DNA of 64,000 bases. It comes from Clostridia bacterium (GTDB lineage Bacteria; Bacillota; Clostridia; Christensenellales; Aristaeellaceae). Position numbers and translations under genes: made by a program. A model generated the notes under the pieces. It worked only from the letters and a program-made list of their open reading frames with translations. It was not told the DNA's origin and ran no database searches. Shown one piece after another: positions 1 to 64,000 of the stretch (position 1 is its first letter; the number at the start of each line of letters is the position of its first letter). The stretch spans positions 39,766 through 103,765 of the forward strand of contig JAFYVB010000018.1 in assembly GCA_017549335.1 (NCBI GenBank), read 5' to 3'.

Positions 1-629
1 TCGCGGTAGCAGTAGGTGATATCGGGTACGGCATAGAAAGAGCCGGCGGCGATCATGGCGTCCACAAAGAAGGGAACATCCTGAAAACGGCGCAAATCGG
101 GGAAGGAAAGGTTGTTTTTCCGCAGGAAATCCAGATTATAAATAAAACGGTGATAGCCGTAATCAAACTGATAATCCCGGTAATGGATCAGCCCTTCCTG
201 ATGGAAAACATAGCCTCTTGCCACGGAGGGATGATACTCGGTAGACAGCATTCGATCCCTGAAATGGCTGAAGGTGCCGCCGCAGATAAGCACGCCGTTT
301 TCTTCGGCTTTTTGATACAAAAGCGCCAGCGTGTTTTCATTGGGATAGAAATCGTCCGAATCAAGGAAGGCGGCGTACTTGCCCTTTGCGTGCTGAAGCG
401 CCAGATTGCGGGCGGGGCCGGAGCCCTGATTTATCTGCCTGAGAACCACCACGCGCCGGTCCTTTTCGGCGTATTCGTTTAAAATGTCCAAAGAGGCGTC
501 GGTGGAACCGTCGTCCACGCAAATGACTTCAATATCCCGGATGGATTGGCCCAGTACGCTGTCAAGACTGTCGCGCAAAAACGTTTCACCGTTGAAAACG
601 GGCATAACGACCGAAATAAGAATGCTCAT
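1..629 (-). CDS. Glycosyltransferase family 2 (3' end cut by window edge)
   Basis: GT-A fold glycosyltransferase, expected to transfer a sugar from a nucleotide-sugar donor during cell-surface polysaccharide assembly; acceptor unknown. Translation starts MSILISVVMPVFNGETFLRD and shows the GT2 signatures: the VSVVMP-like N-terminal strand, VDDGSTDAS around residue 40, NQGSGPARN near 65 and the metal-binding DSDD near 90. The start at 629 follows an AAGGAGG site seven bases upstream. About 209 residues are visible and no stop is reached before position 1, so the C-terminal part lies outside the window. It is divergent from the aldolase gene that follows. Confidence 0.9.
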   Translation of the reverse strand, partial: MSILISVVMPVFNGETFLRDSLDSVLGQSIRDIEVICVDDGSTDASLDILNEYAEKDRRVVVLRQINQGSGPARNLALQHAKGKYAAFLDSDDFYPNENTLALLYQKAEENGVLICGGTFSHFRDRMLSTEYHPSVARGYVFHQEGLIHYRDYQFDYGYHRFIYNLDFLRKNNLSFPDLRRFQDVPFFVDAMIAAGSFYAVPDITYCYR

Positions 630-727
630 GACAGAACCTCCTTGGTACAGATATCCTTATTATATAGGAGTTGCAAAGAATCGGCAAGAGGACTATAATA
701 AAGAAAAAAACACAGGAGCGTTTTGCT

Positions 728-1390
728 ATGGAACTGATGCTGGATACCGCTAATCTGGAAGAACTGAAAACCGGGATGGAATTTTATCCTGTGGACGGCG
801 TGACCACCAACCCCTCCATTCTGAAAAACGATCTGCCTTTTGATTACTATGCGCATCTGAAGGCCATCAAAGAGCTTTGCGGCGACAAGAGGACTTTCCA
901 TGTGCAGCTGGGCGCCGAAAACTGGCAGGATATGCTGGAGGAAGCCCGGGAAATCTGGGAAAAGCTGGGCAAGGACGTATATCTCAAGGTGCCCGTCACA
1001 CAGGACGGCGTCAAGGCCATCAAGGAGATCAAGGGTCTGGGCGGCCGCGTCACAGCCACCTGCATTTATCACACCATTCAGGGCATCATGGCCATTCATG
1101 CGGGCGCCGATTACCTTGCGCCCTACTGCAACCGCATGAGCGATAAGGATATCGATTATATCGACGTCATTTCCCAGCTGCGGGAGTTGATCGACCGGGA
1201 CGGCTACGAGGCCAAGATCCTCGCCGCCAGCTTCAAAAATATGACGCAGGTCACGCAGGCCATCTATGCCGGCGCCCATACCGTCACCGTGCAGCCCGCG
1301 CTGCTGAAGAGCGCCCTGCATTCGCCGCTGGTCACCGCCGCAGCGGAAGTGTTTACCAAGGATTACAACCGAGTACGGGAAGGGAAATAA
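728..1390 (+). CDS. Transaldolase / fructose-6-phosphate aldolase-like protein
   Basis: A 220-residue protein of the short transaldolase family (FSA/TalC type), cytosolic enzymes that make or break a C-C bond between dihydroxyacetone-type donors and aldehydes through a lysine Schiff base. Visible signatures are LDTAN at the N-terminus, GVTTNPS at 24-30, and YLKVPVT with the probable Schiff-base Lys87. The length matches the ~215-220 residue FSA subfamily rather than the ~330 residue classical transaldolase. An in-frame start further upstream (671) is less likely, because ATG 728 has a CAGGAG site eight bases before it. True transaldolase versus FSA activity cannot be told from sequence alone. 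A terminator follows immediately. Confidence 0.88.
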   Translation: MELMLDTANLEELKTGMEFYPVDGVTTNPSILKNDLPFDYYAHLKAIKELCGDKRTFHVQLGAENWQDMLEEAREIWEKLGKDVYLKVPVTQDGVKAIKEIKGLGGRVTATCIYHTIQGIMAIHAGADYLAPYCNRMSDKDIDYIDVISQLRELIDRDGYEAKILAASFKNMTQVTQAIYAGAHTVTVQPALLKSALHSPLVTAAAEVFTKDYNRVREGK

Positions 1391-1401
1391 ATATCGCAGC
1401 A

Positions 1402-1439
1402 AAAAAGGAGACGCTTCTCAGTGAAGTCGTCTCCTTTTT
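1402..1439. terminator. Bidirectional rho-independent terminator
   Basis: Perfect 12-base arms AAAAAGGAGACG and CGTCTCCTTTTT close a 14-base loop. The A-rich and T-rich flanks let it serve both the aldolase gene and the convergent SDR gene. Confidence 0.85.
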
Positions 1440-1440
1440 G

Positions 1441-2316
1441 TTAGTTTAGCATGACCTGTCCGCCGGTGACGGGCAGGGCTTGACCGGTTTCGTACTGCTG
1501 CTCCACGGCGTAAAGGATGGCTCTTGCCACGTCAAGGGGTGTGCAGCCCCGGTTCATGGGCACTTTGCTTTCGTAATAGCGGCGCACGTCGGCGATGTTT
1601 TTTGCGCCGGGCACCTTGCCGGATTTCAGATACTGCACCAGCAGCCCGTTTTCGGGATCGCACCACAAGGGGCCGTCCAGAAAATTTCCCGGGCATACAG
1701 CGTTTACTTTGATGCCGTAGGGGCACAATTCCAGCGCAAAGCTTTGCGTCAGGCCGATGCCGCCGAACTTGGAGCCGGCGTAGGCAAAGTTTTTGTTGGA
1801 GCCCTCAAGGCCGCTCTTGGAGTTGACGGCGATGATATCTCCCGTCCACGCGGGATTGGCTTCGCGCTGGGCCTTCATGAGGACGGAAGCGTACTTGACG
1901 CACAGGAAATACGCCGTGTAATTCACCTGCGTCACCCGCTCAAAATCTTCTGCTTCCAGCTGATCCACACTTCCTGCGCGGACGATGCCGGCATTGCAGA
2001 TCAGCAGATCCAGCCCGCCGAAGCGCTCCGCCGTAAAGCGCACCATATCGGCCACGCTTTGCTCTTTCGTCACGTCGGCTTTTACGGCTGCGGCGTATTC
2101 GCCAAGGGAGGCGGCTACCGCCGCTGCCTGATCGCCGTTTAAGTCTGCGATCACCACGCAGGCGCCCTCTTTATACAGCTCCTCGGCAAGGCCCTTGCCA
2201 AACCCCTGAGCAGCGCCGGTGATCAGGGCGATCTTCCCCGACAGCCTTCCGCTGCGATTTTCACGGCAAAAAGCCCGTTCACGGGCGATATCCATCCATT
2301 TTTGCATATCCAGCAT
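1441..2316 (-). CDS. SDR family oxidoreductase, sorbitol-6-phosphate dehydrogenase-like
   Basis: Short-chain dehydrogenase of 291 residues, predicted to oxidise or reduce a sugar or polyol (phosphate) with NAD(P). The Rossmann glycine motif GAAQGFGKG is at 34-42, NAG at 108-110, and the catalytic Ser168 (NSKSG) with Tyr179 and Lys183 (YAGSK) is intact. The C-terminal stretch PMNRGCTPLDVARAI followed by TGQALPVTGG resembles sorbitol-6-phosphate 2-dehydrogenases and the C-terminal half of rhamnulose-phosphate aldolase/dehydrogenase fusions. An N-terminal extension of about 28 residues precedes the fold. The start at 2316 has a GAGGAAA site five bases upstream. It is divergent from the fucosidase, which suggests deoxysugar or polyol metabolism; the substrate is inferred only. 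Confidence 0.85.
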   Translation of the reverse strand: MLDMQKWMDIARERAFCRENRSGRLSGKIALITGAAQGFGKGLAEELYKEGACVVIADLNGDQAAAVAASLGEYAAAVKADVTKEQSVADMVRFTAERFGGLDLLICNAGIVRAGSVDQLEAEDFERVTQVNYTAYFLCVKYASVLMKAQREANPAWTGDIIAVNSKSGLEGSNKNFAYAGSKFGGIGLTQSFALELCPYGIKVNAVCPGNFLDGPLWCDPENGLLVQYLKSGKVPGAKNIADVRRYYESKVPMNRGCTPLDVARAILYAVEQQYETGQALPVTGGQVMLN

Positions 2317-2369
2317 GGGCGTTTCCTCATTTCATCGGGATAGGATTATTATAGAAAAAAACGGGGGAC

Positions 2370-2399
2370 TTGTCAATTTCGGAAGAAAACTGCTATACT
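2370..2399 (+). promoter_or_regulatory. Sigma-A promoter for the fucosidase gene
   Basis: TTGTCA (-35) and TATACT (-10) separated by 18 bases, ending about 25 bases before the ATG at 2425. Confidence 0.7.
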
Positions 2400-2424
2400 G
2401 GAAAAAAGAACAAGGAGCAGCATC

Positions 2425-3696
2425 ATGGATAAGGCGGCATGGTTCTTGCAGGCAAAATACGGAGCGATCATTCACTGGGGGCTGTATGCCATCCCCGGCG
2501 GGTATTGGCAGGGCGTGCGTGCGCCCCACGGCGGGGAGTGGATCATGAAAAATCACCCCGGCGGCATTCCTTTGGAGGAATACAAAAAGCTGATGGAGCA
2601 GTTTGATCCCAAAGCCTTTGACGCCGAGGAATACGTACGCTTTCTTCGTGACTGCGGCTTTCGGTATCTGGTTTACACCGCCAAGCATCACGACGGCTTT
2701 GCCATGTATGACAGCGCCGCCTGCGATTACAATATCATGCACACCCCCTACGGCAAGGATACGGTGCTTTCGCTGTCCCGCGCCTGCGAAAAGTACGGGC
2801 TGACTTTCTGTCTGTATTATTCCCAGCTGCAGGATTGGGCCGATCCAAACGGCTTTGGCAACGATTGGGATTTTGACGCATCGAAAAAGGATTTCCGTCA
2901 ATATTTTGACGAAAAATGCAAGCCGCAGCTCAAGGAGCTTTTGACCAATTACGGCAGGATCGGCCTTGTCTGGTTTGACACGCCCTACGAAATGCCCGAA
3001 GAAATGTGCCGCGAATTGGCGGACTACGTGCGCTCCTTCCAGCCCGATTGCCTGATCAACGGGCGCATCGGCTATGGGCTGGGGGATTATCGGCAGATGG
3101 GCGACCGCGGCGTCCCCCTGAAAGCCTATCACAAGCCCTGGGAAGTGCCCATGACCCTCAACGATACCTGGGGCTATCGCAGCGACGACGAAAGATGGAA
3201 ATCTCCTGCTCAAGTGATCCGGCTGCTTGCGGAGATCGCGGGCAAGGGCGGCAATCTTTTGCTCAATATCGGCCCCGACGGCGAGGGCAATATGCCCGCA
3301 GCCGGGTGTGACGTCCTCAAGCAGGTGGGTCAGTGGCTGAAAAAGAACGGCGAAAGCATTTACGCCACCGATCCTGTGCCCGATTTTCCCTACCGGCTGG
3401 ATACGGACTTTGGCTGCTTCACCTACAGCAAGGCTCGCCGCAGGCTGTATATGCACATCCTGCGCTATCCCGACGTGCCTCCGCACCAGATCTGCGTGGT
3501 GGGGCTCAAAAGCAGGGTGGGGCGGGCATACCTGCTGGAAACGGGCGAAGAGGTCATGTGCTGGCAGACCTACGAAACCGCCCGGGATGAGCATCGCCTG
3601 CGGGTGCGGCTGCCCTACGGGAAAGCGCCCGATGCGCTTGACACGGTGGTCGCCATCGAGCTTTTAGATGAAAAGATCGAAACACAGGAGCTGTAA
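2425..3696 (+). CDS. Alpha-L-fucosidase, GH29 family
   Basis: Retaining glycosidase expected to release L-fucose from fucosylated glycans. The 423-residue protein shows the GH29 hallmarks: GAIIHWG near 13-19, YTAKHHDGF at 84-92, the probable nucleophile Asp175 in VWFDTPYE, and LLNIGPDGEG near 270-280. No signal peptide is visible, so it probably acts in the cytoplasm on imported oligosaccharides. The length covers the catalytic barrel and a short C-terminal sheet without added carbohydrate-binding modules. An AAGGAG site precedes ATG 2425. The AraC regulator that follows may control it, but has its own promoter. Confidence 0.9.
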   Translation: MDKAAWFLQAKYGAIIHWGLYAIPGGYWQGVRAPHGGEWIMKNHPGGIPLEEYKKLMEQFDPKAFDAEEYVRFLRDCGFRYLVYTAKHHDGFAMYDSAACDYNIMHTPYGKDTVLSLSRACEKYGLTFCLYYSQLQDWADPNGFGNDWDFDASKKDFRQYFDEKCKPQLKELLTNYGRIGLVWFDTPYEMPEEMCRELADYVRSFQPDCLINGRIGYGLGDYRQMGDRGVPLKAYHKPWEVPMTLNDTWGYRSDDERWKSPAQVIRLLAEIAGKGGNLLLNIGPDGEGNMPAAGCDVLKQVGQWLKKNGESIYATDPVPDFPYRLDTDFGCFTYSKARRRLYMHILRYPDVPPHQICVVGLKSRVGRAYLLETGEEVMCWQTYETARDEHRLRVRLPYGKAPDALDTVVAIELLDEKIETQEL

Positions 3697-3761
3697 AAAC
3701 GCTTTACATTGCAACAATCGTGAATAACAGATGAAAATAAAGCTTGCTAAAAATAAAATTC

Positions 3762-3790
3762 TTGCATTTTTCGCTTTTTGTGGATACAAT
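3762..3790 (+). promoter_or_regulatory. Sigma-A promoter for the AraC gene
   Basis: TTGCAT and TACAAT with a 17-base spacer, 30 bases upstream of ATG 3821. Confidence 0.75.
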
Positions 3791-3820
3791 AGAGATAATC
3801 AAGCGAAAGGAGCAGCCGTT

Positions 3821-4744
3821 ATGTGGGATTGGGAACTGCTCAAGCACAATTCAGGCAAGCACCGCTATCACATTCTCAGCAGCTACAAGAACGAGGAATT
3901 TCAGTATACGCACTCCATCAGCCACGGTACGCAGGAGGATGAATTTTGCCTGCACAACCACGCCATGTATGAGCTGGAGTATTATTTAAGCGGCGACGTG
4001 GTGTACATGGTGGATGGCGTCCGCTACGAAATGCAGCCGGGCAGCCTTTTGCTTATCGGCCCCACGGTGCCCCATAAGCTGTTTATCAATTCCGATACTT
4101 CCTTTGAAAGACACATTCTTTATGTGTCCAACGTGGGCAGCAAATCCTCCCTGGCCGATCTTGCGGGCGAATGCCTGTATTCCTCCGACGGACAGCGCAT
4201 CGGCAGCGCCTTCTATGCCCCCGAAGCCGTGGCGGATATGAAGGATCTGCTCCATGATTTCGGTCGCTGCGCCGCTTCGGATGACAAGCATCTGAAGGAT
4301 CTTGCCCCCATTTTCGCTCAGGCCGTGCTGGCTAAGCTGAAAATGAAGGCGCGCACGCAAAAGCCCACCCTGTACAGCGTGGGCGAGGATCGCACCATGG
4401 ATACTGTGAAGGAATATCTCAGCCGCAACCTTACCCGGGATATTTCCCTGCAGGATATTGCCGATCGCTTCAAGCTCAGCCGCGATTACTGCAACCGCCT
4501 GTTCCACAAGAACACAGGCATGAGCATCATGCAGTACGTCAAGTACAACCGGGTGCTCTTTGCCCGCCAGCTGCTGGCAGACGGCGTGGCTGCCTCCGAG
4601 GCTGCCGAGCGCGCAGGCTTTAAGGATTACAGCAGCTTCTACCGCGCCTATCGTGCCATCACCGGCCGTATGCCCAGCGAGGATTACCAGATCGCCGAAA
4701 GCGAAGGCGCCCCCGAAACACCGCCCACCAACTTCAATACATAA
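3821..4744 (+). CDS. AraC family transcriptional regulator with cupin sensor domain
   Basis: A 307-residue DNA-binding regulator. The N-terminal half is cupin-like, with histidines in FCLHNHAMYELEY, a GxxYxMxPGSLLLI strand and VPHK, typical of AraC proteins that sense sugars. The C-terminal 100 residues carry two helix-turn-helix motifs (ISLQDIADRFKLSRDYCNRLF and the AAERAGFKDYSSFYRAYR helix). ATG 3821 is preferred over an in-frame start at 3731 because GAAAGGAG lies nine bases before it and the promoter falls between the two. Sitting directly behind the fucosidase, it probably activates nearby carbohydrate genes in response to a sugar; the ligand is unknown. Confidence 0.9.
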   Translation: MWDWELLKHNSGKHRYHILSSYKNEEFQYTHSISHGTQEDEFCLHNHAMYELEYYLSGDVVYMVDGVRYEMQPGSLLLIGPTVPHKLFINSDTSFERHILYVSNVGSKSSLADLAGECLYSSDGQRIGSAFYAPEAVADMKDLLHDFGRCAASDDKHLKDLAPIFAQAVLAKLKMKARTQKPTLYSVGEDRTMDTVKEYLSRNLTRDISLQDIADRFKLSRDYCNRLFHKNTGMSIMQYVKYNRVLFARQLLADGVAASEAAERAGFKDYSSFYRAYRAITGRMPSEDYQIAESEGAPETPPTNFNT

Positions 4745-4748
4745 AAAA

Positions 4749-4774
4749 TCCCCCGCCGGTTGGCGGGGTTTTAT
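4749..4774. terminator. Bidirectional terminator between AraC gene and surface protein gene
   Basis: CCCCGCC and GGCGGGG arms with a GGTT loop, A-tract on the left and TTTTATGTTTTA on the right. It serves two convergent genes. Confidence 0.85.
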
Positions 4775-4777
4775 GTT

Positions 4778-6394
4778 TTACGCTTCGTTTCTTTTACGCA
4801 GGAGAACGGTGACGCCGAGCATGCTGACCGCTGCCAGAGAGGCAAGCAGCGCGAAGTTCATGCTGTCGCCCGTTGCGGGAACGTCGGGCGCGGGTGTGGG
4901 CGAAGGAACGGGGGTGGCGGGAGGCGCGATAAATTCAAACTTTGCGTAGGGCTTGTCTTTGAGCGCTTCCTTCAGGCTGGTTTTCGCAGTAAAGGGGCTG
5001 CCCTCGAGGGCTGCGGCGCTGCCTTCATCCGCGCCTGCCTTCACGGCGATCTTGCCGGAGGCGGGATTGACTTCGATAACGGCGTCTTGGCTCAGGGTGG
5101 CATGGCAGCTTGCGCCGATGGCCGGTGCAGGCACGGTGGCGGATTGCATGCTCGTTTCGCCGGCAACTGCTGTAACGCTGCCGCCCTTTATGATCACGTT
5201 GCCGTTCATTGAACCGCGAACGCCGCAGCCGATGCCGACTGCATTGTTGCCGCCGTTTGCGATGACCGTGCCGCCGGTGATTTCGACCGTGCCGTCAAGA
5301 TCGCTGCTGTTTCCCGCGCCAATTCCTGCAGCGTTTCCTGAGCCCTGCGCGTTGACCGTGCCGCCGGAGATGGTGACAGTACCGTGCATGCTATAATTGC
5401 CGGCGCCAATGCCCGCGCCGTCTTCACCGCCGTTGGCAGTGACGTTGCCGCCGGAGATGGTGACGCTGCCGCTCATGAAGCCATTGCCGGAGCCAATGCC
5501 TGCGCCGTGTGCACCGCCGGTGGCAGCGACGTTGCCGCCGGAGAGGATGACGCTGCCGCTCACGGAGCCAAAGCCGGAGCCAATGCCTGCGCCGTATATA
5601 CCGCCGGTGGCAGTGACGGTGCCGCCGGAGATGATGACAGTGCCGTTCATGTCGTCATTGCCGGAGCCAATGCCTGCGCTGTGTGCACCGCCGATGGCAG
5701 TGACGGTGCCGCCGGAGAGGATGACAGTGCCGTTCATGTCGTCATTGCCGGAGCCAATGCCTGCGCTGTATGCACCGCCGATGGCAGTGACCACGCCGCC
5801 GGAGATGGTGACGCTGCCGTTCATGTTGTTACGAGCAGCGCCGATTCCTGCACCCCAGGAAACGCTGGTGGCAGTGACCACGCCGCCGGTGATGTTCACT
5901 TCGCCGTTGAATGCGCTGTTATTGCCGCCGCCGATGCCCGCCGCCCAGCGGTCACCGTTGGCGTTAATGTGGCCGCCCATGATGGTCAGGCTGCCGTTGA
6001 AGGCGCCGCCAATGGATTCATCATAGTTATTTCCGCCAATGCCTGCGCTGTGATTGCCGCCGTTTGCGATCAGCTTGCCGCAGGTATCGGTGCAGGTGTG
6101 ACTTTCTTTATCTGAGCCTTCGCAGCGGATAACAACGTCCGCGCTGCCAATGTAGAGGCCGGCATAGTTGTCATCACCGGTCAGGGTGGTGGTGGTGCCG
6201 TTTTTCAGAAGGATGGTCACCTTGGCATGAGGCTCTGTGATGTTAATGGCGGGGCTGTCAACGCCGACGATGTTCTCGCCGCTCAGGGTGATGGTGTGCT
6301 CGCCCGGAGTGTTGATCACAACGGGAGCATCCGCCAGCGCGGGGGCAGCGATGCACATCGTCAGCGCGAAGAGCAGGATCCAAAGCTTTTTCAT
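4778..6394 (-). CDS. Sortase-anchored repeat surface protein (Cthe_2159-like beta-helix), paralog 1
   Basis: Secreted 538-residue protein. It has a signal peptide (MKKLWILLFALTMCIAAPALA), a conserved N-terminal domain (PGEHTITLSG, ILLKNGTTT, VVIRCEG and a cluster of Cys residues), then about ten 29-residue repeats of the form AGIGSGNxxMNGTVxISGGTVTAxGG, a Pro/Thr/Ala linker, and a C-terminal sorting signal (VPATGDS, hydrophobic helix, RKRNEA). The repeats predict a right-handed parallel beta-helix. The N-terminal region resembles the Cthe_2159 carbohydrate-binding family, so binding of plant or acidic polysaccharide at the cell wall is plausible but inferred. A close paralog lies immediately upstream with an almost identical 5' region, indicating tandem duplication. 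No sortase gene is visible in the window. Confidence 0.85.
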   Translation of the reverse strand: MKKLWILLFALTMCIAAPALADAPVVINTPGEHTITLSGENIVGVDSPAINITEPHAKVTILLKNGTTTTLTGDDNYAGLYIGSADVVIRCEGSDKESHTCTDTCGKLIANGGNHSAGIGGNNYDESIGGAFNGSLTIMGGHINANGDRWAAGIGGGNNSAFNGEVNITGGVVTATSVSWGAGIGAARNNMNGSVTISGGVVTAIGGAYSAGIGSGNDDMNGTVILSGGTVTAIGGAHSAGIGSGNDDMNGTVIISGGTVTATGGIYGAGIGSGFGSVSGSVILSGGNVAATGGAHGAGIGSGNGFMSGSVTISGGNVTANGGEDGAGIGAGNYSMHGTVTISGGTVNAQGSGNAAGIGAGNSSDLDGTVEITGGTVIANGGNNAVGIGCGVRGSMNGNVIIKGGSVTAVAGETSMQSATVPAPAIGASCHATLSQDAVIEVNPASGKIAVKAGADEGSAAALEGSPFTAKTSLKEALKDKPYAKFEFIAPPATPVPSPTPAPDVPATGDSMNFALLASLAAVSMLGVTVLLRKRNEA

Positions 6395-6439
6395 CGGAAG
6401 TCCTCCTGTTGAATGCGGTAAGTGTTTCCTTATCTTATT

Positions 6440-6468
6440 ATTCTATCACAGCATAAAGGAGAATACAA
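6440..6468 (-). promoter_or_regulatory. Promoter of surface protein paralog 1
   Basis: Reading the minus strand: TTGTAT, 17-base spacer, TAGAAT. The -10 side and 5' leader are nearly identical to those of the neighbouring paralog. Confidence 0.65.
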
Positions 6469-6471
6469 GAA

Positions 6472-6494
6472 AACCCCGCCGAAAGGCGGGGGTA
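6472..6494 (-). terminator. Terminator of surface protein paralog 2
   Basis: CCCCGCC, GAAA loop, GGCGGGG; on the minus strand it is followed by a TTTTC tract, just beyond the stop of the gene ending at 6499. Confidence 0.75.
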
Positions 6495-6498
6495 TGTT

Positions 6499-7821
6499 TT
6501 ATGCTTCGTTTCTTTTGCGCAGGAGGACGGTGACGCCGAGCATGCTGACCGCTGCCAGAGAGGCAAGCAACGCGAAGTTCATGCTGTCGCCCGTTGCGGG
6601 AACGTCGGGCGCGGGCGTGGGCGAAGGAACGGGAGTGGCGGGAGGCGCGACAAACTCAAACTTTGCGTATTGCTTGTCTTTGAGCGCGTCCTTCAGGCTG
6701 GTTTTCGCAGTAAAGGGGCTGCCCTCGAGGGCTACAGCGCCGGCTTGATCCGCGCCCGCCTTCACGGCGATCTTGCCGGAGGTGGGATTAACTTCGATAA
6801 CGGCGTCTTCGGTCACGGGGCCGCCGGAGCCTGCGCCAATGGCTGCAGTGTATCCGTCGCCGGTGGCAGTGACAGTGCCGCCGGAGAGGATGATGCTGCC
6901 GTTCATGTCGCCATGGCCGGAGCCAATGCCCGCGCCGTATACACCGCCGGTGGCAGTGACGGTGCCGCCGGAGAGAGTGACAGTGCCGTACATGTCGTTA
7001 GCGCCGGAGCCAATGCCTGCGCCGTATGAACCGCCGATGGCAGTGACGGTGCCGCCGGAGATGATGACAGTGCCGTTCATGCTATAAGTGCCGGAGCCAA
7101 TGCCTGCGCCGTATTTACCGCCGGTGGCAGTGACGGTGCCGCCGGAGATGATGACAGTGCCGTTCATGCTATCATCGCAGGAGCCAATGCCTGCGCTGAG
7201 GTCACCGCCTTTGGCAATAACGGTGCCGCCGGAGATGGTGACGCTGCCGGTCATGTCGCCACCGCCGGAGCCAATGCCTGCGCTATAGTTGCCGCCGGTA
7301 GCAGTGACGGTGCCGCCGGTGATGCTCACCTTGCCGTTGAATGCGCCGTAATTGCCGCTGCCGATGCCGGAAGACCATACGCCGCCTTCGGCGGTAATGT
7401 GGCCGCCCATGATGGTCAGGCTGCCGTTGAAGCTGCCATCATGACCTTCTGTTGCGTTATTTCCGCCAATGCCCGCGCCGCCGTAGCCGCCCTTTACGAT
7501 GAGCTTGCCGCAGGTATCGGTGCAGGTGTGAGTTTCGCCCGCGCCTTCGCAGCGGATCACAAGATCCACACCGTTGTTAGCGATACCTGCATAATCGGTG
7601 CTGCCGTTGAGTTCGGTGGTAGTGTTGTTTTTCAAGATAATGGTCACCCTGGTGGCAGGTGCCTGGATGTCGATGGCGGGGCCGTTAATGCCGGAAATGG
7701 TCTGGTTGCTCAGGGTGATGGTGTGCTCGCCCGGAGTGTTGATCACAATGGGATCATCCGCCAGCGCGGGTGCAGCGATGCACAGCGTCAGCGCGAAGAA
7801 CAGGATCCAAAGCTTTTTCAT
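6499..7821 (-). CDS. Sortase-anchored repeat surface protein, paralog 2
   Basis: A 440-residue sister of the adjacent gene. The signal peptide (MKKLWILFFALTLCIAAPALA), N-terminal domain and C-terminal VPATGDS-helix-RKRNEA tail are almost the same as in paralog 1, but only about seven of the 29-residue GAGIGSG/SGGTVTATGG repeats are present. The difference in repeat number and near-identical ends are what unequal recombination between repeats would give. Predicted fate: export, beta-helix folding, and covalent attachment to peptidoglycan by a sortase that recognises a (V/I)PATG motif. Its ligand is not known from sequence. A GGAGGA site lies just before the ATG at 7821. Confidence 0.85.
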   Translation of the reverse strand: MKKLWILFFALTLCIAAPALADDPIVINTPGEHTITLSNQTISGINGPAIDIQAPATRVTIILKNNTTTELNGSTDYAGIANNGVDLVIRCEGAGETHTCTDTCGKLIVKGGYGGAGIGGNNATEGHDGSFNGSLTIMGGHITAEGGVWSSGIGSGNYGAFNGKVSITGGTVTATGGNYSAGIGSGGGDMTGSVTISGGTVIAKGGDLSAGIGSCDDSMNGTVIISGGTVTATGGKYGAGIGSGTYSMNGTVIISGGTVTAIGGSYGAGIGSGANDMYGTVTLSGGTVTATGGVYGAGIGSGHGDMNGSIILSGGTVTATGDGYTAAIGAGSGGPVTEDAVIEVNPTSGKIAVKAGADQAGAVALEGSPFTAKTSLKDALKDKQYAKFEFVAPPATPVPSPTPAPDVPATGDSMNFALLASLAAVSMLGVTVLLRKRNEA

Positions 7822-7866
7822 CGGAATTCCTCCTGTTGAATGCGGTAAGTGTTTCCTTATCTTATT

Positions 7867-7895
7867 ATTCTATCACAGCAGAGGCAAAGGAACAA
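7867..7895 (-). promoter_or_regulatory. Promoter of surface protein paralog 2
   Basis: Minus strand TTGTTC, 17-base spacer, TAGAAT, followed by the leader shared with paralog 1. Confidence 0.6.
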
Positions 7896-8166
7896 GAAAT
7901 AATCCTGCTTTCCGGCGGTTTTTCCGGCGTTTTCGGGCTTCTGGCTTTTTGCGAGGACGATTTTTGCAATATGGTCGATAAGTGCAAGAAAAACAAAGAA
8001 AAACAGAAAAATATGTAGACATTTGCACGTTTTTTGCAATAATGGTGCTGTCTTTGACAATTTACAACCCTCCATAACAGCGGGTATAATGAATTTGACA
8101 ATAACGAGAATTTGTTTTAATTGGTCAAAAACAGAAAAGAATTTGGAATGCGCGAGGAAATAAGCA
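7896..8166. other. Divergent intergenic region
   Basis: AT-rich spacer without a credible gene. It contains TTTTTGCAATATGG and TTTTTTGCAATAATGG about 65 bases apart. A TATAAT at 8086-8091 and two TTGACA hexamers are present, but none is paired at a 16-18 base distance with a good partner, so the start of the downstream operon is not resolved. Confidence 0.5.
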
Positions 8167-9021
8167 ATGAATTTTGAAAAACTGATTCCGGCGGTGGAAG
8201 CGCTGGGGATCAATTTGTACCGAATGGCTTTCTGGCAGGACGGCCGTATTCAGGATCATTGTTTTCAGCCTGTCAGCAACTGCTCCAACAGCTATTCCGT
8301 TGCCAAGCTCTTTTGCGTGACGGCAGTGGGCATGCTGCAGGATGACGGTCTGCTGGATGTGAAAAAGCCCCTGAAGGATTACATGGGCGATCTCATTCCC
8401 GGGGACGCCGATCCGAAATGGCAGTATGCCACGGTTGAAAATGCGCTGATGCATCGGCTGGGCTTTGGCGAGGGCTTGCTGGATATCGACGTGGACGACG
8501 CCAGCCAGTACCCCACCCGGGATTATCTGGACATGGTGTTCCATCATCCGTTGGCTTATGAGCCCGGCGAAAAATATCAGTACACCGACGCCGCTTTCTA
8601 TCTGGTCAGCCGTCTGGTGAGCTGCGTGACCGGCGAAAAGCTGGATGAGTTCCTTAACCGCCGCCTGTTCCGGCCGCTGAATTTCCGGGAAGTGGCCTGG
8701 AGCCGCTGCCCCATGGATTATCCCATGGGCGCCACGGGCTTGTACATCGGCGCTCACGATGCGGTGAAGCTGGCTGCCGTGTATCTGGAAGGCGGCAAGT
8801 GGCAGGATCGGCAGATCGTATCCGAAAACTGGGTGAAGGCCGTTCTTGAAAATAAGTATGAGCTGTATCCCAAGTCCCCCGCGGGCTGGGTGGGCAAGGG
8901 CGGCATGTACGGACAGATGGTCATGCTCAATCCCGAAAAGAAATGCGCCATCGCCTGGCACGCCCATTGCAGCAATGAGGACGCTCAAAGGCTCATCAGC
9001 TGCATCGACGAACATCTTTAA
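8167..9021 (+). CDS. Serine hydrolase, class C beta-lactamase fold
   Basis: A 284-residue protein of the beta-lactamase/penicillin-binding-protein superfamily (esterase or peptidase relatives). The catalytic SxxK is SVAK (Ser44, Lys47), and the second motif is Tyr139 in YQYTDAAFY. It lacks a signal peptide, so it is cytoplasmic, unlike drug-resistance beta-lactamases. The start is set by GAGGAAAT six bases before ATG 8167. A small hairpin (AACGC GGAA GCGTT) separates it by 43 bases from the solute-binding protein gene, so it probably heads that transport operon and deacylates or hydrolyses an imported compound. Substrate unknown. Confidence 0.82.
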   Translation: MNFEKLIPAVEALGINLYRMAFWQDGRIQDHCFQPVSNCSNSYSVAKLFCVTAVGMLQDDGLLDVKKPLKDYMGDLIPGDADPKWQYATVENALMHRLGFGEGLLDIDVDDASQYPTRDYLDMVFHHPLAYEPGEKYQYTDAAFYLVSRLVSCVTGEKLDEFLNRRLFRPLNFREVAWSRCPMDYPMGATGLYIGAHDAVKLAAVYLEGGKWQDRQIVSENWVKAVLENKYELYPKSPAGWVGKGGMYGQMVMLNPEKKCAIAWHAHCSNEDAQRLISCIDEHL

Positions 9022-9064
9022 TGTGAACCTAACGCGGAAGCGTTAAAAAAATAGGAGGTATACC

Positions 9065-10804
9065 ATGAAGAAACTCGTTTCCCTGTTTCTGGCGCTGATC
9101 ATGATGCTGGCCCTCGTGCCTTCCGTGACGGCTGAAGAACCCGTGAAGATCACCTACGGCTCCACCCAGAGCGTGGCTGACTTCGCTCAGTTCGAAATCA
9201 TTCAGGAGCTGTGCAAGAAGCTGAACATCGAACTGACCGTGACCAACTATGACTATGACTCTCTGCTGGTTATGCTGGCCGATGGTTCCTTCCCGGACAT
9301 CATGGCTTCCCGTATTGAGTATCTGGACAACGTGCTCAAGAGCGGCTACGCCCTGAACATCGAGCCCTATCTGGACACCCATCTGACCAACATGAAGAGC
9401 GAAATGTATGCGCAGACCAACGAGCTGCTGCAGATGCTCTATCCCTATGAAGATGGCGCCATCTACTTCGCCTGCCCCGCCGTTGGTATCTCTGAATACC
9501 AGGGCCTGCCCGGCCAGTATCGCGGCTACATCGTCCGCTGGGACTACTACAAGGAACTGGGCTGCCCGCCCATCAACAGCATTGAAGATTACATCGACGT
9601 GCTGTGCGCGATGGTCGACCTGCATCCCACCGATGAAGACGGCAACCCCAACTGGGCGTACGGCGTAAACAAGAGCCTGCGCGACATGGGCGGCTACTTC
9701 TCTTCCTTCCAGGTTGACATCGGCTTCAACCTTTGGTCCACCGCTTACCTGTACAAGTGCAACAACGTGACCAACAAGCTGGTCAACGGCTACACCGACG
9801 TTGAGCATTCTTCCTACTGGTCCGACATGCGCTTCCAGAACGCGCTGTATCGCCGCGGCCTGGATAACGACTATCCCTACTACAACACCGACGTGTTCAT
9901 CATGGACGGCGACGAGTTCAACGCTCTGGGCGTTGAAGGCCGCTTCATGGGCGTCCACTATGTTGAGGACGAACTGTACCTGAACTCCATCAAGAAGGAT
10001 CCCAACTCCCTGGCTGCTTACGTTGTTATTCCTTCTGAATCCACCTGGCTGTACGCTGACGTTAACCTGATGCTGGGCAACGCCCCCGCGTACTACACCT
10101 TCTTCAACAAGAACAGCGAAAACATCGACAAGGTTCTGGAATTCTGGAACTACATGTACGATCCTGACTTCGTCCGCGAATGGAAGGTCGGTAAGCAGGG
10201 CGAATCCTGGGACATCATCGACGGCGTTCCCACCATGAAGCCCGAATACCTGATGAAGCTGGCTGAGTATGACGAAGACTTCGTTGAAAAGCGCGGCTAC
10301 GGTCGTGCCTCCGGCCAGATCGTTGGCTACATGGGCACCACCAAGCATCCCGACGGCTACCTCCTCGACCTGTCTATGACCATGGAAAACTCCATCGCCG
10401 CTCAGCTGCCCTGGCAGAAGGACTTCGCTGAACACTACGGCGAGGAATTCTGGGTAGACGCTCAGTACAAGCTGATGAAGCACAACCAGTACGACGCCGG
10501 TGAGACCATCTCCGCCGCTCTGACTGACATCCCCATGGACTACAAGCGCACCCTCGAGCTGATGAACGACGTTATGGAAACCGCCATGCCCGAACTGATC
10601 ATGGCTGAGTCCGACGAAGAATTCCTGGACATCCAGGAGCGCGTTCTGGAAGAGCTGAAGGATCTGGGCGAAGAAGACGTTTGGACCTGGTTCAACACGC
10701 AGTGGGAAGCCGCTCGTGAAATGATCTGGCCCATCTTCGAACAGAGCTGCCTTGAGCAGGGTCTGCGTCCCGAAGGCGTCCGCGACATCAACGACTACAA
10801 CTAA
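9065..10804 (+). CDS. Extracellular solute-binding protein (LplA-like) of a carbohydrate ABC importer
   Basis: A 579-residue family 1 solute-binding protein that captures an oligosaccharide outside the membrane and delivers it to the two permeases encoded next. The signal peptide is MKKLVSLFLALIMMLALVPS followed by VTA/EEP; there is no lipobox cysteine, which is unusual for a single-membrane gram-positive. The mature part has the LplA style: TYGSTQSVADFAQ, DIMASRIEYLDN, and an aromatic-rich binding region. AGGAGG lies eight bases before ATG 9065. Codon use is strongly biased (AAC, CTG, GGC), suggesting high expression, in line with the stem-loop that follows the gene. Confidence 0.88.
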   Translation: MKKLVSLFLALIMMLALVPSVTAEEPVKITYGSTQSVADFAQFEIIQELCKKLNIELTVTNYDYDSLLVMLADGSFPDIMASRIEYLDNVLKSGYALNIEPYLDTHLTNMKSEMYAQTNELLQMLYPYEDGAIYFACPAVGISEYQGLPGQYRGYIVRWDYYKELGCPPINSIEDYIDVLCAMVDLHPTDEDGNPNWAYGVNKSLRDMGGYFSSFQVDIGFNLWSTAYLYKCNNVTNKLVNGYTDVEHSSYWSDMRFQNALYRRGLDNDYPYYNTDVFIMDGDEFNALGVEGRFMGVHYVEDELYLNSIKKDPNSLAAYVVIPSESTWLYADVNLMLGNAPAYYTFFNKNSENIDKVLEFWNYMYDPDFVREWKVGKQGESWDIIDGVPTMKPEYLMKLAEYDEDFVEKRGYGRASGQIVGYMGTTKHPDGYLLDLSMTMENSIAAQLPWQKDFAEHYGEEFWVDAQYKLMKHNQYDAGETISAALTDIPMDYKRTLELMNDVMETAMPELIMAESDEEFLDIQERVLEELKDLGEEDVWTWFNTQWEAAREMIWPIFEQSCLEQGLRPEGVRDINDYN

Positions 10805-10820
10805 TATTTAATTCCTTAAA

Positions 10821-10848
10821 CGGGAGCCGCCGTTTTCGGCGGCTCCCT
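10821..10848 (+). terminator. Intercistronic stem-loop between solute-binding protein and permease genes
   Basis: GGGAGCCGCCG, TTTT loop, CGGCGGCTCCC. There is no T-tract after it, so it more likely stabilises the upstream message or attenuates than terminates fully, giving excess binding protein over permease. Confidence 0.7.
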
Positions 10849-10879
10849 ATCGCCATTCTGAATGAGGAAAGTGATTCAT

Positions 10880-11791
10880 ATGACGACTGTGGCGACCTCT
10901 GTTAAAGTGAAAAAGCCGAAGAAGAACTGGACGTACTTTTTCATCGCCCTCCCGCTGATGGCGCTGGTTTTCGCGTTCAGCTACGTGCCCCTGATGGGCT
11001 GGTATCTCTCGTTTGTTGAATATACTGTCGGTCAGCCGATTCTTTCTTCCCCCTGGGTTGGGTTGAAATTCTTCAAGATGCTGTTCCAGAGCAGAGACTT
11101 TTCCCGTATTATGACCAATACGAGTATGTTCTCGCTTTACTATATAGGCATGCTTGTGCTGCCTCCGCTGTTTGCTATTCTTCTGAATGAACTCAAGGGC
11201 CGCCGCTTCGGCAAATTCTGCCAGACGGCTGCCACGCTGCCTAACTTTGTCAGCTGGGTGCTGGTATACTCCGTGTTCTATGCCGTGTTCACCACCGACG
11301 GCGTAGTCAACGAGATCCTCAAGCTGTTTGGCACCAAGCAGAAGTGGCTGTCCAGCAAAAAGGACGTGTACTGGTTCCAGAGCTTTGTCTGGGCGTGGAA
11401 AAACGTTGGCTGGAAAGCGATCATCTACATCGCGGCCATCGCCGGTATCGATCAGGAGCTGTACGAAGCAGCTGCCGTAGACGGCGCAAGCCGCTTCAAG
11501 CAGGCATGGCACATCACCGTGCCCGGTCTTTTGCCCACCTTCCTTGTTATGTTCCTGCTGGCCATCGGCTCCTTCGTGCGCAACGGCCTGGAGCAGTACA
11601 TGGTGTTTGACAACACCATCATCCACAAGCAGATCGAAACGCTGGAATTGTACACCTATAACAAGGGCTTGAAGCTGCTGGACTACAGTTATGCCACAGC
11701 CGTTGGTATGTTCCAGAGCGTTGTATCCATCGTGCTGCTGTTCCTGGCTAACGGCCTTTCCAAGGTTGTTCGCGGCGAAACCATCATTTAA
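10880..11791 (+). CDS. ABC transporter permease, LplB type
   Basis: Membrane subunit of a CUT1-class carbohydrate importer, 303 residues with about six transmembrane helices. The cytoplasmic EAA loop reads YEAAAVDGASRFKQAWHITVP and contacts the ATPase. ATG 10880 is preferred to ATG 10862 because the sequence GAGGAAAG, which would fall inside the longer reading, sits eight bases before 10880. It is followed after 17 bases by the second permease. No ATPase gene is present nearby; importers of this kind usually borrow a shared MsmX-type ATPase, so that is inferred here. Confidence 0.9.
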   Translation: MTTVATSVKVKKPKKNWTYFFIALPLMALVFAFSYVPLMGWYLSFVEYTVGQPILSSPWVGLKFFKMLFQSRDFSRIMTNTSMFSLYYIGMLVLPPLFAILLNELKGRRFGKFCQTAATLPNFVSWVLVYSVFYAVFTTDGVVNEILKLFGTKQKWLSSKKDVYWFQSFVWAWKNVGWKAIIYIAAIAGIDQELYEAAAVDGASRFKQAWHITVPGLLPTFLVMFLLAIGSFVRNGLEQYMVFDNTIIHKQIETLELYTYNKGLKLLDYSYATAVGMFQSVVSIVLLFLANGLSKVVRGETII

Positions 11792-11808
11792 GGAAGGAGG
11801 AAGGAATT

Positions 11809-12693
11809 ATGATCGTTGGACGCGAATCTCCTACCCGCAAGATATTCAATGTAGCGAATGTCCTTCTTTTCATCCTGATTGATATCATGTGCCTCTATCC
11901 TTTGTGGTACATTTTCATTCAGTCCTTCTCCGACGGCGCACGCGCTGCCCATGCGCTGGTATTGCCCATCGACTTTACGCTGGAAAACTACCGCGTGATC
12001 CTGGAGCGTAAGGACATCGGCCACGCGCTGTTTATCTCCGTGGCGCGTACGGTTTCCGGCACCACGCTGACGGTATTGGGCTGCATGATGCTGGGCTACC
12101 TGTTTACCAAGCAGAACATGCCCTTCCGCAAGTTCATGTACCGTATGCTCACCATCACCATGTACGTGGGCGGCGGTTTGATCCCCACTTACCTTGTGTA
12201 CAAGTCCTACGGTATCAATAACACCTTCTGGGTGTACATCCTTCCCTGCATTGTGGACGCTTACTACGTCATCCTCATCAAGACGTACGTGGAAAGTCTG
12301 CCGGCCAGCGTAGAGGAAAGCGCCATGCTGGACGGTGCGGGCGTGTTTACCATCTTCACCCGGATCATCCTGCCCATGTCGCTGCCCATCATCGCCACCA
12401 TCGCCATTTATGCCTCTGTGGGTCAGTGGAACGCCTGGTTCGACAACCATATTTACAATATCAACAGCAAAGACCTTGAAACTCTGCAGTATTTGTTGTA
12501 TAAATATATGAACGAAGCGCAGAGCATCACGCAGGAAATCAAGGAAAAGAACCCCGGTATGCGCATCAAGGTAACGCCCCGCGGCGTGCGTATGACCATC
12601 ACCATGATCACTACGATCCCCGTGCTGTGCATCTATCCTTTCCTGCAGCGGTATCTGATCAAGGGATTGCTGATCGGCGCCGTCAAGGGCTGA
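11809..12693 (+). CDS. ABC transporter permease, YtcP/LplC type
   Basis: Second permease of the importer, 294 residues, pairing with the LplB-type subunit to form the membrane channel. It shows the expected N-terminal helix (LLFILIDIMCLYPLWYIFIQS), the EAA loop VEESAMLDGAGVFTIFTRIILP, and the family C-terminus IKGLLIGAVKG. A strong AAGGAGGAAGG site precedes ATG 11809. The gene ends the operon; a tandem repeat and then a terminator follow. Confidence 0.9.
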   Translation: MIVGRESPTRKIFNVANVLLFILIDIMCLYPLWYIFIQSFSDGARAAHALVLPIDFTLENYRVILERKDIGHALFISVARTVSGTTLTVLGCMMLGYLFTKQNMPFRKFMYRMLTITMYVGGGLIPTYLVYKSYGINNTFWVYILPCIVDAYYVILIKTYVESLPASVEESAMLDGAGVFTIFTRIILPMSLPIIATIAIYASVGQWNAWFDNHIYNINSKDLETLQYLLYKYMNEAQSITQEIKEKNPGMRIKVTPRGVRMTITMITTIPVLCIYPFLQRYLIKGLLIGAVKG

Positions 12694-12698
12694 TCGGT

Positions 12699-12834
12699 GC
12701 GGCAATAAAGCCCGCAATCACAACAGGGCTGCTTCGGCAGCCCTGTTGCTTACTGTGTTGGCTGCGGCAATAAAGCCCGCAATCGCAGCAGGCTGCTTTG
12801 GCAGCCCTGTTGCTTACTGCGTTGGCTGCGGCAA
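12699..12834. repeat. Tandem repeat, two copies of a 64/65-base unit plus a short third start
   Basis: Units begin with GCGGCAATAAAGCCCGCAAT at 12699 and 12764; the third partial copy GCGGCAA begins at 12828. The units differ by a few substitutions and one deletion. Unit 1 contains a strong hairpin (CAACAGGGCTGC, TTCG, GCAGCCCTGTTG) and unit 2 a weaker version. Non-coding, directly after the permease stop. Confidence 0.85.
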
Positions 12835-12877
12835 AGTACCGATCACATTTTTGCTCCGATGGAGCATTCTCATCATG

Positions 12878-12899
12878 CGCCGCGTCTGCGGCGTTTTTT
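12878..12899 (+). terminator. Rho-independent terminator ahead of the DMT transporter gene
   Basis: CGCCGC, GTCT loop, GCGGCG and six T residues. It ends the importer operon or acts in the leader of the next gene, whose ATG is only 21 bases away. Confidence 0.8.
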
Positions 12900-12919
12900 A
12901 CAGAGAAGCAGGAGATCAC

Positions 12920-13786
12920 ATGAGAAACAAAAAACTGCTGGGTCAGCTGTGCATAATCGGCTCGGCCATCATTTTCGGCTTCACCCCCGTGCTGGCGGCC
13001 ATTTCCTATCAGGGCGGCAACAACGGCATCAACATGGCCTTCCTGCGCGCTTTGGTTCCCCTGCCGCTGCTGTTGTTCCTTGGCAGAAAGCAGGCCCTCC
13101 CCACCAAAGCCCAGTGGAAAAGCGGCCTGCTGGCGGGCTGCTTATCCTTTGGCTGCACGCTGCTTTTGTACTCCTCCTATGAGTACATTTCCCCCGGCCT
13201 TGCCACCACGCTGCATTTCCTCTATCCGCTGTATGTGACGGTATATGAGGCTGTGCGCGATCGGGAGCGTCCCGGCCTTCCGCGATTGGCGGGCCTGGCG
13301 CTGGGTTTGCTGGGCTCGGTTTTGTTTGTGGATCTGTCCGGCGAGGGCGGCAGCACGCTGGGATATATTCTGGCGCTGGGCAGCGGACTGAGCTATGCGC
13401 TGTACATCGTGGCGCTCAGCAAGGAAGCGGCAAAGCCCATGCCGCTGTTCCGTTTGACGATGGTGGTATCCGTAGCGGGCGTGTTTATCTGCGGCGCGGT
13501 GGGCGGCGTCATGGGAAAGCTGACGGCGGCCATGCCCCTGAATGCGTGGGTGTGTGCCATTGCCGTGGCGCTGCTGGCGGCTGTTGTGGGCGGCGTGCTC
13601 TTCCAAAGGGGCGTCCGCGAGATCGGCGGCGGCAACTCGGCGCTGCTCTCGCTCTTTGAGCCCATCACCAGCGTGATCTTCAGCGTATGGCTGCTGAACG
13701 ATATCCTCTCGCTCCGCAAGCTCATGGGCTGCGCGCTGATCCTTGGCGGCTTGCTGATGGTATCGCTTCAAAAAGAAAAGAAATAA
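12920..13786 (+). CDS. EamA/DMT family membrane transporter
   Basis: A 288-residue inner-membrane protein with ten predicted helices arranged as two EamA repeats, the plan of drug/metabolite exporters (amino acids, sugars phosphates or drugs; substrate unknown). Typical pieces are the N-terminal LCIIGSAIIFGFTPV helix and the C-terminal stretch LFEPITSVIFSVWLLNDILS before ALILGGLLMV, matching the conserved end of the second repeat. ATG 12920 follows CAGGAG at eight bases; longer in-frame readings start upstream of the terminator and are rejected. A bidirectional terminator separates it from the convergent peptidase gene. Confidence 0.88.
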   Translation: MRNKKLLGQLCIIGSAIIFGFTPVLAAISYQGGNNGINMAFLRALVPLPLLLFLGRKQALPTKAQWKSGLLAGCLSFGCTLLLYSSYEYISPGLATTLHFLYPLYVTVYEAVRDRERPGLPRLAGLALGLLGSVLFVDLSGEGGSTLGYILALGSGLSYALYIVALSKEAAKPMPLFRLTMVVSVAGVFICGAVGGVMGKLTAAMPLNAWVCAIAVALLAAVVGGVLFQRGVREIGGGNSALLSLFEPITSVIFSVWLLNDILSLRKLMGCALILGGLLMVSLQKEKK

Positions 13787-13824
13787 AAAAGCTCCCGTTG
13801 ACGAAAGTCAGCGGGAGTTCTTTC
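13786..13824. terminator. Bidirectional terminator
   Basis: GCTCCCGTTGAC, GAAA loop, GTCAGCGGGAGT, with an A-tract on the left and TTCTTT on the right, between two convergent genes. Confidence 0.8.
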
Positions 13825-14953
13825 ATTTATATAAGTCAACGATGTGCCGGTACTTTTCCACGATCCTTTTCACCTGATCGTGGGGCAGGCCGTACACCGT
13901 GTTCATATTGCGGCCCACCATGGTTTTGCCGGCGGCCAGCGCGTTCATAATGGCTTCTTCGGTGGCCTGCGCGGCGGCGATAAAGAAGGGGTCGATCAGC
14001 TCGTCGGGCATATAGTCGATCTTCACCGGCTTGGGAGAGAAGGCGTTTTCGTTGGCGGTGGAGAAGGCGAGGAAAATATCGCCCGAGCTGGTGTGATTGC
14101 CGCCGCCCAGTCTGCCGATGCCAATGGCTGCGCGCCTTGCGATCTTGTTGAGCTGCCAGGGCATAAAGGGCGCATCCGTTGCGATGACGGCAATGATGGA
14201 GCCTGCGCCGGGCACGGGCGCCAACTGCGGGTAATGCCGCTCACAGCCCTCGATCTCGCGGCCCAGGGGAATGCCTTTGATGCACAGCTCCTTGCGGGTG
14301 CCGTGATTGGCCTGCACCAGCACGCCCACGGTGAATTCCTTTTCGCCCAGCATCACGCGGCGGGAGGAGGTGCCTGTGCCGCCCTTGAACTGGTGGCAGA
14401 TCATGCCCGTGCCGCCGCCCACGCTGCCTTCTGCGATGGCGCCGCCGTGAGCAGAGTCAAGGGCTTCAAATACGTGCTCTTCCTTTACCTTAAAGCCGTT
14501 GATGTTATTGAGCACGCCGTCGAATGTTTCTGCCACCACAGGATAAAAATAACCGTAGCCGGGGATGGGCGTATCGCCGTTGAAGTGCTGCGGATAGGCG
14601 TCGTGCAGGAACATCCACTTGCTTACGCTGTCGCGCACGATGCCCACGCTGTGGGTATTGGTGATCGTCATGGGGCCGTGCATGAAGCCCGAATCGATGA
14701 GCCACGGGAGCCCTGTCATTTCGCCGTTGCCGTTGAGCACGGCATGACCGGCGAACACGGCGCTGCGCTTTTTGCCGCGGGGCAGGATGGCTGTGACGCC
14801 TGTACGCGCGAAATCGGAGTCGACGCCGTTGTTCTCCCGGGGCTCGCCCGATATAACGGTGGAATAGCCCACTTCCACGCCGGGAACGTCGGTGATGGCG
14901 TTAAAGGCGCCGCACTGCCCTTCAAAGGGCAAACCCAGATCTCTTGCTCGCAT
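13823..14953 (-). CDS. P1 family peptidase (DmpA/BapA-like aminopeptidase)
   Basis: N-terminal nucleophile hydrolase of 376 residues, related to DmpA (L-aminopeptidase D-Ala-esterase) and beta-peptidyl aminopeptidases. These precursors cut themselves before a serine to expose the nucleophile. The family core is clear: DVPGVEVGYSTV, RTGVTAILPRG, AEGSVGGGTGM and ATDAPFMPWQLNKIARRA. The probable nucleophile region is Thr288-Ser289-Ser290-Gly-Asp, where relatives have Gly or Asn just before the Ser. ATG 14953 is chosen because the longer frame runs into the divergent MerR start. No signal peptide, so cytoplasmic. Confidence 0.85.
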   Translation of the reverse strand: MRARDLGLPFEGQCGAFNAITDVPGVEVGYSTVISGEPRENNGVDSDFARTGVTAILPRGKKRSAVFAGHAVLNGNGEMTGLPWLIDSGFMHGPMTITNTHSVGIVRDSVSKWMFLHDAYPQHFNGDTPIPGYGYFYPVVAETFDGVLNNINGFKVKEEHVFEALDSAHGGAIAEGSVGGGTGMICHQFKGGTGTSSRRVMLGEKEFTVGVLVQANHGTRKELCIKGIPLGREIEGCERHYPQLAPVPGAGSIIAVIATDAPFMPWQLNKIARRAAIGIGRLGGGNHTSSGDIFLAFSTANENAFSPKPVKIDYMPDELIDPFFIAAAQATEEAIMNALAAGKTMVGRNMNTVYGLPHDQVKRIVEKYRHIVDLYK

Positions 14954-15030
14954 GTTGAATATCTCGCTTTCCGAAAAATAGATATATTTTACTATAATAC
15001 AAAAAAGAGGAAAAAGCAATCCGAAAACAC

Positions 15031-15059
15031 TTGCGATAATCGGATAACGATAGTATAAT
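15031..15059 (+). promoter_or_regulatory. Sigma-A promoter of the MerR gene
   Basis: TTGCGA, 17-base spacer, TATAAT, 24 bases before ATG 15084. Confidence 0.7.
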
Positions 15060-15083
15060 ACCGATTTGGAAAGAGGCGATGAC

Positions 15084-15881
15084 ATGAAACGCTACAAGAT
15101 CGGCGAGGTCGCGCGGCTGCTGGGAACCACCACGCAGGCATTGCGCTTTTACGAACAGGAAGGCATCATCGTGCCCGAAAAGACGGAAAACGGCACGCGA
15201 ACCTACTCCGAAGCGGATATCATCCGCCTGATGGCCTTCAAGCGCTACCAGCTGCTGGAATTCAGCGTGCAGGACGTGGCGGAGTATTTCAAAAAGGGCA
15301 GCATCCCTTCGCTGCTGGATACCATCGGCGAGCATCGCAATGCCCTGCTGCGCAAAAGCGAGGAGCTGCTGCGCCGCGCCCATGCCATGGAGCATTATGA
15401 AATGCTTTTGCGCACCGCCGGGGAGAATATCGACCGGGTGATCCTTACCCGGCGGCCCGACGTGTATATGCATCCCTGCTCCCTTGCAGAATTGGAAATG
15501 CTCAAGGGCTCGAAAAAGGAAAGCTTTGAGCGGTTCATGGAAGCCATGCCCGATGCGCATATCTGCTTTGCCTATCATCCGGATGGCGAAAAGCCCCTGC
15601 GCTTTTACTTTGCCGTGACGGAGCCCGCGGCGCAGACGTGGTCGCTGCCGCTGGAGGATGCGGTTTGCCACAAGGGCGGCAAGTGCGTGGTTTTGTTCGT
15701 GCGTACCGATATGCAGCTGTGGCAGGAGGAATATCTGCAGGCGCAGCTGGCTCGCGTGGAGGCGGAGGGCTACAAAGTGGATCGCTCCGTGCCCGTGCTC
15801 GGACAGCAGCTGGCTTCCGAAAACGTCACCGCAGCGAAAAACGGCTATCTGCTGGCGGCGCTGCATATTTCTGTGCTATAA
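15084..15881 (+). CDS. MerR family transcriptional regulator
   Basis: A 265-residue activator/repressor. The winged-helix domain at the N-terminus (YKIGEVARLLGTTTQALRFYE) is diagnostic; a linker coiled coil spans about residues 75-115, and the C-terminal 145 residues look like a GyrI/BmrR-type ligand-binding domain. ATG 15084 follows AAAGAGG at seven bases. The next gene downstream, a secreted flavin reductase, has a promoter with the long 19-base spacer and spacer dyad that MerR proteins act on, so this protein is its likely controller, sensing the substrate or a related small molecule. Ligand unknown. Confidence 0.88.
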   Translation: MKRYKIGEVARLLGTTTQALRFYEQEGIIVPEKTENGTRTYSEADIIRLMAFKRYQLLEFSVQDVAEYFKKGSIPSLLDTIGEHRNALLRKSEELLRRAHAMEHYEMLLRTAGENIDRVILTRRPDVYMHPCSLAELEMLKGSKKESFERFMEAMPDAHICFAYHPDGEKPLRFYFAVTEPAAQTWSLPLEDAVCHKGGKCVVLFVRTDMQLWQEEYLQAQLARVEAEGYKVDRSVPVLGQQLASENVTAAKNGYLLAALHISVL

Positions 15882-15906
15882 AATCGATAAAAATTTATCA
15901 AATATA

Positions 15907-15937
15907 TTGAATCTAAAGTGTACTTTAGGTATATACT
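15907..15937 (+). promoter_or_regulatory. MerR-type promoter with 19-base spacer and operator dyad
   Basis: TTGAAT (15907-15912) and TATACT (15932-15937) are 19 bases apart. The spacer holds CTAAAGTGTACTTTAG (15913-15928), an inverted repeat with 7-base arms and a GT centre. This is the classic architecture activated by DNA-untwisting MerR proteins. Confidence 0.85.
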
Positions 15938-15988
15938 GGACCAAAGCGCAGAAAATCTGCGTGAAATATGTAAAGGAGAGAAACCACT

Positions 15989-17869
15989 ATGAAGCATCTC
16001 AAGACTCTGGTTGCTTTCGTGCTGTGTGCCGTGATGGTTCTGTCTGCCTGCCCCGTGCTGGCCATGACCGCCGGTACCTACACTGCCGAAGCCATGGGCA
16101 ACAACGCCATGGTGAAGGTCAGCGTAACCGTTGACGCCGACAAGATCGTTGACGTTGAGGTGATCGAGCACGCCGAAACTCCCGGCCTGTCCGACAAGCC
16201 CATCGCTGACATCCCCGCTGCCATCGAGCAGTATCAGTCTCTGGCTGTTGACGCCATCTCCGGCGCCACCAAGACCTCTGTGGCCATCCTGGCTGCCGTT
16301 GAAGCCGCTCTGACCGAAGCCGGCGCCGACGTTGCTGCTCTGAAGGCCGTTAAGATCGAAAAGGAAGCTGCCGAAGATATCGAAGCTACCTATGACGTCG
16401 TTGTTCTCGGCGGCGGCGGCGCGGGTCTGACCGCTGCCATCACCGCTGCTCAGGCCGGCGCTAAGGTCGTTCTGATCGAAAAGACCGCTGCTCTGGGTGG
16501 CAACACCCTGATCGCCGGCCAGGGCTTCAACGCCGCTGACCCCGCTCGTCAGAGCAAGATGGAAATGGACCCCGCCCTGCGCAAGGAGCTGGAAAGCTAT
16601 CTTGAGCTGGATCCCGCTGACTTCGGCGACTTCGCTGACGTTCTGACCACCGTTAAGGGCCAGATCACCGATTACCTGAACAGCGGCGCTACCTACCTGT
16701 TCGACTCCGTTGAACTGCACATGCTGCACCACTACATGGGCGGCAAGCGCACCGGCATTGACGGCACCACCATCACCCCCGATCGCGCTCTGACCGAAGT
16801 GTTCGCCAAGAACGCTCTGGCCGGCTTGGAATGGGTTGAGTCCCTGGGCGGCGGCTGGTCTGATACCACCTCCACCATCCTGGGCGCCATGTGGCCCCGC
16901 AGCCACGGCCTGTCCACCGGTAACGTCATCCCCACCCTGGAAAAGGCTGCCCGCGCTGCCGGCGTTGAAATCATGCTGAGCACTGCCGGTAAGGAACTGA
17001 TCGTTGCTGACGGCAAGGTTGCCGGCGCTATCGCCGAGACCTCTGACGGCGCGAAGGTTACCCTGCACGCCAACAAGGGCGTCATCCTGGCCACCGGTGG
17101 TTTCTCCGCCAACGCCAAGATGGTTGCCCAGTACAACAACTACTGGCCCGGCATGAGCGACACCATGGCCTCCACCAACGCTGCCTCTCTGAGCGGCGAC
17201 GGTATCGTCATGGCTCAGGCCGTTGGCGCTGACCTGACCGGCATGGGCTTCGCCCAGCTGATGCCCTCCTCTCACCCCGTGGACGGTTCTCTGTTCTCCG
17301 GTGTTTGGGGCAGTGCTGAAACCCAGGTCTTCGTTAACAAGGAAGGCAAGCGCTACGTCAACGAATATGCCGAGCGCGACGTTCTGTCCAAGGCTGCCCT
17401 CGAGCAGACTGACGGCATCTTCTACATCATCTGCGATAAGGACATCGTGGGCACCCGTGACCTGAGCGCCATGGAAGCCGCCGGCAACGTTGTTCTGGCG
17501 AACTCTCTGGAAGAGCTGGCCAACAAGCTGGGCATCCCCGCCGACACCTTCATCGCCGAGATGGATCGCTACAACTCCTTCGTGGAAACCAAGGTTGACC
17601 TTGACTGGGGCAAGCCCCTGTTCGGCCAGAAGATCGACGAAGCTCCCTTCTGCGCCACTCCCCGTTCTCCCGCTCTGCATCACACCATGGGCGGCGTGAA
17701 GATCAACGTGGAAGCTGAAGTTCTGGACACCGAAGGCAAGGCCATTCCCGGTCTGTACGCTGCCGGCGAAGTCTGCGGCGGCATCCATGCCGGTAACCGT
17801 CTGGGCGGCAACGCCATGACCGACTTCCTCGTATTCGGCCGCATCGCCGGTGAAAACGCTGCGAAGTAA
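15989..17869 (+). CDS. Secreted FAD/FMN flavin reductase (flavocytochrome c / fumarate reductase family), noncanonical active site
   Basis: Exported 626-residue reductase. A signal peptide (MKHLKTLVAFVLCAVMVLSA...) is followed by an FMN-binding domain with the ApbE flavinylation motif VDAISGATKTS (about residues 86-96), then an FAD domain (VVVLGGGGAGLTAA near 135). Such enzymes pass electrons from a membrane donor through FMN and FAD to an alkene acceptor outside the membrane. Two fumarate-reductase residues persist (His in LHHTMGGV; Arg in GNRLGG), but the usual HPT and RGxGAILVN segments are replaced by MPSSHPVDG and WGSAETQVFVN, so the catalytic Arg is apparently Ser. Fumarate is therefore unlikely as substrate. 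AAAGGAGAG precedes the ATG; the MerR promoter drives it. A possible LSAC lipobox is ambiguous. Confidence 0.88.
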   Translation: MKHLKTLVAFVLCAVMVLSACPVLAMTAGTYTAEAMGNNAMVKVSVTVDADKIVDVEVIEHAETPGLSDKPIADIPAAIEQYQSLAVDAISGATKTSVAILAAVEAALTEAGADVAALKAVKIEKEAAEDIEATYDVVVLGGGGAGLTAAITAAQAGAKVVLIEKTAALGGNTLIAGQGFNAADPARQSKMEMDPALRKELESYLELDPADFGDFADVLTTVKGQITDYLNSGATYLFDSVELHMLHHYMGGKRTGIDGTTITPDRALTEVFAKNALAGLEWVESLGGGWSDTTSTILGAMWPRSHGLSTGNVIPTLEKAARAAGVEIMLSTAGKELIVADGKVAGAIAETSDGAKVTLHANKGVILATGGFSANAKMVAQYNNYWPGMSDTMASTNAASLSGDGIVMAQAVGADLTGMGFAQLMPSSHPVDGSLFSGVWGSAETQVFVNKEGKRYVNEYAERDVLSKAALEQTDGIFYIICDKDIVGTRDLSAMEAAGNVVLANSLEELANKLGIPADTFIAEMDRYNSFVETKVDLDWGKPLFGQKIDEAPFCATPRSPALHHTMGGVKINVEAEVLDTEGKAIPGLYAAGEVCGGIHAGNRLGGNAMTDFLVFGRIAGENAAK

Positions 17870-17905
17870 TTCCCGCGTAAATCGAAGTGCCTGACGGCAT
17901 TTCAA

Positions 17906-17946
17906 CGGGGGAGCGAGTAATCGCTCCCCCGGTTTTTGTTTTTTTA
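17906..17946 (+). terminator. Strong rho-independent terminator
   Basis: CGGGGGAGCGA, GTAA loop, TCGCTCCCCCG, then GTTTTTGTTTTTTT. It ends the flavin reductase transcript. Confidence 0.9.
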
Positions 17947-17947
17947 G

Positions 17948-18038
17948 AATAAAATATCGCCCGCAGCAGCAAGGTCTGGCATCCATGATGCTCAACCCCT
18001 TAATGCCCACAAAGATGCAGGTGCTGCGCCAAGCGACA
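17948..18038 (-). ncRNA. Candidate structured small RNA A
   Basis: No protein frame of note, but a minus-strand consensus promoter feeds a short segment closed by complementary ends: GTCGC...GCAGCA near the 5' end pairs with TGCTGC...GCGAT near the 3' end, followed by ATTTTATTC. An inner hairpin GCATC-ATG-GATGC is also present. About 90 nt. I do not recognise the RNA family; it is not an obvious SRP RNA (no GGAA apical loop) or 6S RNA (too short). Confidence 0.5.
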
Positions 18039-18043
18039 GTATT

Positions 18044-18072
18044 ATTATAGTGTAGGTGCAGGAACGTGTCAA
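18044..18072 (-). promoter_or_regulatory. Consensus promoter for small RNA A
   Basis: Minus strand TTGACA, 17-base spacer, TATAAT: exact consensus at both hexamers. Confidence 0.75.
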
Positions 18073-18123
18073 GTGCAGGCGGCAAGAAATTGAAAAAGAC
18101 AAAAAGTTTGTTTGATCAAGCGC

Positions 18124-18204
18124 AAAAAATAGAGCTTACAACCATGGGACTTAGCGGCAATACAGCCGGTTCGCCCCCTGCCATAAACGGCGTTGCAAAC
18201 TCTG
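18124..18204 (-). ncRNA. Candidate structured small RNA B
   Basis: About 80 nt on the minus strand. Its ends form an uninterrupted 12-base pairing (AGAGTTTGCAAC with GTTGTAAGCTCT, counting G-U pairs), and the 3' arm runs straight into ATTTTTT, so the outer stem can serve as its own terminator. GC-rich inner segments (GGC-TGTATT-GCC) can form further hairpins. It lies behind a near-consensus promoter. Family not recognised. Confidence 0.5.
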
Positions 18205-18209
18205 GACGT

Positions 18210-18238
18210 ATTGTAGCACGGATTTTTGAACTTGTCAA
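18210..18238 (-). promoter_or_regulatory. Near-consensus promoter for small RNA B
   Basis: Minus strand TTGACA, 17-base spacer, TACAAT. Confidence 0.75.
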
Positions 18239-18245
18239 AGAATCT

Positions 18246-18320
18246 CCCGAAAAACCATAGCTTTTCGGGGGACGTTTGGTACACCCGGTGCGATTCGAAC
18301 GCATGGCTTTCAGGGTCGGA
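18246..18320 (-). pseudogene. Truncated tRNA-Arg copy (3' half plus terminator)
   Basis: Positions 18277-18320 match the 3' half of the intact tRNA-Arg (18888-18931) at 42 of 44 bases, from the anticodon through the CCA end. The related hairpin-terminator that follows the real tRNA is also present in diverged form (18246-18271). The 5' half is missing, so no functional tRNA is encoded. Both copies share the same mismatch in the T stem. Such half copies are what site-specific integration at a tRNA leaves. Confidence 0.8.
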
Positions 18321-18553
18321 AGTATATATCCGAGTCAAAGATATGAACAAATAAAAACATCACACAGGCTATAACCCGTAAGTATGGCGAAGTGCCATAC
18401 ACGGAATTCCTGCGCGATGTTTCTGTGAGAAGTATATCCGAGAACGAGGAGAATGTCAATGGAAAAAATCATGACAGAAGCTATATGCAGAAGAAGCACT
18501 GCATGAAAAAACGGGTGAAATATTCACCCGTGCATACAATGTTTTGTACATAG

Positions 18554-18625
18554 AAAAAGTAGCTGATATGGCGGAGGGTGTTCACTCCGAAAACGGAGGC
18601 TTAACCCTAAAGGCCACAGCTACCG
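18554..18625 (-). ncRNA. Candidate structured small RNA C
   Basis: Minus-strand segment of about 70 nt whose ends pair (GTAGCTG with CAGCTAC), with the 3' arm followed by TTTTTC. Inside is a hairpin CTCCG-TTTT-CGGAG. A second hairpin ACGGGTGAA/TTCACCCGT plus TTTTTT at 18504-18531 gives a back-up terminator, so a ~120-nt form is also possible. Driven by an exact-consensus promoter. It lies between the tRNA-Arg gene and its truncated copy. Family not recognised; a type I antitoxin RNA is one possibility only. Confidence 0.5.
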
Positions 18626-18630
18626 ATATC

Positions 18631-18659
18631 AGTATAGCAGAACTGTATGACCTTGTCAA
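18631..18659 (-). promoter_or_regulatory. Consensus promoter for small RNA C
   Basis: Minus strand TTGACA, 17-base spacer, TATACT. Confidence 0.75.
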
Positions 18660-18848
18660 GCGATAAGCAGGGAACAAAACTTGCAGGGATGGGAAACATC
18701 CAAATAAAAGGAGGGGCGAAAGCCCCTCTTTTCGATTGTGGGATTTTACACTTCTTTACACTTGTGTGTAAATTTGCATTGATTATATTGATTATTAGAG
18801 CAATAAAGGGGGAGAAGGGAAACGGAAAAAGCACAAAGAAAAGCATCA

Positions 18849-18882
18849 AAAACCCCCGAAAACCGTGGTTTTTCGGGGGTTT
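18849..18882 (-). terminator. Terminator of tRNA-Arg
   Basis: AACCCCCGAAAA and a complementary TTTTTCGGGGGTTT arm, ending in a T-rich stretch on the minus strand just beyond the CCA end. Confidence 0.75.
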
Positions 18883-18887
18883 CTGTG

Positions 18888-18964
18888 TGGTACACCCGGT
18901 GCGATTCGAACGCATGGCCTTCAGAGTCGGAGTCTGACGCTCTATCCAACTGAGCTACGGGTGC
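18888..18964 (-). tRNA. tRNA-Arg (anticodon CCG)
   Basis: A 77-base cloverleaf with encoded CCA. Acceptor GCACCCG pairs with CGGGTGT (one G-U), the D stem is GCTC/GAGC, and the anticodon stem TCAGA/TCTGA encloses CTCCGAC, giving anticodon CCG that reads CGG. The T loop is TTCGAAT. The T stem has one A-C mismatch at its base, also present in the truncated copy nearby, so it is probably old. A sigma-A promoter lies directly upstream. Confidence 0.93.
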
Positions 18965-18975
18965 ATAGCTTATAC

Positions 18976-19005
18976 ATTATAGCGCGGAAAGGCAGTTTCT
19001 GTCAA
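18976..19005 (-). promoter_or_regulatory. Promoter of tRNA-Arg
   Basis: Minus strand TTGACA, 18-base spacer, TATAAT, 12 bases before the tRNA 5' end. Confidence 0.8.
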
Positions 19006-19043
19006 GGGAAACCCTTCGCGCAAAGGGTGCGGATATGGGCGAA

Positions 19044-19080
19044 AAAGAAGGCCCTCTGCCGAAGCAGAGGGCCTTTTGTT
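19044..19080. terminator. Terminator of the minus-strand importer operon
   Basis: AAGGCCCTCTGC, CGAA loop, GCAGAGGGCCTT; followed on the minus strand by CTTTTTC. Confidence 0.85.
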
Positions 19081-19112
19081 ATGTGTTTGCGAATATCAGG
19101 TCAGAGTGCAGA

Positions 19113-20654
19113 TTACTGCATTTCCTTCCAGATCTTGTAGATTTCCTGAGCAGAGGCTTCGCCGCCCATGGTCTTCCAATCGGCGATGTACTTATCCCAT
19201 TCGGCGTCTACGTCGATCTTGCCGGCAACGGCATTGTAGAAGAACTGCTTCTCAAAGGGATCGAGGATGGCCTTGTATTCGTCCACGGTGGGCTTGGCAA
19301 CGCCAACGGGGATCAGCTCGTTCACAACCTTGGAAACGGCGTCTTCTTCACCGGCTCTGTTGTGGTAGGCGATGATGTTGGCATACTCATGACCGAAGGT
19401 GAACAGCTGCATTTCGGCAGAATGACGGAAGTTGATGATCATCCACTTCAGAGCGTCGCCCGCCTGGATGGGGCCGGACTGGTATTCAGCGGTCTTAACG
19501 GCCATGCCGTTGTCCAGGGTGTAATGCTTGCCTTCTTCGCCGGACCAGATCAGCTTATGGATTTCCATATCGGTGCACTGGGCCTCGTAGATCTCCAGGA
19601 TGCGGATCAGGGCTTCGTCAGAGCAATTCCAGCCGAAGCAGTGATAACGCCAGGGAGCGGTCTGCAGTTCGAACACGGAGCCTTCCAGAGGATCCACAAC
19701 GGTGCCGTACGCGCCGGGCACGTTCTTGATCATCTGAGCATACCACAGCTGGGGAGAATAGGTGGGCAGCATTTCGATGGTAGCGATGTGCTTGAAACCG
19801 ATCTTGCCTTCGGCGGCCAGGTTGTCGCCTTCAGCGTTGGTCAGGGACATGTCAGGATAGATAGCATTGGCATCCCACAGCTCGTTCAGGAACTTGATCA
19901 GCTCCTTGAATTCGGGAGAAGTGGTGGCCTTGTAAGCAACGTTGTTTTCTTCGTCGATGTACCAGGAATCCTGCTGGTTGGCGGAGCCTTCGGGCAGGGT
20001 GATGCCGAACGCCGCGCACAGAGGAGCGATTTCGTCGAAGTCTTCGGACAGGTTCAGAGCCCAGGTGTCAGCGATGCCGTTGCCATCGGGGTCTTCATTG
20101 GCGAAAGCGATAGCGACCTTTTTGAAGTCTTCCAGGGTCTTGGGGACTTCCAGGTTCAGGGCGTTCAGCCAGTCCTGACGGACCATGAACAGGGGGAATA
20201 CTTCGCCCAGACCGGAGGGGAAGCACAGCAGAGAGTCATTCTCTTCCACGTACAGGGCGGTCTTCTTGATCTGTGGATAGTTCTTCATCAGCAGATCATA
20301 GACGGTGGGAGCGTGTTCCTTGATCATAGCCAGAGGAACTTCGCGGGTCAGTTCCTGATCCAGAACGGTGGTCAGGTACTTGGTGGCGATCAGGAAATGA
20401 TCGGGGATGTTGTCGTAGTCAGCGAAGACGGCCAGCATCTGCTCGTCAACGTTGGAAACGGCGTCGATGGAATGGATGGTGCAGTTGAAGATCTCGTTCA
20501 GCTTCTGGATAACGTAGGCGTCGTCGCCGGGAAGGGTTTTGCTGGTGGCGTTGCCGAGGTAAGTAAACTCGACATGGTTTTCATAAGCAGCCATCGCGGG
20601 AACGCAGGACAGCAGCATCATGACAACCAGCAGGATGCTAAGGGTCTTTTTCAT
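19113..20654 (-). CDS. Extracellular solute-binding protein of a second carbohydrate ABC importer
   Basis: A 513-residue exported binding protein (family 1, LplA/YtcQ style), last gene of a three-gene minus-strand importer operon. The signal peptide is MKKTLSILLVVMMLLSCVPA followed by MA/AYE. A cysteine in LLSC could act as a lipobox, but the AMA cleavage pattern is shared with the cysteine-free binding proteins of this window, so signal peptidase I cleavage is more likely. The DPDGNGIADTWALN stretch resembles the calcium-binding-like loop common in this family. ATG 20654 follows AAGGAGG. The ligand is unknown, probably an oligosaccharide. Confidence 0.87.
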   Translation of the reverse strand: MKKTLSILLVVMMLLSCVPAMAAYENHVEFTYLGNATSKTLPGDDAYVIQKLNEIFNCTIHSIDAVSNVDEQMLAVFADYDNIPDHFLIATKYLTTVLDQELTREVPLAMIKEHAPTVYDLLMKNYPQIKKTALYVEENDSLLCFPSGLGEVFPLFMVRQDWLNALNLEVPKTLEDFKKVAIAFANEDPDGNGIADTWALNLSEDFDEIAPLCAAFGITLPEGSANQQDSWYIDEENNVAYKATTSPEFKELIKFLNELWDANAIYPDMSLTNAEGDNLAAEGKIGFKHIATIEMLPTYSPQLWYAQMIKNVPGAYGTVVDPLEGSVFELQTAPWRYHCFGWNCSDEALIRILEIYEAQCTDMEIHKLIWSGEEGKHYTLDNGMAVKTAEYQSGPIQAGDALKWMIINFRHSAEMQLFTFGHEYANIIAYHNRAGEEDAVSKVVNELIPVGVAKPTVDEYKAILDPFEKQFFYNAVAGKIDVDAEWDKYIADWKTMGGEASAQEIYKIWKEMQ

Positions 20655-20778
20655 AGTGGGGCCTCCTTGTTTTATTAATGGTCGGCATTGTCTGCCGATA
20701 CATTTTGAAGAGATGGTTTCCGGTCGCCCGCATTGTCGCGGACAGCCCTTCATGGGCTCTCCGCTCTGTGCGGGCTTA

Positions 20779-20826
20779 GTAAAAATTCATCAATGATTCC
20801 TCCACAGGAGGTTGATGAATTTTTAC
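20779..20826 (-). promoter_or_regulatory. Long inverted repeat in the permease/binding-protein intergenic region
   Basis: Perfect 15-base arms GTAAAAATTCATCAA and TTGATGAATTTTTAC, 18 bases apart, overlapping the permease stop codon. A further small hairpin (AGCCC...GGGCT) lies at about 20742-20757. This probably sets the relative amount of binding-protein message. Confidence 0.75.
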
Positions 20827-21713
20827 CCTTTGACAGATCCTACCATAACGCCCTTTACGAAGTAGCGCTGGATGAAGGGGTAGGTGATCAGGATGGGGCC
20901 GATGGCCACCAGCGTGGTGGCGGCTTCGACGGTGCGGGTGGCAAGGGCTTCGCCGCCGGAAACGGAGTCGCCGCTGGCGGCTTCCTTGGCGGTGATCAGC
21001 AGGTCACGCAGGTACTTCTGCAGCACGATCAGATCCTTGCTGCGGACGTACACGGTGGCGTCATACCAGGAATTCCAGTGCGCCACGGCAACCCACAGGG
21101 CCACGGTAGCCAGCACGGGCATACTCAGCGGAATGATGATCTGGAACAGGATGACCGCGAAGGAAGCGCCGTCCACACGGGCGGATTCTTCCAGGGAATC
21201 CGGCAGACCGGACACAAAGTTGCGCACGATCAGCAGGTTGTAGGTGGTCATCAGCGAGGGCAGAACCAGCGCCCAGATGGTATTGTAAATGCCCAGTTCC
21301 TTGTAGGTCAGGAATTCAGGCACCATACCGCCGGTAAAGAACATGGGGATCAGGAAGAACAGCGACAGCGTGCGGCGGAAGGGCAGCTCTTTCTTGCCCA
21401 GCGGATAGGCCGCGCAGAAGTACAGCACGATGGAAATGCTGGTACCCACCAGTGTACGGAAAATGGTGTTTTTGTACGCCGTCAGTACGATGTTGGTGGA
21501 AAACACCTGACGGTAGGCTTCCAGCGTAACGCCGCCCATGGGCCACAGCTTCAGGCCGCTTTTGTTGGCATAAGCCAGAGGACTCAGGGACATGACCGCC
21601 ATATCCCAGAAGGGATAGAGCATGATGAACGCCAGAACGAACAGGATGACGGCGTTGATCCAGTTGAAAGCGCGGTCGCCGAAGGAACGGTGAATGTGAT
21701 TACCTTTTTTCAT
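20823..21713 (-). CDS. ABC transporter permease, YtcP/LplC type (second importer)
   Basis: A 296-residue membrane permease with about six helices. The EAA loop is LEESARVDGASFAVILFQIIIP and the C-terminus VKGVMVGSVKG is characteristic of YtcP-like subunits. AAGGAGG lies ten bases before ATG 21713, and the gap to the upstream permease is only 15 bases, so the two are co-transcribed and form the channel heterodimer. No ATPase is encoded with them. Confidence 0.9.
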   Translation of the reverse strand: MKKGNHIHRSFGDRAFNWINAVILFVLAFIMLYPFWDMAVMSLSPLAYANKSGLKLWPMGGVTLEAYRQVFSTNIVLTAYKNTIFRTLVGTSISIVLYFCAAYPLGKKELPFRRTLSLFFLIPMFFTGGMVPEFLTYKELGIYNTIWALVLPSLMTTYNLLIVRNFVSGLPDSLEESARVDGASFAVILFQIIIPLSMPVLATVALWVAVAHWNSWYDATVYVRSKDLIVLQKYLRDLLITAKEAASGDSVSGGEALATRTVEAATTLVAIGPILITYPFIQRYFVKGVMVGSVKG

Positions 21714-21728
21714 ATTCTCCGCACCTCC

Positions 21729-22703
21729 TTAATATACGCCTTCGCCGCCGAGGCGCTTGGTGATGTAGTTGGTGAAGAGTACCATGCCCAGACCGATGAC
21801 GTTCTTGAACAGCGTAATGGCGGTGGAGTAGCCGTAGTCGTTCTTTTCAAGACCCATGCGGTAGGCGTAGGTATCCAGGATATCGCCCACGGAGTAGGTG
21901 AAGGAGTTGTACAGGTTGACGATCTGGTCGAAGCCGCCGTTCATGATCTCGCCCATGCGCAGGATGAACATGATGGTGATGACGGGCAGGATGGAAGGAA
22001 CGGTGATGGAGAAGATCTTGCGGAAACGGCCTGCGCCGTCAATATCCGCCGCTTCGTACACGGTGGGATCGATGCCCGTGATGGCCGCCAGATACACGAT
22101 GGAGCCCCAGCCGATGTTCTTCCACAGGGAGGACATCACCACAATGGGACGGAACCAGCTTTCTTCCATCAGGAAGGATATTTTCTGTCCGCCGAATGCC
22201 ACGATCAGATCGTTGACAACGCCGTTGACGGGAGAAAGCAGGGTGCGGAGCAGACCGGCCAGCACGACCCAGGAAATGAAGTGGGGCAGGTAGGTGATGG
22301 TCTGGATGACCTTCTTGTAGCGCTGGTTGCGAACTTCGTTGAGCATCAGCGCAAAGAGGATGGGCGCAGGGAAGGTAAGAGCGATCTTCAGCAGGCTGAT
22401 GATCAGCGTGTTCATGAAGACCTGCTCAAAGTTGGGCGTGTTGAAGAGCTTGATAAAGTTTTTGAACAAGGGATTCAGCCAGTCGCTGCCTACGATGCCG
22501 TACTTGGACTTGTAGTTTTTGAAGGCAACCACCACGCCGTACATGGGCGCATACTTGAAGACGGCAAACCAAATAACTGCGGGTAAAAGCAAAAGCAGCA
22601 GGCCGCGATACTTGTAGCATTCTTTCAGAGTGTGCCTAAAACGGTTTGCGAGTTTGTTGGTGCCGCGAGGCAACGCCACGGCGGCGGGTGCGTTGTTTTT
22701 CAA
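21729..22703 (-). CDS. ABC transporter permease, LplB type (second importer), TTG start
   Basis: First gene of the minus-strand importer operon, 324 residues. It has the LplB pattern: a basic N-terminus, YRGLLLLLLPAVIWFAVFKY as first helix, MYGVVVAFKNY, and the EAA loop YEAADIDGAGRFRKIFSITVP. The start is a TTG at 22703 with GGGAG about ten bases upstream. The next in-frame ATG falls inside the conserved domain (MYGVV), so the TTG start is supported by content. A strong promoter lies 70 bases upstream. Confidence 0.87.
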   Translation of the reverse strand: MKNNAPAAVALPRGTNKLANRFRHTLKECYKYRGLLLLLLPAVIWFAVFKYAPMYGVVVAFKNYKSKYGIVGSDWLNPLFKNFIKLFNTPNFEQVFMNTLIISLLKIALTFPAPILFALMLNEVRNQRYKKVIQTITYLPHFISWVVLAGLLRTLLSPVNGVVNDLIVAFGGQKISFLMEESWFRPIVVMSSLWKNIGWGSIVYLAAITGIDPTVYEAADIDGAGRFRKIFSITVPSILPVITIMFILRMGEIMNGGFDQIVNLYNSFTYSVGDILDTYAYRMGLEKNDYGYSTAITLFKNVIGLGMVLFTNYITKRLGGEGVY

Positions 22704-22775
22704 AAATATCAGCTCCCAAACAGTATTGATTTGTGGTAAATGGTATAAAAATGCAGATATAACACCGATAAAAGT

Positions 22776-22804
22776 ATTATAAAGTTTTCTTTTTGCGCTG
22801 TCAA
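22776..22804 (-). promoter_or_regulatory. Consensus promoter of the second importer operon
   Basis: Minus strand TTGACA, 17-base spacer, TATAAT. Confidence 0.85.
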
Positions 22805-22935
22805 TACAATCTGTGATGACAAATGTGCAATTTGTGATATAAAAGCTGTTTAATTATGGGAGAGAATACACCCTCTTCCATCCGCTTTTGCCCGAAAACC
22901 ACATGCATTTTCCTTCTCCGTCAAAGGTAAAACGC

Positions 22936-22963
22936 TTGCAAAATGGAAAAACACGGATATAAT
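22936..22963 (+). promoter_or_regulatory. Promoter of trmO
   Basis: TTGCAA, 16-base spacer, TATAAT, about 30 bases before ATG 22995. Confidence 0.7.
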
Positions 22964-22994
22964 GAAAAGGAAGCCAACGGAAAGGATCTGCACC

Positions 22995-23687
22995 ATGAAC
23001 GAAACCGTCATCCGTCCCGTGGCCCGCATTTATACCGATTTTCCCGAAAAATTCGGCATTCCGCGTCAAAGCGGACTGATATCGGAATTGTGCGGACGCG
23101 TGGTTTTTGAAGAGGAATTCAGAAGACCCGAGGCGCTGCGGCGAATCGAGGAATTTTCCCATCTGTGGCTGATCTGGCAGTTTTCCAAGGCGGTCACAAA
23201 GGATTTCCGTCCCACGGTGCGTCCGCCGCGGCTGGGCGGAAACGAGCGGGTGGGCGTTTTCGCTTCCCGCGCTCCCTATCGGCCCAATTCGCTGGCGCTT
23301 TCCTGCGTAAGGCTCCTCAGGGTGGACTGGGAGGCGCCGGACGGCCCCGCGCTGATCGTAGGCGGCGTGGATATGCTCTCGGGTACGCCGGTCTTTGACG
23401 TAAAGCCCTATATTCCCGTGGCCGATTGTCATTCCGAAGCCACGCAGGGATATACCAAAGAAACGCGGGAGCACGCGCTCAGGGTGGAGGTCGGAGAGGA
23501 ATTTCTGCCCCTGATCCCCGCGGACAAGCTCTCTGCCCTGCGCGGCGTACTGGCAGGGGATCCCCGTCCCGGCTACGAGGATGACCCCGATACGGTATAC
23601 GGGATGAGCTTTGCGGGGATGGACGTCGGATTTACCGTCAGCGAAGGCACGGCGAAGATCGTGCGTATCAATAAGGAGGAAAAATAA
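22995..23687 (+). CDS. trmO: tRNA (N6-threonylcarbamoyladenosine37-N6)-methyltransferase TrmO-like
   Basis: A 230-residue member of the TsaA/YaeB/TrmO family, which uses S-adenosylmethionine to add a methyl group to t6A37 of certain tRNAs. Recognisable blocks are IRPVARIYTDFPEKFGIPRQ at the start, FSHLWLIWQF, RPPRLGGNERVGVFASRAPYRPN and GVDMLSGTPVFDVKPYIP; the C-terminal domain is present. An upstream in-frame start at 22962 falls on the -10 box, so ATG 22995 with AAAGGAT is chosen. It is followed without a gap by a Dabb protein gene. Confidence 0.9.
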   Translation: MNETVIRPVARIYTDFPEKFGIPRQSGLISELCGRVVFEEEFRRPEALRRIEEFSHLWLIWQFSKAVTKDFRPTVRPPRLGGNERVGVFASRAPYRPNSLALSCVRLLRVDWEAPDGPALIVGGVDMLSGTPVFDVKPYIPVADCHSEATQGYTKETREHALRVEVGEEFLPLIPADKLSALRGVLAGDPRPGYEDDPDTVYGMSFAGMDVGFTVSEGTAKIVRINKEEK

Positions 23688-23972
23688 ATGGTTTGCCATA
23701 TCGTGATGTGGAATCTCAAGGAAGAGAATAAGGAAGAAAACGCGCTGGCCATCAAGCAGGCGCTGGAGGCGCTCAACGGAAAGATCCCCGGCATGCACAC
23801 CCTGCGCGTCAACCGCGGCTACAACGAAAAGGGCTTTGATCTGTGCCTGTACTCCGAGTTCGAGTCCGCACAGGCGGTGCTTGACTACGGCAACAACCCT
23901 CTGCACAAAGCCTGCCAGGAGATCGTGCACGCGGCCATGACCGAACGCGTGGTGTGTGATTACGAGCTGTAA
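23688..23972 (+). CDS. Dabb family (stress-responsive alpha/beta barrel) protein
   Basis: A 94-residue protein, close to the usual single-domain length. It begins MVCHIVMWNLKEENKEENAL, matching the H-x-V-x-(F/W)-K start of Dabb proteins, and continues with IPGMHTLRVNRGYNE, a core strand and YGNNPLHKACQEIVH near the end, another family signature. These proteins are dimeric ferredoxin-like barrels of poorly defined role. The ATG follows the trmO stop with no gap and uses an AAGGAGG site inside trmO, so the two are translated from one message. Confidence 0.88.
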   Translation: MVCHIVMWNLKEENKEENALAIKQALEALNGKIPGMHTLRVNRGYNEKGFDLCLYSEFESAQAVLDYGNNPLHKACQEIVHAAMTERVVCDYEL

Positions 23973-23996
23973 GCATTTAATAAGGTAGAAACCGAA

Positions 23997-26183
23997 ATGA
24001 AAAAAGCTGTTCAAAAGAAGAAGGGCTGCGTGCCGGCGGCCGTGCTTGTGATGCTTTCGGCACTGGTTCTGCTGGGTGTACGCTGGTTGCTGGCGACATG
24101 GCCGCATCTGTCGATGGATGAGATGGTGTATCATCTCACTGCCACCATTGACGGAGTGGATCCCGGCTTGGTGCGGTCGGGCATCATGACGAGCATACTG
24201 CCTGCGCTGGCGGCAGGCATGGTATCGCTGCTGATCTTCCGTCCCATCCGCCGCCGCGGTCTTCTTTTGCTTTGCACGCTGGTTGTGTTTGTGCTGTCCC
24301 TCACGGCGGCCTTTTGGCAAATGGATCGCCATGTGCAGCTGCGAAGCTGGCTGCGTGCGCAGTTTGAAAGTTCGGATTTCATCGCGGAGAATTATGCCGA
24401 TCCGGCGGATGTGAAGGTGGAATTTCCCCGGAAAAAGCGCAATCTGGTGTATATTTTCCTTGAAAGCATGGAAACAACCTTTGCTGACACGGAAAACGGC
24501 GGTGCGCGGGAGGTTTCGGTCATTCCCAATCTGACGCGCATTGCCCAGGAAAACGAGGATTTTTCGGGAAGCGATCCCCTTCTGAACGGCGGAAAGTGCT
24601 TTCCAAGTACGACATGGACAATGGGCGCCATGTTTGCCCATACAGCCGGCCTGCCGCTGAAAGTGGCGGTAGAGGGCAATTCCATGGGCGAACAGACCCA
24701 TTTCTTTCCCGGGATCATGACGCTGGGCGATATTTTGCAGGATGCGGGCTATACGCAGACGCTGCTGATCGGCTCCGATGCGAAGTTCGGCGGCCGTGCG
24801 CTGTATTTTTCCGAGCACGGCGCCTATACGCTGCATGATTACGTCTATGCGCAGGAAAAGGGAAGGATTAGCAGGAATTACCGTGTGTTCTGGGGACATG
24901 AGGACGAAAAGCTGTTCACTTTTGCGCGGGAGGAACTTCTTGAGCTTGCTTCCGGAGAGCAGCCCTTCAACCTGACGCTGCTGACGGTGGATACGCATTT
25001 TGAGGATGGGTATCTGTGCCGCCTTTGCGGCGATTCGCAGGGAGATAAATACGCCAATGTGATTTTGTGTTCGGATTGTCAGGTGGCAGAGTTTGTGGCA
25101 TGGATTCAGGAGCAGCCTTTTTATGAGAACACCACGATCGTGCTGGCAGGCGATCATCTGACCATGGACAGCGATTTTTGTGAGAACATACCTGAAAGCT
25201 ATGACCGCAGGGTATATACGGCGGTGATAAACGCTGCCTGCGAAACGGAGGATCCGGCGCTCCGGCGGGCGTATAGCACCTTCGATCTGTTCCCCACAAC
25301 GCTGGCGTCTATGGGCGTGAAAATCAAAGGTGACCGGCTGGGGCTTGGCGTGAATCTCTTTTCCGGCGAAAAAACGCTGATCGAAAAATACGGCTTTGAC
25401 ACGGCAAGTGCCGAACTGCGGAAAAACTCGCCCTTTATGCGCGAAAAATCGCAGGTATTCGTTATGGAGCTGAAACGGTACAATGCCCAAAACAATACCA
25501 TGCAGCTGTATGTGGAAGGGCTGCAGCTGGTGGACGACAGCTACGTTCTGGTGGAAGCGGTACAAAACGGCGAAGCTCAGATTTTGTATCAGGTACAGAC
25601 CAACGGCAAGCTAACGCTGACGGATACGGTAAAACTGCCCGATGCGATGCGCGGCGATATGGAGCTTTCCGTGTATTGTGTGGATAAAGAAGGCAACCGC
25701 ACCAAGGGATGCGGATACAAGGGACATCCGCTGGCCTTGATCACGGATGCAGGCGAGTATCTGAACACGCTTGCGCAGATGAAAGATTGCTCGGTGCTTA
25801 TGGCTGTAAAGGATGAGGCCGGCGAAAATCTGACAGAGGCGATATGGAAAAAGCTGCAAAGGCTGGGCCTTGAAAAGAATTTGGCCGGGCAGTACCGGGC
25901 GTCTTACTGCGCGGTGATTACGACAGACGGCGTGGAGGAAAAGCTTGCTTTTGAGCCTGTCAAGCTCAACGGAAAACTTCCGGACGACGTCAAATATCGA
26001 CTGATGAGTGCAGGCCATGATGCAGGCAACCGCGTGTCCGTTAAGCTGGACGGCGATGAATATGCGGTGGACAGGCGCGGCATAAACATGGTGGTTTATG
26101 ATCACATAACACAGATGGTAATAGACAGCCTGTGCATTGATTCCCACGATAATTGCGATATCAGGCGCGCAAAACAAGAATAA
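23997..26183 (+). CDS. LTA synthase/OpgB-like sulfatase-fold membrane protein with extra C-terminal domain
   Basis: A 728-residue membrane enzyme. Three or four N-terminal helices are followed by an extracytoplasmic alkaline-phosphatase-fold domain typical of lipoteichoic acid synthases and phosphoglycerol transferases: metal ligand Glu156 in IFLESME, probable catalytic Thr205/206 in FPSTTWTMGAMFAHTAGLPL, a TVDTHF strand and LAGDHLTM. It would transfer glycerol-phosphate to a glycolipid or glycan. After about residue 470 there is an additional region ending in SAGHDAGNRVSVKLDGDEYA and RGINMVVYD, which resembles ILEI/FAM3-type domains. That combination is longer than standard LtaS (~650). AAGGTAG gives a weak ribosome site before ATG 23997. 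Confidence 0.83.
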   Translation: MKKAVQKKKGCVPAAVLVMLSALVLLGVRWLLATWPHLSMDEMVYHLTATIDGVDPGLVRSGIMTSILPALAAGMVSLLIFRPIRRRGLLLLCTLVVFVLSLTAAFWQMDRHVQLRSWLRAQFESSDFIAENYADPADVKVEFPRKKRNLVYIFLESMETTFADTENGGAREVSVIPNLTRIAQENEDFSGSDPLLNGGKCFPSTTWTMGAMFAHTAGLPLKVAVEGNSMGEQTHFFPGIMTLGDILQDAGYTQTLLIGSDAKFGGRALYFSEHGAYTLHDYVYAQEKGRISRNYRVFWGHEDEKLFTFAREELLELASGEQPFNLTLLTVDTHFEDGYLCRLCGDSQGDKYANVILCSDCQVAEFVAWIQEQPFYENTTIVLAGDHLTMDSDFCENIPESYDRRVYTAVINAACETEDPALRRAYSTFDLFPTTLASMGVKIKGDRLGLGVNLFSGEKTLIEKYGFDTASAELRKNSPFMREKSQVFVMELKRYNAQNNTMQLYVEGLQLVDDSYVLVEAVQNGEAQILYQVQTNGKLTLTDTVKLPDAMRGDMELSVYCVDKEGNRTKGCGYKGHPLALITDAGEYLNTLAQMKDCSVLMAVKDEAGENLTEAIWKKLQRLGLEKNLAGQYRASYCAVITTDGVEEKLAFEPVKLNGKLPDDVKYRLMSAGHDAGNRVSVKLDGDEYAVDRRGINMVVYDHITQMVIDSLCIDSHDNCDIRRAKQE

Positions 26184-26638
26184 GAACAAAGCATACAGCG
26201 GACCCGGCCAAGACAGCCGGGCCGCTTTTTTGATGGCAAATGTTCGCATAAATTTGTAATATATATAAAAAGGCGTTACACAGTTCAAAGAAATGTAACG
26301 ATTGCCCGAAAGTGTGTTCCTGTGGACAAACGTGTGGAAAACTTTGATGCACGTCGGTGGATAACTTTGGCTGAAAAGCGAAATAATCCACCGACACGGT
26401 AAAAAATCACGCTTTTTCAAGGGTTTTTCGGTGGATAACTATGTGGATAATGTGGAAAAGTTCAAAATCCTGTGAAAATGAATAACAATTTCCGCAGTTG
26501 AAAGCGTATGCAGTATAAACTGTCGGAAAATCGCGGAAAATCGGCACGTTATGCATCGGTATACGGATACTGGATGTATAAAGTCAGCATACCTGCTCAT
26601 TTTTATGCATAGATTGGGTGAAAGGAGTGGGGATAACT
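26184..26638. other. Long intergenic region around the DnaA boxes
   Basis: Contains a possible terminator for the sulfatase (GGACCCGGCC...GGCCGGGCCGC region at about 26198-26230 ending in TTTTTT), the AT-rich stretch, the DnaA-box cluster and the leader of cwlD. No protein gene seen. Confidence 0.6.
26321..26459. other. DnaA-box cluster, candidate replication origin (oriC)
   Basis: Seven matches to the DnaA box TGTGGATAA within 140 bases: exact at 26442-26450; one mismatch at 26321-26329, 26333-26341, 26356-26364, 26430-26438 and 26451-26459; an opposite-strand two-mismatch copy at 26384-26392. An AT-rich stretch (26244-26272, ATATATATAAAA-like) to the left could be the unwinding element. 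rlmH and recF, both often near origins in Firmicutes, lie 1.6-2 kb to the right. dnaA and dnaN are not in the window. Confidence 0.6.
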
Positions 26639-27358
26639 ATGGGGAAAAAGTTTTTGCTGACGGCGGCGATCCTGGGGTGTGTTCTCCTTGCGGCGGGAGG
26701 AATGCTGCGTATGACCGGGGGAGAAATTGTTACGGAAAATAAACAATCGATGCAAGGCGCGCTGGCGGGCGTTCGGGTGTGCATCGATCCCGGTCACGGC
26801 GGGTATGACGGGGGAGCCGTGGGACGGGACAGCGGCGTAAAGGAAAAGGCGGTGAATCTTGCCTGGGCGAAAACGCTGAAGGCGGCCCTTGAAAAGGAGG
26901 GCGCGCAGGTCACCCTCACCCGCAGTGAAGACGTGGCTCTGGCGGAGGAGGGCAAGGAGCGCAAGCGGCGCGATCTGCAGGAGCGGGTGGATAGGGCGCA
27001 GAACGCCGATATTTTTCTGTCGCTGCACATGAACGAGTATCCCGACCGTTCCCAGTCGGGCCCGCAGGTGTTTTATACCGAAGGCAATGAAAAAGGCCGT
27101 TTGCTGGCGGGGGCGCTGCAGGAAAGCATGAACGAAGCGCTCTCCCCTGTGCGTCCGAGAAGCGCCCACAAGGGCGATTACTACGTGCTGCGGCATCAGC
27201 AAAACGCCTGCGTGCTCATTGAATGCGGCTTTTTATCCAATGAAAAAGAGGAAGCGCTGCTCATGGATGCAGCCTATCGGGAAAGGGCGGCGGAAAGCAT
27301 CCTCCGCGGCGTGGCCCAATACCTGCGGCTGCGCGAAAATCTTGCAAACGGCGCGTAA
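26639..27358 (+). CDS. cwlD: N-acetylmuramoyl-L-alanine amidase, CwlD-like
   Basis: Zinc amidase of 239 residues that removes the peptide from muramic acid; the CwlD type works during spore-cortex maturation, making muramic-delta-lactam, and points to an endospore former. An N-terminal membrane anchor (FLLTAAILGCVLLAAGG) precedes the Amidase_3 domain: IDPGHGGYDGGAVG with the first zinc His, Glu in KEKAVNL, SLHMNEYPD with the second His, and the catalytic Glu in VLIECGFLSN. ATG 26639 is favoured over 26618 by AAAGGAGTGGGG just upstream. No second (repeat) domain. It starts a run of plus-strand genes reaching recF. Confidence 0.88.
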   Translation: MGKKFLLTAAILGCVLLAAGGMLRMTGGEIVTENKQSMQGALAGVRVCIDPGHGGYDGGAVGRDSGVKEKAVNLAWAKTLKAALEKEGAQVTLTRSEDVALAEEGKERKRRDLQERVDRAQNADIFLSLHMNEYPDRSQSGPQVFYTEGNEKGRLLAGALQESMNEALSPVRPRSAHKGDYYVLRHQQNACVLIECGFLSNEKEEALLMDAAYRERAAESILRGVAQYLRLRENLANGA

Positions 27359-27370
27359 ATCCTGTATACT
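27342..27370 (+). promoter_or_regulatory. Promoter inside the end of cwlD
   Basis: TTGCAA, 17-base spacer, TATACT, 27 bases before the GTG start at 27398. Drives the HAD-rlmH-recF-HAD run. Confidence 0.7.
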
Positions 27371-27397
27371 GAAAGGTACGAAAGGGGCGAAAATGCT

Positions 27398-28060
27398 GTG
27401 ATCAAGGCTGCGCTTTTTGATATGGACGGACTGCTTTTCGACACCGAAGGTCTGGGTCTTGAAATGGAGATCAAGGTGGGCGAAAGCATGGGCTATCCCG
27501 TGACCATGCAGATGGCCTATGACATGCTGGGCATCACCAAGGAAGCGGGCACGGCCTATCTGCACCGCTTTTTCCCCGACCTCAGCGGCGAGGAGTACTG
27601 GCGCCGGTTCGATCTGGGCATGCAGGAGCATATCAAAAAGCAGGGTACGCCTCTGAAGCGGGGCTGCGTGGAGATTCTGACCGCGCTGCGGGAAAGGGGC
27701 ATCCCCTACGCCCTTGTATCCTCCACCGGCAGAAAGATGATCGACTTTTATCTTGAAAATTCCGCCGTGGCGGGGATGTTTGACGTGATCGTTTCCGGCG
27801 ATATGGGGCTGGAAAGCAAGCCTTCTCCCCGGCCTTTCTTAAAGGGCGCGGAGCTGCTGGGGGTCGATATCCGGGAGTGCTGCGTGATGGAGGATTCCGT
27901 CAACGGTTTGAAAGCAGGCCGGGCAGCCGGCGCATACACCGTGATGGTGCCCGATCTGGTGCCCTATGGGGAAATGCACACCGGGCAGGTGGATTACGTG
28001 GCCAAGGATCTGATGGATGCACTTTATCATATCACGGAGGACGTATGCAGCACGTTGTGA
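27398..28060 (+). CDS. HAD family phosphatase, beta-phosphoglucomutase-like subgroup
   Basis: A 220-residue cytosolic HAD hydrolase acting on a small phosphorylated metabolite. Motif I is FDMDGLLFDTEG with nucleophile Asp and acid/base Asp two residues on; motif II VSSTGR; motif III Lys in ESKPSPRPF; motif IV MEDSVNG. The helical cap between motifs I and II fits the beta-PGM/YcjU group. The start is GTG 27398 with AAAGGGG eight bases upstream. It overlaps the next gene (rlmH) by 16 bases, so translation is coupled. Confidence 0.87.
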   Translation: MIKAALFDMDGLLFDTEGLGLEMEIKVGESMGYPVTMQMAYDMLGITKEAGTAYLHRFFPDLSGEEYWRRFDLGMQEHIKKQGTPLKRGCVEILTALRERGIPYALVSSTGRKMIDFYLENSAVAGMFDVIVSGDMGLESKPSPRPFLKGAELLGVDIRECCVMEDSVNGLKAGRAAGAYTVMVPDLVPYGEMHTGQVDYVAKDLMDALYHITEDVCSTL

Positions 28061-28506
28061 TCATCGGCGTAGGCCGTCTGCGGGAAAAGTTTTTTAAGGA
28101 CGCCGCCGAGGAATATAAAAAAAGGCTGTCAAGGTATGTGAAGCTGGAGGTCGTCGAGGTGGAGGATCTGCCCGAGGACGGCGGCGAAACCACCAAGAAA
28201 AAAGAGGGCGAAGCCATCCTTGCCAAGATCCGCCCCGATGACTTTGTGGTGGCCAACTGCATCGACGGAAAGCAAATGGACAGCGTGGAGTTTTCGCAGT
28301 TTTTCAGAGATCGGGAAATGTACGGCAGCCGCGTGGTGTTTGTCATCGGCGGTTCGCTGGGGCTTTCCGACGAGGTCGTCCGCCGCGCCAACAAAAAGCT
28401 GTCCATGAGCAAAATGACCTTCCCGCATCAGCTTTTCCGGGTGATGCTGCTGGAGCAGGTCTACCGCGCACAAAAGATATCAGCCGGGGAAAGGTACCAT
28501 AAATAA
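28045..28506 (+). CDS. rlmH: 23S rRNA (pseudouridine1915-N3)-methyltransferase RlmH
   Basis: SPOUT-class methyltransferase of 153 residues that methylates pseudouridine 1915 in helix 69 of 23S rRNA, near the usual 155-160 residue length. Diagnostic blocks are the trefoil-knot sequence FVIGGSLGLSDEVVRRANKK and the C-terminal SMSKMTFPHQLFRVMLLEQ ending in YHK. ATG 28045 has GGAGG seven bases upstream and overlaps the HAD gene. Its stop overlaps the recF start by one base (TAATG). rlmH is often near the replication origin in Firmicutes. Confidence 0.95.
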   Translation: MQHVVIIGVGRLREKFFKDAAEEYKKRLSRYVKLEVVEVEDLPEDGGETTKKKEGEAILAKIRPDDFVVANCIDGKQMDSVEFSQFFRDREMYGSRVVFVIGGSLGLSDEVVRRANKKLSMSKMTFPHQLFRVMLLEQVYRAQKISAGERYHK

Positions 28507-29612
28507 TGCACATTCTGTCACTGAGGCTGCATGATTTCCGCAGCTACCGCCAGGTCATGCTCTCGCCCCCCAAGGGCGCCACCGTTTTCGTGGGCGAAAA
28601 CGGCGCGGGCAAGACCAATCTGCTGGAGGCGGTGCATTTGTGCTGCCTTGGGCGCAGCCACCGCACCAGCGCGGATAAGGAAATGATCCGCGAAGGACAG
28701 GAAACGGCGGCGGTGCAGGTGAAGGTGCAGCGGGAGGACGGCGTGGACGAAGTGGGCGTAAGGCTCTATTCGCCTGCCGCCCACAAGCGCAAGGTGCTGT
28801 ATATTAACGGCAAAACTGCCTCCCGCACGGGGGAGCTGATGGGCCACGTCACCTGCGTGATGTTCTCTCCCGAGGATCTGGATATCGTCCGCGGCGCGCC
28901 CCAGGGGCGCAGACGTTTTCTGGATATGCTGCTCTCCCAGTGCGGCAAGGGCTATTTTTACGCGCTGCAGCAGTATAACAATGCTTTAAAGCAGCGAAAC
29001 GCCCTGCTGCATGAGATCGTCCGGGGCGCAAGCGCCGCCACGCTGGATGCGTGGGACGAGCAGCTGTGCACCGCCGCCGTGCCCGTTGTCAAGGCGCGGC
29101 AGTACGCCGTGCAAAAGCTCACCGGCTATGCGCAGGAGCATTATGCCCATATCGGCGGCCGGGCGCAGGAGCAGTTTTCCCTGCGTTACGAGGGGCATCT
29201 GGCGGAAAGCCTGCAGCCGGCGGAGGATCTTTTGAAACTGCTGCACGAACGGCGGCAGGAGGATATCCGCCGCGCCACCACCACCGCAGGCCCCCACAGG
29301 GACGATCTTTTCCTGTCCCTTTCGGGCCGCGACGCCCGGGCCTTTGCCTCTCAGGGGCAGATGCGCACGGCGGTGCTTTCCATGCGGCTGGCGGAACTGG
29401 ATATGCTGAAAAACCGCAGCGGCGAAGCCCCCCTTCTTTTGCTGGACGACGTGCTCAGCGAATTGGACGGCGGCCGCAGAACGCGGCTGCTGGAGCGCAT
29501 CGCGGGTGTGCAGACGCTGCTCACCTGCACCGATCTGAGCGATCTGGCGGATGCAAAGCCCGAAGCCGTGCTGCGGGTGCAGGGCGGCGAGATCACGGAG
29601 GCGCATGGATGA
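28506..29612 (+). CDS. recF: DNA replication and repair protein RecF
   Basis: A 368-residue SMC-like ATPase that loads RecA at single-strand gaps. Walker A is VGENGAGKTNLLEAV near residue 30-45, the signature region follows with CLGRSHRTS, and the C-terminal LLLLDDVLSELDGGRR is the Walker B/D-loop block. N-terminal LRLHDFRSYRQV is the typical RecF start. The length fits the family (360-370). It overlaps rlmH by one base and the following HAD gene by four. dnaA/dnaN, usual neighbours, are absent here. Confidence 0.96.
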   Translation: MHILSLRLHDFRSYRQVMLSPPKGATVFVGENGAGKTNLLEAVHLCCLGRSHRTSADKEMIREGQETAAVQVKVQREDGVDEVGVRLYSPAAHKRKVLYINGKTASRTGELMGHVTCVMFSPEDLDIVRGAPQGRRRFLDMLLSQCGKGYFYALQQYNNALKQRNALLHEIVRGASAATLDAWDEQLCTAAVPVVKARQYAVQKLTGYAQEHYAHIGGRAQEQFSLRYEGHLAESLQPAEDLLKLLHERRQEDIRRATTTAGPHRDDLFLSLSGRDARAFASQGQMRTAVLSMRLAELDMLKNRSGEAPLLLLDDVLSELDGGRRTRLLERIAGVQTLLTCTDLSDLADAKPEAVLRVQGGEITEAHG

Positions 29613-30253
29613 AAACGGTTTTATGGGACTGGAACGGCACGCTGCTGGACGACGTGTGGACAGGCACGGAGGCCATGAACGTGCTTTTGAAGAAGTACGG
29701 AAAGCCCCTTTTGCGGGATACTGAGGAATATCGCAGCGTTTTTTGTTTTCCCGTCAGCGCGTATTATGAAAAAATGGGCGTGGGCGGGGAGCTGTTTCCC
29801 GTGACCAGCCATGAGTGGATGGATGAATACAACCTGCGCGAAGGCCGCTGCACGCTGCGGGAGGGCGCCTGCGAAGCCCTTGAAATGCTGAAAAAGGCGG
29901 GCTGCCGTCAGGCGGTGCTGTCCGCCTCCAAGCGGGAGAATCTTTTGAAACAGATGGGGCGGTATAACGTGCGTCCCTATTTTGAAGAAGTGCTGGGGCT
30001 TAATCATATCTATGCCACCTCCAAGGTGGAGATCGGCAGAGCGTGGCTCGCGGAAAAGCACATTTCCCCCGATGACTGCGTGATGATCGGCGATACGCTC
30101 CATGACGCCGAGGTGGCAAAAACCTTGGGCTGCCGCTGTATACTGGTAAGCGGCGGGCATCAAACCCGTCAGATCCTGCTGGAAAGCGGCTGTCAGGTGG
30201 CGGAAAACCTCCTTGACGCCGTGCAGCGGATTTTGAACTCACCCAACAGGTGA
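29609..30253 (+). CDS. HAD family hydrolase, phosphoglycolate phosphatase-like
   Basis: A 214-residue HAD hydrolase. Motif I is unusual but functional-looking, WDWNGTLLDD (Asp-x-Asn in place of the common Asp-x-Asp); motif II is VLSASKREN, motif III uses Lys in ATSKVE, and motif IV is MIGDTLHDAEVAK. In the family the second acidic residue of motif I acts as acid/base in phosphatases, so the Asn at that position deserves care: catalysis may be changed, though WDWNGTL variants are seen in other HAD proteins. The ATG overlaps the recF stop (ATGGATGA region), indicating coupled translation. Confidence 0.83.
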   Translation: MKTVLWDWNGTLLDDVWTGTEAMNVLLKKYGKPLLRDTEEYRSVFCFPVSAYYEKMGVGGELFPVTSHEWMDEYNLREGRCTLREGACEALEMLKKAGCRQAVLSASKRENLLKQMGRYNVRPYFEEVLGLNHIYATSKVEIGRAWLAEKHISPDDCVMIGDTLHDAEVAKTLGCRCILVSGGHQTRQILLESGCQVAENLLDAVQRILNSPNR

Positions 30254-30274
30254 GTGAGGGAGAAATCTGCGTTG

Positions 30275-30303
30275 TTGAACCGGTCGGTGCGGCGCTCTAT
30301 AAT
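30275..30303 (+). promoter_or_regulatory. Promoter of the XRE/TPR gene
   Basis: TTGAAC, 17-base spacer, TATAAT, 44 bases before ATG 30348. Confidence 0.75.
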
Positions 30304-30347
30304 GAGGCTGTGATCACAAACAAACCTCATGTAAGGAGTTTAAGAAA

Positions 30348-31376
30348 ATGGAACTTGGTAAGAAAATCAAAGCGCTCCGTCTGAGAACGGGCCTGACGCA
30401 GGAACAGCTGGCCGACCGTCTGGGCATCGCCCCGCAGTCGGTTTCCAAGTGGGAAAATGCCGTCACCATGCCGGACATCACCCTGCTGCCGCTGCTGGCA
30501 GAGATCTTTGGCGTGAGCATGGACGAAATGTTTGACCTGACCCATGTGCAGCGCATGAACCGCATCGAAAACCGCATGGACATCGAGGAAGAGCTGCCTC
30601 AGGATGTATTCAAGGAGTACGAGGACTTCCTCAAAGCGCAGCTCAAAGAGGGCGAAGACAAGGACCGCGCCTGCGAGCTGCTGGCCTATCTGTACGCTCA
30701 CCGCATGGAAAGCGTGGCCAAACAGGTGAGCCGTTATGCCAAAGAAGCCACCGTCCGCAACCCCGGCAAAAAGGAATGCCAGTGGCTGCTCCAGCAGGCC
30801 GAAGGGCACACCACGTGGGACTGGAACTGTGCCAATCATGTAAAAGCCATTGAATTCTACCGCGAAATGATCAAAATCGACCCCACTGCCGTGCTTTCCT
30901 ATGAACTGCTGATTGACAATCTCCTGGCCGATCACCGCGCCGACGAGGCCGAAAAGGTGCTGGAAAAGCTGATGACCATGGAGAAGTTCAACCCCATCCT
31001 CGGCATCGTCTACAAGGCGCACATCGCCCTGACCCGCTACGATGAAAAGACGGCGGACGGGATCATCGAAAAAATGCTTGCCGATCATCCCTCCGACGAC
31101 GCAGCCCTCTTTGAGGCGGCGCAGTACTATGCGAAAAAGGGTGAGTACGAAAAGGCGATCCCCCTGTACGAAAAGGCCTTTGAAGCGGATAAGCGCAAGC
31201 TCTGGGATCCCCTGCTGGCCCTTGCCGATATTTATACCATTCTGGATGACAAGCAGAACGTGTTGAAAACCTACGACCGGATCATCGACGTGCTTCGCAA
31301 GGACTGGGGCATGACCGAGGAAATTTACCTGAAAGAGATACTTGATAAAAAAGCACAGCTCCTTGCGAAAATGTAA
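30348..31376 (+). CDS. XRE-type regulator with TPR-like C-terminal region
   Basis: A 342-residue protein with an N-terminal Cro/C1 helix-turn-helix (KIKALRLRTGLTQEQLADRLGI...QSVSKWENAVTMPDI) and a long helical remainder resembling tetratricopeptide repeats (for example EKAIPLYEKAFEADK and AEKVLEKLMTMEKF). This plan is common in Firmicutes regulators whose repeat domain binds a peptide or partner protein. AAGGAG precedes ATG 30348. Two small genes follow closely on the same strand. Its target genes and signal are unknown. Confidence 0.83.
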   Translation: MELGKKIKALRLRTGLTQEQLADRLGIAPQSVSKWENAVTMPDITLLPLLAEIFGVSMDEMFDLTHVQRMNRIENRMDIEEELPQDVFKEYEDFLKAQLKEGEDKDRACELLAYLYAHRMESVAKQVSRYAKEATVRNPGKKECQWLLQQAEGHTTWDWNCANHVKAIEFYREMIKIDPTAVLSYELLIDNLLADHRADEAEKVLEKLMTMEKFNPILGIVYKAHIALTRYDEKTADGIIEKMLADHPSDDAALFEAAQYYAKKGEYEKAIPLYEKAFEADKRKLWDPLLALADIYTILDDKQNVLKTYDRIIDVLRKDWGMTEEIYLKEILDKKAQLLAKM

Positions 31377-31390
31377 GAAAGGGAAAAGTC

Positions 31391-32020
31391 ATGAAACTGT
31401 ACCACATGAGCGAGTCTTTACATTTGGGCGATACCCTGACGCCTGATTATCAGAAGTGCAGGGAACTGGCCGAGCCCTTTGTTCAGGCAATCGAAAAGAG
31501 CGAAGACTGCTTTTACGGTATGGTTCTGAATGGCAAGTACCTGTTCGCCGTGATGGATAAATCGAATCTGCGGATGTGGGCGGACTACGCCAAGTGGGCC
31601 ACCGAAGGCGTCTTTGAGTTCATCCGCCGGAGGGAGTATCCCCATCAGTGCGGACGCATGGAAAGCAATTACTTTTTTGCGGAACCCGCGGAATGTAAGA
31701 CGCATTTTGACGCCGACTGGGGAGAAGAGAGCGAAGAGGTGCAGCGTTCCATCCATCTGTTTGAGGTGGAAGTGGAAGACGACGCGCCCGCACGGCGGGA
31801 TATGCGCATTTACGATGCCGCCTACGACGCCATGAAAGCCTCTCAGGATACAAAGTTTGTTATGGATTGTGCCCGCCGGTACTTTGCCGGGGAGCAAACG
31901 GAAAGCCCCATGTGGGAGATCATGAGCAAGGCAAAAGCCACCGCCATCCGCGACGTAACGGAGATCCTGCATCCGTTCGGATTGGAGAAAGAAAATGATT
32001 CGAATCATCAAAGCCTATGA
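31391..32020 (+). CDS. Uncharacterised protein (DUF2441-like)
   Basis: A 209-residue cytosolic protein without signal or membrane segments. It starts KLYHMSESLHLGDTLTPDYQ, similar in style to DUF2441 proteins (YH-S-x-x-L-x-x-GDTL), which have no assigned function. It contains a WADYAKWATEGVFEFIR helix and an acidic middle. GAAAGGG lies a few bases before the ATG, 14 bases after the XRE gene. Its end overlaps the next gene by 26 bases, so the two are probably made together. No catalytic motif can be identified. Confidence 0.7.
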   Translation: MKLYHMSESLHLGDTLTPDYQKCRELAEPFVQAIEKSEDCFYGMVLNGKYLFAVMDKSNLRMWADYAKWATEGVFEFIRRREYPHQCGRMESNYFFAEPAECKTHFDADWGEESEEVQRSIHLFEVEVEDDAPARRDMRIYDAAYDAMKASQDTKFVMDCARRYFAGEQTESPMWEIMSKAKATAIRDVTEILHPFGLEKENDSNHQSL

Positions 32021-32858
32021 GGAATGCCGGGATTTTGTATCCGGATTTATAGGCGATCCCCGTTTCTCAGCCCCTATGCTTTCCAATGAGGAGCAGGTGC
32101 AGTACAATCTGATCAAGGCGATAGAGAGACCGGACAGCCATTGCGTATTGGGTGTCTATTGTGAAGAGCAGATGATCGGCCTGTTCGTTTTTCTGGTACT
32201 TCGTGAGGAGAAGTACGTGGAAATGCTGGCAGGTCTGTCCCGCGAAAAGGATGCTTATCCGGAAGTGCTTCATTATCTGGAACAGCACTTTCCCGGTTTC
32301 AGTGCGGATTTTGTGTTCAATCCCGACAATGATCTGCTGAAGGAACTGCTTGAACAACGCAAGGCGGAGTTTGAGCCGGAACAGCAAAAGATGGTGCTGG
32401 GTACGCCCGTGCCCGGTCTGGATACCACCGGCGTGGAATTGCTTTCGGAGAAGTATACCCGGCAGTATTGCGCCATCCATAATCAGGATATGTACTGGAC
32501 CGGAGAAAAGGTGGCTGAAGCGCAGGACCGTTTCCGCACGCTGCTGGCGATTCACGAGGGCAAGGTCGTAGGCTATGTGGATGTGACCTGCACATACAAC
32601 GAGAATGAACCTTACGATTTGCTTGTGCTGGAGGAATACCGCCGTATGGGATACGGCAGAAAGCTGCTGGCGAAAGCCTTGGAAATGAATCAGCCCAACG
32701 GCATGATGCTGCTGGTGGATGCAGACAATGTCCCTGCAATCTCCTTGTATGAGTCCATGGGCTTTGTGAAAGTGCAGGGGCAGAATAATCTGACGGTGCA
32801 TTGGACGGTGCCGGAGCATGAAAGGTGCGGAAATGCGGCACCCGTGACAAAAAAATAA
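31995..32858 (+). CDS. GNAT family N-acetyltransferase
   Basis: A 287-residue protein whose C-terminal half is a GNAT fold: VVGYVDVTCTY strand, LLVLEEYRRMGYGRKLLAKALE with the acetyl-CoA pyrophosphate loop (R-x-x-G-Y-G-x-x-L) and VDADNVPAISLYESMGF. The N-terminal half is a degenerate second GNAT-like domain (LGVYCEEQMIGLFVFLVL), so it may be a tandem-GNAT protein with one active domain. It would acetylate an amine of unknown identity. The start overlaps the preceding gene, and a terminator follows directly. Confidence 0.87.
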   Translation: MIRIIKAYEECRDFVSGFIGDPRFSAPMLSNEEQVQYNLIKAIERPDSHCVLGVYCEEQMIGLFVFLVLREEKYVEMLAGLSREKDAYPEVLHYLEQHFPGFSADFVFNPDNDLLKELLEQRKAEFEPEQQKMVLGTPVPGLDTTGVELLSEKYTRQYCAIHNQDMYWTGEKVAEAQDRFRTLLAIHEGKVVGYVDVTCTYNENEPYDLLVLEEYRRMGYGRKLLAKALEMNQPNGMMLLVDADNVPAISLYESMGFVKVQGQNNLTVHWTVPEHERCGNAAPVTKK

Positions 32859-32886
32859 AACCGGCTTGGCCGGTTTTATTTTTTGT
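32856..32886. terminator. Bidirectional terminator
   Basis: AAAACCGGC, TTG loop, GCCGGTTTT, followed by ATTTTTTG, between the convergent GNAT and membrane-protein genes. Confidence 0.8.
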
Positions 32887-34108
32887 CCACGGTGATCTGC
32901 TTCATGCGCCGGGCATCGTCTTCGCTGATCTCCTGCGAGGAATAGCGGGCCTTGTCATACAGGTCGGCGGCTTGGGGGGAGAATTTCTCCTGCAAAAGCA
33001 CCTGACGGGCGGTTTGCCCATCCTCGGCGGAGCGGACTTTGGAGCGGGTCACCTTGTAGCTCATGCGCACCGTTTCGCGGGGCGACAGGGTATTCCACTG
33101 TACGGGAGCGGGCTTGGGCGGGCGCTGTCTGCGGTGCAAGGTAAACACCGAGCGCTTCACCTCGCCCCAGTCCAGCAGACTTTCCAGGGTATCCTCATAG
33201 GCGTTGTTCACGCGGTTGGAATAGCGGCGCAGCTGCTCCATGAGGAAGCGGAAAACCTTTCGCAGCACCTGAATGAACTTATGCAGGATGAGCAAAGCCA
33301 GCGCAAAGGCCAGCGCCAGCGCGGCGTAGCGGAGGATCTGCTCCAGCACGGCCCAGAAGGCAGGCTGCTCGGGCGCGCCCTCGCCCAGCGCACTCAGGTC
33401 GGGCGAGCCTCCGCCTCCGCCCGTTTCGGCGGATTGCGTATACAGACTGGCCAGAAAATCAATGATCTTCCGGACAAGCAGCAGCACATAGTCCGTCGTC
33501 TTCTGAATGAACGCCGCGAGGGATTTTACATACACGGCGCCCATCAGCACCGCAGCCAGCACGCCCGTGCGGATTCGGTTGCGAAGCCGCATCAGCGGCG
33601 AGGGCTGCTTATCCCCCGCCATGCCGTAATTCAGCGCCATTTCATTGAGAATGAACAGGGAGAACACGAAAAATGCGCAGGAAACGGGCTTTAAGACGCT
33701 CCCTGCAGGGGCAAGGGGCTTAGCCCGCAGCAAAAACAGGGCGACGGCGTGAATAAAAAAGCCAACGTACCAGATGGTGGGCGGATATTCATCTTGGGTG
33801 CCGGAGCACAGCGCAAACAGATGCAGACAAAGCATTCCGGCGCAGCACAGCGACGGCAGGATGGCGGTATAGCTCATGCCCTGCGCCCGGGCAAGATACA
33901 GCGAAAGTGCGAAGACGCCCGCAAAGGCAGGCACGCACAAAAGCATCCGTCCCTTTTTTGCGCGGCGGATGAGGATCGCCAGCACCAGCGAAAGCGCCAG
34001 CATGGGCAGGAAGAACAAGGGCTTGACGGCGATGCCTGTGCCAAAGAGGATTGGCACGGGCGCGGCAAAGAGGAAAGCGCCCAGGGTCACAAACAGGGTG
34101 TGGATCAT
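32876..34108 (-). CDS. Multi-pass membrane protein of the MoxR/DUF58 operon
   Basis: A 410-residue protein with six N-terminal helices in two groups, a central amphipathic region and a further helix (YAALALAFALALLILHKF) before a charged cytoplasmic tail. I do not recognise the family from motifs; its position as third gene behind MoxR and DUF58 matches the transglutaminase/DUF4129-type membrane protein found in such operons, but no transglutaminase Cys-His-Asp set is visible. It overlaps the DUF58 gene by four bases (ATGA), so translation is coupled. Likely envelope-related. Confidence 0.7.
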   Translation of the reverse strand: MIHTLFVTLGAFLFAAPVPILFGTGIAVKPLFFLPMLALSLVLAILIRRAKKGRMLLCVPAFAGVFALSLYLARAQGMSYTAILPSLCCAGMLCLHLFALCSGTQDEYPPTIWYVGFFIHAVALFLLRAKPLAPAGSVLKPVSCAFFVFSLFILNEMALNYGMAGDKQPSPLMRLRNRIRTGVLAAVLMGAVYVKSLAAFIQKTTDYVLLLVRKIIDFLASLYTQSAETGGGGGSPDLSALGEGAPEQPAFWAVLEQILRYAALALAFALALLILHKFIQVLRKVFRFLMEQLRRYSNRVNNAYEDTLESLLDWGEVKRSVFTLHRRQRPPKPAPVQWNTLSPRETVRMSYKVTRSKVRSAEDGQTARQVLLQEKFSPQAADLYDKARYSSQEISEDDARRMKQITVDKK

Positions 34109-35181
34109 AGGGCTTTTCCTCCTTCCGGCAGGATCAGCAGCTGCACCTGATTGCCTGCGCGGCGGAGCGCATCCATGTGCAGACGGATCTCTTCGCTGTC
34201 ATAGCAGGAGAGAATGATGACGTCAAGCCCCGTCAAATGCCCGAGGGATTCAAGAAACAGGGGGAACCGCTTGGCGCGCTTGATCTTCAGCAGCGACATG
34301 GCGCTGAGCAGCATATCCTCTGCGCCGGCGCCGCCGATGGGCGCAACATAGGCACAGTCCTCGCTGCCTTCCATGGGCATATTGGCGGCAAAGCCCGCCT
34401 GGGTGCCGCGATTAAGCGCCTTCATGCACACCGTGGCCATGATACGGATGCCGTGCTCGATGGCCTCCTGCTCATAGTCCATCAATTCGCCCCACTGATC
34501 CTCGCGGCGCTGCATGTTCAAAAGCACCATCAGTTTGGGATCGGCGGTGAAATCGTGGGTTTTTACCTGCAATTCGTTTGTTCTCGCCGTGGCCGCCCAG
34601 TGGATATCCCGCAGGGGATCGCCGGCGCGGTAGGCGCGGATGCCGTTGACTAAAAAGGGATCGTCGATGATGAAGCGCTTTACGCTTTCGTCGCCCTGAT
34701 AGCGCTGGGAGGTGAAGAAGGGATCGTCGGGCACCAGCCGGGGATAGACGTGCAGCTCGGCGGGCGAGGACAGTTCCTTTTCCGCAGCGCGCAGCCCGAA
34801 CAGATCGCCGCAGGTAACGGTGACGTTTTCCAGTACGTAATGCCCTCTCCGCAGGCATTTCACGGGATGGCGGCGGGTCACCTGCGAAAAGGCGGGCAGC
34901 GTGAAAATGCTTTTGTGATAACGGTCAAAGCGGATGCTCAGGTCATCGTCCGAGCCGAACTTCAGGTGGGGAGAAATATTGCTTTCGATGCGCAGCCACG
35001 GCAAAAACAGAGGCTTTTTGTTGCGGATAACCTCTGTAAAGGTGATGTGATCGCCCTCGGTGGCTGTTTTTTGCGAAAAAGCACGGGTGTAATGAAACCC
35101 GCGGAACGCAAAGCGCGCGATAATATAGCCCTGCAGGATCAGCAGCGCTCCGAAACCGACCACCAAGACAAGAGAACTCAC
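34105..35181 (-). CDS. DUF58 domain protein
   Basis: A 358-residue membrane-attached protein. An N-terminal helix (LVLVVGFGALLILQGYIIARF) precedes a beta-rich domain and then the DUF58 core: the conserved GDPLRDIHWAATARTNELQVK block near residue 190-210 and a vWA-like fold afterwards (LMVLLNMQR). DUF58 proteins work with MoxR ATPases, which are encoded two bases upstream here. Proposed roles include assembly or maturation of envelope enzymes; the specific client is unknown. Confidence 0.88.
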   Translation of the reverse strand: MSSLVLVVGFGALLILQGYIIARFAFRGFHYTRAFSQKTATEGDHITFTEVIRNKKPLFLPWLRIESNISPHLKFGSDDDLSIRFDRYHKSIFTLPAFSQVTRRHPVKCLRRGHYVLENVTVTCGDLFGLRAAEKELSSPAELHVYPRLVPDDPFFTSQRYQGDESVKRFIIDDPFLVNGIRAYRAGDPLRDIHWAATARTNELQVKTHDFTADPKLMVLLNMQRREDQWGELMDYEQEAIEHGIRIMATVCMKALNRGTQAGFAANMPMEGSEDCAYVAPIGGAGAEDMLLSAMSLLKIKRAKRFPLFLESLGHLTGLDVIILSCYDSEEIRLHMDALRRAGNQVQLLILPEGGKAL

Positions 35182-35183
35182 CG

Positions 35184-36131
35184 TTATGCCTCTTCCGTGG
35201 GAACGGGGGTGGATTTGAGGGCGTTTTGCACGATGGCTTCCCCTGTGCCGCCCTTGCCGTACAGCCCCCTTGCGATGACGCGGTGGGCCAGCACGGGAAC
35301 GGCCAGCTTCTGCACGTCGTCGGGGGTGACGAAGCTGCGGCCGTTGATCAGCGCATAGGCCTGACAGGCGCGCATCAAGGCCAGCATGCCGCGGGGGCTG
35401 ACGCCCAGCTGCGCCTGCTCATCCTCGCGGGTTTTTTCGCACAGCGCAACGATATAATCCTGCACGGCGAGGCTGACTTCGCAGGCGGAAAGGGAGTTTT
35501 GCGCGTCTGTGATCTCTTCTTTGGTGCAAACGGCGCCGATCTCGTTGAGGGGTGCCGAGGTGAGGAAACGGCTCAAAATGGCGCGGGATTCTTCGCCGGT
35601 GGGATAGCCCGGCGTCAGGCGCATGAGAAAACGGTCCAGCTGCGCTTCGGGCAGCGGGAAAGTCCCCTGAATTTCCACCGGGTTCTGGGTGGCGATGACC
35701 AGGAAGGGCTCGCTGAGCCTGCGGGTGACGCCGCCCTCGGTGACCTGACGCTCTTCCATGCATTCCAGCAGCGCCGATTGGGTGCGGGGCGTGGCGCGGT
35801 TGATCTCGTCCGCCAGCAGAATATGGGTGAAAACAGGGCCGGGGCAGAATTCAAATTCGCCCTTGGCAGGCTGATAGACGCGGGTGCCCGTCACGTCCGC
35901 AGGCAAAAGATCGGGGGTGAACTGCACGCGGGAAAAATCGCACTGCAGAGACTTTGCCAGCGAGCGGGCGGTGACGGTCTTGCCTGTGCCGGGAACGTCT
36001 TCCAGCAGCACATGACCGCGGGCGATGACGGATGCGAGCATCAGATCGATCAGCTCCCCCTTGCCCACGATCACCCGGGAAATATTATCTTTTATGCGTT
36101 TTGCCAATGCGGCGATTTCAAGAGGCTGCAT
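35184..36131 (-). CDS. MoxR family AAA+ ATPase
   Basis: A 315-residue AAA+ chaperone. Walker A is DVPGTGKT near residue 43-50, Walker B LLADEINRATPRTQSALLECMEE, sensor 1 VIATQNPVEIQGTFPLPEAQLDRF, and the C-terminal lid contains SPRGMLALMRACQAYALINGR. All catalytic residues look intact. First gene of the minus-strand operon with DUF58 and a membrane protein. In known systems MoxR proteins act as metal or cofactor insertases or chaperones for vWA partners. A GGAGGAAAT site precedes ATG 36131. Confidence 0.93.
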   Translation of the reverse strand: MQPLEIAALAKRIKDNISRVIVGKGELIDLMLASVIARGHVLLEDVPGTGKTVTARSLAKSLQCDFSRVQFTPDLLPADVTGTRVYQPAKGEFEFCPGPVFTHILLADEINRATPRTQSALLECMEERQVTEGGVTRRLSEPFLVIATQNPVEIQGTFPLPEAQLDRFLMRLTPGYPTGEESRAILSRFLTSAPLNEIGAVCTKEEITDAQNSLSACEVSLAVQDYIVALCEKTREDEQAQLGVSPRGMLALMRACQAYALINGRSFVTPDDVQKLAVPVLAHRVIARGLYGKGGTGEAIVQNALKSTPVPTEEA

Positions 36132-36189
36132 ATCATTTCCTCCGATGTTTTATGAATGAAAGCATTATAGCATAAATCGGAAGCCGTGA

Positions 36190-36236
36190 AAAGAAAAAAA
36201 CGGCGTCCGGTACCCCGAATGCCGTTGGTTTTTTAC
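36190..36236. terminator. Terminator of the HD/HAD gene pair
   Basis: AACGGC and GCCGTT arms around a 16-base loop, flanked by A7 on the left and TTTTTT on the right; minus-strand reading ends in TTTTTTTC. Confidence 0.6.
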
Positions 36237-36865
36237 TTTTCGCCCTGCCATTCGGCGTAGAATTCCGAAAGAAAATCCTCCATGAACCGATGCCGCGCCT
36301 CTGCCAGCCTTTTTGCCGCGTCGGTGTTCATCAGATCCTTCAGCAAAAGCAGCTTTTCGTAGAAGTGATTGATGGTGTGCCCCTGATTTTTTGCGTAGGC
36401 ATTTTCGTCCATGTTCAGGTTCGGAGGCTCGGAGGGATCGTACATTTTGCGGCCCTTGCTGCCGCCGAAGGCGAAGGTGCGGGCGATGCCCACAGCGCCG
36501 ATGGCGTCCAGACGGTCGGCGTCCTGCACGCACTTGCCCTCGATGGTATCGGGAATCGTAGAGCCCGTGCCCTTAAAGGAAATTTGCGAAATGATATGGC
36601 AGATTTCGTCGATTTTTGTCTGCTCCATGCCCTGCGAAGCCAGAAACGCCCGGGCATTCCCCTGATTTTCATGGGTTTCGGGGGACAGCTTGCGGTCATC
36701 CGCATCGTGCAAAAGCGCCGCCAGCTGCACGGTTTCAAGGTCGGCGCCTTCCTCTGCGGCAATGCGTTCGGCCAGATGCAGCACCCGCAGGGTGTGGAAA
36801 ACGTCGTGCCCGCCCGAATCCCCGGCAAACAGCGTTTCGATGTATTGTTTCGCCTTTTCGATCAT
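36233..36865 (-). CDS. HD domain phosphohydrolase
   Basis: A 210-residue metal-dependent phosphohydrolase of the YedJ/COG1418 kind. The HD residues are visible: GHDVFHTLRVLHLAERIA (first His), LLHDADDRK (His-Asp) and the downstream Asp in VQDADRLDAIGAVGIARTF. Substrate is probably a nucleotide or small phosphoester but cannot be predicted. Its ATG overlaps the stop of the upstream HAD gene by four bases, so the two hydrolases are translationally coupled and may act in the same repair or salvage step. Confidence 0.87.
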   Translation of the reverse strand: MIEKAKQYIETLFAGDSGGHDVFHTLRVLHLAERIAAEEGADLETVQLAALLHDADDRKLSPETHENQGNARAFLASQGMEQTKIDEICHIISQISFKGTGSTIPDTIEGKCVQDADRLDAIGAVGIARTFAFGGSKGRKMYDPSEPPNLNMDENAYAKNQGHTINHFYEKLLLLKDLMNTDAAKRLAEARHRFMEDFLSEFYAEWQGEK

Positions 36866-37536
36866 GGATTTTCCTCGATTTCCGGCAGCTTCAGCAGCGT
36901 TTCACCCTCTGCAATGTAGAAATCGGCAATGCGCTGCATTTCGTCCTGTCCGTAATTGTATTGGTCGTAGATCGCCACTGTTTTCATGCCCAGAGAGGCG
37001 GCGGTCTGAATGGCGACAAGAGAGTCCTCAAACACCCACGTTTCCCGGATGCCGGCGCCCAGATGCCCCTGCGCCTCAAGGAAAATATCCGGCGATTCCT
37101 TGCCTTTGCCTGTGCCCCCGCAGGAGAACACGGCGGAGAAGTACTTTTCAAGCTCCAGATGCTTCATGGTCAGCGCAATGAGATCCTGCGCGGTAGCCGA
37201 AGCGATGCACATTTTCACATTTTTCGCCGCCAGATCCTCCAGAAATTCCCGCACGCCTTTTTTCAGCTGTACCTGCGAGGAATAAAAATCCTCCATGATG
37301 GCTGTGGAGATGGCAAGCAGCTTCGCGCCGTTTTCGCCGAAGCCGTAGCGATCGTGGATCAGCTCCATGGCCTCCTTCAGGGGCAGGGTGCGCACCGCCT
37401 TGTCATCCTCCCTGCGGGGAACAAACTTTTTTCCGCCCATGAATTTTTCGCCGAATGCCGTCCAGAAAATATCCCACAGCATCAGCGAATCCACCAGCGT
37501 GCCGTCCATATCAAAAATCGCAGCTTTGATCTGCAT
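36862..37536 (-). CDS. HAD family phosphatase, beta-PGM-like
   Basis: A 224-residue HAD hydrolase. Motif I FDMDGTLVDS, motif II IASATAQD, Lys of motif III in GKGKESPDIF and motif IV FEDSLVA are all present, with a helical cap. ATG 37536, preceded by GAAAGGCGGTG, is preferred over an upstream alternative that adds a cysteine-rich stretch without homology. Predicted cytosolic sugar-phosphate or nucleotide phosphatase. Coupled to the HD gene downstream. Confidence 0.87.
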   Translation of the reverse strand: MQIKAAIFDMDGTLVDSLMLWDIFWTAFGEKFMGGKKFVPRREDDKAVRTLPLKEAMELIHDRYGFGENGAKLLAISTAIMEDFYSSQVQLKKGVREFLEDLAAKNVKMCIASATAQDLIALTMKHLELEKYFSAVFSCGGTGKGKESPDIFLEAQGHLGAGIRETWVFEDSLVAIQTAASLGMKTVAIYDQYNYGQDEMQRIADFYIAEGETLLKLPEIEENP

Positions 37537-37593
37537 AGATTTCACCGCCTTTCTTTTATTATAGCACGAACAGAAAAAATAATTCAATAAAAA

Positions 37594-37626
37594 AGTCCGT
37601 CCCCCGGAAGGGGAGGACGGAGAAAA
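37594..37626 (-). terminator. Terminator of the mgtC-like operon
   Basis: CCGTCCCCC, GGAAG, GGGAGGACGG-type hairpin; on the minus strand it runs into CTTTTTTATTG. Confidence 0.65.
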
Positions 37627-37631
37627 AGCGC

Positions 37632-38309
37632 TTAACTGAGCGGGATAAAGATGGCTACCTCGTCGCTGGATTCCAGCTTTTTGCGGACGCGGCGGTTGCC
37701 CTCGGAGCTTGAGACCATCAATTCCAGCCCCGCGTGTTCGGGCAGGCCGCTCTTGGCAGGCACAATATCCACTTCATATACGAATTCAGCCACAGATTCA
37801 TACAGTTTGCGGGCGCTTTCAAGACTGCTGAGCTCCACATAGTAGGAGCTGCGGACGCGGGGCTTGGTGGCCCGTTCCAGACGGATAAGCAGCGTCATGG
37901 TGATCATGATCAAGGCGAAAGCGGGAATCACTGCTTCGTAAAAGCCGGCGCCGATGGCAAGCCCCATGCAGGCTGTGGCCCATAAACCCGCGGCGGTGGT
38001 CAGACCGGATACATGGGAGTGATTGCGCACCATGATGGTGCCCGCGCCCAGAAAGCCGATGCCCGAGATCACCTGCGCCCCCAGACGCATGGGGTCGCCG
38101 GCGGATTTCAATTCATTCATGGCGTAGATGCCGGTCAGCGTGGTGATGGCTGCGCCCACGCATACCAGAATGTGGGTGCGCAATCCGGCTGCGCGTCCGT
38201 GGCTGCCGCGCTCTGCACCGATCAGGCCGCCTGTCAGCGTAGCCAGCAGGATGCGAAAAGCGATGGACCAGCAGTTGAAGCCGTTGAGAATCTCAAGTAT
38301 TCTTTCCAT
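37632..38309 (-). CDS. MgtC/SapB family membrane protein
   Basis: A 225-residue protein. The membrane part has four or five helices with the family signatures LTGGLIGAERG, GLRTHILVCVGAA, RLGAQVISGIGFLGAGTI and GLTTAAGLWATACMGLAIG; the C-terminal ~80 residues form a soluble ACT-like domain. MgtC proteins modulate growth at low magnesium and the ATP synthase in pathogens; the role in a commensal-like anaerobe is less clear. It directly follows an XRE membrane regulator gene (three-base gap), which may control it. Confidence 0.9.
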   Translation of the reverse strand: MERILEILNGFNCWSIAFRILLATLTGGLIGAERGSHGRAAGLRTHILVCVGAAITTLTGIYAMNELKSAGDPMRLGAQVISGIGFLGAGTIMVRNHSHVSGLTTAAGLWATACMGLAIGAGFYEAVIPAFALIMITMTLLIRLERATKPRVRSSYYVELSSLESARKLYESVAEFVYEVDIVPAKSGLPEHAGLELMVSSSEGNRRVRKKLESSDEVAIFIPLS

Positions 38310-38312
38310 ACT

Positions 38313-38915
38313 TTACCTCGCGGCGGGCACCATTTTTTTATCTCCTTTTTCGTTATGCAGTCCCCATTTGATAAACCAAACCAGAAGCACGAGGCCGGCG
38401 AGGAAGAAAAACAGGTTGTTGTTGACGCTTTGCACGTTAAAAATGCCGTAGCAGGTGATGCCGTACAGGAAGTAGATCACGCCGCACACCGAAAGCACCT
38501 GCGTGTTATACAGGGCGATCATAGAAAGTCCCAGCAGGGAGATGGTGATCGAAAGGAATTCACCCATCGCTTCGCCCATGCGCAGGTGATCGCCCCAGAA
38601 AACGGAAAGCAGGAAAAACACCATGCCGAAAAGCAAAAGGGAAGATCCGGCCAGCACGCGGGGCGGGATCAGATCGCGCAAAGACATGGCCATGGCATTG
38701 CGCTTGCCGCGGGAGGGGCGGGCGCCGTACACCAGTTCATCCAGCGTTACGTCAAAGATTTCGCTCATGCGGCACAGCTTGTCAAGCTCGGGCAGGGCAG
38801 CGTTGGTTTCCCATTTGGAAACGGACTGGCGGGAGACGCAAAGCGCATCCGCCAGATCGGTTTGCGACATGCTGCTGCTTACACGGTAGGAGTGGATATT
38901 TTCACCGACGTTCAT
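38313..38915 (-). CDS. XRE regulator with C-terminal membrane helices
   Basis: A 200-residue protein with an N-terminal helix-turn-helix (IHSYRVSSSMSQTDLADALCVSRQ...SVSKWET) and four hydrophobic helices in the C-terminal half (LLLFGMVFFLLSVFWG and later). Such membrane-bound XRE proteins are common in Clostridia and may sense envelope state. ATG 38915 follows AGGAGG (minus strand) at eight bases; longer frames lack a ribosome site. It is the first gene of a two-gene unit with mgtC. Confidence 0.85.
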   Translation of the reverse strand: MNVGENIHSYRVSSSMSQTDLADALCVSRQSVSKWETNAALPELDKLCRMSEIFDVTLDELVYGARPSRGKRNAMAMSLRDLIPPRVLAGSSLLLFGMVFFLLSVFWGDHLRMGEAMGEFLSITISLLGLSMIALYNTQVLSVCGVIYFLYGITCYGIFNVQSVNNNLFFFLAGLVLLVWFIKWGLHNEKGDKKMVPAAR

Positions 38916-39306
38916 AAAAAGAAACCTCCTGAAGATTAAAAAATAGAAGAAGGATCTGCAGCGGAGGGAAAAACTTCCGCTGCAGACGTGCATGAGAGGA
39001 ATGCCTTGCCTTCAGGCTGTGGGGGGCACCGCCCGATGCAAAACAAAAGCTGTCCCTGCTTCTCCCTTGCGGAACAGATCGTAGCGCAAAAAACAGAAAA
39101 AGTCGACCAACCTGGCTTGGAAAATGCGCAACCGGTGGTTGCAAATGGGATTTTTAGAAAAAAACAGGCGAAAAACTGCGGTTTTTCGGTGATCCTGCCG
39201 TCCCTGTTTGTATGCCTCGAGAGGGGAAAAACTATGCGGGAATGAAAAAAGAAAAAGCGCACGGAGCAGCATTCCGCGCGCTTTGAAGTGTTGGCGGCAA
39301 AGGGGA
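38916..39306. other. Intergenic region with hairpins
   Basis: No convincing gene on either strand. Holds a perfect hairpin CTGCAGCGGA/TTCCGCTGCAG (38956-38985) and, at 39253-39285, the terminator for the minus-strand ATP-grasp pair. Short open frames here lack ribosome sites. Confidence 0.55.
39253..39285 (-). terminator. Terminator of the ATP-grasp gene pair
   Basis: AAAGCGC-CGGA and TTCCG-GCGCTTT arms with one bulged base on each side; the minus strand continues TTTCTTTTTTC. Confidence 0.65.
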
Positions 39307-40140
39307 TCAGGAAAGCTTTTTCAAAATGAAATCCAGATACAGCGGCACGGGATCGATCTGCGTATACTGATACAGCATTCGCGTGCCCACCACGTCCTCC
39401 GCTTCGTTAAACAGCGGACGGCCGTGATCGAAAATGAAGTCGACGCCCACCAGACCGAAATCAAACCGCTCGGCCACGCTCAGCGCCATGCGGCGGATGT
39501 CCTCGGGGATGTCAATGGGCTTGGCGCAGTGATGGAGGCCGAAGTTGGCGCGGAAATCCTCTGTGTCGGAATAGCGGAGCATGCCCTGCAGAATGTCTTT
39601 GCCCAGCATGTACACCCGCACGTCGCGGCCGGGGGTATCGCACAGGGGCTGCACCACGGCGGAATAAGCAAAATCACGCAGTGCCGTGCGGTAGCTTTCT
39701 TCATCGGCGCACAGGCGCACCTCCCTCCCGCCGCAGCCTGCGGAGGACTTCACCACCACGGGAAACGGGAAAGGACTGGGCGAATCGCCCTCGATGAAAG
39801 CGGTATCCATCATGGGGAAATCCTCATTAAGCAGCGCATGGGTGCGGCGTTTGTCGTTGAGGATCTCGCTGACGCTTGCGGGATTGAACACGGCAATGCC
39901 CATTTTCTCCAGATGATGGGACAAAAGCGGTTTTTTTGCGCGGACGACGGCAAAATCCGCCGTGACGCGCTCTCCGGCCACCGTCAGGAAGGGTCGGTTG
40001 TTTTCAAGACCGAAAGCCAATTCTTCGATGAGCACCAGCTTCAGATCGATGCCCTTCAGTTTGGCGGCGTCCAGCCAGTATTCGATGAACCGGCGGTTGC
40101 GCACCGATTCGAACTGCTCGTAGATCAGTAAGCCTTTCAT
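39307..40140 (-). CDS. RimK-like ATP-grasp ligase, second of a pair
   Basis: A 277-residue ATP-grasp protein of the RimK/glutamate-ligase type, which joins an amino group to an acyl-phosphate. ATP-grasp features include FPVVVKSSAGCGGREV (nucleotide-binding loop), VVQPLCDTPGRDVRVYMLG, and the metal-binding end FGLVGVDFIFDHGRPLFNEAEDVVGTRM, in which the usual final Asn/Glu pair reads N-E-A-E-D. It starts at ATG 40140, overlapping the stop of the upstream ligase by four bases. The two proteins share layout (MKGLLIYEQ versus MRGYLITNA) but are quite diverged. Substrates unknown. Confidence 0.83.
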   Translation of the reverse strand: MKGLLIYEQFESVRNRRFIEYWLDAAKLKGIDLKLVLIEELAFGLENNRPFLTVAGERVTADFAVVRAKKPLLSHHLEKMGIAVFNPASVSEILNDKRRTHALLNEDFPMMDTAFIEGDSPSPFPFPVVVKSSAGCGGREVRLCADEESYRTALRDFAYSAVVQPLCDTPGRDVRVYMLGKDILQGMLRYSDTEDFRANFGLHHCAKPIDIPEDIRRMALSVAERFDFGLVGVDFIFDHGRPLFNEAEDVVGTRMLYQYTQIDPVPLYLDFILKKLS

Positions 40141-40985
40141 AATGACCTCCGGATATGAGAGATGATGTGATCGGCGGGATTGACGCCCGTCACCTGCTTG
40201 AGCCCGCCGAAGTGGGCGTTGCTGTTGACCTCGCAAAGCAGCGGCCCCTGACGGGAGGGCAGAATGTCCACACCGCCGAAATCAAGCCCCAGCGCGCGGC
40301 AGGCACTGACCGCCAAATCACATTCTTCCCGGGTGGGTTCATATTTTTGCGGATGTCCGCCGTTTTCGACGTTCGCTCGGAAATCGCCTTGTCTGTTTTC
40401 GCGGGTGATGGCGGCGATCACCTCGCCTCCCACCACAAAAAGCCGTTCGTCGCGCCCCGCGCATTCCCTGATGAAGCGCTGGAAAACCACGGGCTTTTCG
40501 CCGATGGCTTGCAAAAGGGTTTTGGCTTGGGCTTCGTCCGTAGCCAGATATACCTGCTGCCCGAAAGAGCCGCAGCCCTCTTTGATGACCATGGGCCAGC
40601 CGAGAATCCCGCCCGCTTCCCGAAGAAAGGACATATCGCCAAAGCCCACGCCCGGGAAGGAATGGGGACAGAGGACGTATTCGGGCTGGGGCAGCCCCGC
40701 TTTATCCAGCGCAAGGTGGGTCAGCGTTTTATCGTCGCACACCGCGATGGCGTCGGCGGAATTGAAGACCCGGATCCCCTTTTGTTCAAGGCGCATGGCA
40801 AGGCGGATATCCTTGTCATAAAACAGCGCAAAGTCCGCATCGCAGCGGACGCCGCCGATAAAATCCGCGTTGGTTTTGGAGATCAGCGTAATACCCGCCT
40901 TTTCTGCCGCTTCCATAAACAGACGGCGCATCGTTTCAAAGCTGCCGCCGCGCATAAAGGCATTGGTAATGAGATAGCCCCGCAT
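40137..40985 (-). CDS. RimK-like ATP-grasp ligase, first of a pair
   Basis: A 282-residue ATP-grasp ligase. The nucleotide loop is WPMVIKEGCGSFGQQVYL, followed by VVFQRFIRECAGRDERLFVVGG, a basic RENRQGDFRANVENGG segment typical of RimK proteins, and the metal site DFGGVDILPSRQGPLLCEVNSNAHF. The start is ATG 40985, seven bases after AGGAGG; a TTG two codons earlier is less well placed. It is coupled by ATGA overlap to a second, diverged ligase, a two-enzyme arrangement that suggests sequential additions to one substrate or a small peptide, but no partner gene is visible. Confidence 0.85.
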   Translation of the reverse strand: MRGYLITNAFMRGGSFETMRRLFMEAAEKAGITLISKTNADFIGGVRCDADFALFYDKDIRLAMRLEQKGIRVFNSADAIAVCDDKTLTHLALDKAGLPQPEYVLCPHSFPGVGFGDMSFLREAGGILGWPMVIKEGCGSFGQQVYLATDEAQAKTLLQAIGEKPVVFQRFIRECAGRDERLFVVGGEVIAAITRENRQGDFRANVENGGHPQKYEPTREECDLAVSACRALGLDFGGVDILPSRQGPLLCEVNSNAHFGGLKQVTGVNPADHIISHIRRSL

Positions 40986-41290
40986 ACGCAAACCTCCTTT
41001 TTCTTCCTATTCTAATATTGTACCACGGGCGGAGAAAAGAAGAAAGAGGAGAAATCGCGAAAAATGAAGAGTCCGCGCCGGCTGCAGAGGACGCTCTGTG
41101 TGCTTCTGCCCGTTATTGTTCTCTTTTTGCCTGTTTTCCCCTTGTTTTTTGCAAAAAATCGTCCATTTTGTATCGAAAACGCTTGTATACAGGGATTGAA
41201 TGGTATATAATGAGAGATGTCTGCGGATAAAATGCCGCAAAGAAACAAGTGATCCCTCATTCCAATTTTTTTCAAAAAGGAGAATGAATA
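40986..41290. other. Divergent promoter region between ATP-grasp pair and pgk
   Basis: Contains a minus-strand TACAAT at 41021-41026 for the ligase pair and the pgk promoter at 41183-41211. No credible small gene seen in between. Confidence 0.55.
41183..41211 (+). promoter_or_regulatory. Promoter of pgk-tpiA-yhbY
   Basis: TTGTAT, 17-base spacer, TATAAT, with an 80-base leader. Confidence 0.8.
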
Positions 41291-42589
41291 ATGAGCAAGC
41301 AGACCATCAAAGACGTAAACGTCAAGGGTAAGAAGGTTCTTGTCCGCGTGGACTTCAACGTTCCCATGGATAAGGAAACCGGCACCAAGATCACCGACGA
41401 AAACCGCATCCTCGGCGCGCTGCCCACCATCAAGTACCTGGTGGAAGAAGGCGCGGCTGTCATCCTGTGCTCCCACATGGGCAAGCCCCACAACGTGTTC
41501 AACGAGAAGCTGAAGCTGAACAAGAAGGAAAAGGCCAAGATCGAAGCCCTGCCCGCCGAAGAGCAGGAAGCTGCCACCGCCGCCGCTCTTGAAAAGGCCA
41601 AGAAGGACGTCAAGAAGCTGACTCTGGCTCCCGTTGCCGCCCGCCTGTCTGAGCTCCTGGGCCAGGAAGTCATCATGGCTAAGGACGTTATCGGCGAAGA
41701 CGCCAAGGCGAAGGCCGCCGCGCTCAAGCCCGGTGAGGTCATGGTTCTTGAAAATCTGCGCTTCCATCAGGAAGAAGAAAAGAACGATCCCGAGTTCGCC
41801 AAGGCTCTGGCTTCCTATGCCGATCTGTACGTGAACGACGCTTTCGGTACCGCGCACCGCGCCCATGCTTCCACCGCCGGCGCTGCCGACTACCTGCCCG
41901 CCGTTTCCGGCTTCCTGATCGAAAAGGAACTGAAGTTCATGGGCGGCGCCCTTGAAAATCCCCAGCGTCCCTTCGTCGCCATCCTGGGCGGCGCCAAGGT
42001 TTCCTCCAAGATCGGCGTTATCACCAACCTGATCGACAAGGTGGACGCCCTGATCATCGGCGGCGGCATGAGCTACACCTTTGCCAAGGCCATGGGCGGC
42101 AATGTTGGCAACAGCCTGCTGGAGGAAGACAAGATCGATCTGGCCAAGGAAATCATGGCGAAGGCTGCCGAAAAGGGCGTGAAGTTCATGCTGCCCATCG
42201 ACACCGTTTGCGCCGATGACTTCTCCAACGACGCCAACACGCAGGTCGTGACCGCCGGTCAGATCCCCGAAGGCTGGGAAGGCGTGGACATCGGCCCCAA
42301 GACCCGCGAACTGTTTGCCGAAACCGTGAAGAACGCCAAGACCGTCGTTTGGAACGGCCCCATGGGCGTGTTCGAATTCGCCAACTTCGCCAAGGGCACC
42401 ATCGCCGTGGCTGAAGCCCTGGCTCAGAGCGAAGCCATCACCATCGTGGGCGGCGGCGACAGCGCTGCGGCTGTGACCCAGCTGGGCTATGCCGACAAGA
42501 TCGACCACATCTCCACCGGCGGCGGCGCTTCCCTCGAGTTCCTCGAAGGCAAGACCCTGCCCGGCGTTGCTGCTCTGAACGACAAGTAA
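41291..42589 (+). CDS. pgk: Phosphoglycerate kinase with a charged insertion
   Basis: Glycolytic enzyme that makes ATP from 1,3-bisphosphoglycerate. Typical blocks are [43 protein letters not shown] and the nucleotide-binding [10 protein letters not shown], with [13 protein letters not shown] at the end. At 432 residues it is about 35 longer than usual (~395): the excess lies between SHMGKPH and LAPVAARL, as a Lys/Glu/Ala-rich predicted helix (about residues 75-110). AAAGGAG precedes ATG 41291. Strong codon bias indicates high expression. First gene of the glycolytic operon. Confidence 0.97.
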
Positions 42590-42604
42590 TATCGATGCCT
42601 TATT

Positions 42605-42630
42605 GCGGCGCGGCGTAAAAGCCGCGCCGG
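42605..42630 (+). terminator. Intercistronic hairpin between pgk and tpiA
   Basis: CGGCGCGGC, GTAAAA loop, GCCGCGCCG, then GTTTCT; weak T-tract, so probably partial termination or message stabilisation. Confidence 0.6.
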
Positions 42631-42693
42631 TTTCTGCCATAATAACGATATCAGCAGGTGTTATTACCTTTATTTTGAAAGGAGAATGTACCA

Positions 42694-43440
42694 ATGCGTA
42701 CTCCTATTATCGCCGGCAACTGGAAAATGAACAAGACCCCTGCCGAAGCCACTGAAATGATCCAGGCTCTCAAGCCTCTCGTAAAAGAAGCCAAGTGCAC
42801 CGTCGTTCTGTGCGTGCCCGCTCTGCTGGTGCATGCCGCCAAGCAGGCTGCCCGCGGCAGCAAGATCAAGATCGGCGTGCAGAATATGCACTGGAAAGAA
42901 AGCGGCGCCTACACCGGCGAGCTCTCTGCCGCCATGCTCAAGGCCTGCGGCGTGGATTACGCCATCATCGGCCACAGCGAGCGCCGTCAGTACTTCGGCG
43001 AAACCGACGAGACCGTAAACCTCCGCTCTCTGGCTGCCATCCGCAACGGCATCACCCCCATCATCTGCGTGGGCGAGCGCAAGGAACAGCGTGAAGGCGG
43101 CTACACCAACAGCCTGATGGAATACCAGACCCTCACCGCCCTCAACGGCATGACCGCTGACGAAGTGAAGAAGGTTGTTATCGCCTACGAGCCCGTTTGG
43201 GCCATCGGCACCGGCCTCACCGCCACCGATGAGCAGGCCAACGAGACCATCGGCGTCATCCGCGCCGCCATCGCCCGCAAGTACGGCAAGCGCGTAGCCG
43301 ATAAGGTTCGCATCCAGTACGGCGGCAGCATGAACCCCAAGAACGCTACCGGCCTGATGGCTCAGCCCGAGATCGACGGCGGCCTCATCGGCGGCGCTTC
43401 CCTGAAGGCCGAGGACTTCTCCAAGGTCGTCAATTTCTGA
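42694..43440 (+). CDS. tpiA: Triosephosphate isomerase
   Basis: A 248-residue TIM barrel interconverting dihydroxyacetone phosphate and glyceraldehyde 3-phosphate. Catalytic Lys is in IAGNWKMNK, catalytic His in IIGHSERRQYF, catalytic Glu in AYEPVWAIGTG, and phosphate-binding loops QYGGSM and GLIGGASL are intact. Length is standard. AAAGGAG lies ten bases before ATG 42694. Followed after 16 bases by yhbY. Confidence 0.97.
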   Translation: MRTPIIAGNWKMNKTPAEATEMIQALKPLVKEAKCTVVLCVPALLVHAAKQAARGSKIKIGVQNMHWKESGAYTGELSAAMLKACGVDYAIIGHSERRQYFGETDETVNLRSLAAIRNGITPIICVGERKEQREGGYTNSLMEYQTLTALNGMTADEVKKVVIAYEPVWAIGTGLTATDEQANETIGVIRAAIARKYGKRVADKVRIQYGGSMNPKNATGLMAQPEIDGGLIGGASLKAEDFSKVVNF

Positions 43441-43456
43441 TCCCGAAGGAGTCACA

Positions 43457-43747
43457 ATGGAATTAACCGGAAAACAGCGCGCCGCCCTGCGCTCCATGTG
43501 CAACACGCTCCAGCCTGTTTTGTACATCGGCAAGGAAGGCGTGACCGAGGCGACCGTGAAGGAAGCCTATGATGCCCTTGAAGCCCGCGAGCTGATCAAG
43601 TGCACCGTGCAGGATACCGCGCCCCACACCGCCCGCGAAGCCTGCGCTCTGCTGTGCGAAAAGCTGGGCGCCCAGCCCGTACAGTGCATCGGCCGTAAAT
43701 TCTCCATTTACCGCCGCAACGAAAAAGAACCCAAGATCGAGTTCTGA
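43457..43747 (+). CDS. yhbY: YhbY family RNA-binding protein
   Basis: A 96-residue single CRM-domain protein that associates with the large ribosomal subunit precursor. It shows LTGKQRAALRSMCNTLQPVLYIGKEGVTEATVKE, with the GKxG loop, and the ending IGRKFSIYRRN. The length is typical. GAAGGAG precedes ATG 43457. Last gene before a strong terminator and the restriction-modification island. Confidence 0.93.
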   Translation: MELTGKQRAALRSMCNTLQPVLYIGKEGVTEATVKEAYDALEARELIKCTVQDTAPHTAREACALLCEKLGAQPVQCIGRKFSIYRRNEKEPKIEF

Positions 43748-43754
43748 TCACAAT

Positions 43755-43786
43755 GAAAAAGAGCCCCGAAAGGGGCTCTTTTTGTT
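43755..43786. terminator. Terminator, left copy at the edge of the restriction-modification island
   Basis: AAAAAGAGCCCC, GAAA, GGGGCTCTTTTT. A 28-base stretch including this hairpin is repeated exactly at the right edge of the island (45594-45621). Confidence 0.9.
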
Positions 43787-44447
43787 AGGTTGTTGATTTA
43801 TCTTCTGATTTTAAAGCAATTGTATGATTGGCATAGGTGTTCCATGTTGGCTCATAGTCTGCTGTTGCCTGATTTCCCCACATTTCCCACCCGCTTCTAA
43901 TACCGCGAGCAAATAGCTCGATTCTTGGTTCTTGGCTACACGCTTCGATAATAGAAATCATTTCATCTGGTTTGCGGCTATGTTCTCGCTTAATAGTACG
44001 AAGCAGGTTAACCTGTGAACGCGCAGGAGCCAAGGTGCGATTAGGAGCACTTTTCTTTTTAATCCCGAAAAGCAGAAGTTCTGTTACATTACGAAAATAG
44101 AATCCCACACCTCGTCCGTCAGGACCACCATCTTTGCGTACTTTTTCCCAAACAATATTTGATTTATATTCAAAACCCCATGCATCCATTACTTCTAATC
44201 CCGCAGGGAGAAGTGCGTTTGGAACCCAAAGATACAAATGCGCTTTATCGTCTGCGATTTTTCCAACAGGAAGCGATTTGATGGCTTCCAAAGTCATGGT
44301 TTCATATCGCATTAGCTTTTTATTTTCTGGTGCAACTTTTCCTGTTCTATTTTGAAACTGCCAAGGAGGATCTGCGTAAATAGTATTATACTTTTTTCCG
44401 TTGGTAAACTGAAGCAAATTCTCATTTGTTGCTATTACTTCCGGCAT
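43785..44447 (-). CDS. MT-A70 family DNA adenine methyltransferase of a type II R-M system
   Basis: A 220-residue N6-adenine methylase. The catalytic DPPW motif is at residues 26-29 (IYADPPWQF), with HLYLWVPNALLPAGLEVMDAWGF and FRNVTELLLFGIKK following, and ELFARGIRSGWEMWGNQ as the AdoMet-binding block near the end. MT-A70 enzymes are found in several type II systems, where they protect host DNA from the partner nuclease. It overlaps the nuclease gene by 26 bases. The DNA is AT-richer than its surroundings, suggesting acquisition. Confidence 0.9.
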   Translation of the reverse strand: MPEVIATNENLLQFTNGKKYNTIYADPPWQFQNRTGKVAPENKKLMRYETMTLEAIKSLPVGKIADDKAHLYLWVPNALLPAGLEVMDAWGFEYKSNIVWEKVRKDGGPDGRGVGFYFRNVTELLLFGIKKKSAPNRTLAPARSQVNLLRTIKREHSRKPDEMISIIEACSQEPRIELFARGIRSGWEMWGNQATADYEPTWNTYANHTIALKSEDKSTT

Positions 44448-45120
44448 AGCCTTCTACACACTCCTTTCCTATACCTATAGCCAGTATGGGACAGCCCCCG
44501 TTTCTTCTTGAATCTAGACGATAGGTTAATTTCCCGATCCATGTTGTACTTGCACCATATTTTTTTATTAGCAACTGACCGTTATCATCGGTTTCTTGTT
44601 TGAAGATATCATTTAAAGCTTCAGAACGAGTAACGATGATGCCGACATCAATTAAGCCGCAGTCAAAATAGGTTCTCATTGCAAGCAAATCTCTATCAAA
44701 TGTTTGGTCTTTGCTATTCCATTCCAAATCAAAAGCGACCCGGTTTTTAAGAAAATCAATATTGTGACCGTCAATATATCCTTTTATTACTTCTGTTTCA
44801 AACGGCTCGTCTGAAAAACGCCCCCTGCGCTGAGCGGTTTGACGGGGATACTTTTTTACTGTTAAATCTCCGCTGATTCTAATTTCCCGCCAGCCTAAAG
44901 GATATAAGACATCATCAAATTTTTTAGGGATCGGCGATTCATTGCCGCCTGCCTTTTTTATATCAGCAAGGGACAATTGTAGTTCTTCTAAACATTTTTG
45001 AATATCACGCCATTCCTGAGGGAACGCATCGTGCAAAATTTCAAGTGCATGTCCGTAGTTATGAAATTCATAACGAGTCAAAAGATTGCCCTTAATATAC
45101 TTTTTATCGGTAATTGTCAC
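44422..45120 (-). CDS. Type II restriction endonuclease, BglII/BstYI-like
   Basis: A 232-residue nuclease. Its core resembles BglII/BstYI enzymes: an N-terminal helix reading HALEILHDAFPQEWRDIQKC, then GWREIRIS, DGHNIDFLKNRVAFDLEWN near 117-135 with probable catalytic Asp131/Glu133, and FDCGLIDVGIIVTRSEAL. These enzymes recognise palindromes with a GATC core (AGATCT, RGATCY); the specificity here is inferred only. The start is GTG 45120 behind AGGAGG at eight bases. It sits between the controller gene and the methylase, in one minus-strand unit. Confidence 0.8.
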   Translation of the reverse strand: MTITDKKYIKGNLLTRYEFHNYGHALEILHDAFPQEWRDIQKCLEELQLSLADIKKAGGNESPIPKKFDDVLYPLGWREIRISGDLTVKKYPRQTAQRRGRFSDEPFETEVIKGYIDGHNIDFLKNRVAFDLEWNSKDQTFDRDLLAMRTYFDCGLIDVGIIVTRSEALNDIFKQETDDNGQLLIKKYGASTTWIGKLTYRLDSRRNGGCPILAIGIGKECVEGYAGSNSNK

Positions 45121-45176
45121 AGAATATTCCTCCTATTACTGTGGCGTATTCATCATATCACAGATGTTACTGATAG

Positions 45177-45392
45177 TCAACAATACGGATCGAAATCCCA
45201 AAAATCCTTCATCGAAATCTCTAAGGCATTTATTATTTTCTCTAAGCTTTGAATTGTAGCATTTCTTTTTCCTGCTTCAATGCCTGCCAAATATGTCCTA
45301 TCTATTTCTGCTTTTAAGGCAAGCCTTTCCTGAGATAATCCTATCTTTTTACGAAGGTATTTTATGCGATTACCTAAATCATTGAGTATCAC
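45177..45392 (-). CDS. Controller (C) protein of the R-M system, XRE family
   Basis: A 71-residue helix-turn-helix protein (RIKYLRKKIGLSQERLALKA, then DRTYLAGIEAGKRNATIQSLEKI), the size and sequence pattern of restriction-modification C proteins, which delay nuclease expression until DNA is methylated. GTG 45392 is six bases behind AGGAGG; a TTG at 45398 is in contact with the site and is unlikely. An operator with the C-box pattern lies just upstream. It is followed after 56 bases by the nuclease gene. Confidence 0.88.
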   Translation of the reverse strand: MILNDLGNRIKYLRKKIGLSQERLALKAEIDRTYLAGIEAGKRNATIQSLEKIINALEISMKDFWDFDPYC

Positions 45393-45422
45393 AAGCAACC
45401 TCCTATAATGTATTTATTCTAC

Positions 45423-45466
45423 ATTATATGAGAATGTTGACTATAGTACAACGGACTATAAGTAAC
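45423..45466 (-). promoter_or_regulatory. C-box operator and promoter of the R-M operon
   Basis: Two near-palindromic elements, GACTATAGTA (45439-45448) and GACTATAAGT (45454-45463), match the paired C-box layout of the Esp1396I type (ACTTATAGTC ... TATAGTC on the minus strand). The promoter TTGTAC, 17-base spacer, TATAAT (45451-45423) lies with its -35 between the two elements, as expected for autoregulation. Confidence 0.85.
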
Positions 45467-45593
45467 TATTTGAGTTATTAAATAGTTCTGAGAGTTTTTT
45501 GTTTATTGCTATATAGATTTATTGCTTTGTTACATAGCTGCAAGCGGAAGAAATAAATCATTTAACCAATCTTCGGGGTGTAAGGACAAATAT
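45467..45593. other. Non-coding AT-rich edge of the island
   Basis: About 130 bases upstream of the C-boxes with no gene or clear signal; AT-rich, unlike the chromosome to the right. Confidence 0.5.
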
Positions 45594-45622
45594 AGAAGAG
45601 CCCCGAAAGGGGCTCTTTTTGT
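45594..45622. terminator. Terminator, right copy at the edge of the R-M island
   Basis: GAGCCCC, GAAA, GGGGCTC with TTTTTGTTT, an exact repeat of the left-edge terminator. It now serves the minus-strand PHP operon. Confidence 0.85.
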
Positions 45623-46459
45623 TTACCACAGGTGTTCTTCTTTGATCTCCACCACGTCGCCGTCTTTGAAGCCGGCGGCCAGCAGGTATTGTTCCGCCAG
45701 CAGATAGTCATCGGCATAGGTTTTGTGGGCGTCGGAGCCGTAGGTCACGGGGACGCCCGTTTCATGGAGCTCCCGCAGGAAATCGGCATACTGGCAGCGG
45801 AATTTTTCCGTCTTTTTTGTGGGACGGAAGAAATGCACGTTGCATTCCACATACTTGCCGTTTTCCTTGAGGGCGGCGGCGAGTTCTGCGTTCATGGAAC
45901 GGGGAATGACGGAAAAATCCTCATACCACAGGGCTTTGCTGCTCCACCACGGATGCCCCAGGATGGTTACGCGTTCGTCGCAGGCCAGATACATTTGCTG
46001 GCGGTGCCACTCGCGGATGCAGGCATTGAGATCGGGTTCCAGATTTTTTGCATCCGGGCAATCCACCCGCCAGTGCGCCGCGCCGATGGCATAGCGCACG
46101 CCCTGAGCCATCAGCTCGGCCTTGGTCTGTCCCAGTTCGATGGCATAGGGCTGAGAAGAAAAGGGAGGAACATACCCTTCCCGCGTGCCGGTGGCGGCGA
46201 TGTGGTCAAACTCCGGCTTTTCGATGGGCGTCAGCTCCACGCCCTGCACCATCTGCGGGCAGGTTTTCTGAAACTCGCGAACCAGCTCGGTGGATCTTTT
46301 CAGGTCGCCCAGAAACTTTTCGTCATTGAAATTGAGATGATCGGTGATGCCGAACTGACGGAAACCGTATGCACGGGCGTTGTCGGCGATCTCTTTCAAA
46401 GAGAGCGAAGCGTCATAGGAGGCTTCGCTGTGGATGTGCCAGTCGGAGTGGATCAGCAT
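45623..46459 (-). CDS. PHP domain phosphoesterase (histidinol-phosphatase-like)
   Basis: A 278-residue metal-dependent phosphoesterase. The metal-binding motifs are visible: SDWHIHSEASYD (first pair of His), GITDHLNF, a Glu in VQGVELTPIE, GAAHWRV, ILGHPWW and the final TYGSDAHK. This matches the HisK/PHP plan, though no histidine genes are near, so histidinol phosphate is not assured. It is the last gene of a minus-strand run with YerC and an amino-acid transporter. Confidence 0.87.
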   Translation of the reverse strand: MLIHSDWHIHSEASYDASLSLKEIADNARAYGFRQFGITDHLNFNDEKFLGDLKRSTELVREFQKTCPQMVQGVELTPIEKPEFDHIAATGTREGYVPPFSSQPYAIELGQTKAELMAQGVRYAIGAAHWRVDCPDAKNLEPDLNACIREWHRQQMYLACDERVTILGHPWWSSKALWYEDFSVIPRSMNAELAAALKENGKYVECNVHFFRPTKKTEKFRCQYADFLRELHETGVPVTYGSDAHKTYADDYLLAEQYLLAAGFKDGDVVEIKEEHLW

Positions 46460-46465
46460 GGGCGG

Positions 46466-46738
46466 TCACTCCTTTTTGATCAGTTTGGAGTAGCCCTTAC
46501 CGTACTGCACGCAGCGGGACACGCGGCTTAAGGTGGCCGAGGAGATCTCCGTTTTTTCGATCACCTGGGCATAGGTATCACCCTGCATCAGCTGCCTGGC
46601 GGCGTAGCAGCGGTCGGCCATGTTTTCCACTTCCTTGACGGTGCACATATCGTCAAAGAGGGCCTTGCAGTCATCCATATTATCAAGGGACAGGATCAGT
46701 TCGAACAGCTCGTTGATCCTCTGTTGCTTATCGGCCAT
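46466..46738 (-). CDS. YerC/YecD family TrpR-like regulator
   Basis: A 90-residue protein with a Trp-repressor-type helix-turn-helix (RCYAARQLMQGDTYAQVIEKTEISSATLSRVSRC), where the recognition helix and SSATLSR turn are characteristic of YerC. YerC proteins are small DNA-binding regulators of uncertain target. Its location between amino-acid transporter genes and a PHP phosphatase suggests control of amino-acid uptake or synthesis. Spacing to both neighbours is short (6-12 bases), so all are co-transcribed. Confidence 0.9.
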   Translation of the reverse strand: MADKQQRINELFELILSLDNMDDCKALFDDMCTVKEVENMADRCYAARQLMQGDTYAQVIEKTEISSATLSRVSRCVQYGKGYSKLIKKE

Positions 46739-46750
46739 GATGCGGCCTCC

Positions 46751-47503
46751 TTAATACGTATCGTACACGCCCCGCAGGAAGGTGCGGGTGCGCTCGCTTT
46801 GGGGATGATCGATCACACACTCGGGCGCGCCCATTTCTTCGATCACACCCTCTGCCATATATATTATCACATCCGCCACATTTTTCGCAAATTCTATTTC
46901 GTGGGTGACGATCACCATGGTGCGGTCATGGCTTTTCAGCTCCCGGATCACCCGCAGCACCTCGCCTGTGAGCTCGGGATCGAGGGCGGAGGTGGGCTCG
47001 TCAAAGCACAGCACTTCGGGAGAGAGCGCCAGCGCACGGGCGATGGCTACCCGCTGCTGCTGACCGCCGGACAGCTGATAGGGATAGAAATCGGCCTTGT
47101 TTTTGAGCCCCACCTGATCCAGCAGCATCAGCGCCTGCTCTTTCAGATTCTTTTCGCTGCCTTTTTTCAAAAGCTTGGGCGCCAGCAGGATGTTTTCCAG
47201 CGCCGTGTACTGGGGAAACAGGTTAAAATTCTGGAAAACCAGCCCGAAATGCAGCCTGTTTTGCAAAAGCTGCGCCTCCGTCAGCGCCTGACCTGCCGTA
47301 AAAATGGGCTTGCCGTTCACGCTGATCATGCCTGCGTCCGGCGTTTCGAGGAAATTCAGACAGCGCAAAAGGGTGGTCTTGCCGCTGCCGGAGGAGCCGA
47401 TGATCGCCGCCACCTGCCCCTTTTCCAGCGAAAAGGAGATGTCCTTCAGCACGGGCGTGCCGTTATAGCTTTTTTTGATGCCTTCCACCTGCAAAACAGT
47501 CAT
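46751..47503 (-). CDS. Amino-acid ABC transporter ATP-binding protein (GlnQ-like)
   Basis: A 250-residue ATPase energising polar amino-acid import. Walker A IIGSSGSGKTTLLRC, Q-loop FQNFNLFPQYTALENI, signature LSGGQQQRVAIARALA, Walker B VLCFDEPTSALDPE and the switch His in VTHEIEF are all intact. ATG 47503 begins two bases after the permease stop, with AGAGG within the permease end. Together with the permease and binding protein it forms a complete PAAT-class importer. Confidence 0.95.
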   Translation of the reverse strand: MTVLQVEGIKKSYNGTPVLKDISFSLEKGQVAAIIGSSGSGKTTLLRCLNFLETPDAGMISVNGKPIFTAGQALTEAQLLQNRLHFGLVFQNFNLFPQYTALENILLAPKLLKKGSEKNLKEQALMLLDQVGLKNKADFYPYQLSGGQQQRVAIARALALSPEVLCFDEPTSALDPELTGEVLRVIRELKSHDRTMVIVTHEIEFAKNVADVIIYMAEGVIEEMGAPECVIDHPQSERTRTFLRGVYDTY

Positions 47504-47504
47504 A

Positions 47505-48146
47505 TCAACCTCTGAAATAATCAAGTTTCTTTTCAAGACGGGAGAAGAGAACGGTGAGTAAGCCGCTGAATACAAGGAAGAATGCGCCGGTGTAGAAAAG
47601 CGGCCAGATCAGACCCTTTTTGATGAAATTCTGTCCCATGTAAATGACTTCGTACACCGCGATGATGCGGGAAAGGGAGGTATCCTTCACCAGGGTGATC
47701 ACTTCGTTGCTCATGGGCGCCATGATGCGCTTGACCACCTGCAAAAGCACCACCTTGAAAAAGATCTGCCGCTTGTTCATGCCCAGCACTTGCCCGGCTT
47801 CAAACTGCCCCTTGGGGATGGATTCGATACCGCCGCGGTAGATCTCCGAAAAATAGCAGGCGTAGTTGATGGCGAAAGCCACGATCACCGCCGTGAAGCG
47901 ATCCATGGAGGGGAGGCCGAACATCAGCCCCGGGCCGTAGAAAATGACGATGAGCTGCAGCATCAGCGGCGTGCCGCGGATCACCCATACGAAGGCGCGG
48001 GTGAGGTATTTGAGGGGCTTAAAGCGGCTCATGGAGCCGAAGCATACGATCAGCCCCAGCGGCAGGGAAAACAAAAGCGTGAGGAAAAAGATCTGAATGT
48101 TTTCCCAGAACCCTCGGAAAAGCTCGTTTGTGACAGTGAGGAACAT
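47505..48146 (-). CDS. Amino-acid ABC transporter permease
   Basis: A 213-residue integral membrane subunit of the polar amino-acid importer, with about five helices. The conserved region RGTPLMLQLIVIFYG and EIYRGGIESIPKGQFEAGQVLGMNKRQIF (the EAA loop) identify the HisM/GlnP family. A single permease gene suggests a homodimeric channel. It lies between the binding protein and ATPase genes. AAAGGAG precedes ATG 48146. Confidence 0.95.
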   Translation of the reverse strand: MFLTVTNELFRGFWENIQIFFLTLLFSLPLGLIVCFGSMSRFKPLKYLTRAFVWVIRGTPLMLQLIVIFYGPGLMFGLPSMDRFTAVIVAFAINYACYFSEIYRGGIESIPKGQFEAGQVLGMNKRQIFFKVVLLQVVKRIMAPMSNEVITLVKDTSLSRIIAVYEVIYMGQNFIKKGLIWPLFYTGAFFLVFSGLLTVLFSRLEKKLDYFRG

Positions 48147-48231
48147 GGTTTTCTCCTTTCGGGGAGGTCAAAATCAAAAGGCGGCCTTCCCCGTGGGGGG
48201 AAGGCAGTCTGCTATTTGTATGCGGGGGAAA

Positions 48232-49011
48232 TTACTTGGCTTCGGCGGCCAGCGTCAGGCTGTACTTGGCAGCCAGCTGCTGCAGCGTGCCGTCCTGCAA
48301 AAGCTTCTCCATGAAGGCGTTGAATGCGGGGGTGATGTCGGAATCCTTGCGGAAGCCCACGCCGTATTCTTCTTCCGTCAGCGCGATGCCGGCGGCCAGA
48401 TCAGCGTAGCTGGTGCCTTCGCCGGTCATGGCGTTGGCCATGGTGATGTCGATGAGGCAGGCGTCAGCCGTGCCGGCGGCCACTTCCATCAGGGCAGAGG
48501 TCTGATCCTGCAGAGCGATGTAGTCTTCGATGCCCACAGCCTTGAGGGCGTCCTCGCCCACCGAGCCGCTCTCCACCGCGAAGTCCAGCGCCTTCAGACT
48601 TTCGGCGTCGGGATAGGCAGCCAGCTGATCCTTCTTCATGACCACGACCTGGGCGTTGAGCACGTAGGGGTTGGAGCAGGAGGTGTTGTTGAGCACGTCT
48701 TCGCTGATGGTCATGCCGTTCCAGATCACGTCGATGTTCTTGGTGCTCAGCTCGAAGAACTTCATGCCCCAGTCGGAAAGAACGAAGAATTCAACTTCAA
48801 CGCCCAGCTCTTTGGCAAACAGGCGGGCAAACTCGGCGTCAAAGCCGGTCCATTCGCCGTTGTCATCCAGATAATCCATGGGGGCGTAATCGGTGATGCC
48901 CACGATGAGTTTGCCGTTCTTCTTCACATAGTCAAGGTCGCCCTCCGCCATCGCAGGCAGCATGGTGCAAAGGAGGATCAGGGATACGATAACGGAAAGC
49001 AGCTTTTTCAT
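48232..49011 (-). CDS. Amino-acid ABC transporter substrate-binding protein
   Basis: A 259-residue exported binding protein (SBP_bac_3). The signal peptide is MKKLLSVIVSLILLCTMLPA followed by MA/EGD; the cysteine is not placed as a normal lipobox. The mature domain has KLIVGITDYAPMDYLD, GEWTGFDAEFARLFAKELG, DVIWNGMTISEDVL and AVESGSVGEDAL, all typical of polar amino-acid binding proteins. Ligand cannot be told from these motifs. AAAGGATG precedes ATG 49011; a promoter with a possible operator lies upstream. Confidence 0.93.
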   Translation of the reverse strand: MKKLLSVIVSLILLCTMLPAMAEGDLDYVKKNGKLIVGITDYAPMDYLDDNGEWTGFDAEFARLFAKELGVEVEFFVLSDWGMKFFELSTKNIDVIWNGMTISEDVLNNTSCSNPYVLNAQVVVMKKDQLAAYPDAESLKALDFAVESGSVGEDALKAVGIEDYIALQDQTSALMEVAAGTADACLIDITMANAMTGEGTSYADLAAGIALTEEEYGVGFRKDSDITPAFNAFMEKLLQDGTLQQLAAKYSLTLAAEAK

Positions 49012-49056
49012 GGTTTTACATCCTTTCAGATCGATGTTTTTTAAGGGAATGACTGC

Positions 49057-49085
49057 ATTATACTTTATCACGCTAAAGTTGTAAA
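49057..49085 (-). promoter_or_regulatory. Promoter of the amino-acid transporter operon
   Basis: Minus strand TTTACA, 17-base spacer, TATAAT. A 23-base segment containing CGCTAAAGT (49064-49086) overlaps it and recurs in similar form at 49140-49162, so a regulator may bind here. Confidence 0.7.
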
Positions 49086-49173
49086 GAGGTAAAATGCAAA
49101 AATACTGCGATTCGGCAGAGTGTACAAAAACAGGGATGATTTATTGCGCTAAAGTGATAAAGGGAGGGCATAT

Positions 49174-49207
49174 AAAAAACCGTCTTGCTTGCACAAGACG
49201 GTTTTTA
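49174..49207 (-). terminator. Terminator of the rpsF-ssb-rpsR operon
   Basis: AAAAACCGTCTTG and CAAGACGGTTTTT arms, both strands T-rich at their ends. Confidence 0.9.
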
Positions 49208-49231
49208 TCAGAGTGATGTATGCGATCGCAA

Positions 49232-49486
49232 TTAATCGACAGTGTAGGGCAGCAGCGCGATGGCACGGGCGCGCTTGATGGCCTCAGACAGCTGACGCTG
49301 ATGCTTGGCACAGGTACCGGTCATACGGCGGGGCATGATCTTGCCGCGCTCGTTGATGTAACGGCGCAGACGGTTCACGTCCTTGTAGTCGATATAAGCG
49401 ACCTTATTTACGCAGAAATCGCAGACCTTGCGGCGCGGCTTGCGGCCGCGGGGGCGCTGCTTTCTTTCGCCACGATCTTCAGACAT
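49232..49486 (-). CDS. rpsR: 30S ribosomal protein S18
   Basis: An 84-residue ribosomal protein binding S6 on the small subunit platform. The signature [37 protein letters not shown] is clear, with a basic N-terminal stretch. It contains Cys residues (CDFC) that could bind zinc in some S18 proteins; a matching second pair is not obvious. Last gene of the conserved rpsF-ssb-rpsR operon. Confidence 0.97.
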
Positions 49487-49518
49487 GGTTAGCTTCCTCC
49501 TATTACAAATCAGTTAGG

Positions 49519-49941
49519 TCAGAACGGCAGTTCGTCGTCGTCCACCTGTACAAAGCCGTTGTTCTGGGGCGCGGCGGGAGCCATCGAGCGGGGGGCGGCA
49601 GCAGGCATTTCGCCGGCTTCGCCACGGGGCGTGAGGAATTCCACGTCGTCGGCCGTTACTTCCAGAGTGGCGCGGAAGCTGCCGTCGTTGCCGGTGTACG
49701 TAGAAACGCTCACGGCGCCGGTTACGGCTACTTTGCGGCCCTTGGCCAGGTACTTAGAGCAGTTTTCGCCCAAACCGCGCCAGGCGGTAACGCGGAAGAA
49801 ATCCGCTTCGGGCTGACCGGCTTCAGCATTGCGCTGACGGCGGTTTACTGCAACGGTGAAGGAGCATACGGCGATGCCGTCACGGGTGGAGCGCAGTTCG
49901 GGATCCCTGGTGAGGTTTCCTACGATGAAAACCTTGTTCAT
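49519..49941 (-). CDS. ssb: Single-stranded DNA-binding protein
   Basis: A 140-residue OB-fold SSB. N-terminal MNKVFIVGNLTRDPELRSTRDG and FFRVTAWRGLGENCSKYLAKG are diagnostic, and the C-terminal acidic tip DDDELPF (the protein-interaction tail) is intact. The linker is Ala/Pro/Asn-rich. It sits between the S6 and S18 genes, as in most Firmicutes. Confidence 0.97.
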   Translation of the reverse strand: MNKVFIVGNLTRDPELRSTRDGIAVCSFTVAVNRRQRNAEAGQPEADFFRVTAWRGLGENCSKYLAKGRKVAVTGAVSVSTYTGNDGSFRATLEVTADDVEFLTPRGEAGEMPAAAPRSMAPAAPQNNGFVQVDDDELPF

Positions 49942-49957
49942 TGGTTATCCCTCCTGA

Positions 49958-50338
49958 TTATTCAGCTTCCGCGGGAGCGGCAGCTTCGGCAGCGGGGGCC
50001 TCTTCGGCCGCGGGCGCAACGCGCACGGGACGGGGCTTAACGTTGCTGCGCTTCTCTTCCACCTTCACGGTCAGGTAACGAAGGATGCTCTCGTTGATCT
50101 GCATGACGCGCTCGATTTCGCGGGGCAGTTCGGCGTTCGCGGTGAAGTTGACCAGGACGTAGTAGCCCTCGGTCGTGTAGTTGATGGTGTAGGCCAGACG
50201 ACGCTTGCCCCACTCTTCAACCTTTTCCACCTTGCCGCCGTTCTGTTCGATCATGCCGTTGAAACGGGCGATCAGCTCGTTGCGGGCAGTCTCTTCCATC
50301 GCGGTGTCGATGACGTAGATCAGTTCGTACTTGTTCAT
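49958..50338 (-). CDS. rpsF: 30S ribosomal protein S6
   Basis: A 126-residue ribosomal protein. N-terminal MNKYELIYVIDTAMEETARNELIARF and the middle YTINYTTEGYYVLVNFTA are typical; the C-terminal 30 residues are an Ala/Glu/Pro-rich tail (EEAPAAEAAAPAEAE) beyond the usual ~95-residue fold. First gene of the operon, with a hairpin-bearing leader upstream. GAGGTGAAAG lies before ATG 50338. Confidence 0.97.
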   Translation of the reverse strand: MNKYELIYVIDTAMEETARNELIARFNGMIEQNGGKVEKVEEWGKRRLAYTINYTTEGYYVLVNFTANAELPREIERVMQINESILRYLTVKVEEKRSNVKPRPVRVAPAAEEAPAAEAAAPAEAE

Positions 50339-50362
50339 ACTTTCACCTCCTCATGGACTTAT

Positions 50363-50398
50363 GGCACTGTGTCTCTTTGCACAGCGCAAGGATGTGCC
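50363..50398 (-). promoter_or_regulatory. rpsF leader hairpin, possible S6:S18 autoregulatory site
   Basis: In the minus-strand leader, GGCAC pairs with GTGCC and CTGTG with CACAG to give a stem with an asymmetric bulge and a CAAAGAGA loop, between the promoter and ribosome site of rpsF. The position fits the known S6:S18 leader element, but the CCG loop signature is not convincingly present. Confidence 0.45.
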
Positions 50399-50406
50399 AA
50401 TATGGT

Positions 50407-50435
50407 ATTATAAAGGAAGATGCAAGGAATTGCAA
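50407..50435 (-). promoter_or_regulatory. Promoter of rpsF-ssb-rpsR
   Basis: Minus strand TTGCAA, 17-base spacer, TATAAT. Confidence 0.85.
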
Positions 50436-50680
50436 GAGGGAAATGAAGCTTTTTCGGTATTTTTCACCGACTTTTGTGTTTTTGACAGAAAATAGAAAAA
50501 ATCACGCAAACCCGATCAACAAAAGAGGAAACAGGGGATCCATAAAGAAACATATCGTTTACATATGTATTTACATCATGAAAAAATTCTGAAAATAGCA
50601 TATCATAGTGCTCAACTTTTGCGCATCTTTGAAAAAATATGTCACAAAATTTGGAAGATTGTCCTTCTTTTGGACTGCGA
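50436..50680. other. AT-rich divergent intergenic region
   Basis: No gene recognised. Short open frames lack ribosome sites. Separates the divergent rpsF and isomerase promoters. Confidence 0.5.
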
Positions 50681-50709
50681 TTGATTTTTTGCTCGCAATT
50701 CAGTATAAT
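50681..50709 (+). promoter_or_regulatory. Promoter of the isomerase/oxidoreductase/importer operon
   Basis: TTGATT, 17-base spacer, TATAAT, 70 bases before ATG 50780. Confidence 0.75.
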
Positions 50710-50779
50710 AAGAACATCCGCAAGTATTGTGGTTATTTTGTGATACCATTCTGAAAAGTATATAGTACGGAGGCAAATT

Positions 50780-51664
50780 ATGCGTGTCGGTACAATGACC
50801 TCTCTTTTCCGCGGTCGCCGCGAAACTCCGGAATACATCGGCTACCTCGAATCCATCCGCCGCTGCCACAAGGCAGGCTTTCGCGTACTGGATATGAATT
50901 TGTGCGCCCTTTCCCGCCGCCAGACCACGCTCCATCAGGATGACTGGAAGCAGCAGGTGGGCGAGATCGCCAACGAAGCCGCTAAATTGGGCATGGAGTT
51001 TGTCCAGTCCCATCCCCCGTATCCGGGAAGACTGGATATGGACGGCCTGAATTCCCCCGAGGGACAGCAGTTTTTCAAGGACATGGTGCTGCGCGCCATT
51101 GAAATTACCAAAATGCTGGGCGGCAAGTGGTGCGTGATGCATCCCGTCACCGATCTGACCAGCGAAACCGGCGATTATGAAGCGCAGATCGCTCACAATA
51201 AGAAGTTTTACGCTCAGGAGCTGGAATTGTCCGCCAAGCTGGGCGTGGGTCTGGCCTTTGAAAATATGTGCGACGGCCCCAACCGCAGACGCTTCTGCGT
51301 GACGGCCAACGAGCTGATGGCGCTGATGGATGCCTGCAACAGCGAATACGTGGGCATCTGCTGGGACGTGGGGCATGCCAACCGCATGATGGATAACCAG
51401 GTTCCCTCCATCCTCAGGCTGGGCGATCGCATCAAGGCGCTGCACATTGACGATAACCGCGGCAAGGACGATCTGCACGTGCTGCCCTTTACCGGCAACA
51501 TTCCGTGGGAAGAAGTCATGCACGCGCTGCATGACGGCGGCTGCAAGGCCGATCTGATCTTTGAGATCGGCACCTGCGGCGATAAGATGCCCGAATGCCT
51601 CAAGGACGAGGCGGCCAGGCTTTGCTACAAGGTGGGCGAGCATCTGGTATCGCTCTATAAATAA
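50780..51664 (+). CDS. Sugar phosphate isomerase/epimerase (TIM barrel), copy 1
   Basis: A 294-residue xylose-isomerase-like TIM barrel. The metal-binding residues are recognisable: Glu in LAFENMCDG, Asp and His in ICWDVGHANRM, His in LHIDDNRGKDDLHVLPFTG, and Glu in LIFEIGTC. Enzymes of this family isomerise or epimerise free or modified sugars. ACGGAGG precedes ATG 50780. A diverged second copy follows after 15 bases, then an FAD oxidoreductase and importer genes, so the pair probably acts on the imported carbohydrate. Confidence 0.88.
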   Translation: MRVGTMTSLFRGRRETPEYIGYLESIRRCHKAGFRVLDMNLCALSRRQTTLHQDDWKQQVGEIANEAAKLGMEFVQSHPPYPGRLDMDGLNSPEGQQFFKDMVLRAIEITKMLGGKWCVMHPVTDLTSETGDYEAQIAHNKKFYAQELELSAKLGVGLAFENMCDGPNRRRFCVTANELMALMDACNSEYVGICWDVGHANRMMDNQVPSILRLGDRIKALHIDDNRGKDDLHVLPFTGNIPWEEVMHALHDGGCKADLIFEIGTCGDKMPECLKDEAARLCYKVGEHLVSLYK

Positions 51665-51679
51665 AGGAAGTGCTTTTTC

Positions 51680-52567
51680 ATGCGTATTGGCAATATGACT
51701 TCGGCGTTGGGCGTGCGCCGTGAAACGGGTGAAAAGATCCATCCCAATGAAGTGGTGCGCCGCTGTGCCGCCGCCGGCTTTGAAGTAATGGACGTCAACC
51801 TGTGCGGTCTGCACCGCGGCCCCGGCCCCTTCCGCGGGGAGGATTGGCGTAAGGCGGCGGAGGAACTGCGCAACGAAGCCGAAAAGTGCGGCGTCAGGTT
51901 CGTGCAATCCCATTTGCCCTACCGCTCCATGAGCATGCAGTGCGATCTGGACTTGTTCAAGACCGCAGAGGGCGCCGAACTGTACCGCGAGCTTTCCCTG
52001 CGCGCCATTGAGATCACCCATATTCTGGGCGGTGAGTGGGCGGTTATCCATCCCATGAACGACCGGGACGCCGTGGTGGGCGACAACGAAGCCCACATCC
52101 GCTATAATCTGCGCATCCTCGACCGGGAAATCGAGTTGTGCCACAAGCTGAACGTGGGTCTTGCTTTTGAAAACATTTTTGACCAGTTCCATCTGCGCCG
52201 CTTCGGTATGCGGGCAATGGAGCTCAAGCAGTTCATCGATTACTGCAGCGATCCCCTCATTCAGGCCTGCTGGGACGTGGGTCACGGCAACCTGACCATG
52301 GATGAGCAGGCGGCGGGCATCGAGCTGCTGGGTGAGCACATCAAAGCGCTGCACATTCACGATAACAACGGCAAGGACGATCTGCATACCATGCCATTCA
52401 CCGGCAATGTGCAATGGGAAAAAGTGATGCACGCCCTGTACGAAAGCGGCTGCAAGGCCGATCTCGTGTTTGAAACAGGCTTCTCGGGTATGCCCGACAG
52501 CCTCAAGGATCACTCCCTTACGGTGCTCAAGTCCATTGGTGAACATCTTGTATCTTTGTATCGCTGA
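51680..52567 (+). CDS. Sugar phosphate isomerase/epimerase (TIM barrel), copy 2
   Basis: A 295-residue paralog of the previous gene, sharing the MRIGNMTSAL start, RVLD/EVMDVNLC, the FENIFDQFHLRRF metal Glu, ACWDVGHGNLTMD, LHIHDNNGKDDLHTMPFTG and VFETGF. The two copies keep the same metal ligands but differ through the substrate pocket (for example FDQFHLRRF against CDGPNRRRF), which suggests two successive or parallel steps. AAAGGAAG precedes ATG 51680. Confidence 0.88.
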   Translation: MRIGNMTSALGVRRETGEKIHPNEVVRRCAAAGFEVMDVNLCGLHRGPGPFRGEDWRKAAEELRNEAEKCGVRFVQSHLPYRSMSMQCDLDLFKTAEGAELYRELSLRAIEITHILGGEWAVIHPMNDRDAVVGDNEAHIRYNLRILDREIELCHKLNVGLAFENIFDQFHLRRFGMRAMELKQFIDYCSDPLIQACWDVGHGNLTMDEQAAGIELLGEHIKALHIHDNNGKDDLHTMPFTGNVQWEKVMHALYESGCKADLVFETGFSGMPDSLKDHSLTVLKSIGEHLVSLYR

Positions 52568-52598
52568 CCAATACGATAAAAATTCGGGAGAGACGGTT

Positions 52599-54470
52599 AT
52601 GAGAAGACAGAAAGAACGCTTTGCAGAGGCTGCATATGACGTGATCGTGGTGGGCGGCGGTATGGCCGGTACCTGCGCAGCGCTGGCAGCTGCCCGTCAC
52701 GGCGCCAGGACCGCGCTGGTCAATGCCCGTCCCATGCTGGGCGGCAACGCCTCCAGCGAGATCCGCATCCACATTTCGGGCGCGGATCAGGGCATGAAGC
52801 AGGCCGATTACGCCGAAGGCGGCATCGTGTACGAGCTGATGCTGGAAAACAAGGCCCGCAACCATAATTTCAGTTATACCACCTGGGACATGATCCTGTT
52901 TGAAGCGGCCAAGAAGCAGGAAAATCTCACCTGCTATCACAACACTGTTTTGTACGACTGCGAAGTGGAGGATGACAAGATCACCGCTGCGCTGTGCGTG
53001 CAGGAAACCACCGAAATGCGTTTCCGTCTGACCGCGCCCCTGTTTATCGACTGCACGGGCAACGGCACGCTGGGCTATTATGCCGGCGCCGAATACCGCT
53101 CCGGCAGCGAGGCGCAGTCTGAATTCAACGAGCCCCATGCTCCCGAAGAACCCAACAACTACCGCATGGGCAATACCATCATGATGCTGGCCAAGGATCA
53201 GGGCCATCCCGTGCCCTTTGTGAAGCCCGCCTTCGCCAAGACGCTGTCCGAGCATCAGCTGCGCAACCGCATCCACTGCCCGCAGATGCGTGAAACCATT
53301 GACCTGAGCCATCTGGAGGATCCGGAAGAGTACAAGCGTACCTCCATGATCTCCTCCGCCGCCAACGATTACGGCTACTGGTGGTGCGAGCTGATGGGCA
53401 AGGGCGATGACATCATCCCCGAGTTTGAAGAGATCCGCGACGACCTGATGGCCTATGCCTACGGCATCTGGGATCATATCAAGAACAATCAGGAAGGCGT
53501 ACACGCCCACGGCGCCGAGAATTTCGAGCTGGAATGGGTGGGCGCGCTGCCCGGCATGCGCGAAAGCCGTCGCCTGATGGGCGACTACATCCTCAACGAA
53601 GCGGACATCCTCGATCACAAGATCTTTGATGACGCGGTGTGCTACGGCGGTTGGTGCATGGACCTGCATGCGCCCTTCGGCGTGGAGGATGAGGACCGTC
53701 TGCCCAGCGACTGCTTCTACTACCACGGCGTATATACCATTCCGTGGCGCAGCTATTACTCTAAGAACGTCAAAAACCTGATGATGGCCGGCCGCGATAT
53801 CTCCACCAGCCGCATGGGTCTGGCCTCCACCCGCATCATCGGCTGCTGTGCGCTGGGCGGCGAAGCGGTGGGTATTGCCGCTGCCAAGTGCGCCGAAAAG
53901 GGCGTGCTGCCCCGTGAGCTTGCGCCTTATATCGGCGAAGTGCAGCAGGAGATCCTCCGCGACGGCGGCTGGCTGCCCGGCTTTAAGAACGAAGACGAAA
54001 AGGACTTCGCCCGTTTTGCCAAGGTCACCGCTTCCTCCGTGAAGGAAGGCTGGTGCGCGCAGGATGTGGTCAACGGCGTATCCCGCAAGATCGAAGAAAC
54101 CCTCAACGGCTGGACCAGTGACGGCATGGCCGAGGACGGTGAAACGCTGACAATCGACTTTGGCAAGAAAGTTTCCCTTTCCGAAATGCGCTTTGTGTTC
54201 CATTCCGATTTCAAATATCCCATCCGCGTCACCATGGCGCCCAACCGTCAGCGTCAGCAGCGCGACGGCGTGCCCGCCGAACTGGTGAAGGATTACGATC
54301 TGGTTTTCAAAAAGGACGGCAAGGTGGTTCATACCGAAGAGATCCGCGGCAACCATCAGCGCCACAACATCGTCAGCTTCGCCCCTGTCGCCTGCGACAG
54401 CGTGGAGGTTCAGGTGCTTGCCACCAACGGCTCCAAGGACGTGACGATCTTCGAAGTCCGCGCTTACTGA
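52599..54470 (+). CDS. FAD-dependent oxidoreductase (FAD_oxidored family) with C-terminal discoidin-like domain
   Basis: A 623-residue cytosolic flavoprotein. The dinucleotide motif VIVVGGGMAGTCAALAAARHG is near residue 15-35, PMLGGNASSEIRIHISGA follows, and the second FAD contact GRDISTSRMGLASTRIIGCCALGGEAVGIAA lies near 415-445. The last ~140 residues form a beta-sandwich, with SDGMAEDGETLTIDFGKKVS resembling F5/8-type domains. Such proteins accompany carbohydrate loci in gut Firmicutes and probably oxidise or reduce a sugar-like substrate; the exact reaction is not known. ATG 52599 is behind GGGAGAG; longer frames run into the preceding gene. Confidence 0.87.
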   Translation: MRRQKERFAEAAYDVIVVGGGMAGTCAALAAARHGARTALVNARPMLGGNASSEIRIHISGADQGMKQADYAEGGIVYELMLENKARNHNFSYTTWDMILFEAAKKQENLTCYHNTVLYDCEVEDDKITAALCVQETTEMRFRLTAPLFIDCTGNGTLGYYAGAEYRSGSEAQSEFNEPHAPEEPNNYRMGNTIMMLAKDQGHPVPFVKPAFAKTLSEHQLRNRIHCPQMRETIDLSHLEDPEEYKRTSMISSAANDYGYWWCELMGKGDDIIPEFEEIRDDLMAYAYGIWDHIKNNQEGVHAHGAENFELEWVGALPGMRESRRLMGDYILNEADILDHKIFDDAVCYGGWCMDLHAPFGVEDEDRLPSDCFYYHGVYTIPWRSYYSKNVKNLMMAGRDISTSRMGLASTRIIGCCALGGEAVGIAAAKCAEKGVLPRELAPYIGEVQQEILRDGGWLPGFKNEDEKDFARFAKVTASSVKEGWCAQDVVNGVSRKIEETLNGWTSDGMAEDGETLTIDFGKKVSLSEMRFVFHSDFKYPIRVTMAPNRQRQQRDGVPAELVKDYDLVFKKDGKVVHTEEIRGNHQRHNIVSFAPVACDSVEVQVLATNGSKDVTIFEVRAY

Positions 54471-54509
54471 TAAGCGCATCAGATAAACTCAAGCGAAAGG
54501 ACTGATCAA

Positions 54510-55463
54510 ATGTCGCAAGCCACCATGCCCCGCGTCATCAATGCGCCGAGCCGGACAAAGCGCTTTCTCAGAGCGCTGAAACGCTTCTGGCCGCTGTATC
54601 TGATGATGATCCCCGGTCTTCTGTTCTATTGCGTGTACAAGTACGCTCCCTTCTACGGTCTGCAGATCGCCTTCAAGAACTTCAAGATCCGTAAAGGTAT
54701 TGCCGAAAGTAAGTGGTATGACCCCTGGTGGTTCTGGTTCGCCCGTTTCTGGCAGAGCCCGTCCTCCCGCATGGTGGTGTACAACACGCTGATCATCTCC
54801 CTGAGTAAGATGGTGGTGGGTATGCTCCCGCCCCTCATCTTCGCGCTGGCCATCAACGAATGCCGCTTCAGGGGTTATGCCCGCGTGATCCAGACGGTAT
54901 CCTACCTGCCTCACTTCCTCAGCTGGATCATCGTATTCGGTATCGCCACCACCATGTTCAACGAAGGCTCCGGCGTTATCAACCAGTTGATAAAATCGCT
55001 GGGCGGAACACCCATACCATTCCTGACAAGTAACAAATACGCACGCAGTATGCTGGTGATCACCGACCTTTGGCACTCCATCGGCTGGTCGTCCATCGTG
55101 TATCTGGCTGCCATCATGGGTATTGATACCGCCATGTACGAAGCTGCCCGCATCGACGGCGCCGGCCGCTTCCGTCAGATCTGGTACATCACCCTGCCCA
55201 ACCTGGGCCGTATATTCGTGGTGCTGCTCATCACCAAGGTGGGTAACATTCTGGACGGCGGCTTCAACCAGGTGCACGTTTTCATGAACGATCGCGTCCG
55301 TTCGACCATCGAGATCATTGACAGCTGGGTATATACGGAAGGTCTTGGCAAGATGCAGTATGAAATGGCCACCGCTGTCGGTCTGATGAAGTCGGTTATC
55401 AGCGCTATCATGGTGCTTGGCACCAATGCTCTGGCGAGAAAGTGGGACAGTGCGCTATGGTAA
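54510..55463 (+). CDS. ABC transporter permease, LplB type (third importer)
   Basis: A 317-residue permease with six helices. It shows a basic N-terminus, LYLMMIPGLLFYCVYKYAPF, GLQIAFKNFKIRKG, and the EAA loop YEAARIDGAGRFRQIWYITLP. It is preceded by a GAAAGGA site and starts 39 bases after the oxidoreductase. Its stop overlaps the start of the second permease (ATGGTAA), coupling the channel subunits. Confidence 0.9.
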   Translation: MSQATMPRVINAPSRTKRFLRALKRFWPLYLMMIPGLLFYCVYKYAPFYGLQIAFKNFKIRKGIAESKWYDPWWFWFARFWQSPSSRMVVYNTLIISLSKMVVGMLPPLIFALAINECRFRGYARVIQTVSYLPHFLSWIIVFGIATTMFNEGSGVINQLIKSLGGTPIPFLTSNKYARSMLVITDLWHSIGWSSIVYLAAIMGIDTAMYEAARIDGAGRFRQIWYITLPNLGRIFVVLLITKVGNILDGGFNQVHVFMNDRVRSTIEIIDSWVYTEGLGKMQYEMATAVGLMKSVISAIMVLGTNALARKWDSALW

Positions 55464-56317
55464 GATCGAAGAATGACTCCATCTTTGAATGGATCTGTAC
55501 AATTTTCATCGGCATCATCGGCCTGATCTGCGTAGTGCCCATCATCTACGTGGTGTCCTACTCTCTGACCCCCATGGCCGAAATGCTCAAGCGCGGCGGC
55601 TTCGTGCTGATCCCCCGTGAGATCACCCTGAGCGCCTACAAGCAGGTGCTTAGCGATCCCAACATGACCAACGCCCTGAAGGTGAACGTGTGGGTCACGG
55701 TGGTGGGTACCACCTGCAACCTCATCGTCACCATGATGCTGGCGTACCCCCTCAGCCGTCCCGACCTGCCCGGCCGCAAGTTCTTCGTGAAGATGATCGT
55801 CGCTTGTATGATCATCTCCGCCGGTACCATCCCCACCTACCTGGTGGTCAAGAACACCGGTCTGGTGGACAGCTTGTGGGCGCTGATCATCCCCAGTCTG
55901 GTGACGGTGTACAACTTCATCGTTATGAAGGCCTTCTTCGAAGGTTTGCCCACTGACCTGTTTGAATCCGCCCGTATCGACGGCGCAGGCGAGTTCCGCA
56001 TCCTTTGGCAGATCGTGCTGCCTCTGTCGCTGCCCATCATCTGCACCATCGGTCTGTATTATGCGGTTTCCCACTGGAACACCTACACCGCGGCCATCTA
56101 CTACATCAATTCTCAGGAAAAGATGCCCCTGCAGGTGGTTCTGCGCCGCATGATCAATCAGGCTACCGCCAACGAAGTAAGCGCCGACGACGTTATCCCG
56201 CCGGAAACGCTGCGCATGGCCGCCGTTGTGGTGGCCACCGCCCCCGTCGTGATCATCTACCCCTTCATCCAGAAGTACTTCACCAAGGGTACGCTGGCGG
56301 GTGCTGTTAAGGGATAA
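55457..56317 (+). CDS. ABC transporter permease, YtcP/LplC type (third importer)
   Basis: A 286-residue permease, partner of the LplB-type protein. The N-terminal helix FIGIIGLICVVPIIYVVSYS, the EAA loop FESARIDGAGEFRILWQIVLP and the C-terminus TKGTLAGAVKG fit the family. ATG 55457 overlaps the preceding stop by seven bases; a GTG at 55442 is a weaker alternative start. Followed by a 137-base gap with its own promoter for the binding protein. Confidence 0.88.
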   Translation: MVRSKNDSIFEWICTIFIGIIGLICVVPIIYVVSYSLTPMAEMLKRGGFVLIPREITLSAYKQVLSDPNMTNALKVNVWVTVVGTTCNLIVTMMLAYPLSRPDLPGRKFFVKMIVACMIISAGTIPTYLVVKNTGLVDSLWALIIPSLVTVYNFIVMKAFFEGLPTDLFESARIDGAGEFRILWQIVLPLSLPIICTIGLYYAVSHWNTYTAAIYYINSQEKMPLQVVLRRMINQATANEVSADDVIPPETLRMAAVVVATAPVVIIYPFIQKYFTKGTLAGAVKG

Positions 56318-56327
56318 AAATTTGCAG

Positions 56328-56356
56328 TAGTCAAACCGGGGAAATTATGCTATAAT
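56328..56356 (+). promoter_or_regulatory. Internal promoter for the third binding protein gene
   Basis: TAGTCA, 17-base spacer, TATAAT; a weak -35 but good -10. Confidence 0.6.
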
Positions 56357-56378
56357 GCATTCAAGCGAAAAGTATTTT

Positions 56379-56405
56379 ATCGTTCATATCGTTCATATCG
56401 TTCAT
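56379..56405 (+). repeat. Three tandem copies of ATCGTTCAT in the leader
   Basis: Three perfect 9-base direct repeats in the leader between the internal promoter and the binding-protein ATG. Confidence 0.85.
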
Positions 56406-56454
56406 AATGTGCCGAGAGTGCATATTAGAAATATTTTGTAAAGGAGAAACCCAT

Positions 56455-57957
56455 ATGAAGAAGCTCGTATCTCTGCTCCTCGTTGCGATGATGGCTCTGT
56501 CTTTGGTGCCTGCCATGGCTGCCGAAGAACCCATCGAAATCATCGTCGGCTGCAAGTCCTTCGGTAACGGCTGGCCGAAAACTCTGGAAGAAGACTTTAT
56601 GTATCAGAAGATCCTGGAGGAAACCGGCGTATCGTGGAAGCTGGTTCTGATCGACGATTACTGGGCCAAAATGGGCCAGCGCATCGCCGGTAATGACATC
56701 CCCGATGTGTTCTTCATCGATGCTGACCATCAGTATGACTACGTGGAAGAAGACGTCATGCTGAACCTGGATCCCTACATCGAAAACGAACTTAAGCCCG
56801 TTTTCGACTTCCTGGCCGACACCAACCGCGCTCCCTACCTGGTGAACGGTTCCCTGTACTCCCTGCCCCGCATGTACTCCACCGGTACCGGCTCGGGCAC
56901 CAAGTCTCAGTGGGGTCTGTTCGTCCGTCAGGACTGGCTGGATGCCCTGCAGCTGGAAGTTCCCACCGACATCAACTCCCTGTACGCTGTAGCCAAGGCT
57001 TTCTCTGAGAACGACCCCGATGGCAACGGCGTCGATGACACCTACGGCATCTCCGGCGGCAGCGGCATCCGCGGCTTCCACGTGATCGGTATGTGCTTCG
57101 ACTTCGCTTTCGAAAACTACTTCGTAGAACGCGACGGCAAGATCACCAACAGCCTGCTGTCTCCCGGCGCTGTTGACGCTCTGACCTGGGCCAAGAAGTT
57201 CGTTGACGAAGGCCTCATGGATCCCGACATCATGACCACCACCGGTACCAACAATGCCATCGCCGGCAAGGTTGGCCTGCACATGATCTCCTGGCCCGGC
57301 ATGGCCAAGCAGTACGCCAAGGACAACATCGCTGCGGTTAACCCCAACGCGAAGTGGATCGTCACCGGCCCCCTGAACAACGAGATCGGCGACATCGACT
57401 ATATGTATCCCTATGACGGCGTTGGCGGCGGCGACTCTTACGCCCTGTGCGCTGACCTGGAAGACGAACCCGAAAAGCTGGCTGCCGTCTTCAAGGTACT
57501 GAACTACCTGGCTTCCGAAGAAGGTTCCTACCTGACCATGTTCGGTCTGGAAGACTATCACTGGAGCATGGTTGATGGCAAGCCCGTCATGAATCCCGAC
57601 GAAGCCATCAAGTCTCAGGCCAACTACATCTCCACCTACCAGATCTTCTCCCGCGTGGAAATGCCCTACCTGCTGAGCAAGTTCCCCGAAGCCGAACCCG
57701 AGTTCCAGTACACCATGTCCATCAACCAGTATCAGTACCTGAACTCCCTGGTCGTTCCTCCGGAAGGCATGTTCCTCAACGACATGAACGCCTACATCAC
57801 CAACCAGCTGGCTGCTTTCGTATACGGCGATCGTGAGATCTCTCAGGCTGAATACGACAAGTTCCTGGGCGAACTGGACTCCCTGTATGGATTCAACGAT
57901 TACGTGAAGACCGCCACCGAACAGCTGAATGCTTACGGCTACGGCGTTGCCAAGTAA
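56455..57957 (+). CDS. Extracellular solute-binding protein of the third carbohydrate importer
   Basis: A 500-residue exported binding protein. The signal peptide MKKLVSLLLVAMMALSLVPA is followed by MA/AEEP, with no lipobox. The LplA-like body includes EIIVGCKSFGNGW, DVFFIDADHQYDYVEED, FVRQDWLDALQLEVP and DPDGNGVDDTYGISGG (calcium-binding-like loop). AAGGAG precedes ATG 56455. It is separated from the permeases by its own promoter and a triple repeat, giving a way to express it above the channel proteins. Ligand unknown, probably an oligosaccharide. Confidence 0.88.
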   Translation: MKKLVSLLLVAMMALSLVPAMAAEEPIEIIVGCKSFGNGWPKTLEEDFMYQKILEETGVSWKLVLIDDYWAKMGQRIAGNDIPDVFFIDADHQYDYVEEDVMLNLDPYIENELKPVFDFLADTNRAPYLVNGSLYSLPRMYSTGTGSGTKSQWGLFVRQDWLDALQLEVPTDINSLYAVAKAFSENDPDGNGVDDTYGISGGSGIRGFHVIGMCFDFAFENYFVERDGKITNSLLSPGAVDALTWAKKFVDEGLMDPDIMTTTGTNNAIAGKVGLHMISWPGMAKQYAKDNIAAVNPNAKWIVTGPLNNEIGDIDYMYPYDGVGGGDSYALCADLEDEPEKLAAVFKVLNYLASEEGSYLTMFGLEDYHWSMVDGKPVMNPDEAIKSQANYISTYQIFSRVEMPYLLSKFPEAEPEFQYTMSINQYQYLNSLVVPPEGMFLNDMNAYITNQLAAFVYGDREISQAEYDKFLGELDSLYGFNDYVKTATEQLNAYGYGVAK

Positions 57958-57974
57958 TCTGCTTTAAAAGCAAA

Positions 57975-58007
57975 AAAGCTGCCGCGCTTTGCGCGGCAGT
58001 TCTTTTT
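57975..58007 (+). terminator. Terminator of the third importer operon
   Basis: CTGCCGCGC, TTT loop, GCGCGGCAG, then TTCTTTTT. Confidence 0.85.
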
Positions 58008-58043
58008 ATGCTATAATGGAAAAAAACAACAGGCGGTGATCAT

Positions 58044-58748
58044 ATGGACTTTGGCAACGGCATCTATAAAGCGGTGACTTTCAGCTATGACGACGGCGTG
58101 ACACAGGATATCCGCATGATCGAGCTGATGAATCAATACGGCATCAAGAGCACCTTCAACCTGAATTCGGAGCTGCTGGGAAAAAACCGTATGCTTCCCT
58201 GCAAGGGGCATCGCATTTCCCATTACAAGGTGCATCCCTCCGACGTGCGGGAAATTTACGCCGGACATGAGATCGCCGTGCATACCCTGACCCATCCGCG
58301 GCTGACGGAGCTTGATGAACAGGAGATCGTCCGTCAGGTGGAGGAAGATCGCCTGCGACTGTCCGAGCTTGCGGGCTATGAGGTGATCGGCATGGCCTAT
58401 CCCTGCGGCGGCGTGAACAACGATGACCGCGTGGCGGAGATCATCAAGAAAAATACGGGCGTAAAGTACAGCCGTACCATCACCTGCAGCGGGAGTTTTG
58501 AGCCGCAGGAAAATCTGTACCGTTTTGATCCCACGGTGTGCCACCTGCATTTTGATGAAATGATGGAGCTGGCTGAAAAATTCATTGCCATGGATGCCCG
58601 GTCGCCCCGGATCTTCTACGTGTGGGGACATTCCTACGAAATGGATCTCGCTTCCGATTATTGGATGCGGCTGGAGGAGCTGTTTAAGCTGATTTCCGGA
58701 AGGAAAGATATTTTCTACGGTACAAACCGGGAAATCTTCGGTTTTTAA
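58044..58748 (+). CDS. Polysaccharide deacetylase (NodB-like, CE4) family protein
   Basis: A 234-residue metal-dependent deacetylase-like protein. Motif 1 is FSYDDGVTQDIRM with the catalytic Asp and metal Asp; motif 2 His pair in HEIAVHTLTHPRL; motif 3 AYPCGG; the C-terminal block WGHSYEMD. No signal peptide, so cytosolic or poorly exported, unlike peptidoglycan deacetylases. A TATAAT at 58012-58017 overlaps the terminator of the preceding operon, so the promoter is close. It might remove acetyl groups from imported sugars, a reasonable but unproved guess from the adjacent importer. Confidence 0.85.
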   Translation: MDFGNGIYKAVTFSYDDGVTQDIRMIELMNQYGIKSTFNLNSELLGKNRMLPCKGHRISHYKVHPSDVREIYAGHEIAVHTLTHPRLTELDEQEIVRQVEEDRLRLSELAGYEVIGMAYPCGGVNNDDRVAEIIKKNTGVKYSRTITCSGSFEPQENLYRFDPTVCHLHFDEMMELAEKFIAMDARSPRIFYVWGHSYEMDLASDYWMRLEELFKLISGRKDIFYGTNREIFGF

Positions 58749-58780
58749 TGGCTTTCTAATCTTTTTTATACCCGTTTCTC

Positions 58781-58809
58781 ATGACGCAGGGCAGAATTTG
58801 CGCTACAAT
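58781..58809 (+). promoter_or_regulatory. Probable promoter of the small DUF4342-like gene
   Basis: ATGACG, 17-base spacer, TACAAT. Confidence 0.5.
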
Positions 58810-58867
58810 GATACCGTACAAAAGAAACAGCGGCTGAAGCCGCGATGAATTACAGGAGGCAATTACA

Positions 58868-59086
58868 ATGGAAAATAATTGGAAAAAGATACTGAAGGAT
58901 CTGTGCAGCAGCCGCGTCGTGCTGGAAAAAGAGGAGGATATGCTGATGAATCTGCCCTTCCTCTTCTGCGTTTTTATGACGCTGGCTGCGCCGTGGGTGG
59001 CGCTGGTGGGCGCGGTGATCGCCCTGTCCAAGGACTATAAGTTCAGCATCGAGGGTATGCCCGCAAAGGATGAAACCGAAGAATAA
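58868..59086 (+). CDS. Small DUF4342-like membrane protein
   Basis: A 72-residue protein with a basic N-terminus (MENNWKKILKDLCSSRV) and one or two hydrophobic stretches (LPFLFCVFMTLAAPWVALVGAVIAL) followed by an acidic tail. The NLPFLFCVFMTLAAPWVAL...GAVIA pattern resembles DUF4342 proteins, which carry a similar membrane hairpin and have unknown function. GGAGG lies ten bases before the ATG. It stands alone between two terminators. Confidence 0.75.
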   Translation: MENNWKKILKDLCSSRVVLEKEEDMLMNLPFLFCVFMTLAAPWVALVGAVIALSKDYKFSIEGMPAKDETEE

Positions 59087-59089
59087 CAA

Positions 59090-59122
59090 TAAAAAAACCG
59101 CCTGAAAAGGCGGGTTTTTTTA
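59090..59122. terminator. Bidirectional terminator
   Basis: AAACCGCCT, GAAA loop, AGGCGGGTTT with long A and T flanks, between convergent genes. Confidence 0.9.
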
Positions 59123-59129
59123 TGCTTTG

Positions 59130-59687
59130 TTACTGCTGGGAGGCCAGCTGAGCGTCGTACATCATGATCATTTCCTGCTGGGTGTACAGTTCGATGGTGA
59201 CCTGATGCGGCAGACACAGGATCATATTGTACAGCACGCGGGTGCTGAGATTTTCAAGGGAAACCTCGCCCTGATTGACGCAGTCCTGATTGTCGCAGGT
59301 GGAGGAGGCCATCATCACGCTGTGGTTGGTCAGGCGGATAACGTTGACCTGCTCTTCGTTTTTGATTGTGATATCGCCGGGTTCTCCTTCGGGGAGCGCG
59401 AACCAGCGGCCTTCGTTGCCGGCGGAAATGTACACATAGCCGGGGGCGGTGAATACCTCGGCGCCCGTGGGCACATAAGAAGCCTCGGGAGCAGCCGTGG
59501 CTTCGGCGGCGGGGGCATCCGTGGCGGCGGGGGCGGGAACAGCCGTTGCAAAGGGCTCTGCGGTGGGCAGGTTCACCATGGGAGCGGGTCTCTTGCGAAG
59601 GCCAAAGCCTACGATCAGCAGTACGGCGATGAGCACGATCAGCGCCAGCACCAAATAGAAATTGCGGTTACGCAAAAGCTTCTTCAT
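59130..59687 (-). CDS. NusG domain II-containing membrane-anchored protein
   Basis: A 185-residue protein with an N-terminal anchor (FYLVLALIVLIAVLLIVGFGL), a Pro/Ala/Thr-rich linker, and a C-terminal NusG_II-type domain (SSTCDNQDCVNQGEVSL and ILCLPHQVTIEL), here extracytoplasmic. The CxxxxC and CLPH pattern matches this domain. In other Clostridia such proteins lie next to flavin reductase, RNF or ApbE genes; the flavin reductase diverges from it here 180 bases away. Function unknown, but a role beside the extracytoplasmic flavoprotein is plausible. Confidence 0.83.
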   Translation of the reverse strand: MKKLLRNRNFYLVLALIVLIAVLLIVGFGLRKRPAPMVNLPTAEPFATAVPAPAATDAPAAEATAAPEASYVPTGAEVFTAPGYVYISAGNEGRWFALPEGEPGDITIKNEEQVNVIRLTNHSVMMASSTCDNQDCVNQGEVSLENLSTRVLYNMILCLPHQVTIELYTQQEMIMMYDAQLASQQ

Positions 59688-59786
59688 CAGCAGGAATTCC
59701 TTCCGTTCAAAATTTACCGTCCATTATCATAATCGGTATTCCGGGAATTGTCAAGCAAAAACATAAAAATATCGATAAAATAGGAT

Positions 59787-59814
59787 TGATTTTTTTGCAG
59801 GTTTGTAGTATGCT
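59787..59814 (+). promoter_or_regulatory. Promoter of the second flavin reductase
   Basis: TTGATT, 16-base spacer, TATGCT. Confidence 0.6.
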
Positions 59815-59865
59815 GTTAGGGCTGTCAATTTCAGGCAGTAATGTAAATATCAGGAGGACTATCCA

Positions 59866-61722
59866 ATGATGAAACGCATCGTTGCGCTGCTGACTGTGCT
59901 GGTCATGATGCTGGGCGTCGTTCCCGCCATGGCTGAAGCTGTGACCGGCAAGGGCACTGCCAAGGGCTATGCCGGCGATATCACCGTGACCGTGACCGTT
60001 GAAAACGGCAAGATCACCGACGTTGTCGCCGAGGGCGCCGGCGAAACCCAGGGCATCGGCTCTGTGGCGCTTGAAAAGCTGTCTGCTCAGATGAAAGAAC
60101 ACAACACCATCAACGTGGATGTTATGACCAACGCTACCTTCACCTCCAACGGCATTCTGGAGGCCGCTGCTGCCGCCATCACCGCCGCCGGCCTGAAGGT
60201 GGAAGATTTCTCCGCTGCCATCACCGAGATCGCCAAGGACGCCACCTATCACGCTGACATCGTCATCGTGGGTGCCGGCGGCGCCGGTATGACCGCCGCT
60301 CTGACCGCTGCCAAGGAAGGCAAGAAGGTCGTTATTGTGGAGAGCCAGCCTGTTACCGGCGGTAACTCCGTGCGCGCCACCGGCGGCATGAACGCCGGCG
60401 ACACCCAGCATCAGGACAAGGCTGCCTTCGGTCAGGCTGCCGGTGTTGAACTGGGCCTGAAGAACGCCAAGGCTTACGCTGACGACGCCACCGTGGCTGC
60501 GCTGATCGCTGCCGTGGAAGCTCAGTGGGCTGCCTATCAGGCCAACCCCGTGGGCTACTTCGATTCCATCGAACTGATGCAGCTGGACACCATCGTGGGC
60601 GGCAAGGGCATCAATGACGCCGATCTGGTAAAGGTCATGGCTGAAAACTCCGCCGAGGGCGTGGAATGGCTGACCAACTTCGGCATCGTGCTGGACAACA
60701 CCGGTGCTTTCGGCGGCGCGTCCGTCAACCGCATCCACTGGCCCAAGGTCAACGACAAGAAAACCAACGTGGGCGCTTACATGATTCCCCTGATGGAAAA
60801 GGCTTGCAACGAAGAAGAGAACATCTCTATCCTCTTTGAGACCACCGCTTACTCCATCATCACCAAGAACGGCGCTGCTGCCGGCATCGTTGCCGAAGGC
60901 AAGCAGGGCGAAACCGTTACCGTTACCGCTGACGCCGTTATCCTGGCCACCGGCGGCTTCGGCGCCAACCTGGAAATGGTTGCCGAACTCAAGCCCGAAC
61001 TGGAAGGCTTCATGACCACCAACGCTGCCGGCCTCAAGGGTCAGGGCATTGCCATGGCTGAAGCCATCGGCGCTGCCACCGTGGATATGAACCAGATCCA
61101 GATTCATCCCACCGTGCAGTTTGACACCGCTGCTCTGATCACCGAAGGCCTGCGCGGCGACGGAGCCATCCTGGTCAACGCCGAGGGCAAGCGCTTCATC
61201 GACGAAGTGGGCACCCGTGACGTGGTTTCCGCCGCTGAGATCGCCCAGACCGGTTCCTACTCCTGGCTGATCGTTGACAAGGCCATGCTGGACGCTTCCG
61301 CCACCATCGCCGGCTACGTCAAGAAGGGCTTTGTGAAGGAAGGCGCTACCTACGAAGAACTGGCTGCCGCCTGCGAAATCGACGCTGCCAACTTCGCCGC
61401 CACCATGGAAGCCTGGAACGGCTATGTTGCCGCCAAGAATGACCCCGACTTCGGTCGCGTCAACTTCACCAATCCTCTGAACAACGCTCCCTTCTACGCC
61501 ATCAAGGTGACCGCCGGCATCCATCACACCATGGGCGGTCTGAAGATCAACACCGAAACGCAGGTGCTGACCGCGGACGGCACTGCTATCCCCGGTCTGT
61601 ATGCTGCGGGCGAAGTTACCGGCGGCGTGCACGGCGCCAACCGTCTGGGCGGCAACGCCGTTTGCGATTTCGTGGTCTTTGGCCGCATCGCCGGTGCTGA
61701 AGCTGCCGAGTACGTGAAGTAA
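59866..61722 (+). CDS. Secreted FAD/FMN fumarate-reductase-like flavin reductase
   Basis: A 618-residue exported reductase. The signal peptide is MMKRIVALLTVLVMMLGVVP followed by AMA/EAV. The FMN-binding domain carries VDVMTNATFTS, a variant of the usual flavinylation motif (SGAT becomes TNAT) that keeps the Thr. The FAD domain begins IVIVGAGGAGMTAAL. Catalytic residues of fumarate reductases are present: HPT in IQIHPTVQF, RGDGAILVN with the proton-donor Arg, HHTMGGL and GANRLGG. It therefore could reduce fumarate or a similar alkene acid outside the membrane as anaerobic electron acceptor. AGGAGGA precedes ATG 59866. Confidence 0.9.
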   Translation: MMKRIVALLTVLVMMLGVVPAMAEAVTGKGTAKGYAGDITVTVTVENGKITDVVAEGAGETQGIGSVALEKLSAQMKEHNTINVDVMTNATFTSNGILEAAAAAITAAGLKVEDFSAAITEIAKDATYHADIVIVGAGGAGMTAALTAAKEGKKVVIVESQPVTGGNSVRATGGMNAGDTQHQDKAAFGQAAGVELGLKNAKAYADDATVAALIAAVEAQWAAYQANPVGYFDSIELMQLDTIVGGKGINDADLVKVMAENSAEGVEWLTNFGIVLDNTGAFGGASVNRIHWPKVNDKKTNVGAYMIPLMEKACNEEENISILFETTAYSIITKNGAAAGIVAEGKQGETVTVTADAVILATGGFGANLEMVAELKPELEGFMTTNAAGLKGQGIAMAEAIGAATVDMNQIQIHPTVQFDTAALITEGLRGDGAILVNAEGKRFIDEVGTRDVVSAAEIAQTGSYSWLIVDKAMLDASATIAGYVKKGFVKEGATYEELAAACEIDAANFAATMEAWNGYVAAKNDPDFGRVNFTNPLNNAPFYAIKVTAGIHHTMGGLKINTETQVLTADGTAIPGLYAAGEVTGGVHGANRLGGNAVCDFVVFGRIAGAEAAEYVK

Positions 61723-61736
61723 TTACTCGTCTTTAA

Positions 61737-61771
61737 ATAAAGAAGGAACCCGTTTGGGTTCCTTCTTTTTG
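61737..61771 (+). terminator. Terminator of the second flavin reductase gene
   Basis: AAGAAGGAACCC, GTTT loop, GGGTTCCTTCTT then TTTG. Confidence 0.85.
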
Positions 61772-61888
61772 TTGCAGAAATGCTTGACAGAATTCGCGGA
61801 GACGGGATAAAATCTTCTTAACCGGATCATGGTCAAATGAACTTTTTGCGGTAATTTCTGCCCGGAAAGAAAGGGAGATAAATTTTCC

Positions 61889-63298
61889 ATGAAGAAGATC
61901 CTGCTGCTTGCGTGCCTGCTGATGCTGTGCATGGTGTGCTCTGCTTTTGCGGCAACAACGACTTACACGGGTATGTGCGATCCCATTGTGATCGATCAGC
62001 CCGGTGAGCATACCATTATTTTGGATAACGTGGAGATCTACGCGGGTAATTCCCCGGCGATCCGCATTGAAGCGCCCGCTTCCAAACTGACCATTATCCT
62101 GAAGGACGATTCGGAGAATATATTGCACGGCGGTACAGACGAGTGGAGTGAGTATGGTGACGGCGCCATCGTCAACAGCAGTACCGCGCTGGTCATTCGC
62201 TGCGAAAGCGCAGGCGACGGTTACGAGTGCGGTGAACACTGCGGCGTGCTTTACGCGAAGGCTTCCGATACAGAGGGGGGATCCGGTTCGGCTGCGATTG
62301 GCAGCCGGTTCGGTGAAGCAATGAGCGGCTCCATTACGATTCTCGGCGGCAGGATTAACGCCGATTCGCTTAGTGGCGCCGGTATCGGCAGCGGTATGCG
62401 CGGCAATATGAGTGGTACGATTACCATCAGCGGCGGCAGGATTGACGCCGATTCGGGTAGTGGCGCCGGTATCGGCAGCGGTATGGGCGGCAAGATGAGC
62501 GGCACGATTACCATCAGCGGCGGCAAGATCGACACGGATACGGGCATTGGCAGCGGTAAACGCGGCGAAATGAGCGGCGACATTATTATGAACGGCGGCT
62601 CTTTCTATGCAACAACCGTCGATAACGCAGCCATCGGCAGCGGCAAGAATGGCGACATGAGCGGTGCGATTACCATTAACGGCGGCGTCCTCCATGTCAG
62701 CGGAGAAAGCGGCGCGGGCATCGGCAGCGGTACCGGGGGCAATATGAGCGGTACGGTTACCATCAACGGCGGTTATGTGAATGCCTCCTCTTCAGGAAGA
62801 AGCGTGGGCGTCGGCAGCGGATACGATGGCGAGATGAGCGGCAGTTTTATCGTGAAAGGCGGAACTGTCACGGTCAGCTCTTCCGAATCTGATTCCGACA
62901 GCGAAAGCGGTCCCGCCATCGGCGCAAGCGGAAGGGGCACTGTGACCGAAAATGCTGTGATTTGCGTGGATCCTGATGCGGGATGGATCGCAGTGAAGGC
63001 AGGCCTCAACAAAGACGCAGCTGCTCCCCTTGCGAACAGCCCGTTCAATGCTCGCACGGATCTGAAATCCTTGCTGGAGGATACATCCTACGTGGAATTC
63101 AGACCTGCCGTACCTCCGGTGACGCCTGTTCCCGCGACGCCCGTCCCGGCAACACCCGTTCCGGCAACGCCTGTTCCTTCTCCCGTTCCCGAAATTCCCG
63201 CAACGGGCGACAGCATGAACCTTGCGCTGCTTGCCGTTCTCGCCGCAGCGGGCATGATCGGCTTGACGGTGATATTGCGCAAAAAAACAGAAGCGTAA
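61889..63298 (+). CDS. Sortase-anchored repeat surface protein, third paralog
   Basis: A 469-residue relative of the two surface proteins at 4.8-7.8 kb. It has a signal peptide (MKKILLLACLLMLCMVCSAFA), the same N-terminal domain (PGEHTIILDNVEI, VIRCESAGDGYECGEHCG with Cys pairs), about seven 29-residue repeats (AGIGSGxxGxMSGTITISGGxIDADS), then four TPVPA linker repeats and the sorting tail IPATGDS-helix-RKKTEA. Sequence is more divergent than between the tandem pair, so this is an older copy. GGGAGAT precedes ATG 61889. It probably binds a polysaccharide at the wall. Confidence 0.85.
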   Translation: MKKILLLACLLMLCMVCSAFAATTTYTGMCDPIVIDQPGEHTIILDNVEIYAGNSPAIRIEAPASKLTIILKDDSENILHGGTDEWSEYGDGAIVNSSTALVIRCESAGDGYECGEHCGVLYAKASDTEGGSGSAAIGSRFGEAMSGSITILGGRINADSLSGAGIGSGMRGNMSGTITISGGRIDADSGSGAGIGSGMGGKMSGTITISGGKIDTDTGIGSGKRGEMSGDIIMNGGSFYATTVDNAAIGSGKNGDMSGAITINGGVLHVSGESGAGIGSGTGGNMSGTVTINGGYVNASSSGRSVGVGSGYDGEMSGSFIVKGGTVTVSSSESDSDSESGPAIGASGRGTVTENAVICVDPDAGWIAVKAGLNKDAAAPLANSPFNARTDLKSLLEDTSYVEFRPAVPPVTPVPATPVPATPVPATPVPSPVPEIPATGDSMNLALLAVLAAAGMIGLTVILRKKTEA

Positions 63299-63360
63299 AG
63301 CAAAATAAAAAGCCCTGCCGGTTGGCGGGAGGGTTGTTAAGGAACAATTTATCCTGCAAC

Positions 63361-63398
63361 GAACAAACGAGCATCCGTGTTTGGATGCTCGTTTGTTT
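63361..63398 (+). terminator. Hairpin after the third surface protein gene
   Basis: Fifteen-base arms AACAAACGAGCATCC and GGATGCTCGTTTGTT around GTGTTT; T-rich on both sides. Confidence 0.75.
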
Positions 63399-63481
63399 AT
63401 GTAGTCCTCAAACGCAATGCACAGGAACGGTGCGTATAATTGCGCCCTTCTGTGATCTGTGGCTGCTCGATAAATTGGAAT

Positions 63482-64000
63482 TTAACGCTTTCTTTGCTTA
63501 TATATAACGACAGCAAACCAACTGGCTATAATGAACATCATTATTCCTTGAACAATCTCCGCAATCAACAATTCTTTGCCGTTCATTACCACAATTTTAG
63601 TTTCAAAATCAAATAGAAAATGCACCAGAATTGCAGGAATAATATTGGAGGATATTATCGTCATCTCCATTGCAAGCCAACCGAAAATAAAAGCATTCAG
63701 TACGGTTAAAGCAATCAAAAATACATTACTGCCCGTGAATACGGTAGCAACATGCCCAATGCCAAAAATAAGCGTAGACCACAACACGATTCCTTTAGCC
63801 GAAAATTCTTCTTTTAGATATCGGGGTATTATCCCTCTGAAGTATACTTCCTCCGATAATCCTACAAACAGGTACAGAAACAAACTGCCCAGCACGTATC
63901 CAATTGATTTTACATAGAATCCTTTCATGGCTACCGGAACAAAAATAACAAGAAGAGGGATAAAATATAATACTTTTTTGCAACCTTTAAAATCAAACGA
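63482..64000 (-). CDS. CPBP (Abi/CAAX) intramembrane protease, 5' end cut by window edge
   Basis: At least 172 residues, open to the window end. Several hydrophobic helices; the CPBP motifs are present: EEVYFRG (Glu-Glu and Arg), FGIGHV (His) and VHFLFDF (second His region). These glutamic intramembrane proteases are linked to bacteriocin self-immunity or prenyl-protein processing. The reading frame continues upstream of the first ATG at 63928 to the window edge (for example VLYFIPLLVIFVPVA), so the true start is outside. The DNA is AT-rich compared with the rest of the window, which suggests horizontal transfer. Confidence 0.85.
   Translation of the reverse strand, partial: SFDFKGCKKVLYFIPLLVIFVPVAMKGFYVKSIGYVLGSLFLYLFVGLSEEVYFRGIIPRYLKEEFSAKGIVLWSTLIFGIGHVATVFTGSNVFLIALTVLNAFIFGWLAMEMTIISSNIIPAILVHFLFDFETKIVVMNGKELLIAEIVQGIMMFIIASWFAVVIYKQRKR

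Follow-up and report, generated by a model that had tools for sequence, protein, structure and literature searches.

Cis-antisense RNAs are well known from mobile elements, among them IS10 RNA-OUT, P22 sar, ColE1 RNAI, P1/P7 C4 and P4 CI. Small RNAs also serve in toxin-antitoxin systems. In type III (ToxI-like) systems, tandem RNA repeats under one promoter lie directly before the gene of an endoribonuclease toxin, and in type I systems the RNA lies antisense to an mRNA that encodes a small toxic peptide. The window analyzed here, a stretch of 64,000 nucleotides from a Clostridia bacterium, contains four small-RNA units (W1–W4) on the minus strand beside a tRNA-Arg gene. As judged from sequence, they appear to be tandem genes of rod-shaped RNAs that descend from antisense genes in the LPD3 linker of phage polyvalent genes; they are not independent host genes.

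A tandem array of promoter-RNA units

The four units share one layout, in which a TTGACA-17-TANANT promoter is followed after 5–6 nt by a predicted RNA of 67–84 nt with paired ends and then by T-rich DNA. Unit W1 (18550..18659) has the promoter TTGACA-17-TATACT at 18659-18631, an RNA at about 18624-18558 and a T-run at 18557-18550. W3 (18124..18238) has TTGACA-17-TACAAT at 18238-18210, an RNA at about 18203-18131 and a T-run at 18130-18124, and W4 (17948..18072) has TTGACA-17-TATAAT at 18072-18044, with 12 of 12 matches, an RNA at about 18038-17955 and a T-run at 17954-17948. A sequence-only reading of the window had named these three promoters on the minus strand, two of them at the positions found here; the third starts at 18072, not at 18067. 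Its three units are all present, but its count is too low, as a fourth promoter, TTGACA-17-TATACT at 18459-18431, leads into unit W2 (18346..18459), with an RNA at about 18424-18353, a 16-bp closing stem and a T-run. The folded segments that it described, with complementary ends running into T-rich DNA, correspond to the RNAs of W1, W3 and W4. Since no promoter or T-rich end is shared between units, the idea that they might be a processed set is unsupported; that they are small RNA genes of one class is supported as a prediction, in the case of W2 by layout only.

Each promoter in the array has TTGACA and a -10 box with 5 or 6 of 6 matches, and the stems measure 8–16 bp. Minimum free energies give z-scores of -4.0 (W1), -9.0 (W2), -4.2 (W3) and -3.2 (W4) against dinucleotide shuffles, with the W4 fold equalled by 2 of 200 such shuffles. 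Across the genome, the TTGACA-17-TANANT pattern occurs at 106 sites, compared with a single site for the reversed control pattern, and the consensus is therefore in use in this organism. When the stem is required to start 5–6 nt past the -10 box, 8 of the 95 distinct promoters with enough DNA downstream have a contiguous closing stem of at least 8 bp and a T-rich end, namely W1–W4, K1–K3 (locus L021) and R1 (L022). One further promoter of the 95 has a 7-bp closing stem, and mononucleotide shuffles of the downstream DNA yield 1.1 of 95 at the 7-bp threshold. At gathering scores, searches with Rfam covariance models return only tRNA from the window, and the matches that overlap W1–W4 at E up to 10 all remain below threshold. 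More broadly, no Rfam 15 family reaches its gathering score on any unit in the window or at 19 further loci, in agreement with the earlier view that these are not SRP RNA, 6S RNA or tmRNA; identity with these or other known Rfam RNAs is rejected.

tRNA surroundings and sibling loci

The tRNA-Arg (CCG) gene upstream of the array (18888..18964, minus strand) has its own promoter at 18976-19005 on the same strand, with 12 of 12 matches and 18-bp spacing. Between gene and array (18685..18885, minus strand) lie the tRNA terminator, a TTTACAC..GTGTAAA inverted repeat and a GAGGGGCTTTCGCCCCTC hairpin, an arrangement common to two other tRNA loci of this genome. The inverted repeat with a GAGGGGC-type hairpin recurs at 18711-18770 in the window, L021:510-560 and L022:5150-5210, and is possibly the end of an integrating element. 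Between W2 and W3, the 3' half of tRNA-Arg and its terminator hairpin are partly duplicated (18246..18320, minus strand), which gives a 47-nt direct repeat at 94 percent identity and a 26-nt terminator repeat at 81 percent. This copy would be an att-like duplication, as expected after repeated integration at a tRNA end.

Units K1–K3 lie behind a run of Leu-Gly-Gly-Lys tRNA genes and R1 behind tRNA Arg-ACG, and their loci share about 200 bp with the window from the tRNA terminator onward. Interspersed with the units at L021 are a Gp49/ParE-like gene, an HTH gene and a weakly Mrr-like frame. The DNA between these units (L021:1487-3947), in which the Gp49/ParE-like gene has its HTH partner and which also encodes a 145-aa protein of no assigned function, is perhaps a small defence-type island. 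K3 resembles K1 from promoter to T-run only (77 percent over 114 nt). Among relatives' loci that match the tRNA 3' half (L059-L087), 0 of 29 contain a unit, and the idea of a general feature behind tRNA-Arg is rejected on that count.

The earlier statement that coding potential is absent is correct only in part: plus-strand frames of 63, 68 and 69 codons cross W1, W2 and W3, and the frame at W4 is broken by a stop codon. Promoter, fold and T-run thus persist where the protein frame has shrunk to 63–69 codons or is broken. Opposite W1 lies a C-terminal fragment of an LPD3-type polyvalent protein (18490..18666, plus strand; 58 codons) that ends in DISIAELYDLVKR and a stop. It has no Pfam match of its own and aligns with a long phage ORF in L088, from another genus. 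The entire W1 unit, from promoter to T-run, is 70 percent identical to an antisense stretch within this polyvalent ORF (L088/L243), which encodes ART-PolyVal behind the linker; it is the one whole-unit match in a search of 308 family genomes, with 2 candidates scored per genome. Of the window frames, that of W1 is clearly LPD3-like. W2–W4 have the same LPD3 register, seen by inspection, with proteins that are hardly recognizable. The 64-aa open frame opposite W3 (18066..18260, plus strand), which ends in GRIVARIFELVKESPEKP and has no Pfam match, is a probable decayed LPD3-tail remnant in that register, again by inspection. Frames opposite K1 and K2 also match LPD3 (PF18798): that of K1 gives E 1.9e-4, short of the curated cut-off, and that of K2 is weaker (E 0.054). 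No close phage target of W1–W4 was found in the 308 family genomes or in the phage and plasmid collections.

An antisense unit within phage LPD3 genes

In the units whose opposite strand was translated, V-K or V-N codons read in reverse complement give the -35 box. A tail motif begins opposite the -10 box, LPD3 ends opposite the T-run, and the RNA occupies the variable linker between the two. By layout, W1–W4 show the same combination of promoter, close stem of at least 8 bp, T-rich end and LPD3-tail register that characterizes this LPD3-linker antisense RNA family. One phage example is L187, which was found by LPD3 protein alone and has, opposite an open frame of 1773 aa, an antisense TTGACA-17-TACAGT followed after 6 nt by a 13-bp closing stem and T5. 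A scan with a VADLF-type promoter pattern gave 33 viral stretches, and 12 of these (including some duplicates) lie in LPD3-like frames with a unit; L192 is probably one more, and most of the others look like chance matches.

Protein searches with alignments returned the pattern-found genes together with new ones, and after removal of identical duplicates 19 distinct LPD3-tail genes were tested. Exact antisense TTGACA is present in 19 of 19, a count that includes eight genes first caught by a promoter pattern requiring TTGACA (L222, L223, L226, L229, L230, L231, L232, L236) and one, L243, first caught by DNA likeness to W1. In the promoter-blind remainder (L225, L228, L235, L237, L238, L239, L241, L242, L244, L245), of which L237 and L238 are nearly identical, it is present in 10 of 10. 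Two further blind genes stand outside the 19, L246 (frame under 100 aa) with TTGACA and L233 (differing motif) with TTGACG, so that 11 of 12 blind genes are exact overall. Comparison with synonymous shuffles places the promoter score at P <=0.047 in all 19 genes. Stem length reaches P <=0.05 in 13 of 19 (6 of 10 in the blind set) and lies within the synonymous null in the other 6, and fold energy reaches P <=0.05 in 12 of 19 (5 of 10). A survey of 24 units, of mixed origin and with L248 and L249 added once their units had been seen, shows stems of at least 8 bp in 23 (6 bp in L235), exact TTGACA in 23, and stems that start 1–10 nt past the -10 box.

At E up to 1, Pfam gives an LPD3 match for each of the 18 proteins in alignment A5, with a best value of 1.9e-15. 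Of the 15 PF18798-matching loci, 8 carry a unit immediately after the match (weak in L121, with TTGACG in L123 and TTGACT in L124), L114 has one about 1.3 kb on, and 6 have none; the unit-less match in L126 is probably not LPD3. LPD3 is followed by ART-PolyVal in L193, L213 and L218. A link to the ART domain instead of LPD3 is rejected, as 0 of 19 loci matched only in the ART part have a unit, and no VADLF-like tail was seen at these loci. The protein context varies: units directly follow LPD3-like domains in several different settings, and the same promoter lies on quite different protein motifs. The -10 sequence TATACT is not special to the freed copies and is found in other phage units too.

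Some genes carry more than one unit. Repeated LPD3-like segments, partly in one ORF, each have their own antisense unit in L122 (three units) and L289 of G122 (four). On the plus strand at L193:5882 lies a second unit (TTGACA-17-TACAGT, 14-bp stem) that is not behind the Pfam-matched LPD3, and the RNA may therefore also follow other domains. Relatives are almost lacking in INPHARED phages and PLSDB plasmids: several searches gave no match, and the remainder comprises short weak matches (E >=0.2), 13 records on the ART end of the query and one fecal phage, L249. The protein pattern IPxxPQNVN gave 9 stretches, with LPD3 only in L213, and scans with single protein queries, like the first scan of genome contigs, gave no new relative.

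Conservation at the RNA level

In the RNA, one and the same helix is flanked by the words UGAAC and GCUA. The UGAAC complement falls in codon phase 0 in L222, L225 and L228 and in phase 1 in L223, L226, L237, L238, L239, L241 and L244; for GCUA, the complement is in phase 2 in six of these ten genes and in phase 1 in the other four. Since each word occurs in two codon phases, it is the RNA and not the protein that is kept. The core internal loop GCUA/UGAAC (UUAAG/UGAAC in W1) is retained while the stems change, and is absent from W2 and W4 by inspection. The loops may resemble the UAA/GAN motif.

Paired changes are also found in the stems. RNAalifold shows double changes in 7 of 20 pairs for W1, L229 and L243, in 5 of 23 pairs for K1–K3 and R1, and in 4 of 6 core pairs for ten type-A units, where only the core was counted because MAFFT misaligned the closing stem. 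In an alignment of 30 matches to a covariance model built from K1–K3 and R1 only (model R1), 96.4 percent of 420 cells pair, compared with 62.7 percent in shuffles and 35–43 percent in slides; double changes occur in 21 of 23 pairs and the closing stem is 98.3 percent paired, all figures from an alignment that was fitted to the structure and includes at least 4 unconfirmed units (L245 1935-2033, L260, L263, L264). The antisense strand folds better than the other strand in 20 of 27 units, not all independent, by a mean of 5.3 kcal/mol (P 0.0007).

Over 19 unit-bearing loci (213 kb), model R1 gives 24 matches at E up to 1, which comprise its 4 training copies, 18 other units and 2 unrecognized places. 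It recovers W4 (E 6e-5), W1 (2e-4) and W3 (0.07), and in the same DNA misses W2, the L214 unit and the second units in L193, L213 and L241. Across the 308 family genomes it matches 7 at E up to 0.1, the genome studied here included. Model R2 was made from the 30 matches; its E-values for W1, W3 and W4 prove nothing because these are among its training copies. W2 is recovered by neither model, and its membership therefore rests on layout and register. R2 matches 50 of the 308 genomes at E up to 0.01, where about 3 would be expected by chance if its rough E-values hold. Inspection of 28 model-search loci by strict scan found a complete unit in 13, of which L293 is probably an ordinary gene promoter, and none in 15. 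Arrays found in this way include one of three consecutive units in G167 (L286) and one of four units in G122 (L289). A few hundred bases behind an R2-found unit, at L278:1867-2076, is a cobalamin riboswitch (RF00174).

Copies without a long gene

Beyond the window, units lie opposite frames of under 70 codons at L259, L280, L285 and L297. Locus L259 belongs to another genus (G164) and has three units with no long LPD3 frame, flanked by what we take, from their translations, to be a GNAT-type gene and a proline-tRNA-ligase-like gene. Its K-type copy, which has a weak -35 box (TGAACA), differs from K1 at 20 of 63 positions and keeps 23 of 23 pairs; the neutral mean is 14.4, and 0 of 5000 runs are as high. 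K3 likewise keeps 23 of 23 pairs (P 0.008) and K2 21 of 23 (P 0.0004), and the R1 copy is too similar to K1 to inform. The divergence of these freed copies may in large part predate their release from a phage gene. Pair retention therefore reveals constraint on the RNA and not when it acted, and persistence of the copies is no proof of present selection. Another genus of the family has a unit at L297:1501-1600 on the plus strand, where the opposite frame spans 57 codons and two tRNA-Ser genes are some 230 bp away. At L260 (G274), a TTGACA-17-TATACT promoter near 1600 on the minus strand lacks a long closing stem, and the unit is possibly in decay.

A model for function and its alternatives

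That a phage LPD3-linker antisense RNA family exists is well supported and, in our assessment, highly probable. The best overall account combines this family with repression of the polyvalent gene and capture of the window copies, and its chances of being right as a whole appear about even. The phage units lie opposite, and are complementary to, open target genes, and in the window only fragments of such targets remain. The window copies look like fragments of these genes that were captured next to tRNA-Arg, and the duplicated tRNA 3' end suggests two or more steps. The sequence-only reading had held that segments shown to be remnants of a protein gene or mobile element would not be RNA genes. 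The DNA is indeed of that origin, but the RNAs are not thereby refuted, because intact phage genes carry the same antisense promoter and folded RNA.

In phages, the RNA would act in cis to restrain the polyvalent mRNA, a mechanism that we put forward tentatively and rate somewhat short of an even chance. Host RNA polymerase would use the predicted promoter, whose consensus boxes are kept beyond codon expectation, and transcription would end at the stem and T-rich DNA. The product would be a stable transcript with full complementarity to the polyvalent mRNA; by repressing this mRNA or directing its decay, it would prevent ill-timed synthesis of the multi-domain protein. Chromosomal copies that lack a gene would be relics or might damp related incoming phages in trans. 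Cis-antisense control explains why the sequence can vary freely, why there is a promoter and why the RNA is embedded in a gene, but not why loop words are conserved.

One alternative is that the window units are inert relics of degraded phage genes, still intact-looking, and that the RNA matters only in phages. This is possible though doubtful. It fits the frames that are still open across W1–W3, the capture suggested by the duplicated tRNA end, the absence of units from the tRNA-matched loci of relatives and the possibly decayed examples in G274 and G164. It sits less well with the TTGACA, near-perfect -10 boxes and stems common to all of W1–W4, and with a layout that is kept in W4 despite the stop codon and in W2 despite the lack of a recognizable protein.

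The loop letters, conserved though unneeded in a pure cis-antisense RNA, suggest a bound partner, perhaps LPD3 itself. An RNA that acts in trans, bound by LPD3, a neighboring domain or a host factor as an antitoxin-like molecule, tag or decoy, would be placed antisense for the sole reason that the linker tolerates any sequence, and would travel with its partner. Constancy of shape and core loop amid changing stems, the position right behind LPD3-like domains in several protein contexts, the ART-only loci that lack both unit and VADLF-like tail, and the copies without a long frame all agree with this. W2 and W4 nonetheless do not show the core loop, and LPD3, a putative binding partner, gives only insignificant matches in the PDB (E >=0.25); we consider action in trans unlikely.

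A bolder extension, that bacteria collect polyvalent antisense RNA genes at tRNA attachment sites as an RNA-based immune memory, seems quite improbable to us. If true, each captured unit would silence the polyvalent gene in related phages as they enter, with specificity set by stem and loop divergence, like loop changes in plasmid incompatibility. Finally, the view that the promoter is a mere reverse complement of a protein motif and the stems a sense mRNA or DNA hairpin, for which the overlap of the -35 and -10 boxes with a conserved VADLF-group amino-acid motif and the 7 of 27 units whose other strand folds as well or better might speak, is hardly credible and is rejected on the synonymous shuffles (19 of 19 genes), the RNA words kept across codon phases and the better folding of the antisense strand, as well as the recurrence of the promoter on quite different motifs.

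Comparison with known systems

Neither kind of toxin-antitoxin RNA describes the units. A type III RNA is at odds with a separate promoter and T-rich end for each unit, and no toxin gene was recognized in cis to the array on reading the listed open reading frames. A type I RNA is at odds with opposite frames that exceed 1000 aa in 10 of 11 cases, the shorter LPD3-type frames being about 300–800 aa. Rfam 15 families are likewise small structured RNA genes, but none corresponds to the units at gathering score. The genes that carry the RNA are those of LPD3 polyvalent proteins. Iyer et al. 2017 (PMC5512222) names LPD3, and its main text lacks the terms "antisense" and "small RNA". PMC11980606, PMC11879866 and PMC10910872 contain both kinds of term, and in their accessible portions antisense RNA in polyvalent genes is not the subject; no report of such RNA was found in the open-access literature searched.

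The units point to a folded RNA gene hidden opposite protein linkers in viral contigs and metagenome-assembled genomes of Clostridia, where one DNA stretch encodes both linker and RNA. Its shape is kept and its sequence is not, and sequence-alignment searches would therefore miss it. LPD3, a domain without assigned function, gains a candidate RNA partner, and the chromosomal copies raise the question of whether they act against phages. Like IS10 RNA-OUT and its class, the LPD3-linker RNA is short and strongly folded, has its own (here predicted) promoter, and lies opposite a mobile-element gene to whose mRNA it is complementary, in a repressor role that is here putative. Unlike that class, it is embedded in a long protein gene, where it occupies the linker after a single domain, sometimes with several units per gene; it keeps its rod shape across unrelated sequences, and it has tandem copies in host chromosomes with little or no gene.
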